NCBI RefSeq assembly: GCF_003148465.1
Contig: NZ_QGGI01000011.1
Coordinates: 1 to 64,000 of the forward strand
Reading direction: 5' to 3'
DNA: 64,000 bases
Origin: Oceanotoga teriensis
GTDB lineage: Bacteria > Thermotogota > Thermotogae > Petrotogales > Petrotogaceae
In this document: positions 1 to 64,000 of the stretch, piece by piece
Layout of the letters: every line of letters starts with the position of its first letter
Position numbering within the stretch: the stretch's first letter is position 1
Translations under genes and position numbers: made by a program
Notes under the pieces: model-generated
The model's database searches: none
The model's input: the letters and a program-made list of their open reading frames with translations, nothing else
What the model was told of the DNA's origin: nothing

Positions 1-298
1 TATTAAAAGCTTTTTCTAAGCTTTTTCTTTTGCTATCTTTTTTTCTTTCTTCCCTTCTCTTTTTTCTCTTTTTTATCGCTTTTTATTCCTTTTTTACTTG
101 TTTTTATTTTTGTTGCTTTTCATTTACTTGTTTTTATTTCATATCCCTTTTTTATTGCTCTATTTTTCAAGTCACTATGTAAAACTTAATATAATATTAT
201 TATAATTAATTAATTAACGTACTTACACTAATCATAACATTTGTTTATTTAAAAAGTTTGTATATTTTATGAACAATTAATTAATAAAAAGAAACATG
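1..298. other. Non-coding, strand-asymmetric tract downstream of nusA
   Basis: This stretch holds no supportable gene. Bases 1-170 are almost pure pyrimidine on the plus strand, so purine-rich in the direction of nusA transcription. The word TTTACTTGTTTTTATTT occurs twice (near 92-108 and 124-140) and AAGCTTTTTCT occurs twice near the left edge. All minus-strand frames are closed by stops, although one reads as a short Lys-rich stretch on either side of a single TGA. Bases 176-298 are plain AT-rich sequence. No convincing terminator for nusA is visible. Confidence 0.6.
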
Positions 299-1321
299 TT
301 AAACTGTATGAATATCTATTTTCCAACCTGTTATCTTAGCTGCAGTTCTTGCTGTTTGTCCACCCTTTCCAATAGCAAGAGAGAATTGATCTTCTGGTAC
401 ATATACTACGGCTTGAGTATTTTCTTCATCTATACTTATATTTTTTACTTCAGCAGGTGCAAGAGCATTTTTTATAAATATTTCAGGATTATCAGAATAT
501 TGAATTATATCGACTTTTTCTACTTTTAATTCATTTAATAATTCATTTATTCTCATACTGTTTTCACCTATACAAGCGCCAACAGCATCTACATCTTTAT
601 CATTAGACTTTACAGCTATTTTTGTTCTTATACCAGGCTCTCTATATATTTTTACTATTTCTACAATATTTTCTTCTATTTCTGGAACTATTGTTGTTAA
701 TAATTCTATTATTAATTCAGGAGAAGTTCTTGTTACAAGTATTTTTGGACCTTTCGTTGTTTTTTGAATATCTTTAACATGAACTTTTATTAAATCTCCT
801 TGAAGTAATTTTTCGCCAGGGATTATTTCTTTTTCTGGAAGTTTTGTTTCCAATTTTCCTATTCTTATTTCTGCATATCCATCAGCAACTTTTAATACTT
901 CTGCGTTTGTTATCTTGTTTCTCAAAGATACGTATTTATCAAAAAGAGCTTTCTTTTCAAGTTCTTTTATATTCTGTAAAATAACTTGTTTAGCTGTTTG
1001 AGCAGCTATTCTTTTAAAATCTTTCTTTAAATTAATTTTTTTCCTTATTTCTTCACCTATTTGAACTTTTGGATTAATTCTTTTTGCTTCTTCTAAAGAC
1101 ATTTCTTCCTGTAAATTTTCAACATTTTCAACAACTTGCCAAACTTGATAAACATTTAATTTCGTAAATTTATTATCCATTTCTACATCAACATTTTTTG
1201 TTCCATAATTTTTTTTATATGCGCTTTTAATTGATTTTAATATTATATCTATTAAAACATCTCTACTTATTCCTTTTTCTTTTTCAAATGTATCAAGCGC
1301 TTCTAATAAGTTTATATTCAC
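299..1321 (-). CDS. nusA: Transcription termination/antitermination factor NusA
   Basis: NusA binds RNA polymerase and nascent RNA and modulates pausing, termination and antitermination. The 340 residues show the standard order: an N-terminal polymerase-binding domain (about 1-125), an S1 domain (about 130-200, with the DGYAEIRIG strand), and two KH domains. KH1 has the loop IGEN near residue 250 and KH2 has AIGKGG near 320. The protein ends right after KH2, so it lacks the acidic C-terminal repeats of E. coli NusA, as is usual outside Proteobacteria. It lies 15 bp after rimP in one minus-strand operon. The usual infB neighbour is not seen downstream. Confidence 0.97.
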   Translation of the reverse strand: MNINLLEALDTFEKEKGISRDVLIDIILKSIKSAYKKNYGTKNVDVEMDNKFTKLNVYQVWQVVENVENLQEEMSLEEAKRINPKVQIGEEIRKKINLKKDFKRIAAQTAKQVILQNIKELEKKALFDKYVSLRNKITNAEVLKVADGYAEIRIGKLETKLPEKEIIPGEKLLQGDLIKVHVKDIQKTTKGPKILVTRTSPELIIELLTTIVPEIEENIVEIVKIYREPGIRTKIAVKSNDKDVDAVGACIGENSMRINELLNELKVEKVDIIQYSDNPEIFIKNALAPAEVKNISIDEENTQAVVYVPEDQFSLAIGKGGQTARTAAKITGWKIDIHTV

Positions 1322-1336
1322 AAATTACACCTCCGA

Positions 1337-1804
1337 TTAAAAATCTATTTCAAGGTTGGCTCTTGATATGTTATCCATTTCTATTTTAAATAAACTCTTT
1401 TTTGAAGATTTTTCTTCTATAATTAATTCATCATTTTCAATTTTTTTTATGTATCCAGTGAAAGAGTTTCTATTTTCAACCTTGTTTTTTGTTATTATTT
1501 TTGCTAATTTCCCTTTAAATCTTATAAAATCTTCTTTAGATCTTAATGGCCTATCGAGACCTGGAGAACTTATTATTAAATCATAGCTTCCAAAAGGAAA
1601 ATCTTGTTCTTCACACCAAGGTTCTATTTTTCTTGAGAAATTAGCACATGTTTCTATTGATACAAAATCTTTTAAATCATCTATTATTATTTCAATTGTT
1701 TTTCTTCTTTTTGAACCTTTTATATTGATTTCAAATATTTCTAAATTCATTTCTTTGGCTATTTCTTCAGCTTTTTCTGATAAAGTATTTTTTATATCTT
1801 TCAT
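1337..1804 (-). CDS. rimP: Ribosome maturation factor RimP
   Basis: RimP is needed for maturation of the 30S subunit. The 155-residue product matches the family in length and in its N-terminal alpha/beta domain, with the typical central segment SSPGLDRPL (residues about 79-87), followed by the SH3-like C-terminal domain. It is the first gene of a rimP-nusA operon, the order widespread in bacteria. The start ATG lies just downstream of a purine-rich GGGGGAAGACGGAGA stretch that provides the ribosome-binding site. A promoter with a 17-bp spacer and a 9-bp hairpin lie upstream. Confidence 0.95.
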   Translation of the reverse strand: MKDIKNTLSEKAEEIAKEMNLEIFEINIKGSKRRKTIEIIIDDLKDFVSIETCANFSRKIEPWCEEQDFPFGSYDLIISSPGLDRPLRSKEDFIRFKGKLAKIITKNKVENRNSFTGYIKKIENDELIIEEKSSKKSLFKIEMDNISRANLEIDF

Positions 1805-1830
1805 TCTCCGTCTTCCCCCTTATAACAAGA

Positions 1831-1854
1831 TTCGAGGGCCGATTAGCCCTCGAA
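1831..1854 (-). promoter_or_regulatory. Hairpin in the rimP-nusA leader
   Basis: A perfect 9-bp inverted repeat (TTCGAGGGC / GCCCTCGAA, 6-nt loop) lies in the 5' leader, between the promoter and the rimP ribosome-binding site. There is no U-run after it in the direction of transcription, so it is not a typical terminator. It could stabilise the transcript or be a control site. The function is inferred only from position. Confidence 0.5.
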
Positions 1855-1883
1855 ATTAATGCTTTTTATAGGTCTTCTGATAA

Positions 1884-1912
1884 ATTATATCACATATAAA
1901 TATAAAAATCAA
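1884..1912 (-). promoter_or_regulatory. Sigma-A promoter of rimP-nusA
   Basis: On the minus strand TTGATT (1912-1907), a 17-bp AT-rich spacer and a perfect TATAAT (1889-1884) form a near-consensus promoter. Transcription should start near 1877, giving a leader of about 70 nt that contains the hairpin at 1831-1854. Confidence 0.75.
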
Positions 1913-2114
1913 GCATTGTTTAATATTTTTTGAATAGAATATTATGTTTTGTATATATTAATCAAAACATAATTTTTAATCTTTTTAATATTAATCTAAA
2001 TAAATTAAAATATTAAATTGAAGATTATTTTACTTTTTTATAATTATATATTCAGTATAATGAACTTTTTTTATGATAGAATATTGTATGAATAAGTCTA
2101 ATGGGAGGAAAATA

Positions 2115-3350
2115 ATGAACTTTAAAATATATTTATTGAGTGTAATTTTTTTAATTCTTAGTTTTACAGGTTTTTCAGAAATAATATCATATATTTCAAC
2201 AAAAGATGGAAAAATAATTGAGAATAGTTATATAGATGATTCATTATTATATGGAAGGTATTATGAAAATTTAAAAAATTATTTAAATATTGGAGATAAA
2301 TATTATTTGTTTAATACATCTAATATATTATTCAATTCTTTGAAAGAAGTAGTTGATTATAAAATTATGGAGAAATATCTTAATGATAACAATATATTTA
2401 TTGATTATGATAGTTTAAATGATAAAGTTGATCTTAATTATAATAGGCTTAAATCAAATGAATTTATTTTTAATAAAAGTGTCATTTTTTTTGATGAAGA
2501 AAAAAATATAAGAAATTATATGAAAGTTAAGATATGGATGGAATTAGTTGATGAAAAATTTTCTGATTTTCTGATCAATAAGAAAATAAATATTTCAGTT
2601 GAAAATTGGTTTGAAAAGTATAGAGAAAATTTTGATTTTATTGTTACTTGGAAACCTTTAAAAATAGAATATAGAATAGATAGAATTGATAAAACATCTA
2701 AATTAATAGAGACTGAACAATTTTATAGGAATATAATTTTTGAAGAAAAAGATGTACCTGATGAATGGATATTCTCCTATTTAAAATTAAATGATATTTC
2801 TTTCGAAAATAAAAAAAATACATTGGAAGATCTTAAAAAATTCAAAGCTCTCTCTCAATCTTTTAAAGATGGAAAAGTTATTGAAATGTCTTTGATTAAT
2901 TTGAGTCAGGTATTGAATGAAAAATCTATAGAATTAGAGAATGAAAATATTTATAATTCATATAAGGAAATTTATTATTATAAAACATTATATGATATAA
3001 ATTCAATGAATGAGCTTGATGAGAGAATAAAAATTTTAGAAGATGATCTGAATGATTTATCGAATTTTAAAAAAAGAATACTCAAGGAATTATATTATAA
3101 AAATAAAGATTCGCAGATTATAAATTATTTATACTCTAATTTTTCTGATGATTTAGATATAGATTATTTGTATTTTGATTATGTTTATGAAGTTATGAAT
3201 GAATATTATTCTTTGTATGGAAGAGATGAAAATTTTATGATTAAAATAAAAAATAGTTTAACTCAATTACAAAATATATCTAGTACTTATGATGAAGATA
3301 AGCCAAAATTTGAAGATTTGATATACAAATTCAATAAACTTATTGATTAG
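2115..3350 (+). CDS. Secreted protein of unknown function, possibly SurA/foldase-related
   Basis: I do not recognise this gene with confidence. The 411-residue product begins with a clear signal peptide (hydrophobic run at residues 4-20), followed by a charged, largely helical protein rich in Lys, Glu, Asn and Tyr. The N-terminal arrangement, with a segment resembling DYKIMEKYLNDNNI, recalls the SurA_N fold of periplasmic foldases, but no PPIase domain follows. The ATG at 2115 is chosen because GGGAGG lies 6 bases upstream and the signal peptide starts there; an in-frame codon at 2073 has no such support. A TATAAT at 2056-2061 may be the -10 box. A terminator overlaps the stop codon. Confidence 0.6.
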   Translation: MNFKIYLLSVIFLILSFTGFSEIISYISTKDGKIIENSYIDDSLLYGRYYENLKNYLNIGDKYYLFNTSNILFNSLKEVVDYKIMEKYLNDNNIFIDYDSLNDKVDLNYNRLKSNEFIFNKSVIFFDEEKNIRNYMKVKIWMELVDEKFSDFLINKKINISVENWFEKYRENFDFIVTWKPLKIEYRIDRIDKTSKLIETEQFYRNIIFEEKDVPDEWIFSYLKLNDISFENKKNTLEDLKKFKALSQSFKDGKVIEMSLINLSQVLNEKSIELENENIYNSYKEIYYYKTLYDINSMNELDERIKILEDDLNDLSNFKKRILKELYYKNKDSQIINYLYSNFSDDLDIDYLYFDYVYEVMNEYYSLYGRDENFMIKIKNSLTQLQNISSTYDEDKPKFEDLIYKFNKLID

Positions 3351-3373
3351 CGAGATTATTATCTCGCTTTTTT
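3349..3373 (+). terminator. Rho-independent terminator overlapping a stop codon
   Basis: AGCGAGAT and ATCTCGCT form an 8-bp stem with a 4-nt loop, followed by six T (3368-3373). The stem begins inside the stop codon of the upstream secreted-protein gene and its T-run abuts the GAGGAG ribosome-binding site of the next gene. Confidence 0.85.
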
Positions 3374-3386
3374 GAGGAGATTTTTT

Positions 3387-6203
3387 ATGAATTTTAAAGT
3401 TATTGCTTCTGATTATTTAAATAATGCGACTGATGAAAAATATAATAAGGCTAAAAAAATACTAAAAAATGAAGGTATAGAAAATTATAAATTTTATGAA
3501 TTAGATGAAAAACTTTATATTTCTGGTTATGTTGAAGGAGTATTTAGTAAGTGTATTCTTTCAGAATCTTTTTTTTATGATTGTGAATGTGAATATTCAA
3601 AATTCAAAATAGGATTATGTGAACATATAACAGCTTTATTATTAAAATATATAAATTATATAGAAAGTGAAAAAAACAATAGTAATATTTTGAATTATAA
3701 AAGTGATTTTTTTTATATTGTAGATAAACTTGTTGATACATATCCAATAGAAAATTATTTTGATTATATTATGATCATAAGAGATGATAAAAATATCTAT
3801 TTGAAATTTTATAAAAATGATAAAAATATTTGTGTCGATTTTGAATCTGATAACATTATATTGAATGAATTTTATTTAAATTTACAAAATAATATTTATT
3901 TGAATAAAGATAAATATCAAATAAAGTCTTTTAAATTTTTACAAAGATATTCTAATTATTTTTTTATCGATGGAGATTATTTTAATTTGAACAATATTGA
4001 ATTGGAATTATCATTAAAAAAAGAAAATGAAAATAGAATATTTGTAAATTGGAATTTTAAAGATAATAATGAGATCTTAAATTCATTCGATTATTATATT
4101 TCGAATTTTGATTATTTGATAGAAGATAAAGAGAATAGAAGATTTTATTATCTTTATTTAAACGGTAGAACTGATTTGAAATTAGAAGAATTAAAAGAAG
4201 AAATAATTGAAATTGAAGATTTTCAAAAATTTTTTAATGATTATATATTTGATTTAAATATTAATACTAAATTTGAAGATTTTGATAAACTTATTTTAAC
4301 TAAGAATTCTATACCAAAGTTGTATATTTTGAGAATAGGAGATAAATTCAAATTTAAAATTAAATTTGAATTATATGATAAAGAATTAGATTTTAAAGAT
4401 ATTAAAAATTGTTATTATGATGAGAAATTTTTAGAAAATGTCTTGAATGAATTAAATATTTATAAAATAGATTTGGATGATAATGGAGAAAAAGTTGTAG
4501 ATATAACTTTTTTTGTAAATTTTATAGAAAATGATCTGAACAAAATTGATAAAAAAATAAAAGTTTTGTATTCTAAAAATATAAGAATATCAAACAATCC
4601 AATTATAAAAATTAGAACTAAAGTTTTTGATAATGAATATAAAATTGATTTAAATATAAATGATGAAATATTGAATCTTGAGAATATGAAAGAAAGTAAT
4701 TATATTGTTTTAAAAAATGGAGATATAATAAAAATACCTTTAAAAATAAAAAAGATAATAAAAAAATATAATGAAAATAAGTATTTTAAAATAGGTGAAT
4801 TAATTGATTATCAAGATATTCTTGAAGGGGATTTAAAAAAAGTATTTGAAGAGTTAAAAAAATTTAAAGAACTTGATAATTATGAATTAAATAATTTTAA
4901 AGGTAATTTGAGGGATTATCAGGTTTATGGATATAATTATCTTAAATTTTTGAATGAATATAATCTTGGAGGAATTCTTGCAGATGATATGGGTCTTGGA
5001 AAAACAGTTCAAGTTATAGCATTACTTTCAAATGTTTCCTTAGATAAAGGAGCATTGATAGTTTGTCCAAAAACACTCATACAAAATTGGAAAAATGAAA
5101 TAAATACATTTTCTAACTTGGCTGTTGGAGAATACATCGATGATAATGACCTTAATAATTATGATATTTTAATAGTTAATTATGCGACATTGATAAATAG
5201 AGAAAATTTAATAAAAAATTATTTTGATTATATAATAATAGATGAAGCACAGTATATAAAGAATAGATGGACTAAAACTTCAAAAGTAATCAAGAGTCTT
5301 AGGGCAAAAAACAAACTTGCTCTAACTGGTACACCAATAGAAAACAATATTGAAGATATATATAGTATATTTGAGTTTATACTTCCTGGATACTTTGAAA
5401 ATGAAGATTTCATAAAAAAAGTTTATAAAAATAAAGAAGAAAAAGAAAAATTCATAAAAAAAATAAGCCCTTTCATACTTCGAAGAAAAAAAGAAGATGT
5501 TTTAGATGAATTACCTGAGAAATTTGAAAAAGAAGTAAAATTAAATATGGAAGAAGAACAAAGATCTTTATATATTAAATATTTAAATTATTTTAGAAAA
5601 GAGATAAAAAAAGATAATATAAATATTTTTGAAGCCTTGTTGAGATTGAGACAGATTGCATGTCATCCTTATTTAGTTGATAAAACATTTAAAGAAAGTT
5701 CAGGAAAGTTTGAATTTTTAAAAGAATTTATTGAAGAAATTATGAATACTAATCATAAAGTCATTGTTTTTTCTCAATTTACTACAATGCTTGAGATTAT
5801 TGAAAAATATTTAAAGGAAAAAGATTATAATTATTCAATTATAACTGGAAAATCTAAAGATAGACAAAATATTGTTGATGAATTTAATAATAATGATAAT
5901 AAAAAGATTTTATTGCTGAGTTTAAAAGCTGCTGGAATTGGACTTAATATAACTGGAGCAGATTATGTTATTCATTATGATCCATGGTGGAATCCATCGG
6001 TAGAGAAACAGGCTACAGATAGAGTTTATAGAATAGGGCAAGATAAAGATGTCTTTGTTTATAAACTTATAAGTATTGATAGTATAGAAGAAAAAATTTC
6101 TGTTTTAAAAGATAAAAAAAATAAATTATATGAAGATATTTTGGGAGATAAAGAAATATTTTCTGATATGAAAAAAGAATATCTTGAAATTTTATTTGAT
6201 TAA
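3387..6203 (+). CDS. SWIM zinc-finger SNF2-family DNA helicase/ATPase
   Basis: This 938-residue protein is a DNA-dependent, Swi2/Snf2-type translocase. Near the N-terminus it carries a SWIM zinc finger of CxCxnCxH form (Cys66, Cys68, Cys78, His80). A long divergent middle region follows. The C-terminal half holds the ATPase: Walker A in DDMGLGKTVQ near residue 535, the DEAQ box near 618, the LTGTPIENN motif, and motif VI as QATDRVYRIGQ near 874. ATG 3387 is preferred over an in-frame TTG at 3372 because GAGGAG lies 7 bases upstream. Such proteins may act in repair or in clearing stalled polymerase, but the role is not shown here. Confidence 0.9.
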   Translation: MNFKVIASDYLNNATDEKYNKAKKILKNEGIENYKFYELDEKLYISGYVEGVFSKCILSESFFYDCECEYSKFKIGLCEHITALLLKYINYIESEKNNSNILNYKSDFFYIVDKLVDTYPIENYFDYIMIIRDDKNIYLKFYKNDKNICVDFESDNIILNEFYLNLQNNIYLNKDKYQIKSFKFLQRYSNYFFIDGDYFNLNNIELELSLKKENENRIFVNWNFKDNNEILNSFDYYISNFDYLIEDKENRRFYYLYLNGRTDLKLEELKEEIIEIEDFQKFFNDYIFDLNINTKFEDFDKLILTKNSIPKLYILRIGDKFKFKIKFELYDKELDFKDIKNCYYDEKFLENVLNELNIYKIDLDDNGEKVVDITFFVNFIENDLNKIDKKIKVLYSKNIRISNNPIIKIRTKVFDNEYKIDLNINDEILNLENMKESNYIVLKNGDIIKIPLKIKKIIKKYNENKYFKIGELIDYQDILEGDLKKVFEELKKFKELDNYELNNFKGNLRDYQVYGYNYLKFLNEYNLGGILADDMGLGKTVQVIALLSNVSLDKGALIVCPKTLIQNWKNEINTFSNLAVGEYIDDNDLNNYDILIVNYATLINRENLIKNYFDYIIIDEAQYIKNRWTKTSKVIKSLRAKNKLALTGTPIENNIEDIYSIFEFILPGYFENEDFIKKVYKNKEEKEKFIKKISPFILRRKKEDVLDELPEKFEKEVKLNMEEEQRSLYIKYLNYFRKEIKKDNINIFEALLRLRQIACHPYLVDKTFKESSGKFEFLKEFIEEIMNTNHKVIVFSQFTTMLEIIEKYLKEKDYNYSIITGKSKDRQNIVDEFNNNDNKKILLLSLKAAGIGLNITGADYVIHYDPWWNPSVEKQATDRVYRIGQDKDVFVYKLISIDSIEEKISVLKDKKNKLYEDILGDKEIFSDMKKEYLEILFD

Positions 6204-6214
6204 AGTTTATAAAT

Positions 6215-6252
6215 GGCGGTCGGAGCACCCGCCTTATCAAAACACGGAGGTG
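6215..6252 (+). promoter_or_regulatory. preQ1-I riboswitch controlling translation of queT
   Basis: A 5-bp stem GGCGG (6215-6219) / CCGCC (6229-6233) encloses the loop TCGGAGCAC and is followed by the A-rich tail TTATCAAAACACGG (6234-6247). This matches the compact preQ1-I class, closely resembling the Thermoanaerobacter tengcongensis form in stem, loop and tail length. The tail runs straight into GGAGG (6246-6250), the ribosome-binding site of queT, so ligand-stabilised pseudoknotting should hide it and reduce translation. The downstream gene belongs to the QueT transporter family, which supports the call. Confidence 0.85.
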
Positions 6253-6258
6253 TTATAT

Positions 6259-6720
6259 ATGAAAAATAACACAAAAAGGATAGTAAATTCAGGTGTTGTA
6301 GCGGCAGTTTATGTAGTTTTATGTATTTTATTCCAACCTATAAGCTTTGGGCCAGTACAATTTAGAATAGCTGAAGCATTTACTGTATTGCCATTTTTAG
6401 ATGCTGCTTTTATTCCAGGTTTGTATATAGGTGTTTTATTGGCAAACATCATAGGAGGCCTTGGTGCTTGGGATATTTGGTTGGGGAGTTTTTTTACTTT
6501 AATAGCTGCATACTTAACTTGGAAGATGCCTAATAAATGGCTTGCTCCACTTCCTTCAGTTTTAGTAAATGCATTTGGTGTTTCTGCGTATGTATCGGTT
6601 TTGTACGAAGTTCCTTACTGGATTTCTGTTTTATGGATAGGAATAGGACAAGCTGTAGTTACATACTTAATAGGAATTCCTATATTAATATTATTTAAAA
6701 AACATTATAAACCATCTTAA
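6259..6720 (+). CDS. queT: QueT-family queuosine precursor transporter
   Basis: This 153-residue, highly hydrophobic protein has about five membrane segments and the family signature FGPVQFRIAEAFTVLP near residues 30-46. QueT proteins are substrate-binding (S) components for uptake of the queuosine precursor preQ1. They work with a shared energy-coupling module, which is not encoded in this window. The ATG at 6259 follows the GGAGG site embedded in the riboswitch; upstream in-frame codons would run through the riboswitch and overlap the helicase gene. The stop codon lies in the loop of the terminator. Together with tgt at 45513 it supports preQ1 salvage. Confidence 0.85.
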   Translation: MKNNTKRIVNSGVVAAVYVVLCILFQPISFGPVQFRIAEAFTVLPFLDAAFIPGLYIGVLLANIIGGLGAWDIWLGSFFTLIAAYLTWKMPNKWLAPLPSVLVNAFGVSAYVSVLYEVPYWISVLWIGIGQAVVTYLIGIPILILFKKHYKPS

Positions 6721-6742
6721 GATGGTTTATAATGTTTTTTTT
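6701..6742 (+). terminator. Long terminator containing the queT stop codon
   Basis: AACATTATAAACCATC (6701-6716) and its exact complement (6721-6736) form a 16-bp stem with the loop TTAA, then a run of T to 6742. The stem includes the last codons of queT and the TAA stop sits in the loop. Confidence 0.9.
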
Positions 6743-6822
6743 AAAATTAGTGAAAAAATGAATAAAAGTATAATATAAAGATATTTTTTTTGATATAGAA
6801 TAATAAACTTAATTAAATAGAT

Positions 6823-6851
6823 TTGATATTTAAATTTTCAATTGTTATCAT
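6823..6851 (+). promoter_or_regulatory. Sigma-A promoter of the carboxyltransferase gene
   Basis: TTGATA (6823-6828), a 17-bp spacer and TATCAT (6846-6851) lie about 40 bp upstream of the next start codon. Confidence 0.65.
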
Positions 6852-6890
6852 TAAATTGAAGCAAAAAAATATCGGAGGTGTAAGCTAAAA

Positions 6891-8276
6891 ATGAAAAGAC
6901 CACTTGTAGTAGATACGACTTTAAGAGATGGACAACAATCATTAATAGCTACAAGAATGAAAACTGAAGAATTTGAATCACAATTATCAGAATTTGATAA
7001 AGTTGGTTATTATGCAATGGAAGTTTGGGGAGGAGCAACATATGATTCATGTATAAGATTTTTAGATGAAGATCCCTGGGAAAGACTTGATATAATAAGA
7101 AAAAACTTAAAAAATACAAAAATTCAAATGTTGCTCAGAGGACAAAATCTTGTTGGATATAGACATTATTCAGATGATGTTGTTGAATTATTTGTAAACA
7201 AGATGGCTGATCATGGTATGGATATAGTTAGAGTGTTTGATGCCTTAAATGATATAAGAAATTTAAAAAAATCTATAGAAATTGCTAAAAAAAGAGGTAT
7301 GGAAGTTCAAGGGACTATGTCATATACACAAAGCCCTGTTCATAATTTAGATTTTTATATAAACTTTACAAAAGAATTGGTTGATAATGGTGTAGATTCT
7401 ATTTGTATTAAAGATATGGCAGGTCTTTTAATTCCAGAAGAAGCATATAAAATAGTCAGTGAATTAAAATCTAAGTTTGATGTACCTATTGAACTACATT
7501 CTCATAATACTACTGGATTGGCAGCGATGAGTTATTATGCCGCTATAAAAGCAGGTGTTGATAGATTAGATTTAGCCTTGAGTCCTTTTGCAATGGGAAC
7601 ATCTCAACCAGCAGTTGAAACATTTAATGCTGCTTTTGATCTCGGGTTAAATCAAGATATAATAATGAAATTATCTGAACATTTCTGGAATGTAAGAAAA
7701 AATCATGAAGATAAAGATATGAAGATGACATCGATAAATGCCAAAATATTAAAAGCACAAATCCCTGGAGGAATGTTATCTAATTTAGTTTCTCAACTAA
7801 AGCAGCAAAAAGCAATAGATAGATTGGATGAAGTTCTCGAAGAAGTACCAAAAGTTAGAAAAGATCTTGGATATCCTCCATTAGTAACTCCTACAAGCCA
7901 AATTGTTGGGGTTCAGTCAACTATAAATGTTTTAACGGGCGAAAGGTATAAAATGATTACTAATGAAGTTAGAAACTATTTAAAGGGTATGTATGGAAAA
8001 TCTCCAGCACCGGTAGATGAAGAACTCATGAAAAAAGCTTTAAAAGATGAAAAACCTATAACTTATAGACCGGCAGATGATTTAAAACCAGAAGTTGAAA
8101 AATCAAGAAAAGAATCAGGTATTCTTGTTAAAAATGATGAAGATCTTATAACTTATATACTATTTGGAGAAACTGGAATAAAATATTTAAAAGATAGGTA
8201 TAAAAAAGAAATAAAAGTAGATTTTGATATAGTTGATGAATATTCAAAAGAAGAAACGAATATTTATCCAGTATAA
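6891..8276 (+). CDS. Oxaloacetate decarboxylase alpha / pyruvate carboxylase subunit B, carboxyltransferase part
   Basis: The 461-residue protein has an HMGL-like carboxyltransferase barrel (about 1-270) with DTTLRDGQQS at residues 8-17, the metal-ligand motif ELHSHNTTG near 201, and the lysine of CIKDMAG near 174 that is carbamylated in this family. A conserved PYC/OadA domain follows (about 285-450). In the family it moves carboxyl groups between biotin and pyruvate/oxaloacetate. It ends without a biotin-carrier domain or the EAMKM biotinylation site, so it needs a separate biotin protein or has another role. It stands alone between its own promoter and a strong terminator, with AATATCGGAGGTG as ribosome-binding region. 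Confidence 0.85.
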   Translation: MKRPLVVDTTLRDGQQSLIATRMKTEEFESQLSEFDKVGYYAMEVWGGATYDSCIRFLDEDPWERLDIIRKNLKNTKIQMLLRGQNLVGYRHYSDDVVELFVNKMADHGMDIVRVFDALNDIRNLKKSIEIAKKRGMEVQGTMSYTQSPVHNLDFYINFTKELVDNGVDSICIKDMAGLLIPEEAYKIVSELKSKFDVPIELHSHNTTGLAAMSYYAAIKAGVDRLDLALSPFAMGTSQPAVETFNAAFDLGLNQDIIMKLSEHFWNVRKNHEDKDMKMTSINAKILKAQIPGGMLSNLVSQLKQQKAIDRLDEVLEEVPKVRKDLGYPPLVTPTSQIVGVQSTINVLTGERYKMITNEVRNYLKGMYGKSPAPVDEELMKKALKDEKPITYRPADDLKPEVEKSRKESGILVKNDEDLITYILFGETGIKYLKDRYKKEIKVDFDIVDEYSKEETNIYPV

Positions 8277-8280
8277 AACA

Positions 8281-8315
8281 ATCCCCCATATCTTTATGAT
8301 ATGGGGGATTATTTA
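8281..8315 (+). terminator. Terminator of the carboxyltransferase gene
   Basis: ATCCCCCATATC (8281-8292) pairs with GATATGGGGGAT (8298-8309), giving a 12-bp GC-rich stem with a 5-nt loop and a TTATTTATTT tail. Confidence 0.85.
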
Positions 8316-8423
8316 TTTAAATATAATTTTAATGTTAATATTTCTTAATTTAAAAAAATAAGAGTTAAAAAGAGTTTTAATGTTTTAAATAAAAATAATT
8401 GCCTGTAATCATAAATAAACAAG

Positions 8424-8471
8424 TGTGAAAATAAAAAAAACTATGATATAATTTTCATAGACAAAACGTTT
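8424..8471 (+). promoter_or_regulatory. malE promoter with inverted repeat and LacI-type operator
   Basis: TATAAT at 8447-8452 has a poor -35 (TGTGAA, 8424-8429, 17-bp spacer), typical of a regulated promoter. The -10 is flanked by CTATGA (8441-8446) and TCATAG (8455-8460), an inverted repeat. Immediately downstream, over the expected start site, is the perfect palindrome AAACGTTT (8464-8471). Its central CG and A/T arms are typical of LacI-family operators. Repression by a sugar-responsive LacI-type regulator is inferred; no such regulator is in this window. Confidence 0.65.
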
Positions 8472-8508
8472 CCATTTTTAAATTTAATGCATAAGGAGGT
8501 TTTTTTTG

Positions 8509-9708
8509 ATGAAAAAATTTTTAATGATAACCTTAATCATGGTTTTTTCAGTTTTAATGGTATTTGCTGATTCTATATTAGTTTGGTCATCAGAGAAACA
8601 GGTTGATTTCATGAAATCGATAGGTGAAAAATTTACAAGAGATACTGGAATTTCGGTAGAAGTTCAACAAGTTAATTTTGGTGATATAAAATCTAAATTT
8701 TTAACAGCAGCTCCAGCTGGAGAAGGACCAGATATTATAGTTGGTGCACATGATTGGGTTGGAGAACTTTCTGAAAACGGTTTAATTGAACCATTTCCAA
8801 TGTCTGCAATCGAATTAGATAAATTTGCTCAATCAGGAATAAACGCATTCATGGTTGAAGGAAAATTATATGGGGTCCCTTATGCAATTGAAGCTCCAGC
8901 AATTATGTATAATAAAGACTATTTAGAAGAAGCACCAAAGTCAATAGATGAATTGATGGAAATAGCTAAAGAATTTACAACTGATGAAACTGTAGGATTT
9001 ATATATGAAGGTCATAATTACTACTTCTCTCATACATTTGTTGCAGGTAAAGGTGGATATATTTTCAAATGGGATGCAAAAAGTGGTTATGATGTAAATG
9101 ATATAGGTTTAAACAATTCAGGTGCCGTTGCAGGTGCTAATATAATAAAAGAACTCTATAGTGGAATAATACCAAAAGGTGCGAGTTATGATACAATGGA
9201 TTCTATGTTTAAAGAAGGATTAGCGGCTATGGTATTAAATGGACCATGGGCAGTTAAAGGTTATGTAGATGCCGGTATAGATGTAGGTGTTCTACCTTTA
9301 ACAGAATTAGCTTTAGGCGATGGTCAAATGGGTAAACCGTTTGTTGGTGTTCAAGGATTAATGGTTAATTCAAGATCTAATAATAAAGCATTTGCTTTAG
9401 AATTTGTTATAAATTATCTTGCTACAGCAGAAGGAATATATGATTTCTATCTTGCAGACCCAAGACTACCTTCAAGAGATGATGTTAATGAAATAATTGC
9501 TCAAAGAGGTGGACCAATTCCAGCAGATATAGTAGCTCAATTTACAAAGAGTGCTGCAGGAGGAGAACCGATGCCTAATATACCTCAAATGGCTCCAGTA
9601 TGGGCTGCTATGGAAGAAGCTTTGAAGAATATAATAAATGATAATCAAACAACTCAAGATGCTTTAAATGATGCGGTTAATAAAATAAAATCTACAATTT
9701 CAAAATAA
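8509..9708 (+). CDS. malE: Maltose/maltodextrin ABC transporter substrate-binding protein
   Basis: MalE captures malto-oligosaccharides outside the cytoplasmic membrane and delivers them to MalFG. The 399-residue protein has a signal peptide (hydrophobic residues about 5-21, ending VFAD) without a lipobox cysteine, so it should be a soluble periplasmic protein. It shows the family pattern ILVWSSEKQ, GPDIIVGAHDW and GLAAMVLNGPWAV. ATG 8509 is chosen over the adjacent TTG 8506 because AAGGAGGT ends 8 bases upstream. It is followed by a hairpin and then malF and malG. No malK ATPase is present here, so it must be supplied in trans. Confidence 0.93.
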   Translation: MKKFLMITLIMVFSVLMVFADSILVWSSEKQVDFMKSIGEKFTRDTGISVEVQQVNFGDIKSKFLTAAPAGEGPDIIVGAHDWVGELSENGLIEPFPMSAIELDKFAQSGINAFMVEGKLYGVPYAIEAPAIMYNKDYLEEAPKSIDELMEIAKEFTTDETVGFIYEGHNYYFSHTFVAGKGGYIFKWDAKSGYDVNDIGLNNSGAVAGANIIKELYSGIIPKGASYDTMDSMFKEGLAAMVLNGPWAVKGYVDAGIDVGVLPLTELALGDGQMGKPFVGVQGLMVNSRSNNKAFALEFVINYLATAEGIYDFYLADPRLPSRDDVNEIIAQRGGPIPADIVAQFTKSAAGGEPMPNIPQMAPVWAAMEEALKNIINDNQTTQDALNDAVNKIKSTISK

Positions 9709-9727
9709 AATTTTAATTTTAATTTTT

Positions 9728-9762
9728 AGGGGAAAGGGGAAGGGAAATAGTTCCTTTCCCCT
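9728..9762 (+). terminator. malE-malF intergenic hairpin (attenuator or mRNA stabiliser)
   Basis: AGGGGAAAGG (9728-9737) pairs with CCTTTCCCCT (9753-9762), followed by ATTTATAT rather than a clean T-run. Similar hairpins after binding-protein genes cause partial termination or protect the upstream message, so that MalE is made in excess. That role is inferred here. Confidence 0.6.
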
Positions 9763-9789
9763 ATTTATATACCAATAGGAGGGCAAATT

Positions 9790-11532
9790 ATGAGTAAATT
9801 GAGTAGAATCCTCATATGGTTGGCAGCTTCAGTTTTAAATGGATTAATGGTATGGATAATATTTACTCTTTTTTTTATAGGAAATTCAGGTTTAGCAATA
9901 GTATTGGCAGCATTTTTGTTTGTTGCAGATTGGGCTATATTTTCCAGTAAGGGATATCCTTATAGATATACTTTATTTGCTTTGTTTTTTCTTTTTATAT
10001 TAACCATATATCCTATGTATTATACTGTAAAGACATCTTTTACCAATTATGGAACTGGGCATCTTTTTTCAAGAGAAAAAGCTATAGATATATTACTTAC
10101 AGATCCAAGTTATAATTATGAGCCAAAAGACTCTGAATTTATGGATTTTAGTATATATATAAAATATGATGAAGAGTTTAAACCTACAGAAGATTTTTTG
10201 ATACTTTTAAATAATGAGAAAGGCAAGTATCTTGCTGAAAAACCAAAAGTATTGGAATATGATTCAACAGGATCATTACTGTATTCAGAAACCTCTATGT
10301 ATGAAATTAATAATGATTTTGTAAATACTGAGGAAAACGCTTACAAAATTATAAGAGCTGATTCTGAAGATGATTCATTCATTCCTGCAATAGAAAAAAA
10401 TAATAATGTCAGATATACTTATTTTTATTCACCATATGATGATTCTGTAAGTTCAAATTCTGCATATTATAATTCTGTTCTAAGGCAGAATTATATGAAA
10501 GCATTAGTAATTTCATTAAATTCTAAAGATTTTATGTTATCGAATAAATTTATATATAAAAAATTTGGAGAGGCTTATAAAATATATGAAACAAGAGTAA
10601 AAACTATAATAAGAGGAGATAGAAAAGAATATAGTACTTATATATATAATAAATTAGCCGAAAGAGAAGTAATGGAGAAAGATGGTTTCTTTCTTGATTA
10701 TAATGAGAATGGTCAATTACAACGTTTAATAGGATATCAACAAAATATAGGAACAAAGAATTATACAAAAATTATAAATGATAGTAGGATATCTAAACCA
10801 TTTTTTCAAATATTTGGATGGACTTTCACTTATGCTGCTTTAAGTGTGATATTGAGTTTTATAATAGGATTATTTTTTGCAGTATTTTTGAATGATTCAG
10901 GATTAAAGGGAAGATTAATTTATAGAACTCTTTTGATAATTCCATGGGCTATTCCAGCTTTCATATCTGTTTTAGTTTGGAAAAATGGTTTTTTTAATCA
11001 AACATATGGAATTTTAAATAGATTTGTTTTAAGTAGTTTTGGAGCAGAAAGTCTTGCATGGTTAGATAATCCATTCTGGGCTAAAGTTTCAGTAATAATA
11101 GTAAATACATGGTTAGGATTTCCTTATATGATGACAGTTACTTTGGGGTCTTTACAGAGTATACCATCAGAATTATATGAAGCGGCTTCGATAGATGGGG
11201 CATCAAGATGGAAACAGTTTAAAAAAATAACTTTACCATTATTAATGGTATCTGTTGCGCCATTATTGGTAATGTCTTTTGCTTTCAATTTCAATAATTT
11301 TACTAATATATATCTTTTAACCAATGGAGGACCTGCAATACCTGGAACATCTACTCCAGCTGGAGCTACTGATATATTGATTTCATTTACTTATAAGTTA
11401 GCATTTGAAGGATCAAGAGGACAAGATTTCGGATTTGCAGCTGCGATCTCTGTATTAATATTTGCAATAATTGCTATATTGAGCTATTTTAACTTTAAAT
11501 TTTCAGGTTCTTTTGAAGAGGTGAGTAGATAA
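9790..11532 (+). CDS. malF: Maltose ABC transporter permease MalF with large extracytoplasmic insertion
   Basis: MalF is one of the two membrane subunits forming the sugar channel. Three hydrophobic segments occupy residues about 5-85. A polar domain of roughly 250 residues (about 88-340) follows, then the MetI-type core with about five membrane segments. The EAA loop that contacts MalK is ELYEAASIDGASRWKQF near residues 460-476. The layout recalls E. coli MalF with its periplasmic P2 loop, but the inserted sequence is Lys/Asn/Tyr-rich and unfamiliar. GGAGGG precedes the ATG, and the last base of malF overlaps the malG start. Confidence 0.92.
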   Translation: MSKLSRILIWLAASVLNGLMVWIIFTLFFIGNSGLAIVLAAFLFVADWAIFSSKGYPYRYTLFALFFLFILTIYPMYYTVKTSFTNYGTGHLFSREKAIDILLTDPSYNYEPKDSEFMDFSIYIKYDEEFKPTEDFLILLNNEKGKYLAEKPKVLEYDSTGSLLYSETSMYEINNDFVNTEENAYKIIRADSEDDSFIPAIEKNNNVRYTYFYSPYDDSVSSNSAYYNSVLRQNYMKALVISLNSKDFMLSNKFIYKKFGEAYKIYETRVKTIIRGDRKEYSTYIYNKLAEREVMEKDGFFLDYNENGQLQRLIGYQQNIGTKNYTKIINDSRISKPFFQIFGWTFTYAALSVILSFIIGLFFAVFLNDSGLKGRLIYRTLLIIPWAIPAFISVLVWKNGFFNQTYGILNRFVLSSFGAESLAWLDNPFWAKVSVIIVNTWLGFPYMMTVTLGSLQSIPSELYEAASIDGASRWKQFKKITLPLLMVSVAPLLVMSFAFNFNNFTNIYLLTNGGPAIPGTSTPAGATDILISFTYKLAFEGSRGQDFGFAAAISVLIFAIIAILSYFNFKFSGSFEEVSR

Positions 11533-14129
11533 TGGCTAAAATAGAAAGAAAAAATTATTTGATAAGACATATTGTATTGATATTACTCACTTTTATCATA
11601 TTATTTCCTTTAATATGGGTTATTTCTACTTCTATAAGAAGGGATAATGCAGCTTTTTCTCCTAAACTTTTTTCTGATAGAGTTACAGCAAATAACTATA
11701 AGGAACTTCTTTTTCCCAAAAAAAATGTACCAGAAATTGTTAAAAGTTTAAATCAAGTTTCGGGATATATAGGAGATTATTCTGAATATTCTGTGGAAGA
11801 AGCCCAAAAAGAAAGTGAAGAATTATTGAATGAACTAAGGATATATTTCAATGATACAAGAAATGAAATGGAAGAAAATTTAAATATATATCAAGATATT
11901 TTTAAATTATATGATGAAAAATATAAATCAAAAATAATTTCGGATTCGAATGAATTAAAAAATAAAGACTTTAATATATTTAAAAAGGAATTAGAAAGTT
12001 TAAATAAAGAACTCAATTTAAATTATGATAAATATGAAAAAAATTTAAGTATTTTTTTAAATGAAAGACAAAATATAACTTTAGAATTATTAAAGATAAA
12101 AAATGAAAGTAATATTGATTATATAAATGAAACTATTGATACTATTTATAAAATTCCACTTAAAACAACATTATGGAAAATAAGAACTTATAAAAAATGG
12201 GTAAAAGAAGATGAAACTATCGATACTTTTGCAGATAAAATATTCAATTTAGAAGATATGTGGAAATCATTAGAAATTGATGAAGAAAACTTAAATAAGA
12301 GCATAGAACAGAGTCTAGAGAATAATTATTCTGATTTAGTTATACAAAAAGAAAAAATTGAAAATAATATAAACAACATTGAAACTAAAATACAAGATTT
12401 GGAATCTAAAATAAGTATTATGGATAACAATGCCAAAGAATATTTAACTAAATTAATAGCAATATCAGATCAATATATACCAGAAAGTAAAAAAATTATG
12501 GCTTCTTATAATTTAATAAAAGATTTAGACTTTACAAAAATAGAAGGAAAAGAACCTCTTTTTGGAGAAGATATAAAATTTTATGAATCAGTAAAAGCTT
12601 TTTCAAATAATATGAATAAAACTTATAATAATGTGAAAAGTATAGATAGATTTAAATTAAATGGGTTTAATGAAACACTTAAAAATTTTGAAGAAGTTTA
12701 TAATTTTTTGAATGAAAATTTTACCAAAATTTATGCTTTAAAGGATGATAAAAGTGTTTTATCATCTTATCAAGCTTTAAAAAGTATTACTATTAAATTA
12801 TCAGTATCAATAGATGAAATAGTAGAAATATCTGAAAAATATAATGAATATTATACAAATTTATTGAATTATCAAGATGAAATTCAAATTTTAAATAAAG
12901 ATAGAGATAATTTTGTAGAAAATCTAAAAGTTTTAAATGAAGAAAATCAAGATAAATTAGAAATTATAAATAAAAGTAAAAATCTTTCGAAATTAATATT
13001 TTATAAAAATTATGCAGAACAACAAATAAAAAATATAGAAGAAACAAAATTATATTCTGATTTTATAGGAACTAATTATTATTCATTTTATAAACCAGAA
13101 TATAATAGATATGCTATTTTAGAATGGGATACAAAGTTTAAAGAATCTTATAATAAATATATAATGGGAAAAGATGCTTTGAATAAAATAATAGAAAATA
13201 TGGAAGATGAGATATCAGTTTATGATGCCAATCTTGAAAGTTTTCTAAACTTAAATTATGGCGGTAATATTTCATCTATAAAATATCTTGAAAATATAAA
13301 TATGATGTATGAAAGAGATTATAGCGCAGTAAAAGCTGATATTTCAAGAGCATCAAGAATTGTAAATGATTTAGCAGATAATACAGAATATTCAGAATTA
13401 AAGACAAAAATGAAAAAAATAGATAAAAATTTATATTATTTACAACAAAATTGGGAGAAGAAAATAAGAAAACCTTTTTTAAAATGGTTGTTTAATTCTT
13501 TTATTGTTGCTGGATTATCATCTATTTTTACGGTTTTAGTAACTTCTTTGGCAGCATATCCATTTTCAAGAATGAGATTCTTTGGAAGAAAGAGTGGACT
13601 TTATTTTTTAATGATAATACAGATGTTCCCAACTGTAATGTTTATGATTGCTATATATGGAATTTTGAATTTTATGGGAGATTATATACCTTTAATTGGA
13701 TTAGATAGTCTTGGCGGTTTAATATTTGCATACATGGGAAACGTTGCTTATAATATGTGGCTTTTTAAGGGTTATTATGATACTATACCAGATTCACTTG
13801 AAGAATCAGCTATGATAGATGGAGCTACACGTTTTCAAACATTTTGGAAAATAGTGTTACCTTTATCATTACCCATAATAGCTGTAATAACGATAATGAC
13901 TTTTATGAATACATTCAATGAATTTGTTATTGCAAAAATAGTTCTTCAAAGTGAAGCGAATTACACATATGCTGTTGGATTACAAACATTTTCTCAAGGA
14001 CCATTTGAAACTCAATGGGGATTATTCACTGCAGCAGCTTTAATTGGAGCACTTCCTATGGTAATAATTTTCCTTACTATGCAGAAATGGATAGTTGGAG
14101 GATTAACTCAAGGTTCTGTCAAAGGTTAA
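11532..14129 (+). CDS. malG: Maltose ABC transporter permease MalG with a ~600-residue coiled-coil insertion
   Basis: MalG is the second channel subunit and is normally about 280-300 residues; this one has 865. The first membrane helix is at residues about 12-32. From about 45 to 645 comes a soluble insertion dense in Glu, Lys, Asn and Leu heptad-like patterns with many predicted long helices. The standard MetI core then starts (LFNSFIVAGLSSIF, near 651), with the EAA loop SLEESAMIDGATRFQTF near 756. By topology the insertion should lie on the extracytoplasmic side. The frame is open throughout with uniform codon use, so it is not an artefact of fused genes. A terminator follows. Confidence 0.92.
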   Translation: MAKIERKNYLIRHIVLILLTFIILFPLIWVISTSIRRDNAAFSPKLFSDRVTANNYKELLFPKKNVPEIVKSLNQVSGYIGDYSEYSVEEAQKESEELLNELRIYFNDTRNEMEENLNIYQDIFKLYDEKYKSKIISDSNELKNKDFNIFKKELESLNKELNLNYDKYEKNLSIFLNERQNITLELLKIKNESNIDYINETIDTIYKIPLKTTLWKIRTYKKWVKEDETIDTFADKIFNLEDMWKSLEIDEENLNKSIEQSLENNYSDLVIQKEKIENNINNIETKIQDLESKISIMDNNAKEYLTKLIAISDQYIPESKKIMASYNLIKDLDFTKIEGKEPLFGEDIKFYESVKAFSNNMNKTYNNVKSIDRFKLNGFNETLKNFEEVYNFLNENFTKIYALKDDKSVLSSYQALKSITIKLSVSIDEIVEISEKYNEYYTNLLNYQDEIQILNKDRDNFVENLKVLNEENQDKLEIINKSKNLSKLIFYKNYAEQQIKNIEETKLYSDFIGTNYYSFYKPEYNRYAILEWDTKFKESYNKYIMGKDALNKIIENMEDEISVYDANLESFLNLNYGGNISSIKYLENINMMYERDYSAVKADISRASRIVNDLADNTEYSELKTKMKKIDKNLYYLQQNWEKKIRKPFLKWLFNSFIVAGLSSIFTVLVTSLAAYPFSRMRFFGRKSGLYFLMIIQMFPTVMFMIAIYGILNFMGDYIPLIGLDSLGGLIFAYMGNVAYNMWLFKGYYDTIPDSLEESAMIDGATRFQTFWKIVLPLSLPIIAVITIMTFMNTFNEFVIAKIVLQSEANYTYAVGLQTFSQGPFETQWGLFTAAALIGALPMVIIFLTMQKWIVGGLTQGSVKG

Positions 14130-14140
14130 TTTTAATGATA

Positions 14141-14177
14141 AAAAATGTTCAGCCTTCAATATAGGCTGAACATTTTT
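14141..14177. terminator. Bidirectional terminator between malG and the nucleoside kinase
   Basis: AAAAATGTTCAGCCT and AGGCTGAACATTTTT form a 15-bp stem with a 7-nt loop (14156-14162) and T-runs on both strands. It sits between convergent genes. Confidence 0.9.
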
Positions 14178-15839
14178 TTAATAATCAAAAGAACTTCTCC
14201 CTATAAACTCTCTAATTACAGAGGTTCTTGGAATTTCTTCTAATTCAGTTATAGGCATAAAATAATCTAAAAATCTCAATAATCTTTTAGCTTCTGGATA
14301 CTCTTCATTATCTGCACATATATTCAACAAAAGGGGTTCTGCAAATAATTTTAATACAGATAATTCATAAACTAAATGTGAATTAAACATTATATCAGCT
14401 TCTTCTTGATAAGGAAAAATATTTCTTTCCTCTCCTCTTCTAACTGATGCCCACATCTTTAAAGTATCTAAAGCATTATGACCTCTAGAATTAAAATCTC
14501 TTACAATACGTCTTATAATTCTTGTATCAGTTGTAGGAATTCTATTAACACTATCGAGATTCATCTGAGTTAATGCACTCACATAAACTTTGAATTTTTG
14601 ATCTCTTGGAATATCAGAAGTTAAAGTTTCATTTAGTCCATGTATTCCTTCTATTATTATTGGTTGATCTTTTTCAATTTTTAATTTCTTTCCAATCCAT
14701 TCTCTTTTACCGTTTATAAAATTAAACTTTGGAATTTCAACTTCTTTTCCTTCTATTAAGTCTTTCATTGTTTTATTTAATAAATCTAAATCGAGTGAAA
14801 AAATTGATTCAAAATCATAATTTCCATTTTCATCACGAGGAGTTAGAGATCTATCAACAAAATAATCATCTAAAGATATTTGAACGGGTCTTAAACCGTT
14901 TACTTTTAATTGAATGGCTATTCTTTTAGCAGAAGTAGTTTTTCCTGATGACGATGGCCCAGCGATCAATAATAGTTTAGAATTTTTTCTTTTTATAAAT
15001 TCATCAGCGATCTGAGAATATTTTTTTTCATGCAAAGCTTCAGAAATTCTTATTAATTCACAGACATTATGTTTTCCACCCACTATAAGTTCATTTAAAT
15101 CGCCAACAGTTCTTATATCCATTATTTTGAGCCATTCATTATATTCATTAAAAGTTGCCGATAACTTGGCAAAATGTTTATATTCAGGGATTTTATCTGG
15201 CGAAGATTCATTTGGTGAAATCATAACAAAACCATTTTCAATTTTTTTAATTTCAAATTTTTCTAATTCTCCTGTAGAGTAAGGCATATATCCATAAAAA
15301 TAATTAAAGTATCCATTAGCCTTATAAAAGTTTACAGTAGATTTTTTTCTATATTTGAATAAATTAGCTTTATCTTCTTGATTATCTTGCTTAAATAAAT
15401 TTATTACATATTGTTTATCTTTTGTAAGTTTTTCAAAGACAAGATTTTTTTTAACCAATTCTTTCATTCTTTCCACTATTTTATCTAAATACTCTTGACT
15501 TGGTATACCCGAATCGAATTCACAGTAAAGACCAGGTCCTATAGAATTATTGACATAAAATTTATCATTTGGATTTATATCTTTTAAAGCCATATAAATT
15601 AAAAATAATATACCTCTTCTATATATTCTTACACCATCTGGATCACTTAAATCTAAGAATTTTATATTTCCTGAATGTTCAACTTTTTTAAATAATTCTT
15701 TGATATTATTATTTATTTTTACACCGTAAACTTTTTTATTATAATGTTTTTCAAACTCTTGTTTTAATTCATAAAATGAAGTTCCCTTTTCTACTTCATA
15801 TATATCTCCATTGTTAACATCTGTTAGGGAAATTTTCAT
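14178..15839 (-). CDS. Nucleoside kinase with N-terminal TGS domain (uridine kinase family)
   Basis: The 553-residue protein combines a TGS-like N-terminal domain (about 1-60), a threonyl-tRNA-synthetase-like second domain (about 60-230), and a P-loop kinase domain of the uridine kinase/phosphoribulokinase family. Walker A reads GPSSSGKTTSAKR near residue 295, followed by a substrate-region motif SLDDYFVDR. The family phosphorylates nucleosides in salvage; the exact substrate cannot be read from sequence. The start at 15839 follows AAGGAGG at ideal distance, and an in-frame codon at 15866 is less likely. It lies divergent from tRNA-Gln. Confidence 0.85.
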   Translation of the reverse strand: MKISLTDVNNGDIYEVEKGTSFYELKQEFEKHYNKKVYGVKINNNIKELFKKVEHSGNIKFLDLSDPDGVRIYRRGILFLIYMALKDINPNDKFYVNNSIGPGLYCEFDSGIPSQEYLDKIVERMKELVKKNLVFEKLTKDKQYVINLFKQDNQEDKANLFKYRKKSTVNFYKANGYFNYFYGYMPYSTGELEKFEIKKIENGFVMISPNESSPDKIPEYKHFAKLSATFNEYNEWLKIMDIRTVGDLNELIVGGKHNVCELIRISEALHEKKYSQIADEFIKRKNSKLLLIAGPSSSGKTTSAKRIAIQLKVNGLRPVQISLDDYFVDRSLTPRDENGNYDFESIFSLDLDLLNKTMKDLIEGKEVEIPKFNFINGKREWIGKKLKIEKDQPIIIEGIHGLNETLTSDIPRDQKFKVYVSALTQMNLDSVNRIPTTDTRIIRRIVRDFNSRGHNALDTLKMWASVRRGEERNIFPYQEEADIMFNSHLVYELSVLKLFAEPLLLNICADNEEYPEAKRLLRFLDYFMPITELEEIPRTSVIREFIGRSSFDY

Positions 15840-15859
15840 AAAAAACATCCTCCTTCTTG

Positions 15860-15888
15860 TTGACAAAGTCCAATTTCTATGTTATAAT
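15860..15888 (+). promoter_or_regulatory. Consensus promoter of tRNA-Gln(TTG)
   Basis: TTGACA (15860-15865), a 17-bp spacer and TATAAT (15883-15888) match the sigma-A consensus exactly and lie 19 bp upstream of the tRNA. Confidence 0.9.
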
Positions 15889-15907
15889 AATTTACGGAAT
15901 TAGATGC

Positions 15908-15982
15908 TGGGACGTGGCCAAGCGGTAAGGCGGCGGACTTTGACTCCGTTATTCGTAGGTTCGAATCCTGCCGTCCCAGCCA
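15908..15982 (+). tRNA. tRNA-Gln (anticodon TTG)
   Basis: The cloverleaf is complete: acceptor TGGGACG/CGTCCCA, D-arm GCC/GGC, anticodon stem GCGGA/TCCGT around loop CTTTGAC with anticodon TTG, and T-arm GTAGG/CCTGC with TTCGAAT. CCA is encoded at 15980-15982. It reads CAA and CAG. A terminator follows at once. Confidence 0.97.
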
Positions 15983-16002
15983 TTTTCTTTTTTAGAGAAA
16001 TC

Positions 16003-16029
16003 AAACCGGGCTTTAAGCCCGGTTTTTTT
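16003..16029 (+). terminator. Terminator of tRNA-Gln
   Basis: AAACCGGGCTT pairs with AAGCCCGGTTT as an almost perfect palindrome, followed by seven T (16023-16029). The structure may also serve the convergent SurA-like gene. Confidence 0.9.
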
Positions 16030-16053
16030 ATTTCTTTTCATTTTAATCTGTTT

Positions 16054-18042
16054 TTAATTTACAGATAAAGGCTCTTCATTTAAAGGTGTTGCTTCAGAAG
16101 AAAGGTTTGTTTCTATTTCTTCTATCATTTTATCTATGTCTTTATAATAAGTAGAGTCTATTTCTTTTATTTGTTTTAAATAAGATAATTTCATATTTTC
16201 ATCTTCAAGAACATCAGATAAATCCATTCCAACTTCGAGTGCATCTAATTTCGTATTTGTACTTTCTTCGGTTGATATTACAGAAGCTATATTCAACATT
16301 ATTTCCCTTATAGGTTGTTGTAAATACATACTTAATACAGAACCTCCACCGAGATAATTAGAATACATTTTAAGCTGTTCTATTTGTAGTTTTGAATATG
16401 CAATTTTTACTTTTGGATCAGATGGATTTTCTTTATAATAATCTTGTACAATTCTTGTTGATGATGGATATTCATAGAAAAGTTCAGCTAATAATTTTGA
16501 TCTTCTTTCTGAAACTATATTTAATTTATTTTCTAAATTTGTCTTATATTCTTTAGCTTTTTCAACGGATTCTATACCATATCCTTTTAAATCTTTTTCA
16601 GCAGTTCTATAATCTAAAACATCTGAATACTTAAATTTTTCGTCTATTAAACTTGAAGTATCTGCATTTTCTTCATTCATTTTTTTGTCTATTTCAGTGA
16701 TTTTTTCTTGTATTTCTTCATCAGATAACTTTTGTACTTCTTCATCTAATTTACCTTGAAAACTTATAAATTTAGTCAAACTGTCTAATCTTGTATTATA
16801 AATATTTTTTAATGAAGCAGTTACATTAGAGTATACAGCTAAATAATCTGTGTCAGCCTCTGCTGAAACTTGACCATCTTCATAAAAAGCTATTAATGAA
16901 AGTTCATTTTCTAATTTTTCTAATTCATCTAAATTTTCTAAGTTATTGTTGAAATCTTCTGCGAATTGTAGTTTTTCATCCATATATTTCTTTCCAAATT
17001 TCATTTCTTCTTTATAAGAAACTAACCAATTTTTAAACTTTTCATTTGAAACTTTATTTTCTATTTCAGAATAAATATCACCAAAGTTAAAAACATCTTT
17101 AGGTTCATTGAATACTTTTTTATCTTGAACATTTATTATATGATATCCGAATTGAGTTTTTACAGGTCCTATTAATTCGTTTACATTTCCATTAAAGGCT
17201 GCATCTTCAAATTCCTTTACCATTTTTCCTCTACCAAACCAACCTAAATCACCAGAAGATGTTGCATTTGCTGTATCTGTTGAATATTTTGCAGCAGCAT
17301 CTTTGAAAGATATTTCATCATCTTTTAGCATTTTATATACATCGTTAGCAGTTGCTTCATCTGTAATCAATATATGCTGTGCTTTTACTTGTTCATAATC
17401 TTTTTTTATAGAATCAAAATTTTCTTCTATATACTTAAGTCCTTCATCTCTACTAACTTTAGCAACGTCGTTTTTTACATTATCAAAAATTGTATCTTGT
17501 TTTATTGAAGAACCAATAGAATTTGTGAGTATTGATTCTATCTGCTTTTCGCTTCCATAAGCATTTTTTATTTGTTCCCATTGATCTGGATTAGCTTTTA
17601 ATTGATCTAATTGTTCTTTGACTTTAATACTTAAACTATCTTTTAATTCTTTGTCAGTAGGAACTAATTCGTTTTGTTCAGCATAATAATTCATAACCTT
17701 CAAATCAAAAAGCTGATTTGCTATTGAAACTTTTAATGATAAAGAATCAAATATAGGGTCTATTTCTCTATTATAATATTGTTTGTACTGTTGCAACATT
17801 CCTTGATATTGTGTATCTAATTCGGTATTCATAACCCAATATGGATAATTCAGTTCTTCACCATTCAAAGTTAATAACAATACAGCATTATCTTTTACAG
17901 GCTCATTTTGAGTATTCAATGCTGCCGCCTGATTAGAAGATGACAAATAAGCTGCAACTGACCACCATATGATACCGACTATAAACAAAGCCGCTATTAC
18001 AAATGAGATCGCTTTCTCATGTTTAATAAACCACTTATTCAT
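16054..18042 (-). CDS. Membrane-anchored SurA/PpiD-like peptidylprolyl isomerase
   Basis: This is an extracytoplasmic folding factor for exported proteins. The 662-residue product has one N-terminal membrane anchor (about 13-33), a SurA_N-type helical domain (about 50-215), then a parvulin (PPIC) domain at about 219-312 beginning AQHILITDEAT and containing SSGDLGWFGRG and GPVKTQFGYHI. A long helical C-terminal tail of about 350 residues follows, far beyond the usual family length. The topology resembles PpiD. It is monocistronic, with the tRNA-Gln terminator downstream and TGGGAGGAG before the ATG. Confidence 0.85.
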   Translation of the reverse strand: MNKWFIKHEKAISFVIAALFIVGIIWWSVAAYLSSSNQAAALNTQNEPVKDNAVLLLTLNGEELNYPYWVMNTELDTQYQGMLQQYKQYYNREIDPIFDSLSLKVSIANQLFDLKVMNYYAEQNELVPTDKELKDSLSIKVKEQLDQLKANPDQWEQIKNAYGSEKQIESILTNSIGSSIKQDTIFDNVKNDVAKVSRDEGLKYIEENFDSIKKDYEQVKAQHILITDEATANDVYKMLKDDEISFKDAAAKYSTDTANATSSGDLGWFGRGKMVKEFEDAAFNGNVNELIGPVKTQFGYHIINVQDKKVFNEPKDVFNFGDIYSEIENKVSNEKFKNWLVSYKEEMKFGKKYMDEKLQFAEDFNNNLENLDELEKLENELSLIAFYEDGQVSAEADTDYLAVYSNVTASLKNIYNTRLDSLTKFISFQGKLDEEVQKLSDEEIQEKITEIDKKMNEENADTSSLIDEKFKYSDVLDYRTAEKDLKGYGIESVEKAKEYKTNLENKLNIVSERRSKLLAELFYEYPSSTRIVQDYYKENPSDPKVKIAYSKLQIEQLKMYSNYLGGGSVLSMYLQQPIREIMLNIASVISTEESTNTKLDALEVGMDLSDVLEDENMKLSYLKQIKEIDSTYYKDIDKMIEEIETNLSSEATPLNEEPLSVN

Positions 18043-18114
18043 TTATTACTCCTCCCATACAAAATATATTATTAGATCTTTTATATTTTATCACATAAAA
18101 CCTTAAATTATGTT

Positions 18115-18137
18115 AAAAAAGCGGGGAAATTCCCCGC
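18115..18137 (-). terminator. Terminator of the por operon
   Basis: On the minus strand GCGGGGAA pairs with TTCCCCGC around a 1-nt centre, effectively a 6-bp GC stem with a small loop, and is followed by six T. It lies 25 bp after the porB stop. Confidence 0.85.
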
Positions 18138-18162
18138 TTATTAAAAATAAAAGATATTTAAT

Positions 18163-19158
18163 TTATATTTTTGTTCTTAATGGTTTATCTTTTGATATTT
18201 CTTCTAATGCCAATAATCTATCCCATTTAGCATTTACATATTTTTGCATTTCTTCAATAACTTCAGCAGAGTCATCTCTCTTTAGAAGTTTGTTGAATCT
18301 TCCAAGCTTAGTAACATAATCTGATACTGGTTTGAAGTTTCTTGGTTTTTTAGTTACTTTATATTCTCCCATGAAATATTCCCAAAGTGGCCAATATTTT
18401 GTTTCAACAGCCAATTTAGTCATCTCTGGACCTGAAGATTCAGGTATTCTCCAGAATCTAACACAAGGAGCTAAAACAGCTATAAAAGCAGGACCTTCAA
18501 ATTCTAAAGCCTTTTCCATCTTTTTCATGAAATCCATTGGTTCTGAAGTTGATGCAGTTGCTGCATAAACTCCTTCATGACCTGCTATTATATCAACTAT
18601 TGATTTTTTGAACTGGAGTTTTCCAGCTTTTGCTTTACCAACAGGTTCTGTTGTTGAGTCAGCACCAGTTGGAGTAGAACCTGATCTTTGGTTACCAGTG
18701 TTCATATAGCCTTCATTATCATATAATACATATACGAAGTCATGACCTCTTTCAATTGCTCCAGAAAGAGCTTGAAGACCTATATCATAAGTTCCACCAT
18801 CACCTGCAAAAGCAATAAATTTAACTTTTTTATTATCAACTTTTCCTCTATTAACTAAAGATCTATAAGCTGCTTCAGCACCAGTTATTGTAGCAGCAAC
18901 ATTTTCAAAAGCATTATGAATATAAGGCACATTCCATGCTGTAAAAGGATAAATTGTTGTAGAAACTTCTAAACAACCTGTTGCAGCACCTACTACTGGC
19001 TCATAACCTAAAGCTTTTGCTGTTAAAGTAGCCCATTTAGCTACCATTGGCGCATTACAACCAGGACATAATCTGTGTCCTTGGGTAAAAGGCCAATCAT
19101 TTTTATCAACATAATCTACCAATTGTTTAATATTTAATGGCACAAAATTCACCTCCAA
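18163..19158 (-). CDS. porB: Pyruvate:ferredoxin oxidoreductase beta subunit
   Basis: The beta subunit binds thiamine diphosphate and a [4Fe-4S] cluster and carries the active site that oxidises pyruvate to acetyl-CoA and CO2. Visible are the cluster cysteines of LCPGC (31 and 34), Cys62 and a distal cysteine in LAPCVRFW, and the ThDP motif starting GDGGTYDIG at residue 119 and ending in an NEGYMNTGNQRSG segment. At 331 residues it is of normal size. It is the last gene of porG-porD-porA-porB, separated from porA by 1 bp, and is followed by a terminator. Confidence 0.95.
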   Translation of the reverse strand: MEVNFVPLNIKQLVDYVDKNDWPFTQGHRLCPGCNAPMVAKWATLTAKALGYEPVVGAATGCLEVSTTIYPFTAWNVPYIHNAFENVAATITGAEAAYRSLVNRGKVDNKKVKFIAFAGDGGTYDIGLQALSGAIERGHDFVYVLYDNEGYMNTGNQRSGSTPTGADSTTEPVGKAKAGKLQFKKSIVDIIAGHEGVYAATASTSEPMDFMKKMEKALEFEGPAFIAVLAPCVRFWRIPESSGPEMTKLAVETKYWPLWEYFMGEYKVTKKPRNFKPVSDYVTKLGRFNKLLKRDDSAEVIEEMQKYVNAKWDRLLALEEISKDKPLRTKI

Positions 19159-19159
19159 A

Positions 19160-20329
19160 TTAGTCTCTTAGTCCGAGGTATTTCTGTTCATTCAATTCGA
19201 GCTTATCATTTATAGCATCTTCAAATGCATCATGAAGCTGATGAGTTGTAACATCTCTACCACCAAGACCGTAAATATATGACCCCATCTTTGGCTTTTG
19301 TTCAGCATCATAAAGAGCTGATTTTACAAGTGAATAAAGAGGAGCTTCTTTACCGAAAGACATAGCTCTATCTAAAACAACAACGGCTTTTTTACCATTA
19401 AGAGCTTCTTTTATTTCTTTTTTAGGGAATGGTGTGAAAACCCAAGGTTTCAACAATCCTGCTTTTATTCCCTTATCTCTTAATTCATCAACAACATATT
19501 TAGCTGTTGATGCTGTAGAATTCAATACTACCATAACATATTCAGCATCTTCCATTTTATATAAATCTAAGAAATCATATTTTCTTCCTGAGATTTTTTC
19601 AAATTCTTCAAATACTTCTGGCAATAATTCATATGCTTTTTTCATAGCAGCTTCTTGTTGCATATGATGTTCATAATAATAGTCAAATAAGTCTAAAGAA
19701 CCTAAAGTTACTGGTTTTTCTATGTTTAGTAATGGATACTTTGGTTCCCATTTACCAACAAAGTCTTTAACTATTCCATCATCTAAAGGTTCAAATATAT
19801 CAACACCATGTGATGTTATGAATCCATCAAGGTTAACCATTGTAGGAAGTAAAACATCATCTTTTTCTGATATCTTTGTTGCAATTAATGTCATATCATA
19901 AGCTTCCTGATGATCTTCACAGAATAATTGTAACCAACCTGAATCTCTTACTAACATAGCATCAGAATGATCACAATGAATATTAATAGGTCCTGATAAT
20001 GCTCTATTAACTATAGGCATTACTACAGGTAATCTATAAGAAGCAGCTATATAAACTATTTCAGTCATAAGAGCTAAACCATTAGCAGCAGTAGCTGTCA
20101 TTGTTCTAGCTCCAGCAGCAGCAGAACCAACTACAGCACTCATTGCCGAATGTTCTGATTCAACAGGCACCATAACTGTATCTACTAAACCATCTGCAAC
20201 GAAATCTGCATAATATTGAACTATTGGAGTCTGTGGTGTTATTGGATATGCAGCAACAACATCTGGGTTTATCTGTTTCATAGCTATTGCTACTGCTTTA
20301 GCGCCAGTAACGGCTAATTTATTTGGCAT
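19160..20329 (-). CDS. porA: Pyruvate:ferredoxin oxidoreductase alpha subunit
   Basis: The alpha subunit (389 residues) provides the pyrimidine-side ThDP contacts and substrate binding. It shows the family start VTGAKAVAIA, AAYPITPQTPI near residue 39, the conserved VPVESEHSAMS and ATAANGLALM segments, and a C-terminal transketolase-like domain with VVVLDRAMSFG. Spacing to porD is 15 bp and to porB 1 bp, consistent with one transcript. Homologues for other 2-oxoacids exist, but the gene order and sequence fit the pyruvate enzyme of Thermotogota. Confidence 0.95.
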   Translation of the reverse strand: MPNKLAVTGAKAVAIAMKQINPDVVAAYPITPQTPIVQYYADFVADGLVDTVMVPVESEHSAMSAVVGSAAAGARTMTATAANGLALMTEIVYIAASYRLPVVMPIVNRALSGPINIHCDHSDAMLVRDSGWLQLFCEDHQEAYDMTLIATKISEKDDVLLPTMVNLDGFITSHGVDIFEPLDDGIVKDFVGKWEPKYPLLNIEKPVTLGSLDLFDYYYEHHMQQEAAMKKAYELLPEVFEEFEKISGRKYDFLDLYKMEDAEYVMVVLNSTASTAKYVVDELRDKGIKAGLLKPWVFTPFPKKEIKEALNGKKAVVVLDRAMSFGKEAPLYSLVKSALYDAEQKPKMGSYIYGLGGRDVTTHQLHDAFEDAINDKLELNEQKYLGLRD

Positions 20330-20344
20330 TAAGATATACCTCCT

Positions 20345-20653
20345 TTACTTCAAAAATTCTGATTCTGGTTTCATTTCAATTGCCTTTACAGGACAAATAG
20401 CTGCACAAGTACCACAGCCTTTACAATATGTCATATCAATACCAGTCATTTCTGTCTTTTTGCCATCTTCTGTTAATTGTCCTGTTATTGCCATATCTGG
20501 ACAATATAACCAACATTGCATACAATTTATACATTTATCTTTATCGACTATAGGTCTCATTACTCTCCATTTACCAGTTTCATACTGTCTTGCTGTAGCT
20601 GGTTTATCAACGATACCACCTATAGGAAGTTCATTCCATTTTTCATTAGCCAT
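20345..20653 (-). CDS. porD: Pyruvate:ferredoxin oxidoreductase delta subunit (2x[4Fe-4S])
   Basis: This 102-residue ferredoxin-like subunit carries two [4Fe-4S] motifs, CINCMQCWLYCP (from residue 41) and CKGCGTCAAICP (near 77-88). It passes electrons from the catalytic subunits towards the external ferredoxin, possibly the one at 31122. Its start overlaps the end of porG by 8 bp, which suggests translational coupling. Confidence 0.95.
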   Translation of the reverse strand: MANEKWNELPIGGIVDKPATARQYETGKWRVMRPIVDKDKCINCMQCWLYCPDMAITGQLTEDGKKTEMTGIDMTYCKGCGTCAAICPVKAIEMKPESEFLK

Positions 20654-21221
20654 TGATGTTCACCTCCGCAAATCCTCTGTCGAGTGCTCTCAAATTAGCG
20701 TCAACTATAGCTTGAGAGAATTTATGTGAAAATGCAGCGGTAACTTTTTGTTTTACAGAATCCATAGGAACTATATCTGTTAATTTTATTAAAGTTCCAA
20801 TCATGACTGTATTTGGGATACCTCTTTTTATTTCTTCTAAAGCGATATCAGTTCCAGCGATAGTTGCTATTTTACCATTAAAACCTGTTATTTTACTAAC
20901 TTCTTCTGGAGATTTTATAGTGTTAACCACCAAATAATTCTCTTCTGCTAAACCTGAAGTAATATCTGGGTTTCCAAGAAGTGTATCATCAATAACAACA
21001 ACGATATCTGGGAATTCTACGTTGCTTCTTACTCTTACGGGTACTTCTGAGATCCTGTTAAAAGCTTTCATAGGAGCTCCTGATCTTTCGGCACCGTATT
21101 CAGGGAATGAAGTTGAATATTTTCCAGCATCTAGAGCGGCTTCGGCTAAAAATTGTGAAGCACTTTTTGCACCCTGACCAGCTCTACCATGCCATCTAAC
21201 TTCGAAATACTTTTCTGGCAC
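20646..21221 (-). CDS. porG: Pyruvate:ferredoxin oxidoreductase gamma subunit
   Basis: The 191-residue gamma subunit has the signature VRWHGRAGQGAKSASQFLAE (residues about 8-27), then the FPEYGAERSGAP segment, as in other POR gamma chains. The start is GTG at 21221, preceded at good distance by GGAGG. It begins the por cluster, 53 bp downstream of the GH57 gene with no clear terminator between, so read-through from the DUF4912-GH57 unit is possible. Confidence 0.95.
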   Translation of the reverse strand: MPEKYFEVRWHGRAGQGAKSASQFLAEAALDAGKYSTSFPEYGAERSGAPMKAFNRISEVPVRVRSNVEFPDIVVVIDDTLLGNPDITSGLAEENYLVVNTIKSPEEVSKITGFNGKIATIAGTDIALEEIKRGIPNTVMIGTLIKLTDIVPMDSVKQKVTAAFSHKFSQAIVDANLRALDRGFAEVNING

Positions 21222-21274
21222 AATAATGCCCTCCTTTCAAAGAGATGTAAGTATATGTGAAAAAAATAATAATC

Positions 21275-22870
21275 TTAACAATTATTTCTAAATATTTTAT
21301 AATCCAAATCATCAAATATTTTATCAAGCCATTCTATTTCTTTTAATCTTTTTTCATCGATTTTATTATCAAACATATAAAAAAGTTCAAAAAATCTATT
21401 TATATGTTCTTTTGTTCTTTTAACTGCATATTCTACAGTTGTTCCAGTTGTCATTATAAATGCCCAGTCAGAAGCTTGAGCAAGCAATAATTCTTTAGCC
21501 ATTTGATTTAAAATCCTTATCAAAGTAGGATCTTTATCATCATATTTTGATGTTTTGACCATAATATCAGACATTTCAGATAAATGTTTATAAACCCAAT
21601 CGTTAGATTTGTTCAACCATACATCATTGAATCCTTTTGCTCCCCAAGTAGAAGCACCTGGAGTTAACATCTGTACTTCTTCGAGACTTTCTATTATTTT
21701 AGAAGGTGTTGAAGATTCTATTTCATCATTTTTTTGAAGTTCTCTGAAAAAATTTTCAATAAAATAAGGTCCTTCAAACCACCAATGACCAAATAATTCA
21801 GTATCAAAAGGAGCAACTATTATAGGTTCTAAGTCGGGCATCATAGAGATTAATCTTTTAATTTGAGATCTTTTTTTTGATATAAAATCTTTTGCATGTT
21901 CTGAAACAGCTATAAAAGCTTCATCAATATCATAAAGTTCTTTTAGTTCTAGAGGTAACTTTTTATCAGTTATTTTATGATATTTTATTCCAGTGTTGAT
22001 CCTCATGCCACTCGGATCAATAAATGGTTTTATGTATTCTAAACTTCTATCAAAACCAATATCTCTGTAAAATTCTCTATATCTTGAATCACCAGGATAA
22101 CCTATATCAGAACTCCAAACTTGTTCTGAAGATTCAGGATCTCTTGAAAAAGCAAAAACTTTATTTTTTGTTATTATAGGTCTATAAACACTATATTTAG
22201 CAGGAGAACTTCCATACCAAAAAGCGTGAGAATCTACAAAAAAATAATTAAAATTAAATTCATTTAAATATTTATCGAGATCTGGTGTATATCCGCATTC
22301 AGCAAGCCATATACCTTCAGGGTTTTTATTAAAATTTTTGTAATAAGTATTTTTAGCAGTTATTAGTTGAGCTCTAATGGCAGCAGGATGATTCATCATG
22401 AAAGGAAGAAATCCATGTGTTCCATTACATGTTACCACTTCAATGTAACCTTTATCTTGAAATTCCTTGAAGCCTTTTAAGATATTATGACTGTATTGGT
22501 CGGAGAATAAGAATAAAATCCTTTCTAAATAAGAGTTATAGAATTTTGCCATTTTATATTTTCTTGGATCTTCTTCCTTAGTTTTTTCAATTTCTAATTC
22601 AGATAAAGTTATCATAGCTCTCAAATGTTTTTCATATTTAACTTGCAAATCTTCTGTAGTTAACATTTCCATCAGAGTAGGTGTAAAACTTATAGTTAAA
22701 TTAAAAGGAATATTATCTTTTTCAAGTCTATTAAATACATCTAAGAGAGGTAAATATGTTTCTGTAATTGCTTCAAATAACCAATTTTCTTCCATAAAAA
22801 AGTCATAATTAGGATGTCTAACATATGGCAAATGAGAATGAAGTATGAAAAGAAATTTGCCCTTTCTCAT
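21275..22870 (-). CDS. GH57 family glycoside hydrolase, probable 1,4-alpha-glucan branching enzyme
   Basis: The 531-residue protein begins with the GH57 motif LHSHLPYVRHP (residues about 10-20). It has the putative catalytic glutamate in WLAECGY near 190, the aspartate in APFDTELFGHWW near 353, and a C-terminal helical (DUF1957-like) domain with TPGASTWG. This arrangement matches GH57 branching enzymes, which form alpha-1,6 links in glycogen-like glucans; an amylase-type activity cannot be excluded. It follows the DUF4912 gene by 15 bp and precedes porG. Confidence 0.85.
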   Translation of the reverse strand: MRKGKFLFILHSHLPYVRHPNYDFFMEENWLFEAITETYLPLLDVFNRLEKDNIPFNLTISFTPTLMEMLTTEDLQVKYEKHLRAMITLSELEIEKTKEEDPRKYKMAKFYNSYLERILFLFSDQYSHNILKGFKEFQDKGYIEVVTCNGTHGFLPFMMNHPAAIRAQLITAKNTYYKNFNKNPEGIWLAECGYTPDLDKYLNEFNFNYFFVDSHAFWYGSSPAKYSVYRPIITKNKVFAFSRDPESSEQVWSSDIGYPGDSRYREFYRDIGFDRSLEYIKPFIDPSGMRINTGIKYHKITDKKLPLELKELYDIDEAFIAVSEHAKDFISKKRSQIKRLISMMPDLEPIIVAPFDTELFGHWWFEGPYFIENFFRELQKNDEIESSTPSKIIESLEEVQMLTPGASTWGAKGFNDVWLNKSNDWVYKHLSEMSDIMVKTSKYDDKDPTLIRILNQMAKELLLAQASDWAFIMTTGTTVEYAVKRTKEHINRFFELFYMFDNKIDEKRLKEIEWLDKIFDDLDYKIFRNNC

Positions 22871-22885
22871 ATTAATCCCCCCTTT

Positions 22886-23593
22886 TTAAGAACTTAAACT
22901 ATAATTACCAAAAGAATTACCTTTTATTTCTTCAATTGGTTTTATATAGGTATTTAATTTAACAGGTTTAGATATTATTTTCTGTTTTTTTATATTGAAC
23001 CATTCTTCATTTTCTTTTATACTAGGATTTTTAGAAGGAATAAAAATATTTTTAGATTTCATAATTTCTTTAAAAATCCCATCATCTTTTAAATATCCAA
23101 TACGAGCATAATAATTTTTATTACTATCATTTAAATTAAAATAATAATTATTCATATTAGATATATTTATATGTGTTTCAAAGATTCTAAAATCGTTTTC
23201 ATCACAAAAACGTAAAATAACATTATTTTTTATTTTATCATTATTTAAAAGTTTTTTTGTTTTTTCATCAAAGTCCCAAAATATATAAATCCATTCATAG
23301 TTTACAGGTAAAATTTCAAGTTTGTTTTTTTTATAAGTTTTTTTAAGCTCTTTTGGCTCTAAATACATTTTTTTGGTATTCTTCCTTTCTGTTTTTTTAT
23401 TATTAGAACTTTTATTTTCTAACAATCCTTGAGTATCTAATTCAAGTAATTTTTTCTTTATTTCTTTCAATATATCTCTTTTTTTCATGGATCTTCTTAG
23501 TCTTATGTTTAAGTTTTTAGCTGTTTTTCTTAATTCTTGTATACTTGGTTCATCTGTTTTTAAAATGTTTATTATATTTTCATCTAATTTCAT
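22886..23593 (-). CDS. DUF4912 protein with Rho-N/SAP-like N-terminal domain
   Basis: The 235-residue product has an N-terminal helical segment (about 10-50) resembling the nucleic-acid-binding N-terminal domain of Rho, a Lys-rich linker, and a DUF4912 domain (about 85-190; YEWIYIFWDFDEKT through YYARIGYLKDDGIF). The function is unknown. The family often sits beside GH57 genes, as here (15 bp apart), suggesting a regulatory or binding role in glucan metabolism; this is inference. The ATG at 23593 follows GAGGGGGG; an upstream in-frame start at 23608 would begin inside that ribosome-binding region. Confidence 0.8.
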   Translation of the reverse strand: MKLDENIINILKTDEPSIQELRKTAKNLNIRLRRSMKKRDILKEIKKKLLELDTQGLLENKSSNNKKTERKNTKKMYLEPKELKKTYKKNKLEILPVNYEWIYIFWDFDEKTKKLLNNDKIKNNVILRFCDENDFRIFETHINISNMNNYYFNLNDSNKNYYARIGYLKDDGIFKEIMKSKNIFIPSKNPSIKENEEWFNIKKQKIISKPVKLNTYIKPIEEIKGNSFGNYSLSS

Positions 23594-23633
23594 AATACCC
23601 CCCCTCACATTAAGCTTTATTTAAAACAATTTT

Positions 23634-23661
23634 ATCATAAAAAAATTAAAATTAAATACAA
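23634..23661 (-). promoter_or_regulatory. Promoter of the DUF4912-GH57-(por) unit
   Basis: On the minus strand TTGTAT (23661-23656), a 16-bp spacer and TATGAT (23639-23634) lie immediately after the terminator at 23660-23687, so transcription of the DUF4912 gene can start afresh there. Confidence 0.55.
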
Positions 23662-23735
23662 AAAAACGGAGCTAATAAAGCTCCGTTATAAGGGTGGGGG
23701 ATCTATTCATTTTGAATAGGGGGTTACTTACATAT
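23660..23735 (-). ncRNA. Candidate small C-rich RNA or attenuated leader
   Basis: On the minus strand a segment with the unpaired-looking stretches ACCCCCTATTC and ATCCCCCACCC, a small hairpin (CTATTC/GAATAG, 23703-23719) between them, and a strong terminator (AACGGAGCT / AGCTCCGTT, 23687-23665, then T7) forms a compact unit with no reading frame. A TATAAT lies upstream (23749-23744) but its -35 is weak. The C-rich motifs could pair with Shine-Dalgarno sequences, as in known C-rich sRNAs. It could equally be an attenuator of the downstream operon. Confidence 0.45.
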
Positions 23736-23899
23736 ACAAAATAATTATATCAATTGATTGTTAAATGAATTTATCAAAAAAACAAATATTAGTAAAATAA
23801 AATATTATATGATTATTAATAAAAAAGTTTAAATTATTATAAGTTTTTTATTTTAAAAAATGTCTTGATTAAGTATTAATTAAGATTAAAATTATAAAA

Positions 23900-23928
23900 T
23901 TGAAAAAAAATCATATTTAAAGTATAAT
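23900..23928 (+). promoter_or_regulatory. Promoter of the skp-lptB-gltX unit
   Basis: TTGAAA (23900-23905), a 17-bp spacer and TATAAT (23923-23928) lie 35 bp upstream of the skp start. Confidence 0.8.
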
Positions 23929-23963
23929 AATTTGTATGATTAAAAATTTTTGGAGGTGTTTTT

Positions 23964-24437
23964 GTGAATAAAAAAGTGGTAGTTTTATTTTCATTGTTGA
24001 TGGCTTTATTTTCTCTTAGTTTTGCTGCAAATTTAGAAAGTTTAAAAATTGGTTATGTGGATTTTCAGGTTTTAACCGAAAATACAACTAAGTGGAAAAG
24101 TTTACAAGAAGATTATAAAAATGATTTTGATTTTTATCAAAATAAAATAAGTAAAATGGAAGAAGAATTTAAAAATTTTCAAGCAACAAATCCTTCTCAA
24201 CAAGAACTTCAAAGAAGAGCTCAAGATTTACAAGTAAAAGTAAATCAATATCAGTCAACTATTCAAGAAGAATATGGAAATAAAACAAATAAATTATTAC
24301 AAGAAATAAGAGATATTGCAGCTCAATATGGCAAAGAAAATGGTTTTGATATAGTATTATATGATCAGGGTGTAATATATGCAAGTGAAAAAATCGATAT
24401 AACTGAAAAAGTTATAGAATATGTAAATAATAAATAA
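23964..24437 (+). CDS. skp: OmpH/Skp-family periplasmic chaperone
   Basis: Skp-like proteins hold unfolded outer-membrane proteins between the membranes. This 157-residue product has a signal peptide (residues about 4-21, cleavage after SFA), then KIGYVDFQVL, the typical Skp opening strand, and a long charged coiled coil (about 45-120) that would form a tentacle. It ends with the strand VIEYVNNK. The start is GTG at 23964, seven bases after TGGAGGTG. It overlaps the ABC ATPase gene by 1 bp. Confidence 0.88.
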   Translation: MNKKVVVLFSLLMALFSLSFAANLESLKIGYVDFQVLTENTTKWKSLQEDYKNDFDFYQNKISKMEEEFKNFQATNPSQQELQRRAQDLQVKVNQYQSTIQEEYGNKTNKLLQEIRDIAAQYGKENGFDIVLYDQGVIYASEKIDITEKVIEYVNNK

Positions 24438-25144
24438 TGAATAATTTAGTGGAATGTATAGGAATATACAAAAAATATGGAAGAAAAGAAGTGCTTAAAA
24501 ATGTTAATTTTTATGCTGAAAGAGGAAAAATAACAGGGATACTTGGACCTAATGGTGCAGGTAAAAGCACTCTTTTTAAAAGTATATTAGGATTAGTTAT
24601 ACCAAATAAAGGTGATGTATACCTTGATGGTGAAAAACTTACTCATTTACCAATACACAGAAGAGCTCTTAAGGGAATGGCTTATTTACCTCAGGAGCCT
24701 TCTGTTTTTAAAAATTCTACTGTTAAAGATAATTTATACATGATTGCAGATCTTTTAAAAATAGAAAATAAAGATGAAAAAATAAAAAAAATATCAGAAG
24801 ATTTTGGAATACAAGATTTATTAACTCAATATGCTGATTCATTATCTGGTGGAGAAAAAAGAAGATTGGAATTTGCAAGAACTCTGTTAATAAATCCAAA
24901 AGTTATAATGCTTGATGAACCATTTGTTGGAATAGATCCAATTACTGTTAAAGATATTCAAACTATAATAAAAAAATTATCAAAAGATGGAATATCTGTA
25001 ATAGTAACAGATCATAATGTTGATGAAATTGCTCAAGTTGTAGATGATTTATATGTTGTACATAAGGGTAATATAATTGCACATGGAATACCACAAGAAG
25101 TTTTAGAGTTAAAGGAAGTAAAAGATAATTATCTTGGATATTGA
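24437..25144 (+). CDS. lptB: LptB-like ABC transporter ATP-binding protein
   Basis: The 235-residue ATPase has Walker A GPNGAGKST (37-45), a Q-loop in YLPQEPSVFKNSTV, signature LSGGEKRR near 136, Walker B VIMLDEP and the switch histidine in VTDHNVDEIA. The GVDPI/DHNV-type sequence and the neighbouring skp gene match LptB, the motor of lipid export to the outer membrane. No lptC, lptF or lptG lies nearby. Thermotogota lack classical LPS, so the cargo is open; a branched amino acid ATPase is a less likely alternative. Confidence 0.75.
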   Translation: MNNLVECIGIYKKYGRKEVLKNVNFYAERGKITGILGPNGAGKSTLFKSILGLVIPNKGDVYLDGEKLTHLPIHRRALKGMAYLPQEPSVFKNSTVKDNLYMIADLLKIENKDEKIKKISEDFGIQDLLTQYADSLSGGEKRRLEFARTLLINPKVIMLDEPFVGIDPITVKDIQTIIKKLSKDGISVIVTDHNVDEIAQVVDDLYVVHKGNIIAHGIPQEVLELKEVKDNYLGY

Positions 25145-25153
25145 GGTGATTTA

Positions 25154-25681
25154 ATGAATATAGGAGTTATAGGATATTCTGGGGATAAAAATTTAGAACC
25201 AGTAAAATCTTTAAAGAACATATGTTTTGAAATTGGAAAACTTATTGCTGAAAATGGAGACACTTTATTAACTGGTGGAAGAGACGGAATAATGGATTTT
25301 GTTTGTGAATCAGCTTATAAAAATAATGCTAATGTTGTAGGAATTCTTCCGTGGGATGAAGAAGGAAATAAATATTTAAATACAACCATAAAAACAGGTC
25401 TCGATTTTTCTATGAGATCTTTTGTTTTATTAAAATCTGTTGATATTGTTATAAGTGTTGGTGGACAAGTTGGAACAGCTTTAGAAATACTTGGAGCTTA
25501 TGCATATAAAAAACCTATCATATTAATGAGAGGAACAGGTGGATGGACTGATACGGTGACTAAGACGTTAATAGAGGATAAATATTTAGATAATAGAAAA
25601 ATGGTAGAATTATATCAAGCTTATAATATAGAAGAATTATCTCAACATATAAATAATTTAAGAGGAGATGTCAACTTATGA
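25154..25681 (+). CDS. TIGR00725 family Rossmann-fold protein
   Basis: The 175-residue protein has the TIGR00725/LOG-like pattern: NIGVIGYSG at the start, the turn LLTGGRDGIMDFV near 37-49, and GGQVGTALEI near 97-106, a nucleotide-binding loop related to lysine-decarboxylase-like/LOG proteins. The molecular function is not established. It lies 9 bp after lptB and overlaps gltX by four bases (ATGA), so it is cotranscribed. Confidence 0.8.
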   Translation: MNIGVIGYSGDKNLEPVKSLKNICFEIGKLIAENGDTLLTGGRDGIMDFVCESAYKNNANVVGILPWDEEGNKYLNTTIKTGLDFSMRSFVLLKSVDIVISVGGQVGTALEILGAYAYKKPIILMRGTGGWTDTVTKTLIEDKYLDNRKMVELYQAYNIEELSQHINNLRGDVNL

Positions 25682-27051
25682 TAAGAGTACGATTTGCTCC
25701 CAGCCCAACAGGATATTTGCATGTTGGTGGGTTGAGAACAGCTCTTTTCAATTGGTATTTTGCTAAGAAAAATAATGGGAAATTCATATTGAGAATAGAG
25801 GATACCGATACAGAAAGATCTAAAAAAGAGTATGAAGATATGATATTGGAAGAAATGAAATGGGCAGGTCTTGATTATGATGAAGGCCCTGACAAAGTTG
25901 GAGAATATGGTCCATATAGACAAACAGAAAGATATGAAATATATAAAAAATATATTTTAAAACTTTTAGAAGAAAAGAAAGCTTATTATGCCGTTTATGA
26001 TGAAAATCAAGAAAATATAATATATAAAAGTTATGAATATCCAGAAAAATACAAAGATAAAAGTATAACAGTTAATTTTAAAGTTCCAAAAAATCAAAAA
26101 ATAAAATTTACAGATATGATAAAAGGTGAATTAGAATTTGATTCTAATATTTTTGATGACTTTGTTATATTGAGATCTAATGGAGTTCCTGTATATCAGT
26201 TTACGGTAGTTATAGATGATTATTTGATGAAAATAACTCATGTTATAAGAGGAGAAGATCATATATCTAATACTCCAAAACAAATAATGTTATACAATGC
26301 TCTTGGAGTCAAATCTCCTGAATTTGGACATTTGTCTTTAATACTTGGTGAAGATAAAACACCATTATCAAAAAGGCATGGTGGTACAGCAGTCACATAT
26401 TTTAGAAAAGAAGGATATTTGCCGCATGCGTTGATGAATTATTTAAGTGTTCTTGGTTGGAATGCTGAAAATCAGATATATAATTTTAAAGAAAAAATTG
26501 AAGATTTTAATATAAATGATGTTTCTCCAAGATCTGCTGTTTTTGATTACAAAAAATTGTTATGGATCGATGAAGAACATCTAAGAAATGAGGAAGATGA
26601 AAAAATATATCAATTTTTTATGAATTGGTGTAATTACAATGATATAGAAATAAAGGCTGATGAAAAGCTTGTAATAAAGACTATTTCTATATCTAAAAGT
26701 AAAGTTAGTACATTAAAACAATTGTTCGAATTTATTGAAAATTATTTTAGAGATGATTTTGAATATGAAGAAATATATATAAAAAAATTTGTGGAAAAAG
26801 AATGGTTTAAATCACTCATGCAGAAATCCATAGAAATTATAAAAAAAGCCGAAGACTTTTCTATTGATGGTGCAGGTAAAACACTTCAAAAAATTGCAGA
26901 AGAAAAAATAACAGGGAAGAAAAATACATTCCAATCTATTAGAGGAGCATTACTTGGAAAACTTGTAACTCCAGGTTTATATGAAACAATAGCTATTTTG
27001 GGAAAAGAAGAAGTTATAAAAAGATTAGAAAGAGCTTTAAATATAAAATAG
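25678..27051 (+). CDS. gltX: Glutamyl-tRNA synthetase
   Basis: A class I synthetase of 457 residues that charges tRNA-Glu, and possibly tRNA-Gln as a mischarging enzyme. The HIGH-type motif is PSPTGYLHVGG (8-18) and the KMSKS-type motif is LSKRHGG near 229; the anticodon-binding domain is helical at the C-terminus. It is somewhat shorter than the usual 465-490 residues. Some Thermotogota carry two GltX proteins with different tRNA preference, so specificity for Glu versus Gln tRNA is open. It overlaps the previous gene by ATGA. Confidence 0.93.
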   Translation: MIRVRFAPSPTGYLHVGGLRTALFNWYFAKKNNGKFILRIEDTDTERSKKEYEDMILEEMKWAGLDYDEGPDKVGEYGPYRQTERYEIYKKYILKLLEEKKAYYAVYDENQENIIYKSYEYPEKYKDKSITVNFKVPKNQKIKFTDMIKGELEFDSNIFDDFVILRSNGVPVYQFTVVIDDYLMKITHVIRGEDHISNTPKQIMLYNALGVKSPEFGHLSLILGEDKTPLSKRHGGTAVTYFRKEGYLPHALMNYLSVLGWNAENQIYNFKEKIEDFNINDVSPRSAVFDYKKLLWIDEEHLRNEEDEKIYQFFMNWCNYNDIEIKADEKLVIKTISISKSKVSTLKQLFEFIENYFRDDFEYEEIYIKKFVEKEWFKSLMQKSIEIIKKAEDFSIDGAGKTLQKIAEEKITGKKNTFQSIRGALLGKLVTPGLYETIAILGKEEVIKRLERALNIK

Positions 27052-27060
27052 AGGTGAAAT

Positions 27061-28287
27061 ATGAAAAAAATAATTCTCATAATTTCTCTACTATTAAGTT
27101 TTAATTTTTTATTAGCAAATAATTTTTCATTGTATATAAAAAATTATGATGAAAAAGAGAGAATCGTTACATTGTCTTTGAATGCTAATTTTGTTCATAT
27201 TGATATACCAAAAGTATATATAGAGTATGGTGGGATTAGAAGATTGATAGAAGTTAATAAAAAAAATTCTGGAAATTATGAGATATATTTAAATTTTTCA
27301 AAATATCCTGCAGTTGATTTAAGTTTCTATATCTATGCTCATGATATAGCAGAAAATAAAAGATATGCATATTTCCCTGATTTGCTTAATAAAAGAGACT
27401 ATTCCTTATTTGCTGATATAGATATAACTACATCTAAAAGTGAAAATGGAAGTAATTATTATTTAGGAATAAATAAAAGTGATAGAATAAATTTAAATCA
27501 AATAACAGGTGAGAATTTTTATACTAAAGATGAAAAAATATTTTTAAATCATCTAAATTTTATAGAAGATGGAATACATAATTTTTATTTTGAATTTAAA
27601 ACCAAGAATAATTATTATTTCACAAAAAAAGTAAAAATATTAAAAATAAAAGATATTATAATAACAGAAAATAATTTAAAACCAAAACAAAAGATAAATA
27701 TATTCAATTATCATGTTGTTCAAAGCGGAGATAATATATATAAAATAGCTGAAAAATATGAAGTTACACCTGGTGATATAGTGAGTATAAATGGAATAAC
27801 AGAACCTTCAAAAATATATATAGGGCAGATATTAAAAATAGGTAATATAGACTATTATGAAAGTCCATTACGCATAGAAATAGATTTATCAAAAAATATG
27901 CTACATCTTTATTATAGAGAAGAATTATTAAAATCATATATAGTTGCAGTTGGTAGATCGGATTCTACTCCACCAGGATATTATAAAATCTTTTATAAAG
28001 AAAAAGAACCACCTTTATATTGGAATGATGAAATAATACAATCTGGATCAGTTATAAATGGAATAGGAAGTAGATGGCTTCAATTATCTGTTCCAAAATA
28101 TGGCATTCATGGAACTACAAAGCCTTGGGAAATAGGAAAAAGAATTTCTCATGGTTGTATAAGAATGTTTAATTTTGATGTTGAAGAATTAGACTTTATA
28201 ATTTCTTTGGGAACTGAAGTATATGTTTATAAAAGTGATGAAAATATAGATATTATAAAAAAAATAAAAGAAGATGAAGAAATTTGA
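27061..28287 (+). CDS. L,D-transpeptidase with LysM domain
   Basis: This is an exported cell-wall enzyme of 408 residues. It has a signal peptide (residues about 3-19), an unassigned beta-rich region, a LysM peptidoglycan-binding domain (about 218-262, YHVVQSGDNIYKIAEKY to IYIGQILKI) and a C-terminal YkuD domain (about 277-398). The catalytic motif is GIHGTTKPW followed by SHGCIRM, with the nucleophilic cysteine near 365. Family members make 3-3 crosslinks or attach proteins to peptidoglycan. It lies 9 bp after gltX and its stop codon sits inside the terminator at 28267. Confidence 0.9.
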   Translation: MKKIILIISLLLSFNFLLANNFSLYIKNYDEKERIVTLSLNANFVHIDIPKVYIEYGGIRRLIEVNKKNSGNYEIYLNFSKYPAVDLSFYIYAHDIAENKRYAYFPDLLNKRDYSLFADIDITTSKSENGSNYYLGINKSDRINLNQITGENFYTKDEKIFLNHLNFIEDGIHNFYFEFKTKNNYYFTKKVKILKIKDIIITENNLKPKQKINIFNYHVVQSGDNIYKIAEKYEVTPGDIVSINGITEPSKIYIGQILKIGNIDYYESPLRIEIDLSKNMLHLYYREELLKSYIVAVGRSDSTPPGYYKIFYKEKEPPLYWNDEIIQSGSVINGIGSRWLQLSVPKYGIHGTTKPWEIGKRISHGCIRMFNFDVEELDFIISLGTEVYVYKSDENIDIIKKIKEDEEI

Positions 28288-28304
28288 TTCATCTTCTTTG
28301 TTTT
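28267..28304 (+). terminator. Terminator overlapping the transpeptidase stop codon
   Basis: AAAGAAGATGAA (28267-28278) pairs with TTCATCTTCTTT (28288-28299), with the TGA stop in the loop and a GTTTTA tail. The weak T-run suggests partial read-through into the next gene, which starts 12 bp on. Confidence 0.6.
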
Positions 28305-28315
28305 AGGAGTGAAAA

Positions 28316-29317
28316 ATGAAAAAAGAATATATAATTCCAATATTTATACCTCATGGAGGATGTAAAAGACAATGTGTTTTCTGTAATGAATATGCTGCAA
28401 CTGGACTTAAAGAATTTCCGGAAAGACATAAATTAGAAGAAGAATATAATAAGTATAAACAATATTTTCCAGAAAAAAATAATATTTATATAGCTTTTTA
28501 TGGTTCTACTTTTACTGCATTGAAAGAAAAAGAAATGAAATATTATTTGGATTGGGCTGATGAAAAAATAAAGAAAAATGAAATAAAAGGTATAAGATTT
28601 TCAACATCCCCCGAAGAAATTAATTATGAAAAAATAAAAATTTTAAATGATTATAAAATTTCTGTTATAGAAATAGGGGTACAATCATTTTTTGACGATG
28701 TTTTAAAACATTCTAATAGATCCCATAATGTAAAAGATATATTCAATGCTATTGATATATTAGATAAAAATAATTATTCGTATGGGCTTCATTTAATGAC
28801 TGGCTTACCAAAAAGTACTTTTGAAAAAGAAATAAAATCTGCTGAGATATTATCTAAAACAAATGCAAAATTTGCAAGAATTCATCCAACAGTAGTTTTA
28901 AAAGGGAGTATACTTGAAGAGTATGAAAAAAATAATAAATATAATCCTGAAAGTTTAGAAGAAGCTATAAAGAAAACTTCGAAGATGACTATTAAAATTG
29001 AGAAAGAAAATATAAAAGTCATAAGACTCGGCTTGTGTTTGTATGGAAAAGAGATAAATAATGTTTACTCTGGACCTTATCATAAAAGTTTTGGAGACCT
29101 TGTTAGAACAAATATAAATAGGTATATACTGACTTATTTAAAGGATGATTTAAAAATACCAAAATCTATGAAATCACAATTTATTGGATTTAAAAAAAGA
29201 AATAAAGATCTTATAAATGAAAATATATTTTATGATGGAATATGTATTAAATACAAAAATAAAAGTATTAGTTTAGCTGATATATATAAAATAATAGATA
29301 AAAAAATAGAAGACTGA
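28316..29317 (+). CDS. Radical SAM protein, Elp3-like
   Basis: The 333-residue protein has the radical SAM cluster motif CKRQCVFC (Cys16, Cys20, Cys23) directly after IPIFIPHGG, followed by a TIM-barrel core of the Elp3/MiaB/NifB-type fold (for example FSTSPEEI and EIGVQSFFDDVL). It lacks the acetyltransferase domain of true Elp3. It should bind [4Fe-4S] and S-adenosylmethionine; the substrate is unknown. It follows the transpeptidase closely and ends in the terminator at 29302. Confidence 0.8.
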   Translation: MKKEYIIPIFIPHGGCKRQCVFCNEYAATGLKEFPERHKLEEEYNKYKQYFPEKNNIYIAFYGSTFTALKEKEMKYYLDWADEKIKKNEIKGIRFSTSPEEINYEKIKILNDYKISVIEIGVQSFFDDVLKHSNRSHNVKDIFNAIDILDKNNYSYGLHLMTGLPKSTFEKEIKSAEILSKTNAKFARIHPTVVLKGSILEEYEKNNKYNPESLEEAIKKTSKMTIKIEKENIKVIRLGLCLYGKEINNVYSGPYHKSFGDLVRTNINRYILTYLKDDLKIPKSMKSQFIGFKKRNKDLINENIFYDGICIKYKNKSISLADIYKIIDKKIED

Positions 29318-29333
29318 TAAGTCTTCTATTTTT
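29302..29333. terminator. Bidirectional terminator between the radical SAM gene and the tRNA cluster
   Basis: AAAAATAGAAGACT (29302-29315) pairs with AGTCTTCTATTTTT (29320-29333) around GATA. The stem is bounded by A-run and T-run, so it can end the plus-strand gene and the minus-strand tRNA transcript. Confidence 0.88.
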
Positions 29334-29334
29334 A

Positions 29335-29411
29335 TGGGGTGGCTAGTGGGGCTCGAACCCACGACATCAGGAGTCACAGTCCTGCGTTCTACCAACTGAA
29401 CTATAGCCACC
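29335..29411 (-). tRNA. tRNA-His (anticodon GTG)
   Basis: Acceptor GTGGCTA/TAGCCAC, anticodon stem CAGGA/TCCTG with loop CTGTGAC (anticodon GTG), and T-arm with GGTTCGAGCC. An extra 5' G (29411) opposite a C discriminator is the histidine-specific G-1. CCA is encoded. It lies 22 bp downstream of a strong terminator that follows tRNA-Arg. Confidence 0.95.
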
Positions 29412-29427
29412 ATCAATTATTAATATT

Positions 29428-29466
29428 AAAAAAGCGCCACTAAAACTTTAAATAAAGAAGTGGCGC
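29428..29466 (-). terminator. Terminator whose stem contains the 3' end of tRNA-Arg
   Basis: On the minus strand GCGCCACT (29466-29459) pairs with AGTGGCGC (29441-29434) and is followed by TTTTTT (29433-29428). The first stem arm includes the last acceptor base, the discriminator and CCA of tRNA-Arg, so terminator folding competes with the mature tRNA end. tRNA-His lies beyond it with little room for its own promoter. Confidence 0.8.
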
Positions 29467-29537
29467 GCCCAGAGAGGCTCGAACTCCCAACCCCTGGATT
29501 AGAAATCCAGTGCTCTATCCTGTTGAGCTATGGGCGC
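29461..29537 (-). tRNA. tRNA-Arg (anticodon TCT)
   Basis: Acceptor GCGCCCA/TGGGCGC, D-arm AGCTC/GAGC, anticodon stem CTGGA/TCCAG with loop TTTCTAA (anticodon TCT), T-arm GGGAG/CTCTC with TTCGAGC, encoded CCA. It reads AGA/AGG, the dominant Arg codons in this AT-rich genome. It directly abuts tRNA-Gly. Confidence 0.96.
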
Positions 29538-29613
29538 TGGAGCGGTAGACGAGAGTCGAACTCGCAACCCTCGGCTTGGAAGGCCGATACTCTACCAATT
29601 GAGCTACTACCGC
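29538..29613 (-). tRNA. tRNA-Gly (anticodon TCC)
   Basis: Acceptor GCGGTAG/CTACCGC, anticodon stem TCGGC/GCCGA with loop CTTCCAA (anticodon TCC), T-arm GCGAG/CTCGT with TTCGACT, encoded CCA. No spacer separates it from tRNA-Arg, so processing must free both ends. Confidence 0.96.
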
Positions 29614-29618
29614 ATATA

Positions 29619-29694
29619 TGGTCGGAGCGACTGGGATCGAACCAGCGACCTCCGGTTCCCAAGACCGGCGCGCTACCGGCTGCGCTACGCTCCG
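29619..29694 (-). tRNA. tRNA-Pro (anticodon TGG)
   Basis: Acceptor CGGAGCG/CGCTCCG, anticodon stem CCGGT/ACCGG with loop CTTGGGA (anticodon TGG), T-arm GCTGG/CCAGT with TTCGATC, encoded CCA. It is the first tRNA of the minus-strand cluster Pro-Gly-Arg-(His). Confidence 0.96.
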
Positions 29695-29715
29695 CTTCAT
29701 CTATTTCCGAAGTAT

Positions 29716-29744
29716 ATAATATCATATAAAAAACCTTTTGTCAA
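29716..29744 (-). promoter_or_regulatory. Promoter of the tRNA Pro-Gly-Arg-His cluster
   Basis: On the minus strand TTGACA (29744-29739), a 17-bp spacer and TATTAT (29721-29716), 21 bp before tRNA-Pro. The remaining sequence to 29895 shows no gene; a weak AT-rich hairpin at 29876-29893 could end the minDE transcript. Confidence 0.88.
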
Positions 29745-29895
29745 TACTTTTGCTTTTCAAGAAAATTGAGAGTTTGTTAATTTTCTGATTTGATACCTTT
29801 TATAAACAAATTATAATGTCTAAGGATATTGAATTCAGCGGAAAGTAGCCTTTATAATGTTTAAAATAAAATTTTAGAATTTTATCAAATTCTTA

Positions 29896-30156
29896 TCATT
29901 TATAAACTATACTTGCTACTATTGTAAATCCATTATCTTCTTTTGATACATGAACTTTTACATTTTGTTTTTCAACAGAAAAATTTCTATATGCAAAATC
30001 TTTAATATAATTAACAACTGAATTAATTTCATCTTCAGATGCGTTCTTTATATGAACTCTTGTAGTCTGAGGATTTTGATTGCCACTTCTAACAAATTTT
30101 TTCATTCTATCAGTAGCAACTTTACCACTTTTTTGTTTTTTTGAGAAAGGCCACAT
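29896..30156 (-). CDS. minE: Cell division topological specificity factor MinE
   Basis: MinE drives MinD off the membrane and positions the division septum. The 86-residue product has the MinE build: a short N-terminal amphipathic piece (MWPFSKK), a basic segment ATDRMKKFVR, a helix with VVNYIKDFAY, and a C-terminal strand region VKVHVSKEDNGFTIVASIVY. The family is divergent, so the call leans on the adjacent minD. ATG 30156 is chosen because AAAGAGGTTG lies upstream, inside the end of minD; an in-frame start at 30177 would overlap minD. Confidence 0.78.
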   Translation of the reverse strand: MWPFSKKQKSGKVATDRMKKFVRSGNQNPQTTRVHIKNASEDEINSVVNYIKDFAYRNFSVEKQNVKVHVSKEDNGFTIVASIVYK

Positions 30157-30161
30157 AATAA

Positions 30162-30986
30162 TCAACCTCTTTTCCATAATTTGTTGAAAAATCCAAAAAA
30201 GCCTTCCGAATTTTGAGAAAATTTTTTAATATCTTCATTTACAGGAATAAAATTTCCGGAAATTCTTTCAGTGATATTATCAAAAACATAAGCCATCTTA
30301 CTATTTTCATCTAAAGAAAGTGGTTTTCCTTCATTTGTAGATATTATTATATCTTCACTATCAGGAATTATTCCTAAGATATCAATTGCAAGTGCTTCTT
30401 TTATATCATCAGCTGAAACCATATCATTTCTTTTAACCATTTTGGGTTTTAATCTATTTACTATGAGGGACATATTTTTTTCTGTATAACCATGATTTTC
30501 AAGAAGACCAATAACCCTATCTGCATCACTGATAGCTGTTAAATCTGGTGTTGTTACAACTATAGCATGTTGAGCTCCTATTATAGCATTTGAAAAACCT
30601 TGTTCTATACCGGCTGGAGAGTCTATTATTATATAATGAAAATGCTTTGAAAGAATAGCAATTATTTCTTTCATATCAGCGGGAGTAACCATATTTTTAT
30701 TTGCTGTTTGAGAAGAAGCTAATAAACTCAAATTTTTCATATACTTATGTTTTACAAGAACATCTAATACATTTTTATTACCATTGACGACATCCATTAT
30801 AGTATAAACAATTCTATTTTCAAGACCTAAAACAAGATCTAAATTTTTTAATCCTATATCGGCATCAATTAAGCAAACATTATAACCTTTGCTTGCAAGT
30901 GAAGACCCAATATTAGCTGTAATTGTGGTTTTTCCAACTCCACCTTTACCAGAGGTAACCACAAATACTTTAGAACTTTCTTCCAT
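30162..30986 (-). CDS. minD: Septum site-determining ATPase MinD
   Basis: MinD is a membrane-associated ParA-type ATPase. The 274-residue protein has the deviant Walker A KGGVGKTT (residues about 14-21), the switch IDADIGLKNLDLVLG, DSPAGIEQG, and a C-terminal amphipathic helix (EGFFGFFNKLWKRG) for membrane binding. It is the first gene of minD-minE. A promoter with TTGAAT and TATAAT lies about 40 bp upstream, and CGGAGGGG precedes the ATG. Confidence 0.95.
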   Translation of the reverse strand: MEESSKVFVVTSGKGGVGKTTITANIGSSLASKGYNVCLIDADIGLKNLDLVLGLENRIVYTIMDVVNGNKNVLDVLVKHKYMKNLSLLASSQTANKNMVTPADMKEIIAILSKHFHYIIIDSPAGIEQGFSNAIIGAQHAIVVTTPDLTAISDADRVIGLLENHGYTEKNMSLIVNRLKPKMVKRNDMVSADDIKEALAIDILGIIPDSEDIIISTNEGKPLSLDENSKMAYVFDNITERISGNFIPVNEDIKKFSQNSEGFFGFFNKLWKRG

Positions 30987-31028
30987 AAAAACCCCTCCGA
31001 TTTTTTCAAATCAACTATATTTAATAAT

Positions 31029-31056
31029 ATTATACATTAATAAAAAAGTAATTCAA
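31029..31056 (-). promoter_or_regulatory. Promoter of minDE
   Basis: On the minus strand TTGAAT (31056-31051), a 16-bp spacer and TATAAT (31034-31029). Confidence 0.7.
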
Positions 31057-31080
31057 AATTTAAAATTAAAAAAAATAGCA

Positions 31081-31110
31081 AAAAAGTCGGGAATAAATCC
31101 CGACTTTTTT
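31081..31110 (-). terminator. Terminator of the ferredoxin gene
   Basis: GTCGGGA (31086-31092) pairs with TCCCGAC (31098-31104), flanked by A5 and T6, so a U-run exists on either strand. It lies 12 bp after the ferredoxin stop codon. Confidence 0.88.
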
Positions 31111-31121
31111 ATAAAAGATAA

Positions 31122-31334
<213 letters not shown>

Positions 31335-31347
31335 CTATTCCAGAGTT

Positions 31348-31376
31348 ATTATACCACAATTTTTTATTTTTCAAAA
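31348..31376 (-). promoter_or_regulatory. Promoter of the ferredoxin gene
   Basis: TATAAT on the minus strand (31353-31348) with TTTTGA (31376-31371, 17-bp spacer) or TTGAAA (31374-31369, 15-bp spacer). The -35 lies inside the last codons of the upstream dehydrogenase gene. Confidence 0.65.
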
Positions 31377-32308
31377 TGGATTTTTTTTGTCGCATTAACA
31401 ATTCTTTCAACCATATTTATTCCAACTCTATATTGAGCTTCTTTCGTTGTAGCGCCAATATGAGGAGTAGCTACGACATTGTCAAAAGATAAAAGTTTTG
31501 TATAAATTTCTCCTTTGGCAGGTTCTTTTTCAAAAACGTCCAATCCAGCACCTAAAATTTTTTCATCTTCAAGTGCTTTTAATAAAGCTTCTTCATCCAA
31601 TACTCCACCTCTTGCACAATTTATCAATAAGGCACTTTTTTTCATCATATTTAATTCCTTATCAGAAATCAAATGATGAGTTTTTTCATTATGAGGGATA
31701 TGTAATGAAATTATATCGCAATTTTTTAATATATAATCTAAATCTACTTGTTCAATATTATAATTATCTTTATCTTCTTCAGATATTTCATAAATATCGT
31801 AAACAAAAACTTTATCATTAAAACCAGATACAAGTTTTGAAAGATGTTTCCCAATATTTCCAAAACCAATTATTCCAAAATTTTTGTTGGAAAGTTCTAA
31901 GCCTTTTAAGAGCTTCTTTTCCCATAGACCTTCTCTTATGCCATTTGTACCTCTATTTAATTTTCTATATATTGATAATATCATACCAACTACTAATTCA
32001 GCTACAGACAAAGAATTTTGACCTGGAGTATTTAGAACTTCAATTCCAAATTCTTTAGCAGCTACCTGATCTATATTATCTAAACCCATACCAGCTCTAC
32101 CTATTATTTTTAAAGAATCTTTTCCAGCTTCTATTATTCCTCTTGTAACTTTAGTAGCCGATCTAACTACAAGAATGTCTATATTCTTTACTTCATTTTT
32201 TAATTCTTCTGGTTCTAAATGATTATTTGTTATAGTAAATTCAGGTAACTCATCATTAAATTTTTTTATAGCAGATTCAGCCATACCATCATTTAAATGA
32301 ATTCTCAT
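31364..32308 (-). CDS. D-3-phosphoglycerate dehydrogenase-type 2-hydroxyacid dehydrogenase
   Basis: The 314-residue protein has the D-isomer 2-hydroxyacid dehydrogenase fold: GIIGFGNIGKHL (NAD-binding GxGxxG, near 140), NCARGGVLDEEAL, GLDVFEKEP and the catalytic histidine in ATPHIGA near 290. It is short and lacks the C-terminal ACT domain of feedback-regulated SerA. With the aminotransferase gene just upstream it probably makes serine through 3-phosphohydroxypyruvate, although glyoxylate or hydroxypyruvate chemistry is possible. ATG 32308 is preferred to GTG 32317, because AGGCAGGTG precedes it and the GTG would overlap the previous stop codon. Confidence 0.82.
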   Translation of the reverse strand: MRIHLNDGMAESAIKKFNDELPEFTITNNHLEPEELKNEVKNIDILVVRSATKVTRGIIEAGKDSLKIIGRAGMGLDNIDQVAAKEFGIEVLNTPGQNSLSVAELVVGMILSIYRKLNRGTNGIREGLWEKKLLKGLELSNKNFGIIGFGNIGKHLSKLVSGFNDKVFVYDIYEISEEDKDNYNIEQVDLDYILKNCDIISLHIPHNEKTHHLISDKELNMMKKSALLINCARGGVLDEEALLKALEDEKILGAGLDVFEKEPAKGEIYTKLLSFDNVVATPHIGATTKEAQYRVGINMVERIVNATKKIHFEK

Positions 32309-32309
32309 A

Positions 32310-33458
32310 TTAAACACCTGCCTCTAAGAATACTTTTTCAGCAGCTTTTACACCTGAACCCAATTCAACATCATATCCAAATTTAGTTAAAGCCATTTCA
32401 AGAGCTGATATACCTACAATTACATCAAATTGTGACATATAACCAAGATGAGCAACTCTAATTATTTTTCCTTTTAAAGTGTCTTGACCACCAGCAAACG
32501 TAACTCCCCATGAATCTCTTAGAAAACTAACTATTTTTTTACCATCCACATTTTCTGGAACTTTTATTGAAGTTAGAACATTTCCAGGATTTTTTGCGAA
32601 AATCTCTAAATTCATAGCTTTCATAGCTGCTCTTGTCGCAATTGCCATCAATTCATGTCTTTCCCATAATCCTTCTATTGTTTCTTCTTTTAACATCTCA
32701 ACTGATTTTGCCAATTGATAGACAAGGTTTATAGGTGGTGTCCAAGGAGAATCAGGGAATTTTTTTGAATAATAATTGATATCGAAGTAATATCTATTAT
32801 TTGTACAATTTTTTGCAATTTCAAGAGCTTTAGGACTAAAAGATATCAATCCAATACCAGGAGGCATCATAAATCCTTTTTGAACTCCAGTTACAACTAC
32901 ATCTATTCCCCATTCATCCATTTTTAAAGGTTGAGCTAGTAATCCAGAAATTGAGTCAACAACTAAAACAGCATCAAATTCCTTTACCACTTTAGCTATT
33001 TCTTCTATTGGGTGTACAGTTCCTGTAGAAGTTTCACTCAATGTAGTAAAAACAGCTTTAGTATCTGGATTTTTTTCTAATTCTTCTCTGATTTTTTCAG
33101 GAGTTACAAAATCACCCCATTCTAAAACTATTTCGTTTAAATCCGCTTTAAAAGCTCTACAAATATCTCCCCATCTTTCACCAAATTTTCCAGAATTAAC
33201 AGAAATAGCTTTATCACCAGGATTTATAAGGTTTGCAACAGCTGTTTCCATAGCCCCTGAACCTGATGAAGAAAGTATGAACACTGGATTTTCTGTTTGG
33301 AATAAATATTTACAACCATCGAGAGCTCTTTTTTGAATTTCAAGATACTGAGGTGTTCTGTGATGTATAGTATCTTTTGCTCCTTCTAAAAGAATATCTA
33401 CAGGTACTGGAGTAGGTCCAGGTGCCATCAAATAATTTTTTCTAACCATTTTAGCCAT
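32310..33458 (-). CDS. Class V aminotransferase (serine/phosphoserine or alanine-glyoxylate type)
   Basis: The 382-residue PLP enzyme opens with [11 protein letters not shown], has the [12 protein letters not shown] cofactor loop near 64-75, the aspartate of [13 protein letters not shown], and the PLP lysine in [13 protein letters not shown] near 193. Related archaeal and Thermotogota proteins are annotated as phosphoserine, serine-glyoxylate or aspartate aminotransferases. The adjacent dehydrogenase (1 bp apart) favours serine biosynthesis. The start follows GGGGAGGG. Alternative specificities cannot be settled from sequence. Confidence 0.85.
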
Positions 33459-33599
33459 AATTTTTCCCTCCCCTGAGAAAAAATTTTCGTGAAAAAAATT
33501 TCATATAAACATTTATATTTTACATTATATTTTAAAATAATTAAAATAACAATTCATTAAGATAAATGAAGAAAACTAAAAATAATTAATATATATTAC

Positions 33600-33615
33600 T
33601 TATAAGCACTTATAA
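33600..33615. promoter_or_regulatory. Palindrome TTATAAG-CA-CTTATAA in the dps/aminotransferase intergenic region
   Basis: The perfect 7-bp inverted repeat with a 2-bp centre resembles the PerR/Fur-type layout (TTATAAT-N-ATTATAA). It lies 186 bp from dps and 142 bp from the aminotransferase start, in a 327-bp gap that otherwise shows only AT-rich sequence and the dps promoter. Its regulator and target are unknown. Confidence 0.4.
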
Positions 33616-33697
33616 CTTTGATTGATTAAAATAAAGTTTTTTGAAGTACCCTTTTTTGTATTTTTAATTTTTTTGTAAATAAAAAGACAAAAATGAA

Positions 33698-33726
33698 TTC
33701 AAAAAGTAATAAAAGTATGTTATTAT
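33698..33726 (+). promoter_or_regulatory. Promoter of dps
   Basis: TTCAAA (33698-33703), a 17-bp spacer and TATTAT (33721-33726), about 60 bp upstream of the start codon. Confidence 0.65.
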
Positions 33727-33785
33727 ATAAATGAATTTGAAAAAGATATATAAAAATATATATGAAATATAAAGGAGGAATTTAA

Positions 33786-34244
33786 ATGCTTTTGGGAATC
33801 AAAAATGTTAAAGAAATAGTAGAGGAATTGAATAATTATCTTGCGGATTTAAATGTTTTTTATGGTAAACTTCATAATTTACATTGGAATGTAGAGGGAA
33901 AGGAATTTTTTACTGTACATGAAAATGTTGAAAAAATATATGATAAAGTCAATGAAGAAATAGATGAAATTGCTGAAAGAATATTAACACTTGGACAAAG
34001 ACCAAAGGTTAAATATAGTGAATATTTAGAGATCTCAAATATAAAAGAAATAGAGAGTAAGGGTTATAATGGTAAAGAAGTAATAGATGTAATAATTTCA
34101 GATTTTGAATACATTATAAATAAAATAAGAAATATTATAGAAAAAGCATCTGAAAACAATGATGAAGTTACTGCAGATATATTAACAGGTAGTTTAGCAT
34201 ATTATGAAAAAACAGCATGGATGTTAAATGCTATGAATAAATAA
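33786..34244 (+). CDS. dps: Dps-family ferritin-like DNA-protection protein
   Basis: Dps forms dodecamers that oxidise and store iron and protect DNA from peroxide. The 152-residue helical protein has the ferroxidase signature LHNLHWNVEGKEFF (about 31-44) and VNEEIDEIAERIL (about 57-69), supplying the His, Asp and Glu ligands. It lacks a long N-terminal DNA-binding tail. AAAGGAGG precedes the ATG. It is monocistronic, with a promoter at 33698 and a terminator directly after it; an upstream palindrome may link it to peroxide or iron control. Confidence 0.92.
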   Translation: MLLGIKNVKEIVEELNNYLADLNVFYGKLHNLHWNVEGKEFFTVHENVEKIYDKVNEEIDEIAERILTLGQRPKVKYSEYLEISNIKEIESKGYNGKEVIDVIISDFEYIINKIRNIIEKASENNDEVTADILTGSLAYYEKTAWMLNAMNK

Positions 34245-34249
34245 AAATA

Positions 34250-34277
34250 AAACCAGCTTAAAAGCTGGTTTTTTTTG
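34250..34277 (+). terminator. Terminator of dps
   Basis: AACCAGCTT pairs with AAGCTGGTT, followed by eight T, which run into the 3' CCA end of the convergent tRNA-Trp gene. Confidence 0.9.
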
Positions 34278-34351
34278 GCACGCCCGGAGGGAATCGAACC
34301 CCCAACCTACGATTTTGGAGACCGTCGCTCTGCCAATTGAGCTACAGGCGT
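34276..34351 (-). tRNA. tRNA-Trp (anticodon CCA)
   Basis: Acceptor ACGCCTG/CGGGCGT (one G-T pair), D-arm AGCTC/GAGC, anticodon stem ACGGT/ATCGT with loop CTCCAAA (anticodon CCA), T-arm GGGGG/TCCCT with TTCGATT, encoded CCA. It is a single gene with its own promoter. Confidence 0.95.
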
Positions 34352-34364
34352 ATATCCGAAGATT

Positions 34365-34393
34365 ATTATATCACAAAAAAAATATATATTCAA
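34365..34393 (-). promoter_or_regulatory. Promoter of tRNA-Trp
   Basis: On the minus strand TTGAAT (34393-34388), a 17-bp spacer and TATAAT (34370-34365), 13 bp from the tRNA. Confidence 0.82.
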
Positions 34394-34420
34394 GTTTTAA
34401 TTGTATCTTTTTTATAAAAT

Positions 34421-34774
34421 TTATTTTTTCTTTTTTAAGTAATTAAATTCATATCTAAATAATAATATGCAAATAACTCCAAAAATAAAAATACTTATAT
34501 TATAGGTTGGAAAATTGTTTGGATCTAAAGCATATGCTAACCAATTAGAAAGATATTTTAATAAATCAAAAACAAACAAAATAATTCCCATAAGAGATGC
34601 AACTATTATATGAGCAGATTTATGATACCAAATATGGTTATTATTAAAAAGTCCATAAAAAGATGTTAATCCTATTATAAAAAGAGTCAAAGAATAAAAT
34701 AAATCATAAGAAAAAAATATAACGGTTAATGAAAAAGATATAACAGATAATAATATTATAAATATATTTTTCAT
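34421..34774 (-). CDS. Small membrane protein of unknown function, last gene of the feo operon
   Basis: I do not recognise this 117-residue protein. It has three or four hydrophobic segments and a basic tail (FNYLKKKK). The ATG at 34774 overlaps the feoB stop as ATGA, with GGAGGT upstream, so translation is probably coupled to feoB; longer in-frame starts would lie deep inside feoB. The position suggests a membrane accessory to ferrous iron uptake, but nothing in the sequence proves it. Confidence 0.6.
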   Translation of the reverse strand: MKNIFIILLSVISFSLTVIFFSYDLFYSLTLFIIGLTSFYGLFNNNHIWYHKSAHIIVASLMGIILFVFDLLKYLSNWLAYALDPNNFPTYNISIFIFGVICILLFRYEFNYLKKKK

Positions 34775-36720
34775 AAGAACATACCTCCAATATAATAAAC
34801 GATATTGGCTAGAAGATATGCTATTAAAGTGGTATAAAAAAATGTGAAAAAAGTCCATTTCCAACTACCTGTTTCACTTTTTATTATACCCAATGTTGCA
34901 AAACATGGTACATAGCCAAGTATAAAAAATATTAAAGCCATAGCTGAAGCAGGAGATAAAGAATTTCTTAAGTTCATTATTAGAGAGTCTCCAGAGGCAT
35001 TAAATAAAGTTGAATAACTTGAAACTACGATTTCTTTAGCTGCAACTCCAAAAACTAATCCTGTATTTACTCGCCAATCCCATCCTAAATGAGATGTTAT
35101 AGGTTCAAAAAATTTACCTATTTGAGCTGCATAAGATGAATTGATATTATTTGAAGCTGGAAAATAAGATAAAAACCATATTAAAATAGTTGCAATTAAT
35201 ATTATTCCACCAGCTTTCTCAAGAAAATGTTTTCCTTTATTCCAAGTATAAAATAATAAATTCTTAATAGTTGGCATTCTAAATCTTGGTAATTCAATTG
35301 TGAATGGAATATTTTCCGTTTGAGTTATAAATTTTTGTATAAGTTTTGCCGATAATAAAACTAATAAAATCGAAGATAAATATATTATCAACATTATTGT
35401 GGCTGAATTTTTACTAAAAAAAGCACTTATTAAAAGAATATAAACAGGTAATCTTGCAGAACATGATGCAAATGGTATACTCAATATTAAAGCCATTCTT
35501 TCTTTTTTATTTGAAACAGTTTTTGTAGACATTATAGCTGGTACATTACAACCAAAACCAAGTATTATGGACATAAAAGATCTTCCAGAAAGACCAAATT
35601 TTCTGACTATTTTATCTACAAGAAAAGCTGCCCTTGGTAAATAACCAGATTCCTCTAAAAAACCCATAAAAAAGAATAGAACAAATATTTGCGGTATGAA
35701 AACAAGAACACCACCAACTCCAGCAATTATTCCATCTACTATTAATGAATTCAACCAAGGTATTTTAATAAAACTTGAAATCCAGTTTCCTAGACTTGAA
35801 AAACCAATATCTAAAAGATCTGAGAGTGGACTTGCTATATTAAAAGTTAATGAAAAGACCATAAATAAAGCAATTATATATATCAAAAGTCCTAATACTT
35901 TATGAGTTAAAACATGATCTAACACATCTCTTAAAGACCAATCTCTTCCTTTGGAAATTACAGAAGAATCAACAATATTTCTTATAAATCCAAACTTCCA
36001 ATTAAAAAATAATTCTTTTAAATCTTTCATATCATGAGTAGATTTTAATTTTTTTACAAGATTTTCAGGATAATCAAAGTTCTTTTCTTCAAATTCTAAA
36101 AAATTTATTCCAAGCCATTTATTATTATAATTTTTTAAAGAATCAAATTTTTTAGATTCAGATATAAAAGAATCTAAAAAATCATTTATTTCTTCAGGAT
36201 ATTTTATAAAATATTTTAAGTTTTTTGTATTGTTTGATAATTTTATTATTTCATTCAAGAGTTTGTCTATACCAATTTGATTTTTTGCAGAGGTTAAAAT
36301 AACAGGTATGTTTAAGGTTTTAGAAATTATTTCTGGGTTTATAATTTTTCCTTTTTCTTCAGCTTCATCGATAGAATTTATTGCTAAAATAACTGGTATT
36401 TCCATCTCCATTATTTGTATTAGAAGATACATAGACCTCTCAAGATTCAAAGCATCTGCAACTACTATCACAAAATTTGGAATTTCATTCAAAAAATAAT
36501 CTCTTGCAACTCTTTCATCTTCGCTTTGAGCAGATAAAGTATATATACCTGGTAAATCAACTAATCTAAAATTTTTATCATTATATTTAAAACTTCCAAC
36601 TTTTTTTTCAACAGTTACACCAGGCCAATTTGCAACATATTGTTTTGTTCCAGTCAAAATATTGAATAAAGAAGTTTTTCCAACATTAGGATTACCTATT
36701 ATTGCAATTTCATTGATCAC
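34771..36720 (-). CDS. feoB: Ferrous iron transport protein FeoB
   Basis: FeoB imports Fe2+ and couples an N-terminal G domain to a polytopic membrane domain. The 649 residues show G1 GNPNVGKTS, a WPGVTVEKK switch, G3 DLPGIYTL and a G4-like INSIDEA, then the Gate-type membrane core with FGCNVPAI and a C-terminal TLGIIKSETG region. No ATG is in frame near the 5' end. GTG 36720 gives the usual MINEIAIIGNPN start and overlaps the feoC-like gene by 11 bp; TTG 36735 and GTG 36729 are alternatives. It is third in the feoA-feoC-feoB order. Confidence 0.94.
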   Translation of the reverse strand: MINEIAIIGNPNVGKTSLFNILTGTKQYVANWPGVTVEKKVGSFKYNDKNFRLVDLPGIYTLSAQSEDERVARDYFLNEIPNFVIVVADALNLERSMYLLIQIMEMEIPVILAINSIDEAEEKGKIINPEIISKTLNIPVILTSAKNQIGIDKLLNEIIKLSNNTKNLKYFIKYPEEINDFLDSFISESKKFDSLKNYNNKWLGINFLEFEEKNFDYPENLVKKLKSTHDMKDLKELFFNWKFGFIRNIVDSSVISKGRDWSLRDVLDHVLTHKVLGLLIYIIALFMVFSLTFNIASPLSDLLDIGFSSLGNWISSFIKIPWLNSLIVDGIIAGVGGVLVFIPQIFVLFFFMGFLEESGYLPRAAFLVDKIVRKFGLSGRSFMSIILGFGCNVPAIMSTKTVSNKKERMALILSIPFASCSARLPVYILLISAFFSKNSATIMLIIYLSSILLVLLSAKLIQKFITQTENIPFTIELPRFRMPTIKNLLFYTWNKGKHFLEKAGGIILIATILIWFLSYFPASNNINSSYAAQIGKFFEPITSHLGWDWRVNTGLVFGVAAKEIVVSSYSTLFNASGDSLIMNLRNSLSPASAMALIFFILGYVPCFATLGIIKSETGSWKWTFFTFFYTTLIAYLLANIVYYIGGMFL

Positions 36721-36949
36721 AACCGTCACCGCCAAGAACAGGATTTTTTTTACAAAAACCTGATACAGGACAACCAGAACAATCTGTATTTATCTTATTA
36801 ACAACTTCAAACCTTAAACCTCTCGATATTAAAAAAGGTATTATAATATTCATATCACTAGTGCTCAAATTAAAATGTTTTTTTATATCTTCAACAGTAG
36901 AAGATTTATTTTTTTTGGCAAAATTAATAATTTCAGAAAAATTAATCAT
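36710..36949 (-). CDS. FeoC-like winged-helix protein with cysteine cluster
   Basis: The 79-residue protein has an N-terminal winged-helix fold (about 1-50) and a C-terminal cysteine set (CSGCPVSGFC and a later GDGC), the arrangement by which FeoC proteins bind an oxygen-sensitive [4Fe-4S] cluster. FeoC modulates FeoB stability or feo expression in other bacteria. It lies between feoA and feoB and overlaps the feoB start. The family is poorly conserved, so the name is by context plus cysteine pattern. Confidence 0.75.
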   Translation of the reverse strand: MINFSEIINFAKKNKSSTVEDIKKHFNLSTSDMNIIIPFLISRGLRFEVVNKINTDCSGCPVSGFCKKNPVLGGDGCDQ

Positions 36950-36967
36950 AAAAAAGCCTCCAAATTT

Positions 36968-37420
36968 TTAAAGTTTCTTACATAATATTTTTTTTGCTTT
37001 TCCTTTATTTATAGTTATTTTAGACGAATTATTTTTCAAAATTATTTTTCCATTAATATTTTTTATAACTTCTATTTTAGAACCTTTATAAAGTCCATTA
37101 GAAGATAAAAAGTTTTCTAATAATTTACCAGAATTAACCGATAATATAGTATAATTACCAGTAGTACAATCAGAAAGATTTAATATTATTTCTGATACAT
37201 CTATATATATTCTTTCAGCTTCAGATCTTCTCAACATAAGTTTGTTATCATCTATTTTATAAACCATTGGATCATTAAATGGTGATATATGTGCTAAGGT
37301 AATAGTTTTTCCTGGTATAAGGCCCATAGCCTGAAACCTTTCTTTTTGATCTGAAGGAAAATCTAATCTCGAAATATTTCCTGAAAAACCTATTGAAAGA
37401 TATGTTAATGGCAATATCAT
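36968..37420 (-). CDS. feoA: Tandem FeoA-domain protein
   Basis: FeoA proteins are small SH3-like partners of FeoB. This 150-residue protein contains two FeoA-like units: residues about 1-75, with ERFQAMGLIPGKTITLA and PMVYKIDDNKLMLRRSEAERIYI, and about 78-150, with LLENFLSSNGLYKGSKIEVI and GKIILKNNSSKITINKGKAKKI. A single domain is usual. It is the first gene of the feo operon, 18 bp before feoC, behind a promoter overlapped by a DtxR-type dyad. Confidence 0.85.
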   Translation of the reverse strand: MILPLTYLSIGFSGNISRLDFPSDQKERFQAMGLIPGKTITLAHISPFNDPMVYKIDDNKLMLRRSEAERIYIDVSEIILNLSDCTTGNYTILSVNSGKLLENFLSSNGLYKGSKIEVIKNINGKIILKNNSSKITINKGKAKKILCKKL

Positions 37421-37475
37421 AATTAATATCTCCTTTTAAAATCTATCACTAATAATATTTTACCATATGATATAA

Positions 37476-37496
37476 AGTTAGATGTACCTAATTATA
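37476..37496 (-). promoter_or_regulatory. feo promoter -10 overlapped by a DtxR-type operator
   Basis: On the minus strand TATAAT (37496-37491) overlaps the dyad TTAG-N6-CTAA (37491-37478), extended by A/T matches outside. DtxR/IdeR-family metal repressors bind sites built from TTAGG and CCTAA half-sites. The -35 is weak. Iron-dependent repression is inferred from the site and from the feo genes it controls. Confidence 0.5.
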
Positions 37497-37582
37497 TTAA
37501 GAAAGTAAAAATTTATAAAACAATTATTAAGATTCTTATATATATATTTCAAAATAAAATGATTTCAAAAAAATAATATAAC

Positions 37583-37607
37583 AAAAAAACCCACCTAACG
37601 GTGGGTT
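37583..37607 (-). terminator. Terminator of tRNA-Gln(CTG)
   Basis: On the minus strand AACCCACC pairs with GGTGGGTT around a 4-nt loop, then T7. It directly follows the tRNA. Confidence 0.9.
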
Positions 37608-37608
37608 A

Positions 37609-37682
37609 TGGCTGGGAGAGGAGGATTCGAACCTCCACTCTCGGAGTCAGAGTCCGATGTCCTGCCATTAGACGATCTCCCA
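37609..37682 (-). tRNA. tRNA-Gln (anticodon CTG)
   Basis: Acceptor TGGGAGA/TCTCCCA, anticodon stem TCGGA/TCCGA with loop CTCTGAC (anticodon CTG), T-arm GGAGG/CCTCC with TTCGAAT, encoded CCA. It is the second glutamine tRNA in the window and reads only CAG, a rare codon in this genome. Confidence 0.94.
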
Positions 37683-37697
37683 GTGAATACGTAGATT

Positions 37698-37726
37698 ATT
37701 ATAGCATAAAAAAATAAAGCTGTCAA
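37698..37726 (-). promoter_or_regulatory. Consensus promoter of tRNA-Gln(CTG)
   Basis: On the minus strand TTGACA (37726-37721), a 17-bp spacer and TATAAT (37703-37698). A divergent TATAAT for rpoD lies at 37748-37753. Confidence 0.9.
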
Positions 37727-37775
37727 TATATTGCTTTTTAACAAAGTTATAATTATTTTTGAACTTTTATAAAAG

Positions 37776-37816
37776 ATAGAGGTCTAAACATATGGGTAAA
37801 TAATCCCGAAAGGGGG
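37776..37816 (+). promoter_or_regulatory. rpoD leader: three-codon minigene and hairpin covering the ribosome-binding site
   Basis: ATAGAGG (37776-37782) precedes ATG GGT AAA TAA (37792-37803) at good spacing, a possible Met-Gly-Lys minigene. Its stop is followed at once by CCC-GAAA-GGG (37805-37814), a GNRA-tetraloop hairpin whose 3' arm and loop are the rpoD ribosome-binding site AAAGGGGG (37809-37816). Ribosomes on the minigene could open the hairpin. This reading is from sequence only. Confidence 0.45.
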
Positions 37817-37824
37817 AACATAAC

Positions 37825-39060
37825 TTGGCAAAAAAAGATGAAACAAAAGAAATACTATCTAAACTTCAGGAAATCGAATTTGAAGAACTAAAAGAGGATG
37901 GTGATGAGGCTGTAATAAAATTAAAGAATAAAAAGAAAAAAATAAAAAATGTAGATAGTATCATAAAGTTATTGATTAGAAGTGCCAAGAAAAAAGAAAA
38001 TGTTTTAACTTACTCTGACATTGATGAAGCTTTACCCGCAGAAGCATCTGATGAAATAGACAGCAATTTTATAGAAAAGATTTATGCATCGCTTGAAGAA
38101 GAAGGAATTACAATTTTAGAAGAAAATGAAGAAGAACAAGAAGATGATGATGAAGATATAGAAGATGAAGAGGTTATAGAAATACTTGAAGATGTAGAAA
38201 TGAAAATGTATGATAATATATCTCTTGGGGACCCTATAAAAATATATTTAAAAGAAATATCTAAAGTTAATTTATTAACACCAGCAAGGGAAAGACAATT
38301 GGCAAGAAGAGCACAAAAACAAGACAAAAGAGCAAGAGATGAATTGATAAAAGCAAATTTAAGACTTGTAATAAGTATAGCGAAAAGATATACGGGAAGA
38401 GGATTGAGTTTTTTAGATTTAATTCAAGAAGGAAATATAGGACTGATAAAAGCAGTAAATAAATTTGATTGGAAAAAAGGATTTAAATTTTCTACATATG
38501 CAACTTGGTGGATAAGACAAGCAATAACAAGAGCAATAGCAGATCAGGCAAGAACTATAAGAATACCTGTGCATATGGTTGAAACTATAAATAAAATGAA
38601 TAAAACTATAAGAGAATATTTACAAGAGAATGGAGAGTATCCAACTGCACAAGAATTATCTAAACTCATGGATAAACCAGTTGAAAAAGTTAATGAAATA
38701 CTTATGAGTGCTAAAGATATAATATCTTTGAATTCACCAATTTCAAGTGGAAATGGTGATGATGATGAATCAGAAACAGGAGATTTTATAGGTTCTGATG
38801 ATTTAACTCCAGAAGAAGTTGCTCAACAAATGATATTAAAAGAAAAACTTGAAGAAGTACTCGATACCCTTCATCCAAAAGAAGCACTTGTATTAAAAAT
38901 GAGATATGGTTTTTTAGATGGAAAACAAAAAACTTTAGAAGAAGTTGGACAATTTTTTAATGTCACAAGAGAAAGAATTAGACAAATAGAAACGAAAGCA
39001 TTAAGAAAACTGAGACATCCAAGCAGAAGTTCACAATTGAAAGATATAGTAGATGGTTAA
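37825..39060 (+). CDS. rpoD: Primary sigma factor RpoD (sigma A)
   Basis: The 411-residue protein directs RNA polymerase to housekeeping promoters of the TTGACA/TATAAT type seen throughout this window. After a helical sigma-1.1-like region and a strongly acidic stretch (about 97-125) come region 1.2 ([16 protein letters not shown]), region 2 ([32 protein letters not shown] and [14 protein letters not shown]), region 3, and region 4 ([32 protein letters not shown]). The start codon is TTG, preceded by AAAGGGGG at 8-base spacing, and no better in-frame start is present. A long-loop terminator follows. Confidence 0.96.
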
Positions 39061-39070
39061 AAATAATTAA

Positions 39071-39112
39071 AAGCGGATCTTTATGAATTCAATAAACATT
39101 TAGATCCGCTTT
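39071..39112. terminator. Bidirectional terminator after rpoD
   Basis: AAGCGGATCT (39071-39080) pairs with AGATCCGCTT (39102-39111) across a 21-nt loop, followed by TTCTTATG on the plus strand and an A/T-rich tail on the minus strand. It separates convergent genes. Confidence 0.7.
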
Positions 39113-39123
39113 CTTATGTAAAT

Positions 39124-39507
39124 TTAATTTAAATATTTACTTTCAACCATTATGCAATATTCAAAATTATATTCGATATCATTTAATGTTTCAAGGTATC
39201 TTTCAAGTTCTATTGATTCTGCTCCAGGCTGATACCAAAATTTTTTAAACCCATTTTCATAAGCTTTTTTAGTTATATCGAGACCTATTTTTGCAGGAAC
39301 AACAAACACAATCAATTGAACCTCTTCTGGAAGTTCATCAATATTCTTATAATTTTTAATATTTTCTATAATCTCTTCATTAGGATTCACAGGATATATA
39401 TTAAATCCTTTTTGTTTTAAGTTTTTAACAATTTTGTTTCCATATTTTTCTGAATTATTTGAAGCACCAATTATGGCAATATTTTTAATATCTTTCAAAG
39501 ATATCAT
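39124..39507 (-). CDS. CoA-binding protein (YccU-like)
   Basis: The 127-residue protein is a single Rossmann-like CoA-binding domain with IAIIGASNNSEKYG (about 11-24), the turn IYPVNPN and FWYQPGAES near 90. Family members bind coenzyme A, but their role is unknown. It begins 2 bp after the sufU-like stop, and GAGGAGGG precedes ATG 39507. It therefore appears to be the last gene of the suf operon; an in-frame codon further upstream lacks a ribosome-binding site and would overlap sufU. Confidence 0.8.
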   Translation of the reverse strand: MISLKDIKNIAIIGASNNSEKYGNKIVKNLKQKGFNIYPVNPNEEIIENIKNYKNIDELPEEVQLIVFVVPAKIGLDITKKAYENGFKKFWYQPGAESIELERYLETLNDIEYNFEYCIMVESKYLN

Positions 39508-39509
39508 TT

Positions 39510-39935
39510 TTATCCCTCCTCGAAATCTTCGATAGTTTCTAAAGCGGTATGCCATGCAAGAGTGAAGCACTTTATTCTCATAGGATAAGTAGAAATATCT
39601 TTAAATATATCTAAGTCACCAATTATATGTTCATTAAAACTTTTCCCTTGGGACATTTTTATAACTTCATTTATGAGTTCTTTACCCTTTTCAGTATTTA
39701 ATCCTTTTAGAGCTTCACACAGCATAGAAGTAGATGCCTGAGAAATTATACAACCATGTCCCTTGAATTTAGCATCTTTTATGATATCATCTTCTATTTT
39801 TAAAAATAAATTTATTTCATCACCACAAGATAAATTTTTAGCATGGTTTTCATAAGCATTTTCTAAAGAACCTTTAAATTGAGGATTTTTTGCATAATCA
39901 AGAATAATTTCAGAATATAAATCTTCTAAACTCAT
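39510..39935 (-). CDS. sufU: SufU/IscU-like iron-sulfur cluster assembly protein
   Basis: The 141-residue product is of the NifU-N/IscU fold with the three conserved cysteines in LSCGDEI, HGCIISQAST and IKCFTLAWHT. SufU proteins accept sulfur from SufS or act as scaffolds. ATG 39935 overlaps the sufS stop (ATGA), with GGGAGTGG as ribosome-binding site. The insertion of about 20 residues between the second and third cysteines is typical of SufU rather than IscU. Confidence 0.9.
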   Translation of the reverse strand: MSLEDLYSEIILDYAKNPQFKGSLENAYENHAKNLSCGDEINLFLKIEDDIIKDAKFKGHGCIISQASTSMLCEALKGLNTEKGKELINEVIKMSQGKSFNEHIIGDLDIFKDISTYPMRIKCFTLAWHTALETIEDFEEG

Positions 39936-41161
39936 TTTAACCACTCCCAAACTTTTATCAATCCATTATAAAGTTTGTCTACATCATTTTTATCATTGTA
40001 AATATAAAAACTTGCTCTACATGACGATTGAATTCCAATATCCTTCATAATTAATTGAGCACAATGATGACCAGAACGAATTGCAATTCCAGTTAAATCA
40101 TTTAATAAATGTGAAACATCATGAGGATGAATGTTTTTTAAATTAAAAGATATTATTCCAAATTGAGAAGAATCTTTAGGACCGTACAATTCTATAAAAT
40201 CTAATTTATTTAATTTATTTATTGCATATTGTGTAATATCTGATATATGATCCGAAATTAAATCAAATCCTATTTCATCTATTATTTTTATTGCTTCATT
40301 TAAACCTGAAATCCCTTCCATATTTGGAGTACCAGCTTCAAATTTATAAGGTAAAATATTGAAAGATGTATCTTCATAATCAACTTGATCTATCATTTCA
40401 CCGCCAAATAGAAATGGATTCATATCATTCAAAATTTTTTTCTTTCCCCACAAAATACCTATACCACCAGGAGCTAACATTTTATGACCTGAAAATGCTA
40501 CAAAGTCAGCATTTAATTCTTTTAAATTTATTTCATGATGAGGAACATATTGTGCCGCATCTATTAAAATTAAAGTTTTTTCATTTATATTTTTAATTTT
40601 TTTAATCAGATCTTTAATATCTATAATTTGTCCTGTGACATTTGAATGAGCAGTAATAGCAACTAATCTTGTTTTTTTATTTATATTATTTAAATATTCA
40701 GATTCATTAAAAATGCCATCTTTATTCTTAAAAACCTTAGTATTTATATTAAAATTTTTCCCTATTTGTTGCCAAGGGACAAAGTTTGCATGATGTTCTA
40801 AACTATTTAAAAGAATTTCATCACCATCATTAAAAAAATTTGAAATAGCTAAAGAATAAGCAACAAGATTTATTGATTCCGTAGTTCCTTTGGTAAAAAT
40901 AATTTCTTTAGAAGAAGAAGCATTCAAAAAATCTTTTAATAAATCTCTAGTTTCTTCTAACAATAAAGTAGATTCAGCTGCTAATGTATGACTTGATCTA
41001 TGTACATTTGATCTATGATTTAAAGAATATTCATAAACTCTGTTTGCGACTCTTTTTGGTAAAAGAGTCGTCGCAGCAGAGTCTAAATAAACTAATTTGT
41101 TTTCATTAATATTGCGTTTCAAACTGGGAAATTCTAAATCAAATTTTTGACTCAATAACAT
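39932..41161 (-). CDS. sufS: Cysteine desulfurase SufS
   Basis: SufS takes sulfur from cysteine for Fe-S cluster assembly. The 409-residue PLP enzyme has YLDSAATTLLP near the start, the PLP lysine in FSGHKMLAPGGIG near 231, and the active-site cysteine in RSGHHCAQLIM near 367. It overlaps sufD by 23 bp; the start is supported by GAGGTGATT 7 bases upstream, inside sufD. It lies in sufC-sufB-sufD-sufS-sufU. Confidence 0.95.
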   Translation of the reverse strand: MLLSQKFDLEFPSLKRNINENKLVYLDSAATTLLPKRVANRVYEYSLNHRSNVHRSSHTLAAESTLLLEETRDLLKDFLNASSSKEIIFTKGTTESINLVAYSLAISNFFNDGDEILLNSLEHHANFVPWQQIGKNFNINTKVFKNKDGIFNESEYLNNINKKTRLVAITAHSNVTGQIIDIKDLIKKIKNINEKTLILIDAAQYVPHHEINLKELNADFVAFSGHKMLAPGGIGILWGKKKILNDMNPFLFGGEMIDQVDYEDTSFNILPYKFEAGTPNMEGISGLNEAIKIIDEIGFDLISDHISDITQYAINKLNKLDFIELYGPKDSSQFGIISFNLKNIHPHDVSHLLNDLTGIAIRSGHHCAQLIMKDIGIQSSCRASFYIYNDKNDVDKLYNGLIKVWEWLK

Positions 41162-42353
41162 TTCTAATCACCTCAGAAGTTTCTTTATGATACTTTTCTA
41201 CTTCGTCTATAAAAGATTCAAAAATAGCTAAAGAAAGAAGCCTTTTAGCTTCTACTTTAGAGAAACCTCTTGTCATAAGATAATAAAGCGTATCTTCATT
41301 TAAAGTTCCAACAGAAGCAGCATGAGAAGCATTAACTTCATTTTCGTCTACTAATAAACTTGGTATGGCTTCTGCTCTTGATTTTTCTGATAATAAAAGA
41401 GTATGTTCAGATTCAGAAGCATTAGCTTCTTTTGCATTTTTCTTTATGTCTAAAGTTCCTCTAAAAACAGCTTTTGAAAGATCTTTTAAAACACCTTTCC
41501 CAGTAATATCGCCAGTAGTATTTTTTCCATAAAATCTTATCAAATAAAACATATCGATTATATTATCATTATATCCAAGAAAATAAGGTTTCATAAATGC
41601 ATTTGAATTTTCACCACTAAGTCTAAAAATATAATGTGGAGAAGAAATTCTTCCACTTATATGAAGGTCGTAAACATTTACAGTTGCATTTTCACCAACC
41701 TCAAATAAAGCATTATCTATATTTATATCTTTGTCACCTAAATGAGCTACATTTATTATTGTTAATTCAGCATTTTTACCTAAAAAACCTCTTAAAGAAG
41801 TTGTTCTAAAACCATCTTCGTTACTACCATTTAATATTCTAACTACAGTAACTTTAGAATTTTCTTTTATATTAAAAATTGTATTTTCATATATAGGATT
41901 ATCTAAATTATATTCTAATATTATAGGCTTTTTTTCTTCATTTTTTTTAGTTTTTATATAAAATCCAGTATTAAAAAAAGTATCTGACATTAAAAAAAAC
42001 TTTCTATTAGCACCTTCCATATCATATTTTGCAAGAATTTTTAAACCTTCTTCATCTATATTATCTATTGATAAAGGATTACCTGAAATTTTTGGATTAA
42101 TTTTCTCTATATATTTTAATGGATCATAACCATTCAGTTTTGTTCTTTTCCATTTAGGAAATCCCCATTGTTTATAAGATTCATATCTTGTTTTTTTAAA
42201 AGTTATTAGATCTTTATTTTTATACTGTTCAATAGATCTTGAAAGTTCATTTTCATTATAATCTATTTCAGATTCAATTTGTGGAACTTTAGATTCCACA
42301 GTTAAAAAATTATTATGTTTTAAATCTATTGCTTTTTCAAATATTGTTTCCAT
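41139..42353 (-). CDS. sufD: Fe-S assembly protein SufD
   Basis: SufD pairs with SufB in the SufBC2D scaffold complex. The 404-residue protein has the beta-helix region typical of SufB/D and the C-terminal segment SHAASVGTLNEDTLYYLMTRGFSKVEAKRLL, which parallels the same region of SufB. The N-terminal part is divergent, as usual for SufD. It sits between sufB and sufS in a single minus-strand operon. Confidence 0.92.
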   Translation of the reverse strand: METIFEKAIDLKHNNFLTVESKVPQIESEIDYNENELSRSIEQYKNKDLITFKKTRYESYKQWGFPKWKRTKLNGYDPLKYIEKINPKISGNPLSIDNIDEEGLKILAKYDMEGANRKFFLMSDTFFNTGFYIKTKKNEEKKPIILEYNLDNPIYENTIFNIKENSKVTVVRILNGSNEDGFRTTSLRGFLGKNAELTIINVAHLGDKDINIDNALFEVGENATVNVYDLHISGRISSPHYIFRLSGENSNAFMKPYFLGYNDNIIDMFYLIRFYGKNTTGDITGKGVLKDLSKAVFRGTLDIKKNAKEANASESEHTLLLSEKSRAEAIPSLLVDENEVNASHAASVGTLNEDTLYYLMTRGFSKVEAKRLLSLAIFESFIDEVEKYHKETSEVIRNVIESKI

Positions 42354-42381
42354 TTATTAATTCACCTCTTTCACAATGATA

Positions 42382-43794
42382 TCAACCTATAGATGATTCA
42401 ACTTCCATATTTATAAGTCTGTTCAATTCAATTGCATATTCTATTGGAAGTTCTTTTGCAAAAGGTTCAACAAAACCTCTAACAACCATAGCTTTTGCTT
42501 CTGCTTCAGAAAGGCCTCTTGTCATCAAATAATAAATTTGTTCATCTTTAATTCTTCCGATTTTTGCTTCATGACCAACGTCAGCTTCATTTGTATGAAC
42601 TTCTATAAGAGGAACAGTATCACTTTTTGATTTATTATCCAGCATCAAAGCTTGACATTCTACAGAAGCTTTAGCACCTTTTGCATTTTCACCAATTTTT
42701 AACCATCCTCTATAAAAAGCCCAACCTCCAGCAACACTTATAGATCTTGCATCAATATTTGCAGAAGTATAAGGAGCAAACATCATAACCTTTGATCCAG
42801 CATCCATATGTTGATTAGAACCGGCATAAGTAATAGCCTTAGTTTCGGTTTTAGCTCCTTTTCCTCTCAAAATAGAAGAAGGATATATCATAGTTTTAAA
42901 AGAACCAAGTGAACCAGATACCCATTCCATTATTCCATCTCTATCAACAATAGCTCTTTTAGTATTCAAATTATAAGTATTTTTACTCCAATTTTGAATA
43001 GTTGCATATTTAACTCTTGCAGATTCTTTTACATATATTTCTACCATTCCAGCATGTATATTTGTAGTATTATAAAAAGGAGCAGAACATCCTTCAATGA
43101 AAGCTAATTCAGATCCTTCTTCTGCAACTATAATCGTATGTTCTAATTGACCCATTCCTGGATTATTCATTCTGAAATAAGCTTGTAATGGTAGAGGAAC
43201 TTTAACGCCACGAGGAACGTACAAAAATGTCCCTCCGCTCCATATAGCTCCATGCAATGCTGCATATTTATGGTTTGTAGCTGAAACAGCTTTCATAAAA
43301 TATTGTTTTACAAGATCAGGGTATTTTTTTACAGCAGTTTCCATGTCCATAAAAATAACACCTAAATCTTCAAGATTTTTCTGAACATGTTGATAAACGA
43401 CTTCTGAATCGTATTGAGCTCCAACGCCCGCCAAAGCTTTTCTTTCAGCTTCTGGAATACCTAGTTTTTCAAATGTATCTTTAATTTCATCAGGTACCTC
43501 ATCCCAAGAGTTTGTTCTTTTGGCATTCGGTTTAATATAAGCAACTATTTTACTTAAATCTAAATCTTTTAAATCTACTCCAAATTGCGGATCCTTCCAA
43601 GATTCAAATATTTTAAGAGATTTTAATCTCAAATCTAACATCCATTTTGGTTCTTGCTTTTGTTCTGAAATTTCATATATTATTTGCTTATTAAGGCCTG
43701 GTACAGACTTATAAGCATACATTTCAGGATTTCTAAAATCAAATCTACTTTGATCTACAAGAAGATCCTTCATATCAAAATCTTTATTAGACAT
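42382..43794 (-). CDS. sufB: Fe-S assembly protein SufB
   Basis: SufB is the main scaffold subunit on which clusters form. At 470 residues it has the normal length, with conserved stretches ATNHKYAALHGAIWSGGTF, FIEGCSAPFYNTTNIHAG, VSGSLGSFKTMIYPSS and the C-terminal VGHEAKIGRIKDEQIYYLMTRG (written here as pieces of the SufB/D core). ATG 43794 follows AAGGAGTGG; a GTG at 43803 lies within that ribosome-binding region. Confidence 0.96.
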   Translation of the reverse strand: MSNKDFDMKDLLVDQSRFDFRNPEMYAYKSVPGLNKQIIYEISEQKQEPKWMLDLRLKSLKIFESWKDPQFGVDLKDLDLSKIVAYIKPNAKRTNSWDEVPDEIKDTFEKLGIPEAERKALAGVGAQYDSEVVYQHVQKNLEDLGVIFMDMETAVKKYPDLVKQYFMKAVSATNHKYAALHGAIWSGGTFLYVPRGVKVPLPLQAYFRMNNPGMGQLEHTIIVAEEGSELAFIEGCSAPFYNTTNIHAGMVEIYVKESARVKYATIQNWSKNTYNLNTKRAIVDRDGIMEWVSGSLGSFKTMIYPSSILRGKGAKTETKAITYAGSNQHMDAGSKVMMFAPYTSANIDARSISVAGGWAFYRGWLKIGENAKGAKASVECQALMLDNKSKSDTVPLIEVHTNEADVGHEAKIGRIKDEQIYYLMTRGLSEAEAKAMVVRGFVEPFAKELPIEYAIELNRLINMEVESSIG

Positions 43795-43815
43795 CTTAAC
43801 CACTCCTTAATTAAA

Positions 43816-44562
43816 CTATCCTTCAATCATAGAATAACCATTTTCTTCTATTTCTTTAGCCAATTCGGCACCACCAGTTGTGATTACATGACCTTGTGAA
43901 TAAACATGAACAAAATCTGGAATAACATAATTCAAAATTCTTTGATAATGAGTAATTAAAAGTATACCCATGTTCTCAGTTTTAAATTTATTTATCGATT
44001 CAGCAACTATTCTTAAAGCATCAATATCTAAACCTGAATCAATTTCATCAAGAATAGCTAATTTAGGATTTAAAAGACCCATTTGCATTATTTCACTTTT
44101 CTTTTTTTCTCCACCAGAAAAACCATTATTTACATATCTATCTAAAAATAATTTATCCAAATAAACTGTGTCAGAAAGTTCATCGATTTTTCTGCTTAAT
44201 TTCAAAGCAGATATACTATCATTTTCGTTTATATTTCTATAAGAATTTAATAAAAATTGCCTCATTTTAACTCCATCAACTTCTTCTGGTGCTTGAAAAG
44301 ACATAAATAAACCTAATTTAGCTCTTTCATCAGTAGAAAGATCAAGAATAGATTGTCCTTTAAAAAGAATATCACCTTCGAGAACTTCATATTTTGGGCT
44401 TCCCATTATAACATTTGCCAAAGTTGATTTACCAGAACCGTTAGGCCCCATTATTGCATGAATTTCTCCAGAATTAATAGTTAAATTTACACCTTTTAAT
44501 ATTACATTACCATCTTCTACTACACTAGCCTTTAAATCTCTCACTTCTAATATTTTTTCCAT
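43816..44562 (-). CDS. sufC: Fe-S assembly ATPase SufC
   Basis: SufC is the ABC-type ATPase of the SufBCD complex. The 248-residue protein has Walker A GPNGSGKST near 39-47, the SufC-typical Q-loop region FMSFQAPEEVDGV, signature FSGGEKKKSEI and Walker B AILDEIDSGLDIDA. It is the promoter-proximal gene of sufCBDSU, behind a TTGACT/TAGAAT promoter, with GAGGAGG before the ATG. Confidence 0.96.
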   Translation of the reverse strand: MEKILEVRDLKASVVEDGNVILKGVNLTINSGEIHAIMGPNGSGKSTLANVIMGSPKYEVLEGDILFKGQSILDLSTDERAKLGLFMSFQAPEEVDGVKMRQFLLNSYRNINENDSISALKLSRKIDELSDTVYLDKLFLDRYVNNGFSGGEKKKSEIMQMGLLNPKLAILDEIDSGLDIDALRIVAESINKFKTENMGILLITHYQRILNYVIPDFVHVYSQGHVITTGGAELAKEIEENGYSMIEG

Positions 44563-44620
44563 TTAAATGCCTCCTCACAAACATTCAAATCAGATTGTTT
44601 TTGTTGTATATGTTAATTAA

Positions 44621-44650
44621 ATTCTACCATAAAAGTCAGAATTAAGTCAA
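44621..44650 (-). promoter_or_regulatory. Promoter of the suf operon
   Basis: On the minus strand TTGACT (44650-44645), an 18-bp spacer and TAGAAT (44626-44621). The rest of the gap to 44788 is AT-rich; a plus-strand TATAAT at 44744-44749 may serve the next gene. Confidence 0.65.
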
Positions 44651-44788
44651 ATTAAATATGATATTTTTTGTAAAGATTATATATAAAAAAAATTAATAAA
44701 AAAAATCAAAAAAATATGAAACATTTTTTTAAATGAAAAATGATATAATATACAATGACAAGATGTCTTCTTATAGGGGTGAGATAGC

Positions 44789-45376
44789 ATGTATAGAAAG
44801 ATGAGCATAGAAAATTTTAATGAAAAATTGAACCAAAAAACTCATATTCCAGGTGGTGGGGCAGTTGCGGCTATTGTAGGGTCTTTAGCGGCATCTTTAA
44901 GCGGAATGGTTGCCCAATATACACTTGAAAATGAAAAATATGAACAACATGAAAGTAAAGTAGAAAAAGCTTTAGAAAAACTGATACATATATCCGATGT
45001 TTTAATGGACTGTGCAGACGAAGATTCAAGAGCTTTTGATAAGGTTTCAAAAGCTTATAAAGGCATAGGGGATAAAGATTTAGCATTGAGAGAAGCTGCC
45101 TTAGTTTCGGCTAAAATATCGAAATTAGGATATGAAATAATGGAAATCTCTTATATGTTATACAAATATGGAAATAAAAACCTTAAATCGGATGCACAAA
45201 TTTCTTGTTATCTTGGATATTCTGTTTATAACTCTGGATTAATACTTGTAAAAGTTAATGCTAAAAGTATTAAAGACAAAGAAATAAAAGAAAAAATAGT
45301 TGGAGATATAGATAAAATAATTATAACTGCTGACAAATTGTTAAAAGATATTAGAAAAGAAATAGATATCGATTAA
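44789..45376 (+). CDS. Cyclodeaminase/cyclohydrolase family protein (FTCD_C)
   Basis: The 195-residue helical protein has the family signature THIPGGGAVAAIVGSLAASL (residues about 18-37) and the DCADEDSRAFDKV segment near 72-84. Members are formiminotetrahydrofolate cyclodeaminases or methenyltetrahydrofolate cyclohydrolases, so a role in one-carbon folate metabolism is likely; the exact reaction is not readable. TAGGGGTGAG lies upstream of ATG 44789. It stands alone between the suf operon (divergent) and tgt. Confidence 0.85.
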   Translation: MYRKMSIENFNEKLNQKTHIPGGGAVAAIVGSLAASLSGMVAQYTLENEKYEQHESKVEKALEKLIHISDVLMDCADEDSRAFDKVSKAYKGIGDKDLALREAALVSAKISKLGYEIMEISYMLYKYGNKNLKSDAQISCYLGYSVYNSGLILVKVNAKSIKDKEIKEKIVGDIDKIIITADKLLKDIRKEIDID

Positions 45377-45427
45377 AAGTTAGAAATATTACGTATATTA
45401 CAACGTAAGTTATAAAATAAAAATTAC

Positions 45428-45497
45428 AAGGAGGGTAGACGTTATAGTAAAACATGTAATATTATAAAATAAAAAAATTTTATAAGTTTTACATAAC
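45428..45497 (+). promoter_or_regulatory. tgt leader with remote Shine-Dalgarno, start-stop element and long hairpin
   Basis: AAGGAGGG (45428-45435) lies 77 bases upstream of the tgt start, which has no ribosome-binding site of its own. Between them GTTATAGTAAAAC (45441-45453) pairs imperfectly with GTTTTACATAAC (45486-45497), and inside it TTATAAAAT pairs with ATTTTATAA around AAAAAA. An ATG-TAA start-stop pair occurs at 45454-45459. Folding would bring the Shine-Dalgarno to about 20 nt from the ATG. Confidence 0.45.
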
Positions 45498-45512
45498 GAT
45501 TTTAAATAATTA

Positions 45513-46634
45513 ATGTCAAAAATAAAATATGAACTACTACATGTTGATAAATACTCAAAAGCGAGAAGAGGAAGAATACATACCCCACATGGTATTATAG
45601 AAACACCTGTTTTTATGCCTGTTGGTACTAATTCAACAGTTAAAGGATTAACAAATGATCAAATAAAAAATATAGATTCTGAAATAATACTTTCAAATGC
45701 TTTTCATCTTTTTTTAAGACCTGGAATGGAAATAATGAAAGATTTTGAAGGTATACATAATTTTATGAATTGGAATAAACCTTTATTAACTGATAGCGGA
45801 GGATTTCAAGTTTTTTCTTTAAAGGATAGAAAAATATCAGAAGAAGGAGTGCTATTCAGATCCCCTCTTGATGGATCAAAAATAATGATGACTCCTGAGA
45901 AATCTATGGAAATCCAACAAACAATAGGTTCGGATATAGCAATGGCATTTGATGAATGTGTAAATGCTAAATGGGGATATGAATACATGAAAGATTCGGT
46001 TGATAGAACTTATAGATGGGCAAAACGCTCATTTGAAGCACATAAAAAAGAAAATCAATCACTTTTTGGAATTGTTCAAGGCGGCTTATTTAGCGATTTA
46101 AGACAAAGAAGTTTAGAGCAAATAACTTCTATACCATTTGACGGATTTGCACTTGGAGGTCTTGCAGTAGGGGAAAAATATCAAGAATCAGAAAAAGTGT
46201 TAAAAGAATTTGGTGATAAACTTCCAAAAGATAAACCTAGGTATATAATGGGTATAGGATCACCAACCATGATGTTTTTATCTGTAGAAAATGGAATGGA
46301 TATGTTCGATTGTGTATTACCAACGAGAATGGGAAGACATGGTACAGCATTAACTTGGAATGGAAAATTAAACTTGAAATCGGCAAAAAATAAATTTGAT
46401 CATAGTCCTATAGAAAATGATTGTAATTGTTATGCTTGCAAAAATCATACAAGAGGATATATAAATCATCTCTTAAAAAGAGATGAAATGTTGGGTAAAA
46501 CTTTAATATCTATACATAATCTATACTTTAACATACACCTTATACATAAAATGAGAGAAGCGATAGAAAATGATTCTTTTTTAGATTTCAAAAAAGAATT
46601 TTTTTCAAATTCGTCATATCCTTTACAAAATTAA
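45513..46634 (+). CDS. tgt: tRNA-guanine transglycosylase (queuine/preQ1 tRNA-ribosyltransferase)
   Basis: Tgt exchanges G34 of GUN-anticodon tRNAs for preQ1 on the way to queuosine. The 373-residue protein has the catalytic aspartate of LTDSGGFQVFSL near 90-101, the second aspartate in MFDCVLPTRMGRHG near 264, and the zinc ligands CNCYACKNHTRGY plus a later histidine. An in-frame stop lies just upstream and the N-terminus aligns with the family, so ATG 45513 is the start despite having no Shine-Dalgarno. It fits with queT and its preQ1 riboswitch at 6215. Confidence 0.95.
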   Translation: MSKIKYELLHVDKYSKARRGRIHTPHGIIETPVFMPVGTNSTVKGLTNDQIKNIDSEIILSNAFHLFLRPGMEIMKDFEGIHNFMNWNKPLLTDSGGFQVFSLKDRKISEEGVLFRSPLDGSKIMMTPEKSMEIQQTIGSDIAMAFDECVNAKWGYEYMKDSVDRTYRWAKRSFEAHKKENQSLFGIVQGGLFSDLRQRSLEQITSIPFDGFALGGLAVGEKYQESEKVLKEFGDKLPKDKPRYIMGIGSPTMMFLSVENGMDMFDCVLPTRMGRHGTALTWNGKLNLKSAKNKFDHSPIENDCNCYACKNHTRGYINHLLKRDEMLGKTLISIHNLYFNIHLIHKMREAIENDSFLDFKKEFFSNSSYPLQN

Positions 46635-46644
46635 AAAAATTCAA

Positions 46645-46679
46645 AAAAAACAATCGGGCTTATGTCCGATTGTTTTTTT
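46645..46679 (+). terminator. Terminator of tgt
   Basis: AAAAAACAATCGG pairs with CCGATTGTTTTTT around an 8-nt loop, with the T-run in the stem's 3' side. Short upstream and downstream extensions also pair. Confidence 0.88.
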
Positions 46680-46787
46680 GAATTTAAATAAACTGTTATG
46701 AATGATATTCATCTCTAATTAATTTTTAATAAAATTAATATATAATAACTATATATTGACTAAAATATGATTTAATGGGTGATAAAA

Positions 46788-47147
46788 ATGAAAATAGAAA
46801 AAATAATCTGGAGAGTAATATTTATTATATACATTACTCTTATTTTTTATTTATCTTTAAGTAAGCCAATAATACCATACTCTACTTTTAAATATGAAGA
46901 TAAAATAATTCATTTTATAGCTTATTTTATAAGTTCAGACCTATTTTTTATGGCTTTTAAAAATACAAAAAGAAAAATTTTATTCAGTATTTCGATAATA
47001 TTATATATATCTTTTCCAATAATAACCGAATATATACAATCTTTATCAAAATATCATATATTTAGTTATTATGATATGATAGCAAGTCTTGGAGGTTTAT
47101 TTTTTGGAATGATATTTTTTCTTATAAAAAATAAAGCCTTCAAGTAA
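46788..47147 (+). CDS. VanZ-like membrane protein
   Basis: The 119-residue protein has about four membrane segments and the VanZ-family pattern: SLSKP after the first helix, DKIIHFIAYF near 40-49, and a late segment ITEYIQSL..YYDMIASLGGLFFG. The function of stand-alone VanZ proteins is unclear. ATG 46788 is preferred over GTG 46779 because GGGTGAT then serves as the ribosome-binding site. It lies between the tgt terminator and the TPR gene. Confidence 0.78.
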   Translation: MKIEKIIWRVIFIIYITLIFYLSLSKPIIPYSTFKYEDKIIHFIAYFISSDLFFMAFKNTKRKILFSISIILYISFPIITEYIQSLSKYHIFSYYDMIASLGGLFFGMIFFLIKNKAFK

Positions 47148-47195
47148 AAATATCATTAAAATATTATGCTATAATTTCTTTTGGAGGTGTACAAT

Positions 47196-48968
47196 TTGAA
47201 AAAAATAAAATATGCTATAGTATATCTTAACATAGAACCAAATTATGCTAAATTACATAATTTACCAGTAAAATTACCAATTCTCGCGGAAGATTTTTAT
47301 AAAGCAAAAAATGAAAATAAAATACCTTTAGACATAATAATAAGAGGACTTGAAGCTCAAATAAATGTAAAAAAAGATGAATATTATTCGAGTTATTTAG
47401 TTTATCATTATTATGAAATGTTTAAACAATTGATGAATAAAGAAGATTTTGAATTAGCTTACAAATATTTATTAAAAGCTAAAGAAATTTTACATGATTA
47501 TAGATTTCATTTTTATTCCGGTTTATATTATGCAAAACTCGGAAATGAAGAAATTGCAGAATTAGAATTAAAACAATCCATAAGTGAAAAAAAAGATTTT
47601 GCTTATGGATACTTTGAGCTTGGAAATTTAATGTATTTCAGAAAGATTTATGATGAAGCTGTCGATTATTACATAAAAGCTATAGAATCAGATAAAGAAT
47701 TTTCGCTAGCATACCTAAAAATAGGAGATATATTCGCAGAAAATGGAAGATATGAACAGGCAATAGAAAACTACTTTAAAGTTATTAAATTAGATTCTCA
47801 ATTTATTCCAGTTTATCAAAGATTAGGAGTAATCTATAATCAACTAGAAAGATATAAAGATGCTTATCTAATACATAAAAAAGCATTGGAAATAGATAGA
47901 AACAATTATGAAATTTATTATAATAATTCATATAGTTTATCAAAACTTGGCAGACATTTAGATGCCATAAAAAATTTAGAAAAGGCACTTACTATAAAAG
48001 AAACGGATTTTATTCTTCATGAATTATCCTTAGAATACAAAAATATAGGAGAGTTTATAAAAGCTATAAATGCAGAAGAAAAAGCTTTAAAACTTTCAAG
48101 TGATGAAAACAAAAATCTAATATATTTAACACTTTTAAAATTATATACAATAATTGAAGATGAAGAAAATGTAATAAAAAATTATAACAAACTTAAAAAT
48201 ACTGATTTACAAATACCTTCAAAATCACTTTTGATGTTTTTTTACCTTTCAAAAGGAGATATAGAAAATACAGAAAAGATTTTAAGCAAACTAAATAAAG
48301 AAGGACTATTTTTAAGTTTACCATTAAGATTAGACAAAATAGATACTTATTTAGAAAAATTAGAAAGTTATACAGATTTGGCAGTTGAAAAAGCTTTATT
48401 AGAAAGTTTTGATGATGATGGAATGATAGATGCCAAAATTCTTTCAGAAAAATTATCAGAAAATGGATTAAAAGGAGAATATATAGGTTGGTTAAAAGAA
48501 CCTTTAGATAAAACATCTAAATTAAAACCATTAGGATTAAAAGTAATAATAAATGCTCTATACTTATCTGGATTCAACTATGGATTATCAGAAAGAGTAG
48601 AATCAACACTTTCAAAATACTTATGGAAAGATAATTATGGATTAGCTTTTTCAAAAGTTCTTTTAAGATACTATCAAAATAGAGTTTTTGGAGAGCAAAG
48701 TAATTTAGAAAATTTTATAGAAGAAATAATAGAAGAAATAAAAGATTTAAACTATAAATTTTCTAAAATAATTTCGGAATATGAAACATATATATTGGAC
48801 TTTGATTCTATTTTAGAATCGAATATGAAAACATTTGAAGATGCTTTATACATATTTTTATCAGCTATGAGATTTGATTTAAGTATTGAGGAAATAGAAA
48901 ATCAAAAATTCAAAAATGAAGAAGTAAAGGATTTAATAATGTTTGTAGCAAAGTTAAACAGATTATAA
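47196..48968 (+). CDS. TPR-repeat protein
   Basis: The 590-residue soluble protein carries about eight to ten tetratricopeptide repeats from residue 75 to 330, with clear TPR consensus such as YGYFELGNLMYFRKIYDEAV and AYLKIGDIFAENGRYEQAI. The C-terminal half is helical without recognisable repeats. There is no signal peptide, so it is cytoplasmic. The start is TTG 47196 with GGAGGTG six bases upstream; the Leu/Ile-rich N-terminal strand follows. It is 12 bp from the large secreted-protein gene, suggesting a shared role, perhaps as an assembly scaffold. That is inference. Confidence 0.8.
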   Translation: MKKIKYAIVYLNIEPNYAKLHNLPVKLPILAEDFYKAKNENKIPLDIIIRGLEAQINVKKDEYYSSYLVYHYYEMFKQLMNKEDFELAYKYLLKAKEILHDYRFHFYSGLYYAKLGNEEIAELELKQSISEKKDFAYGYFELGNLMYFRKIYDEAVDYYIKAIESDKEFSLAYLKIGDIFAENGRYEQAIENYFKVIKLDSQFIPVYQRLGVIYNQLERYKDAYLIHKKALEIDRNNYEIYYNNSYSLSKLGRHLDAIKNLEKALTIKETDFILHELSLEYKNIGEFIKAINAEEKALKLSSDENKNLIYLTLLKLYTIIEDEENVIKNYNKLKNTDLQIPSKSLLMFFYLSKGDIENTEKILSKLNKEGLFLSLPLRLDKIDTYLEKLESYTDLAVEKALLESFDDDGMIDAKILSEKLSENGLKGEYIGWLKEPLDKTSKLKPLGLKVIINALYLSGFNYGLSERVESTLSKYLWKDNYGLAFSKVLLRYYQNRVFGEQSNLENFIEEIIEEIKDLNYKFSKIISEYETYILDFDSILESNMKTFEDALYIFLSAMRFDLSIEEIENQKFKNEEVKDLIMFVAKLNRL

Positions 48969-48980
48969 GGGGTGTAAATA

Positions 48981-51900
48981 ATGAAAAAGAGCCTGTTATT
49001 TATTTTAATATTTATTTTTAGCACAATTTCATTTTCTTCAATAAAAGCAGTAATGCCAAAAAATAATCAAGAAGAAGTTGATTTAAAAATAATATTTAAA
49101 TGGAGTTATGAAAGTGATCAAAATGATAAAAAAGTTAAATTTAGATTGTATATATCAGAAAATCCAAATATAAAAGAAGAGGATTTAAAATTAAATAATC
49201 TTTTTTCAAACTTTTATGCAGGCGATGTTTTAAAACCCCAAACAACGTATTATTGGAAAATAGAAGCATTATCTGAAGGGAAAGTTATAGATAGTCAAAC
49301 TTTTAGATTCAAAACAAGAGAATTACAAAATGGAGACATATATCAAATATTTTTTGAAAATTATAAAAGTTTAATACCATATGGAAAATATTTTATAGGT
49401 ATAAACAATGATTCATTTGAAATAATAGATGAAAATAAAAATAAAATAAAAACAATAAATGTTAAAGGAATAATAGAGAATATATATAAAAAAGAGATAA
49501 TTTATATAAAAACTAAAGAAAAATTATATTTATTATATCCAGATATGATAATAAAAGAATTTAATTTTGATAAAAAAATAATAAAAGTAAATGAAGAGAC
49601 TTATATAACAACAAAAAACGAAATATATGAAATAAAAAGTAATAAAATAGAGAAAATATATAGTTCACGTGAAAATATCATAGATACAAAAATATTTGAT
49701 CAGCACATAATAATAGCTTTAAAAAATAAAATACAAATATTAGACTTTGATATGAAAAATATAAAAGAAATAAATTTTAAAGAAGAAATACAACAAATCC
49801 TTACATCAAAAAATAAAATATTTATTATAACAAAAGACTATATACAAGAACTCGACAAAAATTATGATGAAATAAAAAGACTAAACTTTAAAATATCTTC
49901 GGATAAACTAAATAGAAAGTATTATATACACAGTGAAAACATGATAATTCTTGCTGGAAATAATACATTACAAATTTATAATGAAAAATTAGAATTGATA
50001 AAAAACATAAATTATGAAGAAAAATACGATTATTTTATATCTTTAAATGAAGATAAATATGTGTTAATAGGAGAAAAAATAAAAGCTTTTGATAATAACA
50101 ATAAAAACATATGGTCTTATTCTTCAATAAGCCCATTAACTCCTATATCAAAACCATATAAAGATGGATCTTTGATATCAATAGGAATAACAGACTATGT
50201 TGACAGATATATAATATTTTTTGAAGAAGATATAACAAATGAAACAAACTATAAAAAAGTAATACAAAAAATAGAACAGGATTCAAATGAAAAAGAAAAT
50301 CAAACAAAATTTGAAAACACAGAAGAAAAAATCCCAAAAGATACTGAAAATACTGTAGAACCTATGAAAAATGATGAAGACCTAATTAATATAGATCATA
50401 CAGAACCAGCAACTGTTGAAAATACTATAAATGAAATTACAGAAGAACCTACGCCATTAAATATAACAGAAAATGCTACAAAAATAGATCTTGAAAAAGA
50501 AATAAAAAGTTTAACTCAAAAATCAACCGAAACAACTAAAGAATCAACGATAACTAATTTTACTAAACCAGCCACAAAAATTGATAATATAAAAGAACCA
50601 AATATATTTGAACAAATATTTGGATTAGTTCCAAAATATGATTATAAAATAAATTTTGATTATGATGAAATAGATGAAAAACAAATAAAAATTACTTGGG
50701 ATGGAACACCTATTACAGATAATTTTATAATCGAACTCAATGATAACAAAATTTTAAATACAGTAACTACAGAGTCAACTGAAGCTACATTGACTTTAGA
50801 AAAAAATAAAAATTATAATTTAAAATTATTTACTATAAAAGACGGAAAAAAAATAAACTTAGATTCTAAAGATTTTAAAACTACAAACTTTCAAAAAACG
50901 GTCATATTAGATAAACTATACGATGAATATGCTTATAAAGTAGTATCAGATGAAAATAATTTTTACATTGCAGGTTATGAATCAAGAGATTCATGGAAAG
51001 CAAAAATAATAAAAATAAATAAAAATTTAAAAGAAAAAAAAGAATACATATTTGGTGGAGATGGTACAGATTTCTTTAAAGATATAATAATTACAAAAGA
51101 TGCATCAGAGAATGCAAATTTAGTAGCTATTGGAGATACATCATCAAAAGGCTTAAATGGAGATGCTTATATAGTTTCTATAACTTCAGATGGAACTATA
51201 AATTATGAAATAAATTATGGTGATTTTGGAAGAGATAGTGGAATATCTATTTCTAATATAGACGACGAAAGTTATGTTGTATCCGGTAACTTTTTTACGA
51301 ATAATAGATTAACAGATATCTTTGTATCAAAATATACAAAAGATGGTGCAAGAATATGGACAAATAACTTTGGTGGAAAAAATTTAGAAATCGCCAACTC
51401 AGTTGTTAATAATTCAAATCAAGGATTTATAGTTGTAGGATATACGAGATCATTCGGATATGGAAAATTTGATATATATGCTATAAATATAGACTATTAT
51501 GGTAAAGAAAAATGGTCTAATGTGTATGGAGATGAAAATGATGATATTCCAGTTGGAACTATAAAATTGGGTAAGAAATATTACATAATATATGAAAATG
51601 AAGGCGAAGAAATATATCATAGTATTGTAGAATTAGATGAAAATAAAGGATTTGGAAATTCTTTCAAACAAAAATCAGAATACAAAGAAAAATTACTTGG
51701 AACAAAAGTAATAAATGATGAAATATATACATATGGATACAGAGAAAAAAATAATAAAAAATTAGGAATAGTTTATAAAATAAATATAGAACAGAAAAAA
51801 TTTGAAGAATTTTTAGAAATAGAACTTGATGGAGACTATCAAATAATAGGCTTGGATATACAAGATGAATATATATATACATATGGAAACATTATGACAA

Positions 51901-52016
51901 AAAGAAATACGAACAATATAGTAATAACAAGAGATATTATTCAACAAAAGAATCAAGATCAAATTCAAACAAAAGATTTAGAAGAAAAAAAGGAGATAAA
52001 AAATGGAATTATGTAG
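48981..52016 (+). CDS. Large secreted beta-propeller/fibronectin-like protein
   Basis: The 1011-residue product has a signal peptide (about 4-19), a fibronectin-III-like domain (about 20-115; PQTTYYWKIEAL), a region of short beta repeats (about 120-415), a Thr/Glu/Pro/Asn-rich low-complexity linker (about 430-545), a second Fn3-like domain (about 555-640), and a C-terminal repeat domain with SBBP-like blades (GGDGTDFFKDI, GDFGRDSGISI, GGKNLEIANSV, GDENDDIPVG). It should be extracytoplasmic, perhaps part of the toga or cell-surface sensing. It follows the TPR gene by 12 bp and overlaps the methyltransferase start. Confidence 0.75.
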   Translation: MKKSLLFILIFIFSTISFSSIKAVMPKNNQEEVDLKIIFKWSYESDQNDKKVKFRLYISENPNIKEEDLKLNNLFSNFYAGDVLKPQTTYYWKIEALSEGKVIDSQTFRFKTRELQNGDIYQIFFENYKSLIPYGKYFIGINNDSFEIIDENKNKIKTINVKGIIENIYKKEIIYIKTKEKLYLLYPDMIIKEFNFDKKIIKVNEETYITTKNEIYEIKSNKIEKIYSSRENIIDTKIFDQHIIIALKNKIQILDFDMKNIKEINFKEEIQQILTSKNKIFIITKDYIQELDKNYDEIKRLNFKISSDKLNRKYYIHSENMIILAGNNTLQIYNEKLELIKNINYEEKYDYFISLNEDKYVLIGEKIKAFDNNNKNIWSYSSISPLTPISKPYKDGSLISIGITDYVDRYIIFFEEDITNETNYKKVIQKIEQDSNEKENQTKFENTEEKIPKDTENTVEPMKNDEDLINIDHTEPATVENTINEITEEPTPLNITENATKIDLEKEIKSLTQKSTETTKESTITNFTKPATKIDNIKEPNIFEQIFGLVPKYDYKINFDYDEIDEKQIKITWDGTPITDNFIIELNDNKILNTVTTESTEATLTLEKNKNYNLKLFTIKDGKKINLDSKDFKTTNFQKTVILDKLYDEYAYKVVSDENNFYIAGYESRDSWKAKIIKINKNLKEKKEYIFGGDGTDFFKDIIITKDASENANLVAIGDTSSKGLNGDAYIVSITSDGTINYEINYGDFGRDSGISISNIDDESYVVSGNFFTNNRLTDIFVSKYTKDGARIWTNNFGGKNLEIANSVVNNSNQGFIVVGYTRSFGYGKFDIYAINIDYYGKEKWSNVYGDENDDIPVGTIKLGKKYYIIYENEGEEIYHSIVELDENKGFGNSFKQKSEYKEKLLGTKVINDEIYTYGYREKNNKKLGIVYKINIEQKKFEEFLEIELDGDYQIIGLDIQDEYIYTYGNIMTKRNTNNIVITRDIIQQKNQDQIQTKDLEEKKEIKNGIM

Positions 52017-53154
52017 TGTTTTTGGAAAATGTGGTGGTTGTGAATTCCTTGATATAGAATATGATGAACAATTAAAAAATAAAGAAAAAAAAGTTTTTGA
52101 AATATTTAAAAATCTTAATTTAAAACCAAAAAATTATCATGGGATTGTAAAATCTCCCAATACATATGAATATAGAAATAAAATGGAATATACATTTGGA
52201 AATGAATCAAAAGATGCCCCATTAAACCTTGGAATGAAAGCAAAAGGTAGAAAATTTGATGTTCATTATACCAAAGACTGCAAGCTTGTAGATGATGACT
52301 TTAACCAAATAGTAATTTTTACAAGACAGTTCTTTTTAGAAAGGGAATATACATTCAGAAATTATAGGGCTCATAAAGGGTATTTAAGGCATTTATCTGT
52401 TAGAAAAGGATTAAACACAAATGAACTATTGATAAATATAGCTACAGATCAAACTGATGAAAATGATAAGGATATAAAACTATGGGCTGAAGGAATACTA
52501 AATTTGAAACTAAAAAGTAAAATAGTATCGATTCTTCACAGTAAAACCGGAGCAAAAGGAAATGTATTAAAAGCAGACAAATTAGAAATAATATATGGAA
52601 AAGATTATTATATAGAAAAAATATTAGACTTAAAATTTAAAATAGGTCCATTTTCATTCTTTCAAACTAATACATATGGGGCAGAAAAATTATATGAAAC
52701 AGCCATTCAATATGCTGAAAACACTGATATAACATATGATTTATATTCAGGAACGGGTACAATAGCCTCATTATTATCAAAAAAATCAAAAAAAGTTTAT
52801 GCTGTTGAAATAATAAAAGAAGCAGTTGAAATGGCTAAAGAAAATGCAGAATTAAATGATATATTTAATGTTGAATTTATATGCGGAGATGTAAAAGAAG
52901 AAATAACAAAATTAGAAGGACATCCTGATTTTGTTGTACTTGATCCACCAAGAGCAGGATTAAATCCAAAAGTTTTAAAATTTTTAAAAGAACAAAAATT
53001 TAGAAAAATAATATATGTATCCTGTAACCCAGAAACACTTGCAGAAAATATAAAAGAAGTTGAAGATTTATACGATTTTCAACATTATCATTTAGTAGAT
53101 ATGTTTCCCAATACAAGGCATATAGAAAGTGTTGCAGTGCTAGAAATAAAATAG
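52003..53154 (+). CDS. rlmD: 23S rRNA (uracil-5-)-methyltransferase, RlmD/RumA type
   Basis: The 383-residue SAM enzyme methylates C5 of a uridine in RNA. Cys4, Cys10, Cys13 and a cysteine in TKDCKLV near 91 can bind a [4Fe-4S] cluster. The SAM pocket is YDLYSGTGTIA near 245, the DPPRAGL motif lies near 315, and the catalytic cysteine is in YVSCNPETL near 341. The N-terminal TRAM domain of E. coli RlmD is missing. RlmC or TrmA-like specificity cannot be ruled out. The gene overlaps the preceding one by 14 bp. Confidence 0.82.
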   Translation: MELCSVFGKCGGCEFLDIEYDEQLKNKEKKVFEIFKNLNLKPKNYHGIVKSPNTYEYRNKMEYTFGNESKDAPLNLGMKAKGRKFDVHYTKDCKLVDDDFNQIVIFTRQFFLEREYTFRNYRAHKGYLRHLSVRKGLNTNELLINIATDQTDENDKDIKLWAEGILNLKLKSKIVSILHSKTGAKGNVLKADKLEIIYGKDYYIEKILDLKFKIGPFSFFQTNTYGAEKLYETAIQYAENTDITYDLYSGTGTIASLLSKKSKKVYAVEIIKEAVEMAKENAELNDIFNVEFICGDVKEEITKLEGHPDFVVLDPPRAGLNPKVLKFLKEQKFRKIIYVSCNPETLAENIKEVEDLYDFQHYHLVDMFPNTRHIESVAVLEIK

Positions 53155-53166
53155 AGGTGGATTCTC

Positions 53167-53940
53167 ATGGAACAATGGTTTACCATAGAAAAGATAGATG
53201 ATGAAACATTTGCTATAAGTGAATATGGTCATTGGGAAAAAATGCATTCATATCTAATTGTTGGAAATGAAAAAGCATTATTAATAGATACAGGTTTAGG
53301 TATTGGAAACATAAAAAAAGAGGTAGAAAAACTCACCAATCTCCCTATAATAGTTTTAACTACACATTTTCATTGGGATCATATAGGGGATCATAAAAGA
53401 TTTGATGAAATATATATAAATGAGCTTGAAAAAGATTGGTGTTTAGAAAAATTTCCAGTACCAGAAAAAATAGTAAAAAATAATTTAGAACCTAAAAATT
53501 TCAGTAAAAAACCTCCAGAAGAATTTGATTTAGAGGAATATAAAATTTTTAAAAGTGATAAAGTAAAATATATAAAAGATGATCAAATAATTAATATAGG
53601 AAATCGTGAAATAAGGGCTATGCATACTCCAGGTCATTCTCCTGGGCATATGTGTTTTTTTGAAGAAGAAAGAGGATATCTCTTTACAGGTGATCTCATA
53701 TATAGCGGTACATTATACGCCTTTTATCCAACAACTGATCCTATAAAATTTAAAAATTCAGTTGAAAAAATAAGTAAAATAAAAGGAATAAAAAAAATAT
53801 TGCCAGCACATAATGAATTAAAAATAAATATTGATATCATAGATGAAATATTAAAAGCATTTGAAAAGATAGAATCTGAAAATAGATTAGAACAAGGAAA
53901 TGGAATATTTCAATTTTCAAATTTTAAGATTCATATATAA
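53167..53940 (+). CDS. Metallo-beta-lactamase fold hydrolase
   Basis: The 257-residue protein has the metal-binding motif THFHWDHIGDH near 61-71, further ligands in HTPGHSPGHM near 155-164, GDLIYSG near 177, and PAHNE near 217. These features place it with the glyoxalase II/thiolesterase-like MBL hydrolases; the substrate is unknown. It lies 12 bp after rlmD with TAGAGGTGG upstream and ends the transcript that starts before the TPR gene, or a shorter one. Confidence 0.85.
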   Translation: MEQWFTIEKIDDETFAISEYGHWEKMHSYLIVGNEKALLIDTGLGIGNIKKEVEKLTNLPIIVLTTHFHWDHIGDHKRFDEIYINELEKDWCLEKFPVPEKIVKNNLEPKNFSKKPPEEFDLEEYKIFKSDKVKYIKDDQIINIGNREIRAMHTPGHSPGHMCFFEEERGYLFTGDLIYSGTLYAFYPTTDPIKFKNSVEKISKIKGIKKILPAHNELKINIDIIDEILKAFEKIESENRLEQGNGIFQFSNFKIHI

Positions 53941-53965
53941 AATATTTAAATAAAAAATAATATAG

Positions 53966-54016
53966 AACTCCAAAATAGATTTGTAATTTTTATCTTCTAT
54001 TTTGGAGGTTTTTTTA
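53966..54016. terminator. Bidirectional terminator between the MBL gene and tetR
   Basis: CTCCAAAATAGA (53968-53979) pairs with TCTATTTTGGAG (53996-54007) across a loop of about 16 nt, followed by T-rich tails on both sides. It separates convergent genes. Confidence 0.82.
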
Positions 54017-54622
54017 TTATATTTTGACTTGAAAAGTCTTCAAATAAGTTATTATAGATTTTTCGCTTTCCGAAGTTAAAGAATAGCTACCTTTATGAAG
54101 GCACCAATCAAAAACCATTCCTCTACCTAAACGCATACATACTTCAGATACTTCTTCAGGGTTAAAATTAGGCAGAAATTCTCCGGCTATAATACCTTTT
54201 TCAAGAGATTCTTTAATTAAAACATAAGGGTATCTTTTAGAACATAAAGAATATCTATCTTCGCTTGTAAGTAAATGGGTATAAGCATCGGCTACAAACC
54301 TCCAACCTAAATCTTCAATAAGAATATTTGCCCTATTAAAAAGTTTTAAAATCCTATCTAAATTATTCTCATAAACTATATTTTCTATATTTTCAGCAAT
54401 CATGGAGTCTATTTGAATATAAGATTTTTCCAATATTTTTTCTTTAGAATCAAAATAATGATAAAAAGTACCTATAGAAACATTGGCTTTATTACAAATA
54501 TCTTTTATTTTAACTTTTTTAATTCCTTTGCTTTTAAATAATTCTAAAGCTATTTCAGTTATTTTAAACTTAGTATTTATAGCTTGTTTTTGTCTGTTTG
54601 TTAGATTATTCAACTTTTTCAC
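54017..54622 (-). CDS. TetR-family transcriptional regulator
   Basis: The 201-residue protein has the TetR DNA-binding domain at residues about 17-65 (ALELFKSKGIKKVKIKDICNKANVSIGTFYHYFDSKE in outline), with the recognition helix VSIGTFYHYF, and a helical ligand-binding C-terminal part. It is divergent from the flavoprotein-reductase-membrane protein operon. A dyad that fits a TetR site lies over that operon's start site, so this regulator probably represses it until a small molecule binds. Confidence 0.9.
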   Translation of the reverse strand: MKKLNNLTNRQKQAINTKFKITEIALELFKSKGIKKVKIKDICNKANVSIGTFYHYFDSKEKILEKSYIQIDSMIAENIENIVYENNLDRILKLFNRANILIEDLGWRFVADAYTHLLTSEDRYSLCSKRYPYVLIKESLEKGIIAGEFLPNFNPEEVSEVCMRLGRGMVFDWCLHKGSYSLTSESEKSIITYLKTFQVKI

Positions 54623-54631
54623 CTCGCATTA

Positions 54632-54660
54632 ATTATATATTTTTTTTTTAAGATATACAA
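54632..54660 (-). promoter_or_regulatory. Promoter of the tetR gene
   Basis: On the minus strand TTGTAT (54660-54655), a 17-bp spacer and TATAAT (54637-54632). It is close to the start codon, so the leader is very short. Confidence 0.6.
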
Positions 54661-54749
54661 ATATTATCAAAATAATGGATATTTATGCAAATAATTGGAA
54701 AAAATGTAAAATAAGTTAAAAAAACTTTAATTTAATCTTTGTGAAGAAT

Positions 54750-54778
54750 TTGACAATATTTTTTTGTAATGATAAAAT
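54750..54778 (+). promoter_or_regulatory. Promoter of the redox operon
   Basis: TTGACA (54750-54755), a 17-bp spacer and TAAAAT (54773-54778), a strong promoter directly before the dyad operator. Confidence 0.82.
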
Positions 54779-54784
54779 TCCATT

Positions 54785-54809
54785 GAACTTAATTCGGTGA
54801 ATTAAATTC
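54785..54809 (+). promoter_or_regulatory. Candidate TetR operator
   Basis: GAACTTAATTC (54785-54795) and GAATTAAATTC (54799-54809) are inverted copies with one mismatch and a 3-bp spacer, covering the expected transcription start. Size and position fit repression by the divergently encoded TetR protein. Confidence 0.65.
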
Positions 54810-54832
54810 GATATATTAAAAGGGGGAATTTT

Positions 54833-56365
54833 ATGAACTATGATGTAATCATTATAGGTGCTGGAAATGGTGGATTATCAACTGCTACTAAATTAGCAAT
54901 AAATGGCAAGAAAGTTTTAGTATTAGAAAAACATAATATACCTGGAGGGTGTGGAACAAGCTTTAGAAGGGGAAGATTTGAATTTGAGGTTGCACTTCAT
55001 CAATTGAGTTCTATGGGAAGTTCAGAAAAACCTGGTCCATTAAGAGAACTTTTTAAAGAATATGGAATAGAAGACAAAATAGAGTGGATTCCTATAGAAT
55101 CATTGTTTAAAGTTAATTTTCCAGATGGAAAAGGAGTATCTCTGCCAGCTAATAGGAAAGATGCTGAAAAATTATTAAAAGAAAAATTTCCTGATGAATC
55201 CGAAAATATTACAAATTATTTTGATACAGTGTATAACTTTAGTATAGAAACTGACAAATTTGCAGAAATGCAGGCTAATTCTGTTAATGAACCAAGTAAA
55301 TTAAAAAAAATAATGATAAAACAATTTTTTAGTAAAAAATTTCCGACGCTTGCAAAATATGCATTAAAAAGTACTCAAGAAGTTTTGGACGAATTTTTCA
55401 AGAGTGTAGAATTACAATTATGTGTGAATGCGTATTGGTGTTTTATGGGAATGCCTCCTAATAGATTTCCTTTTTCAATACTTGCAAGATGTACTTATAT
55501 TTATATGGAAGATAAACCATATTATCTTAGAGGTGGATCACAAGTTATTTCACAAGCTCTTGCTGATACTATAAGAAATAATGGAGGAGAAATAAAATAT
55601 AATTGTGGAGCAAAACAAATACTTATAAAAAATGGTAAAGCTTATGGAGTGATAGATGAGTTTGATAATGAGTATAAATGTGATTTTGTTGTATCAGGAA
55701 TATCTCCGATAGAAACGTATTTTAATTTAATAAAAACAGAAGAAAGTGTGAAACAGGCTAAAGAATATTTAAAGAGTTATACAGTTGGAATATCTGCTTT
55801 AACATGTTTTATTGGATTAGATTGTACACCTAAAGAAATTGGATTTACAGATAGTTTTAATTTAAATTATGAAAATCTTGATTGTAATGAATCATTTCAA
55901 AATGCATATAAATTAATGCCAGATATAGATCCGCTTATAAATACCTGTTATACAGTAGATGATCCAAAAGTTTCTCCAGAAGGAACTACAGTTATAACAG
56001 CTGGTACTTTAAAATATGGAAAAGCATGGATGGAACTATCTGCCGAAGAATATTATGAAACTAAATATAAAGCGGGCAATATGATAATAGATCGTTTAGA
56101 AAAAAAATATCCTGGATTTCGTTCACATATAGAAGAGTTCGAAGTTGCGACTCCATTAACCCATATGAGGTATTTAAAACATCCACAAGGTGCTATATAC
56201 GGATTTGAACAAGATTTGAAATCAAGTGTTTTTTTCTTTCCAAGAGAAGAATATATAAAGAATTTAACTTTTTCAAATGGTTGGGTAAATATATGTGGAT
56301 TTGGGCCAAACTATCTTTATGGAAGCACAGTTGCGGATAAGATTCTTAAAGGAGTTGAAAAATAA
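54833..56365 (+). CDS. CrtI/retinol-saturase-type FAD-dependent oxidoreductase
   Basis: The 510-residue flavoprotein belongs to the phytoene desaturase/carotenoid isomerase/retinol saturase superfamily. It has the dinucleotide motif DVIIIGAGNGGLSTATKLA at residues 3-21, LEKHNIPGGCGTSF, the flavin region PYYLRGGSQVISQAL near 228, and the C-terminal WVNICGFGPNYLYGSTVADKI. The family adds or removes hydrogens on hydrophobic polyene or enone substrates. No carotenoid genes occur here, so a different lipid or steroid-like substrate is likely. GGGGG precedes the ATG. The gene overlaps the reductase by 1 bp. Confidence 0.85.
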   Translation: MNYDVIIIGAGNGGLSTATKLAINGKKVLVLEKHNIPGGCGTSFRRGRFEFEVALHQLSSMGSSEKPGPLRELFKEYGIEDKIEWIPIESLFKVNFPDGKGVSLPANRKDAEKLLKEKFPDESENITNYFDTVYNFSIETDKFAEMQANSVNEPSKLKKIMIKQFFSKKFPTLAKYALKSTQEVLDEFFKSVELQLCVNAYWCFMGMPPNRFPFSILARCTYIYMEDKPYYLRGGSQVISQALADTIRNNGGEIKYNCGAKQILIKNGKAYGVIDEFDNEYKCDFVVSGISPIETYFNLIKTEESVKQAKEYLKSYTVGISALTCFIGLDCTPKEIGFTDSFNLNYENLDCNESFQNAYKLMPDIDPLINTCYTVDDPKVSPEGTTVITAGTLKYGKAWMELSAEEYYETKYKAGNMIIDRLEKKYPGFRSHIEEFEVATPLTHMRYLKHPQGAIYGFEQDLKSSVFFFPREEYIKNLTFSNGWVNICGFGPNYLYGSTVADKILKGVEK

Positions 56366-57531
56366 TGTCAGATTTAAAAGAAATGATAATAAGAACGATG
56401 CCTAATGGAAAAGAAACTTTAAATGAAATAAAAGTTTTGAAAAAAACTGGTTATGATTATAGCCTTGAAAAAGGAAAGGTAGAGAAAACAATAAATAGAT
56501 TGCATAGAGATAATTTAAAATTAATAGTATCTGAAATAAGAAATATTAATGAAAATGCAAAAACATTTAGATTGATAACAAAAAATGAATATCTGCCAGT
56601 TTTTCAAAGTGGACAATATATAAATTTATTTGTTGAAATAGATGGAGTTAGAACAAGTAGACCATATAGTATATGTTCTTCAAATAAACAAAGAGCATAT
56701 TATGAAATTACAGTTGCAAGAATACAAAATGGATTTGTTTCAGATTATTTTTTAGATAAAGTGAAAGTTGGAGATGAATTTGAAGCTAATGGCCCAGCCG
56801 GAGTATTTCATTTCAATCCTGCTTTTCACAATAAAAATAATGTTTATATAGCAGGTGGAAGTGGTATTACTCCTTTTATAAGTATGATAAAAGAAGTTAC
56901 AGAATCAGGATTGGATAGAAATATTCATTTGATTTATGGCTGTCGTGATGAAGATAATATTTTATTTAAAGAAGAATTGGAAAGAATACAAAATAAACAT
57001 TCAAATTTTAAATTTTCTGTTATTTTATCAGAAACAAAACAAACATACAAAGGATTGAAAGGATTTATAGATGAAAAATGTATTAAAAATCTTATAAAAG
57101 ATATAAAAAATAAAACATATTATATATGTGGTCCACAAATAATGAACGATTTTGTAGTTAATGAATTAGAGAAAATGAATATAAAGAAAAGTATGATCAG
57201 AAGAGAAATGTTTGGAAGTAGACAAGATATTCAAAATGAACCAGGATGGCCGAAAAATTTATCAGGTAATGAAACTTTTAAAATTAAAATAAATGATAAA
57301 AAAGAGATAGAAGCGTTTAGTAAAGACTCATTATTAACAACTCTCGAGAAAAATGGTATAAGAGTAAATGTATGTTGTAGAAGTGGGGAATGCAGTCTTT
57401 GTAGAGTTCAATTAAAAAAAGGTAAAGTATTTATGCCAAGAGGAGTTTTACTTAGACATGCAGATGAAAAATTTGGATATATTCACTCTTGTAAAGCTTA
57501 TCCTATAACTGATATAGAAATATGCATCTAA
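56365..57531 (+). CDS. FAD/NAD(P)H reductase with C-terminal [2Fe-2S] domain
   Basis: The 388-residue protein has an N-terminal extension of about 50 residues, an FAD domain with RPYSICSS near 99-106, an NAD(P)-binding domain with AGGSGITPFI near 166 and a CGPQIMNDF segment near 254, then a plant-type [2Fe-2S] ferredoxin domain with CRSGECSLC near 338 and a last cysteine in HSCKAYP. This is the domain order of phenol hydroxylase/vanillate demethylase reductases. It should carry electrons from NAD(P)H, most simply to the adjacent flavoprotein or the membrane proteins. Confidence 0.9.
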   Translation: MSDLKEMIIRTMPNGKETLNEIKVLKKTGYDYSLEKGKVEKTINRLHRDNLKLIVSEIRNINENAKTFRLITKNEYLPVFQSGQYINLFVEIDGVRTSRPYSICSSNKQRAYYEITVARIQNGFVSDYFLDKVKVGDEFEANGPAGVFHFNPAFHNKNNVYIAGGSGITPFISMIKEVTESGLDRNIHLIYGCRDEDNILFKEELERIQNKHSNFKFSVILSETKQTYKGLKGFIDEKCIKNLIKDIKNKTYYICGPQIMNDFVVNELEKMNIKKSMIRREMFGSRQDIQNEPGWPKNLSGNETFKIKINDKKEIEAFSKDSLLTTLEKNGIRVNVCCRSGECSLCRVQLKKGKVFMPRGVLLRHADEKFGYIHSCKAYPITDIEICI

Positions 57532-57556
57532 ATAATATAATAATGGGGGAATTAAA

Positions 57557-58324
57557 ATGACAAATTCTGGTTTTGAAAAAAAGGGAATAAATTCTAACTT
57601 AATTTTAATTATAATGACTGGAATATTCACTGCTTTATCTATGCTCACCTCATATAATCCTATTTGGGCAAATATTCCAATCAATATCATAATACCTATA
57701 ATAGTTCTTTTGAAATTAAAAACAGTATTTTTTGAAAAATTAAAACTTTCTACTCTTCTACTCATGAGAATACTGGTTGTTTTTGCTGCTTTAAATCTTT
57801 TAAATGGACAACTGTATGTGAAAATTGTCATTATATTTTTGGTTATCAACATATTGGAAGCTACAATTACGGATTTAAAAAGAAAAAAATATTTTAATTT
57901 TATAACTGGATTAATATTGGCAATTTCAATATTTTATATGAAAGGAACATGGTTTGGAAAATATTATGATGCAAATCTTCCAACAGATATTGGAACAGTA
58001 TTTTGGTGGATTGCCTATACAATATGGAATTGGTTTTTTGTTACGAATGAATTTAGTCCTTCTATTGCAAAGTTTCATTTAGGAGTTTTAACTGCTCCTT
58101 TAATAGGAGTTTTGATAACAAGAAATCCAGGATTATGGTTAATATTTAGAGCAAATTCTTTAACTATCGCAGGTTTTATTCAAATAGCTAAAAAACAATA
58201 TTGGGAAGAAAAAATGAAAAGTGAAAAATTTGAATATTTTGTTAAAAAAACACAAAATACTTCGGCACAATTGATTTTTATGATTATCAATGTATCGCTA
58301 ATTTTATTATCTGTTTTGATTTAA
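57557..58324 (+). CDS. Polytopic membrane protein, related to the next gene product
   Basis: I do not recognise an established function. The 255-residue protein has six or seven membrane segments. Segments such as INILEATITDL and WWIAYTIWNWFFVTNEFS match INILEAVYRDF and FWILAYGIWNISYCYNAIS in the following gene product, so the two are paralogues. The second of these resembles DUF5692, which would extend to this one. GGGGGAATT precedes the ATG. As third gene of the TetR-controlled operon it may hold the redox enzymes at the membrane or handle their lipophilic substrate. Confidence 0.65.
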   Translation: MTNSGFEKKGINSNLILIIMTGIFTALSMLTSYNPIWANIPINIIIPIIVLLKLKTVFFEKLKLSTLLLMRILVVFAALNLLNGQLYVKIVIIFLVINILEATITDLKRKKYFNFITGLILAISIFYMKGTWFGKYYDANLPTDIGTVFWWIAYTIWNWFFVTNEFSPSIAKFHLGVLTAPLIGVLITRNPGLWLIFRANSLTIAGFIQIAKKQYWEEKMKSEKFEYFVKKTQNTSAQLIFMIINVSLILLSVLI

Positions 58325-58342
58325 AGGATGGGGGGGAATTAA

Positions 58343-59266
58343 ATGTTCTTTTTTGATAAAATAAATTTATCTTCTTTTATTGCTGCTTTATTAGTATTAT
58401 TGGGTTTGATATTAATAAATGAAATAACAAGAAGAAATAAATGGATATCAATATCTGTATATATAATAATGCCTATAATATTAACAATGACTGTATGGCC
58501 AAAGACTGCTGGGGCGGGAACATCTTCTGGATACTGGTTTGCATGGGTTAAAACTTATTCTGCTTTAATAGGAGTAATAGGGTTTATGGCTTTAAGATAT
58601 ATAAAAAAATTAGAAAATAATAAATTTATGCTACTTTTTCCAGGTCTTATATTATCAATAAATATATTGGAAGCAGTTTATAGAGATTTTGAATGTTTTA
58701 GTAAAACGGGAATTATAGAAAATGGTTTATATATGTTGGGGGGACCTTGGAATATAATAAATGGAATTGCTGGAATAATAAATATATTAACCATAACAGG
58801 TTGGGGATATATAAGAATTTCAAGAAACAAATCAAAGGATATGGTTTGGGCAGATCAATTATGGTTTTGGATTTTAGCATATGGAATTTGGAATATATCA
58901 TATTGTTATAATGCAATATCTGATAGATCTTTTTATGCAGGGTTTATACTTATTTTATCTTGTGTAATTGCAGAATTTTTTGTAAAAAAAGGTATATGGC
59001 TTCAACATAGAGCACAAACTTTAGCAATATATACAATGTTTACATTAACTTTTCCAAGCTTTGCCAGCAACTCTATTTTTGCAGTAAAATCATCTCATAA
59101 ACCAGAAGCTTTACTCTTGCTAAGTATATTATCATTGATCATGAATGTTTCTGTATTAATATATGAAATATATACTATTAAAAATAATAAATTAAATCCA
59201 TTCAAAAATGAGATATATACGAAATTAAAATCTTATAAAAAGAATTTAAAACAAAATAAACTTTAA
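58343..59266 (+). CDS. DUF5692-like polytopic membrane protein
   Basis: The 307-residue protein has about eight membrane segments. The opening LLVLLGLILINEITRRNKW, the loop WPKTAGAGTSSGYWFAWVKTYSAL and the conserved IWNISYCYNAISDRSFY fit my memory of DUF5692, a family without assigned function; this was not checked by search. It shares several motifs with the preceding gene product. GGGGGGG precedes the ATG and a strong terminator follows, closing the operon. Confidence 0.65.
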   Translation: MFFFDKINLSSFIAALLVLLGLILINEITRRNKWISISVYIIMPIILTMTVWPKTAGAGTSSGYWFAWVKTYSALIGVIGFMALRYIKKLENNKFMLLFPGLILSINILEAVYRDFECFSKTGIIENGLYMLGGPWNIINGIAGIINILTITGWGYIRISRNKSKDMVWADQLWFWILAYGIWNISYCYNAISDRSFYAGFILILSCVIAEFFVKKGIWLQHRAQTLAIYTMFTLTFPSFASNSIFAVKSSHKPEALLLLSILSLIMNVSVLIYEIYTIKNNKLNPFKNEIYTKLKSYKKNLKQNKL

Positions 59267-59268
59267 AC

Positions 59269-59301
59269 AAAAAGGTAGAGAATTAAAATCTCTACCTTTT
59301 T
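59269..59301 (+). terminator. Terminator of the redox operon
   Basis: AAAAAGGTAGAGA (59269-59281) pairs with TCTCTACCTTTTT (59289-59301) around a 7-nt loop, the T-run continuing to 59303. Confidence 0.9.
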
Positions 59302-59380
59302 TTATTAAAAAATATTTATTTTTGACTCATTTTTATAAAAATTTGTTAAAATATTATTATGTATAAAAGTGAGGTGATTT

Positions 59381-61417
59381 ATGAAAAACAAATCTACTTT
59401 AAAATATTTTTTTATTATTTTAATAATAATAGTGACATATTCTATTATAAGTTTAATTGCAAATTATTTTAGCATAATGAACATGGCATATGAAGAAAGA
59501 AAAAGAGAATTAATAAATTTAGTTGATTTAGTTGATAATGTTTTCGAATACCATATAAATCTTGTAAAAAACGATATAATAACTTATGAAGAAGCTAAAT
59601 TGAGATTATATGATCTAATACAGGATATTAATTATGAAGATAGCAATTATATATTTACTTTAAATTTAAATGGAGAAGTAGAAATACCCTTTACAAAATA
59701 TGAAAAAGGAGATAATCTTTTAAATTCACAAGATATAAATGGAAAATACTTAATAAAATCATTTATAGATATAGTAAAAAATCATGATGAAGGATATTTA
59801 GAATATTATTGGGAAAATCCAGCTAATGGACAAATTGAAAACAAACTTTCTTATGTAAGAATAATAAAAGAATTAAATTGGTTTTTTGGAACTGGAATAT
59901 ATTTAGATGATCTTCAAAAAAAAGTAAATCAACAGTTCATATCTGAATCTATATACCTTTTATTATTTTTAATTTTATTAATAATAATTATATTTATTGT
60001 ATATAAAAAGCAGCAAAAAAATTTAAAACTTCTATTAGAGAAAATAAATAATTATTCTGAAAAAAATTTAGAAACAGATTTTTATATAAATTCTAATGAT
60101 GAAATAGAATTAATATCTATGAAATTAAATAAAATGGCAGATAATATAAATCTTTTAATAAACAGTTTAGAAGTAAAAAATCAAGAAAATAGTGTGCTGA
60201 ATGAAAAGTTAATTGAAAATGAGAATAAACTTTTAAAAAATAATGAAGAATTAAAATCTGCAAATGAAGAAATGTATGCAATAAATGAAGAACTTGAACA
60301 ATCTTATACAGAAATAAATATACTTATCAATAAAATTGAAAATTTAATATTAGTTATGTATTTAAATTATGAAAATGTAGAAGATTTTTTTCTTAATATT
60401 TTTTATATACTTGAACAGTTTATAACTGAATTTGATTATGGTGCAATTCTGTTGAAAAAAAATGATAAAATTGAATTTTTAGAAACCATTGGACATGATA
60501 AAGAATTATTAAATTCAATTTATTTGAATTCTAAAAAAATAAAATTATATGAAGAGGTAATAGAAATAGAATCTTTAAAATTATATGAAGATAAATTTGA
60601 TGAAGAAACTATAAAAATAATAAACAAAGCTATAAAGCCTCATAGAAGAACATTGATAATCCCTATAAAATCTAAAAATAAATTATATGGAAATATAGGA
60701 CTTGATATATCATCAGACAAAAAAGAGAGTGAATTTTCGAGAATATCTATTGATTTTTCAAAATATTTTGCAAGTTTAATACAATTATATTTAACAATAC
60801 AAGAATACAATGATGAAATAAATACTTCATACCTAAGTTTTGCAAGAAAATTAGCGGATCTTGCAGAATCTTATGATGATGAAACTGGGAACCATATTTT
60901 AAGAGTTGGTAAATTGGCTGGTTTTATAGCACAAAAGATGGGATTAAATGTAAAAAAAATCAAAGAAATAGAAGATTTTGCTCCATTACATGATATAGGT
61001 AAAATATATATAAGTAAAGAAATTTTGAAAAAACCTGGTAAGTTGACATCAGAAGAATGGAAAGAAATGAAGAAACATACTTCATATTCATATAGATTAC
61101 TTGGAGGTGATAAACATTTTGAAACGGCTTTAAATATTTCATTATATCATCATGAAAAATATAAAGGTGGAGGTTATCCTTTTAATATTTCAGGAGAAAA
61201 AATTCCAATAGAAGCTTCTATAGTATCTTTAGTAGATGTTTATGATGCCTTAAGGTCTAAAAGGCCATATAAAGAAGCTTATACTCATGAAGAATCATTA
61301 AAAATAATATTTGATGGTACACAGAGGACAAAATCTTCAGATTTTGATCCAAAAATATTAAAAGTTTTAAAACAATATGAAAAAGAAATAAAAGAATTAT
61401 GGGACAAATTAAATTAA
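59381..61417 (+). CDS. Cache-HAMP-HD-GYP cyclic-di-GMP phosphodiesterase/sensor
   Basis: The 678-residue receptor has a membrane helix at about 7-30, an extracytoplasmic single-Cache domain (about 35-185; NWFFGTGIYLDDL), a second helix (about 190-207), a HAMP-like region, a long coiled coil (about 265-315), a GAF-like domain (about 325-465), and a C-terminal HD-GYP domain. The HD-GYP motifs are HILRVGKLAGFIA, PLHDIGK and HHEKYKGGGYP. HD-GYP domains degrade cyclic di-GMP, so this should couple an extracellular ligand to second-messenger level. GTGAGGTG precedes the ATG. Confidence 0.9.
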   Translation: MKNKSTLKYFFIILIIIVTYSIISLIANYFSIMNMAYEERKRELINLVDLVDNVFEYHINLVKNDIITYEEAKLRLYDLIQDINYEDSNYIFTLNLNGEVEIPFTKYEKGDNLLNSQDINGKYLIKSFIDIVKNHDEGYLEYYWENPANGQIENKLSYVRIIKELNWFFGTGIYLDDLQKKVNQQFISESIYLLLFLILLIIIIFIVYKKQQKNLKLLLEKINNYSEKNLETDFYINSNDEIELISMKLNKMADNINLLINSLEVKNQENSVLNEKLIENENKLLKNNEELKSANEEMYAINEELEQSYTEINILINKIENLILVMYLNYENVEDFFLNIFYILEQFITEFDYGAILLKKNDKIEFLETIGHDKELLNSIYLNSKKIKLYEEVIEIESLKLYEDKFDEETIKIINKAIKPHRRTLIIPIKSKNKLYGNIGLDISSDKKESEFSRISIDFSKYFASLIQLYLTIQEYNDEINTSYLSFARKLADLAESYDDETGNHILRVGKLAGFIAQKMGLNVKKIKEIEDFAPLHDIGKIYISKEILKKPGKLTSEEWKEMKKHTSYSYRLLGGDKHFETALNISLYHHEKYKGGGYPFNISGEKIPIEASIVSLVDVYDALRSKRPYKEAYTHEESLKIIFDGTQRTKSSDFDPKILKVLKQYEKEIKELWDKLN

Positions 61418-61432
61418 AAGGAGATATATTAT

Positions 61433-61894
61433 ATGGTAAATATGTTTTTATATCGCAATGATATAAATGATTTATATATTTTTGAAGAAAATAATAAAAT
61501 AATTAATATATCATATGGTCCAATGAATATTGAATATATAGAAAAAGAAACAGATTTAATAAAAGAAACTTATAAACAAATTAAAGAATATATGAATGGA
61601 AAAAGAAGGAATTTTGAGATTCCATTACAAACAAAGGGGACAGTATTTCAAAATAAGGTTTGGGAAGAATTAAAAAAAATACCTTATGGAAAAACAGTAT
61701 CTTATAAATATATAGCAGAAAAAATTAACAACCCAAAAGCTTATAGAGCTGTTGGAATGGCCAATAATAGAAATCCGATATCTATAATAATTCCATGTCA
61801 CAGAGTAATAGGTGAAGATGGTTCATTAGTGGGCTATGGCGGTGGGCTGCATATAAAAAGAGAACTTCTAAAAATAGAGGGAATATTAATTTAA
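61433..61894 (+). CDS. ogt: Methylated-DNA-[protein]-cysteine S-methyltransferase
   Basis: This suicide repair protein transfers alkyl groups from O6-alkylguanine to its own cysteine. In 153 residues it has an N-terminal ribonuclease-H-like domain, the helix-turn-helix FQNKVWEELKKIPYGKTVSY, and the active site IIPCHRVIG near 120-128. AAGGAGATAT lies upstream. It starts 15 bp after the HD-GYP gene and 23 bp before the peptidase gene, so the three may be cotranscribed. Confidence 0.93.
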   Translation: MVNMFLYRNDINDLYIFEENNKIINISYGPMNIEYIEKETDLIKETYKQIKEYMNGKRRNFEIPLQTKGTVFQNKVWEELKKIPYGKTVSYKYIAEKINNPKAYRAVGMANNRNPISIIIPCHRVIGEDGSLVGYGGGLHIKRELLKIEGILI

Positions 61895-61917
61895 AACTTT
61901 TAAAATTGGAGGTTTAT

Positions 61918-63603
61918 ATGAAAAATTTTGAAGATATGAAATATATTAGACCAGATGAAGATTTTTTTTTAGATTTAAAAGAATTAATAGAAAAATTTAA
62001 TTCAGAACATCAGTTTGAAAAACAAAATAAGATCTTAAAAGAAATAGAACTAAAAAAGAGATTTTTTATAACTATGAGTAGTTTATGTCATATAAGATAT
62101 ACAATAAATACTGAAGATGAATTTTATAAGAAAGAAAAAAATTATTTTATAGAAAAAACACCTACTTTTGATAACAATTTAAAAATATTTCATGAAAGTC
62201 TTTTGAATAGTAAAAATAGAAGAAGTTTTGAAGATCTTTATGGAAAAACATTATTTAAAAAAATTGAACTAAGTAATAAAAATATGAATGAAGAAATTAT
62301 GGAAGATTTAACAGAAGAAGAAAAATTAGCAAATGAATATGTTAAATTAACAGCATCTGCTAAAATAAATTTTGAAAATAAAAAATATAATATATCCCAA
62401 ATGACACCATTTATGGCTTGTGAACAAAGAGATGAAAGAAAAAAAGCTTGGGATGCAACATATAACTTTTTTTATGAAAATATAGAAAAATTTGATTCTA
62501 TATACGATGAACTCGTAAAAAAAAGAACAAAGATAGCTAAGAAGTTAGGATATAAAAATTTTATACAAGTTGGATATAATAGAATGGGCAGATTAGGATA
62601 TGGCGAAGAAGAGGTAAAAAAATTTAGAAATGCAATAAAAAAGTATATAGTTCCTATAACACAAGATCTTATAGAAAAACAAAAGAGCAGAATAAATATT
62701 CAAGACTTCAAATATTATGATTTAAACTATTATTTTCAAGGAGGTAATCCTTATCCAAAAGATGATTATGAAAAATTGATCGAAAAATCAATTTTAATGT
62801 ATGATAATCTTTCTAAAGAAACCTCAGAATTTTTTAGAACGATGAAAGAATATAATCTTTTTGATTTAAAAAGTAAAAAATCTAAAGCAACTGGAGGATA
62901 TTGTACATATTTACCAGAATATAAAGTGCCCTTTATATTTGCAAATTTCAATGGAACAGATCATGATATAAAAGTTTTAACTCATGAAACAGGTCATGCT
63001 TTTAATGCATATATTACAAGAAATTTTGATTTATTGTTGAATTCATCAATAACTATGGAAATTGCTGAAATTCATTCTATGAGTATGGAATTTTTCACTT
63101 GGAAATGGATGGAAAGTTTTTATGATGAAGAAACAGAAAAAGCAAAATATTTACATTTAATAAAGACTATATTCAGTATACCTTATATGTGTACAGTTGA
63201 TGAATTTCAACATGAAGTATATAAAAAACCTGAACTTTCAGCATTAGAAAGAAGAAAAGTATGGAGAGAATTAGAAAAAGAATATACACCTTATAAAAAT
63301 TATGAAGGGAATAAATATCTTGAAGATGGAGGGTATTGGCAGAAACAACTTCATATATATAGAAAACCTTTTTATTATATAGATTATGCTTTGGCAAGGA
63401 TATGTTCATATCAATTTTTATTTAAATCTCTTGAAAACTTTGAAAAAAGTTGGGATGATTATATGAAATTAAATAAATTTGGTGCTAAGAAAGAATATAT
63501 AGATCTTTTAGAATCTTCAAACTTAAAAACTCCTTTCGAAGAAAAAAATATAAAAGAAATTGCTGAAAATTTAAAAAATTTACTTGATAAATTTAATTTT
63601 TAA
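61918..63603 (+). CDS. M3-family oligoendopeptidase (PepF-like)
   Basis: The 561-residue cytoplasmic metallopeptidase has the zinc motif LTHETGHAFN with HETGH near 356-360 and the third ligand in EIAEIHSMSMEFF about 25 residues later, which is the M3 arrangement. It would cleave short peptides for amino acid supply. ATG 61918 follows TTGGAGG; the in-frame codon at 61906 would fall in the ribosome-binding region. It is followed after 26 bp by another gene. Confidence 0.92.
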   Translation: MKNFEDMKYIRPDEDFFLDLKELIEKFNSEHQFEKQNKILKEIELKKRFFITMSSLCHIRYTINTEDEFYKKEKNYFIEKTPTFDNNLKIFHESLLNSKNRRSFEDLYGKTLFKKIELSNKNMNEEIMEDLTEEEKLANEYVKLTASAKINFENKKYNISQMTPFMACEQRDERKKAWDATYNFFYENIEKFDSIYDELVKKRTKIAKKLGYKNFIQVGYNRMGRLGYGEEEVKKFRNAIKKYIVPITQDLIEKQKSRINIQDFKYYDLNYYFQGGNPYPKDDYEKLIEKSILMYDNLSKETSEFFRTMKEYNLFDLKSKKSKATGGYCTYLPEYKVPFIFANFNGTDHDIKVLTHETGHAFNAYITRNFDLLLNSSITMEIAEIHSMSMEFFTWKWMESFYDEETEKAKYLHLIKTIFSIPYMCTVDEFQHEVYKKPELSALERRKVWRELEKEYTPYKNYEGNKYLEDGGYWQKQLHIYRKPFYYIDYALARICSYQFLFKSLENFEKSWDDYMKLNKFGAKKEYIDLLESSNLKTPFEEKNIKEIAENLKNLLDKFNF

Positions 63604-63629
63604 TTTAAATAATTGGAGGAATTTTTTGC

Positions 63630-64000
63630 ATGATACCCCTTAAAAAATTTATAGATGAAAATAATAAATATTTTAATATAAATATAGAGAATTCAAGATT
63701 TGAAAAGTGTGAAGATAATTATGTTGGAAGTTTCAATCCAATTGATAATATAAATAATAATTTATGGTTTGAAAAAGAGTTGAGAGAAAGAAATAAAGAA
63801 TATATAAAAATAAAAAAAGAAGAAATTCGTAGATTAGAAAATAAAATAATTATAATACTTGAAAGTCCTCATGTAGAAGAATTTAATTCTCAAAAATTGA
63901 ATTTTCCAGCACCTGCTATGGGAAAAACCGGAGAAAATTTACAAAAATATTTTATAGAGAGCATGAAAAAATATCTTGAAAATAAAAATTATAATATAAT
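63630..64000 (+). CDS. Uncharacterised protein, truncated by the window edge
   Basis: An open frame of at least 123 codons runs off the right end. It starts at ATG 63630 behind TTGGAGG and continues the M3 peptidase transcript. The visible part is charged and Asn/Lys/Glu-rich, with one striking conserved-looking stretch, IIIILESPHVEEF (about 79-91), followed by PAPAMGKTGENLQKY (about 98-112). I recall ILESPH-type motifs in uncharacterised bacterial proteins but cannot assign a function. Confidence 0.7.
   Translation, partial: MIPLKKFIDENNKYFNINIENSRFEKCEDNYVGSFNPIDNINNNLWFEKELRERNKEYIKIKKEEIRRLENKIIIILESPHVEEFNSQKLNFPAPAMGKTGENLQKYFIESMKKYLENKNYNI

Follow-up and report, generated by a model that had tools for sequence, protein, structure and literature searches.

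In Oceanotoga teriensis, a TetR-controlled four-gene operon combines a CrtI-type flavoprotein, an NAD(P)H reductase and two related membrane proteins, and we see an even chance that it encodes a probably anaerobic system that hydrogenates C=C bonds in unsaturated, hydrophobic chains; the likeliest substrates are fatty acids or acyl lipids that are unsaturated, whether polyunsaturated or conjugated. We favour inducible hydrogenation, with an unsaturated acyl chain or a diene as substrate, because two reductase modules are swapped within one setting, because one of them, IsrA, is linked to diene chemistry, because PAI-type linoleate isomerase homologues and Syntrophomonadia fatty-acid genes appear in the context, and because the flavoprotein has an NAD(P)H-dependent partner. 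Hydrogenation of isoprene and of unsaturated fatty acids by anaerobic bacteria affects the fats of milk and meat, lipid signals in the gut, and anaerobic digestion. The reaction has been known for decades; to our knowledge few of its enzymes are known and it is still largely without assigned genes. Table 1 gives the features of the locus on contig NZ_QGGI01000011.1, in positions of the window, by which we mean the whole 64,000-nucleotide stretch analysed.

Table 1. Features of the O. teriensis locus and the evidence for each
Feature	Position	Strand	Evidence or remark
TetR-family repressor gene, 201 aa	54017..54622	-	divergent to operon; TetR_N 2e-13 (Pfam)
Promoter TTGACA-17-TAAAAT, TG extended -10	54750..54778	+	11/12, top of region; consensus match only
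Candidate TetR operator, imperfect dyad ATTGAACTTAATTC ggt GAATTAAATTCGAT	54782..54812	.	12/14, gap 3, directly 3' of -10; putative function
CrtI/carotenoid-isomerase-type FAD flavoprotein, 510 aa, candidate C=C reductase or isomerase	54833..56365	+	Pfam/NCBIfam
FAD/NAD(P)H reductase (FNR) with C-terminal [2Fe-2S] domain, 388 aa, candidate electron donor	56365..57531	+	Pfam
MP1, diverged DUF5692-like membrane protein, 255 aa	57557..58324	+	joined profile pieces; hydrophobic segments
DUF5692 membrane protein, 307 aa	58343..59266	+	Pfam E 2.5e-123; confident multi-helix model
Intrinsic terminator hairpin, 13-bp stem, into T tract	59269..59301	+	-16.3 kcal/mol, z -5.8

An earlier note on this DNA had described four packed genes between a promoter and a terminator, with a divergent TetR gene, and each element was found in its place. 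The CrtI-type and FNR genes overlap by one base (TAATG), gaps of 25 bp and 18 bp separate FNR from MP1 and MP1 from the DUF5692 gene, and the divergent gene carries the TetR_N DNA-binding domain by which the TetR family is recognized. The terminator hairpin is far beyond chance, with 0/200 shuffles equally stable; promoter-like sites as good as the one in Table 1 are no commoner in the region than in shuffles. As for the matching dyad operator of the same note, the dyad is indeed present just after the -10 element, but it is only modestly significant, being matched in 2.4% of cases when the promoter sub-region is shuffled and in 15% when the whole spacer is, and these statistics are too weak to carry an operator claim alone. 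The reading of one inducible unit is supported. The G+C content of the operon (27.1%) matches that of the window (26.2%).

The earlier note had named a lack of conserved co-occurrence in related genomes as a refutation; we found the four families together repeatedly, and the idea is not refuted on this count. Contigs of 84,980 species were scanned with a DUF5692 alignment, and the best 80 of >560 loci were taken. All four families stand together in three of these 80, from a Lachnospiraceae genome (L010), an Epulonipiscium-like MAG (L011) and Holdemania (L037), and a further four-family cassette (L095), also with a divergent TetR gene, comes from the family of L010. In L010, L011 and L037, the CrtI, FNR and MP1 orthologues are 63-71%, 55-62% and 48-54% identical to the Oceanotoga proteins, respectively. 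With the same four families present in four other Firmicutes genomes, a chance neighbourhood can be rejected. Vertical descent within the group of the host was likewise rejected, as DUF5692 is missing from the 60 relatives compared. The CrtI orthologue is infrequent, at 1/391 in the class of L010, 2/299 in its family and 1/295 in the order of L037, the centre genome being counted each time. By these comparisons the cassette is conserved and patchily distributed, and the patchiness suggests spread by horizontal transfer. A described system of this make-up was not found in the literature, in agreement with what the earlier note had supposed.

The two membrane proteins had been called twins, and profile scores confirm their kinship. 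The DUF5692 protein passes the gathering cut-off of PF18948 (27 bits) with 411.6 bits. MP1 gives no single Pfam match and reaches 31.9 bits, over the cut-off, with its profile pieces joined; the score is 37.2 bits for the orthologue in L037 and 31.4 bits for that in L011, and on these scores MP1 is genuinely related to DUF5692, though diverged from it. An alignment of 57 DUF5692 sequences has 45 invariant columns, of which MP1 retains a subset. Many of these columns hold W, Y, N, D, E, K or R and fall inside predicted helices; E110, D115, N184 and R223 are examples of invariant residues. The AlphaFold model of DUF5692 is confident and multi-helix (pLDDT 92.2, pTM 0.89); a Foldseek search of the PDB returned no similar structure (best E 0.097, TM <0.3), and a sequence search of the PDB gave no match. 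The family, with a predicted fold that has no PDB counterpart, is a testable one. A TetR gene lies within 900 bp of DUF5692 in 50 of 82 loci, against three TetR matches in 654 kb of flanking DNA.

The CrtI-type flavoprotein matches Amino_oxidase/NAD_binding_8 in Pfam, and among NCBIfam models carotenoid isomerase TIGR02730 fits it best (169 bits, E 1.7e-49). This score is below the curated cut-off of 586.9, as is the score against phytoene desaturase TIGR02734 (132.7 bits, cut-off 238.1); indeed, the protein is under every curated carotenoid-enzyme cut-off among the matches listed, and the same matches include no retinol saturase profile. The predicted structure is unusable (pLDDT 40, four sequences in the alignment). 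Phytoene/squalene synthase (PF00494) had no match in the whole host genome, with matches in 7/14 control genomes. The absence of carotenoid genes stated in the earlier note is supported, and a carotenoid pathway or carotenoid biosynthesis operon was rejected. With the carotenoid isomerase/retinol saturase/CrtI superfamily the protein shares an N-terminal FAD motif and its best profile matches; it differs in scoring below the listed curated cut-offs, in lacking a carotenoid synthase and in its operon partners.

The FNR protein carries FAD_binding_6, NAD_binding_1 and Fer2 in that order, which is the PaaE-type architecture, and scores 179.1 bits, under the PaaE cut-off (TIGR02160, 420.8). Its CCRSGECSLC...C motif is invariant across the four-gene cassettes. 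Its proposed role as electron partner of the flavoprotein gained support in Syntrophomonadia, the class of L061 (Syntrophomonadaceae), where CrtI relatives occur in 14/63 genomes: FNR directly follows CrtI in all 17 loci, mostly with a 1- to 4-base overlap, and the CrtI and FNR trees are broadly alike. An acyl-CoA ligase, enoyl-CoA hydratase, FabK-like or CoA-transferase gene lies within four ORFs in 14 of these 17 loci, an association weaker than its count since beta-oxidation genes are abundant there and the loci are interrelated. This neighbourhood supports, rather than proves, an acyl substrate.

A hint at the chemistry comes from IsrA, a putative isoprene reductase with proteomic support, near whose homologues DUF5692 has been named (PMC10134865); the reaction proposed for IsrA is the hydrogenation of a conjugated diene. 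Of 48 Lachnospiraceae/Erysipelotrichaceae DUF5692 loci, 27 have an IsrA gene no more than 5.5 kb away, in most cases together with HypA and HypB; this count extends the co-occurrence of 0.4 published for IsrA homologues (PMC10134865). The gene order is MP1-IsrA-DUF5692 in L233 and MP1-HypB-IsrA-HypA-DUF5692 in L234, with the same families more loosely ordered in L012; in L010, L011 and L095 it is MP1-CrtI-FNR-DUF5692, with CrtI-FNR in the place of IsrA. The Holdemania locus has both modules, and homologous GntR-FCD regulators stand beside both locus types (36% identity between L011 and L007). Two unrelated reductase modules, IsrA with its nickel chaperones and CrtI with FNR, are interchangeable within this common setting of membrane proteins and regulators, from which a similar reaction is predicted for both. 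Like the isr operon of Acetobacterium wieringae ISORED-2 (PMC10134865), the Oceanotoga locus would be an inducible operon that works anaerobically and reduces an unfunctionalised diene. Homologues of IsrA are found together with DUF5692 and TetR, and DUF5692 with TetR or another local regulator, which is a frequent trait of isr neighbourhoods and not a strict definition, is what the Oceanotoga locus has. The two differ in the reductase, a multi-[4Fe-4S] flavoprotein with HypA/HypB in isr and a CrtI-type flavoprotein with FNR-[2Fe-2S] in Oceanotoga, whose genome has no full-length IsrA (about 900 aa), giving partial matches only (query 378-793, 36%) to reading frames of 460-465 aa.

Two further systems bear on the substrate. 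In five Paenibacillaceae, a homologue of the linoleate isomerase PAI of Cutibacterium (Propionibacterium) acnes lies upstream of DUF5692 (L056 against 2b9w, E 2.8e-70), at some 230-310 bp, so that the two may be separate transcripts. PAI resembles the Oceanotoga flavoprotein as an amine-oxidase-superfamily FAD protein but is a stand-alone isomerase, outside the CrtI subfamily and without an FNR partner. UfaD, of furan fatty acid synthesis in Rhodobacter sphaeroides, is a phytoene-dehydrogenase-like FAD protein that acts on acyl chains, turning a branched monoene into a conjugated diene; it is a desaturase in aerobic cells, and the available text of PMC7380195 describes neither a dedicated FNR partner nor DUF5692 for it. 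Together, the PAI and Syntrophomonadia contexts point to fatty acids as the substrate class. As against the steroids, quinones and retinoids considered in the earlier note, this context favours unsaturated acyl chains or conjugated dienes.

We envisage the following sequence of events. An unsaturated ligand would free TetR from the dyad at the promoter; the dyad and the divergent TetR gene are both present. Electrons would pass from NAD(P)H to the FAD of FNR and on to its own [2Fe-2S] domain, both domains being present, and from there to the FAD of the CrtI-type protein, with which FNR is constantly paired. The reduced flavin could then transfer two electrons, along with protons, to a C=C that is activated or conjugated, running the family's usual desaturation backwards. 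Both DUF5692-family proteins, as putative membrane-embedded isomerases or substrate handlers, may serve to present the acyl chain or else bring its double bonds into conjugation beforehand, and their invariant polar and aromatic residues suggest a candidate active or binding site inside the membrane. In other bacteria, IsrA with HypA/HypB would fill the reductase step of the same arrangement. The system might detoxify membrane-damaging unsaturated lipids, use C=C bonds as an electron sink, or both.

Several points count against this reading. CrtI-type enzymes mostly desaturate or isomerise, and UfaD runs as an O2-linked desaturase (PMC7380195). What has been published on IsrA is proteomic and deals with isoprene, not fatty acids (PMC10134865). 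The gap between PAI and DUF5692, the abundance of beta-oxidation genes in Syntrophomonadia and the lack of a full-length IsrA in the host also count here, and we know of no exposure of the Oceanotoga host to polyunsaturated lipids.

A redox-neutral isomerase, in which FNR would prime the reduced flavin of the CrtI-type protein to move or flip (cis to trans) double bonds in acyl or polyene chains with no net reduction, is an unlikely candidate. Plant carotenoid isomerase requires just a reduced flavin, TIGR02730 is the best NCBIfam model, and PAI, itself an FAD isomerase, adjoins DUF5692 in Paenibacillaceae. However, the score is far under the carotenoid isomerase cut-off, the dedicated and invariably paired FNR-[2Fe-2S] protein suggests a stoichiometric electron supply, and IsrA substitutes for CrtI-FNR in the same setting. 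Retinol-saturase-like hydrogenation of an isoprenoid (a polyprenol, membrane isoprenoid or environmental terpene or isoprene) instead of a fatty acid strikes us as rather doubtful. The carotenoid-type family of the flavoprotein and the connection of IsrA to isoprene (PMC10134865) would fit it, but the genome has no phytoene/squalene synthase, the neighbours elsewhere are fatty-acid genes, and PAI acts on fatty acids.

A desaturase that modifies lipids by forming an unusual or conjugated acyl chain, with FNR passing electrons from the flavin to NAD(P)+, is improbable, even though known CrtI enzymes desaturate. The hosts of the four-gene cassette are mostly anaerobes, alkane-to-alkene oxidation by NAD+ is unfavourable, and TetR-inducible logic suits detoxification better. 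UfaD offers a precedent for this direction, but its activity was seen in aerobic cells only (PMC7380195). That the setting is anaerobic and that an NAD(P)H reductase always accompanies the flavoprotein makes reduction more likely than desaturation. Highly improbable is a role of DUF5692 and MP1 as exporters or tolerance proteins against a hydrophobic toxin, with CrtI-FNR reducing a xenobiotic or steroid enone: DUF5692 is a multi-helix membrane protein by its model and is usually TetR-linked and often alone, but that model is unrelated to solved transporter folds and the family is repeatedly paired with lipid and diene enzymes.

A bolder version of the hydrogenation reading, which we put forward tentatively as an unlikely case, makes DUF5692 a family of intramembrane enzymes with a new class of fold, which turn polyunsaturated acyl chains into conjugated dienes, with CrtI-FNR as the matching conjugated-diene reductase, interchangeable with IsrA. 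If true, fatty-acid biohydrogenation would have a complete genetic unit in this cassette. Membrane-bound linoleate isomerases have been purified from anaerobes and are poorly assigned to genes. Examples of membrane-bound fatty acid isomerases are the linoleate isomerase of Butyrivibrio and BBI of Bifidobacterium; for BBI, gene function was established by deletion and complementation (PMC11812354; BBI also PMC10019597). A search of 247 Actinomycetes genomes matched DUF5692 in the centre genome only. Among plasmids, one distant pair of CrtI and truncated FNR was found, without DUF5692, in Ligilactobacillus (L008), where it too stands beside a divergent TetR gene.

In four Syntrophomonadia loci (L126, L131, L132 and L133), genes follow the order CrtI-FNR-enoyl-CoA hydratase-FabK-like-acyl-CoA ligase, with a divergent sigma-54 PAS activator adjoining the cluster. 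This arrangement is a candidate uncharacterised lipid pathway of syntrophic fatty-acid oxidisers. On a Ligilactobacillus acidipiscis plasmid (locus L008), a distant CrtI (31%) is accompanied by an FNR-like protein that lacks the [2Fe-2S] domain; TetR is divergent, and the locus has no DUF5692.

DUF5692 lies directly downstream of a homologue (about 420-440 aa) of the PAI-type linoleate isomerase in five Paenibacillaceae loci (L015, L016, L021, L023 and L056), at positions of about 6.4-8.9 kb. Ahead of the isomerase gene stands another conserved one, whose product is about 345-380 aa long and has a helix-turn-helix-like N-terminus. Other loci pair DUF5692 with IsrA, a homologue of the putative isoprene reductase. 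A Subdoligranulum plasmid typed as mobilizable carries an unannotated HypB-IsrA-HypA-DUF5692 locus (L007) with a divergent GntR-FCD regulator. In L229, L230, L231 and L232 a membrane protein of 230-234 aa is encoded between IsrA and DUF5692. This protein shows weak DsbD_2 similarity and has a GVDHY motif; it is possibly a NicO-type nickel transporter serving IsrA. The Schaalia genome of locus L040 (contig G076:C1) holds three DUF5692 copies, two of them <4 kb apart.

In the window itself, positions 48981-52016 encode a large protein of 1011 aa. Its N-terminus resembles a signal peptide, its central part is of low complexity and rich in T, E and N, and its gene overlaps the next by 14 bases.
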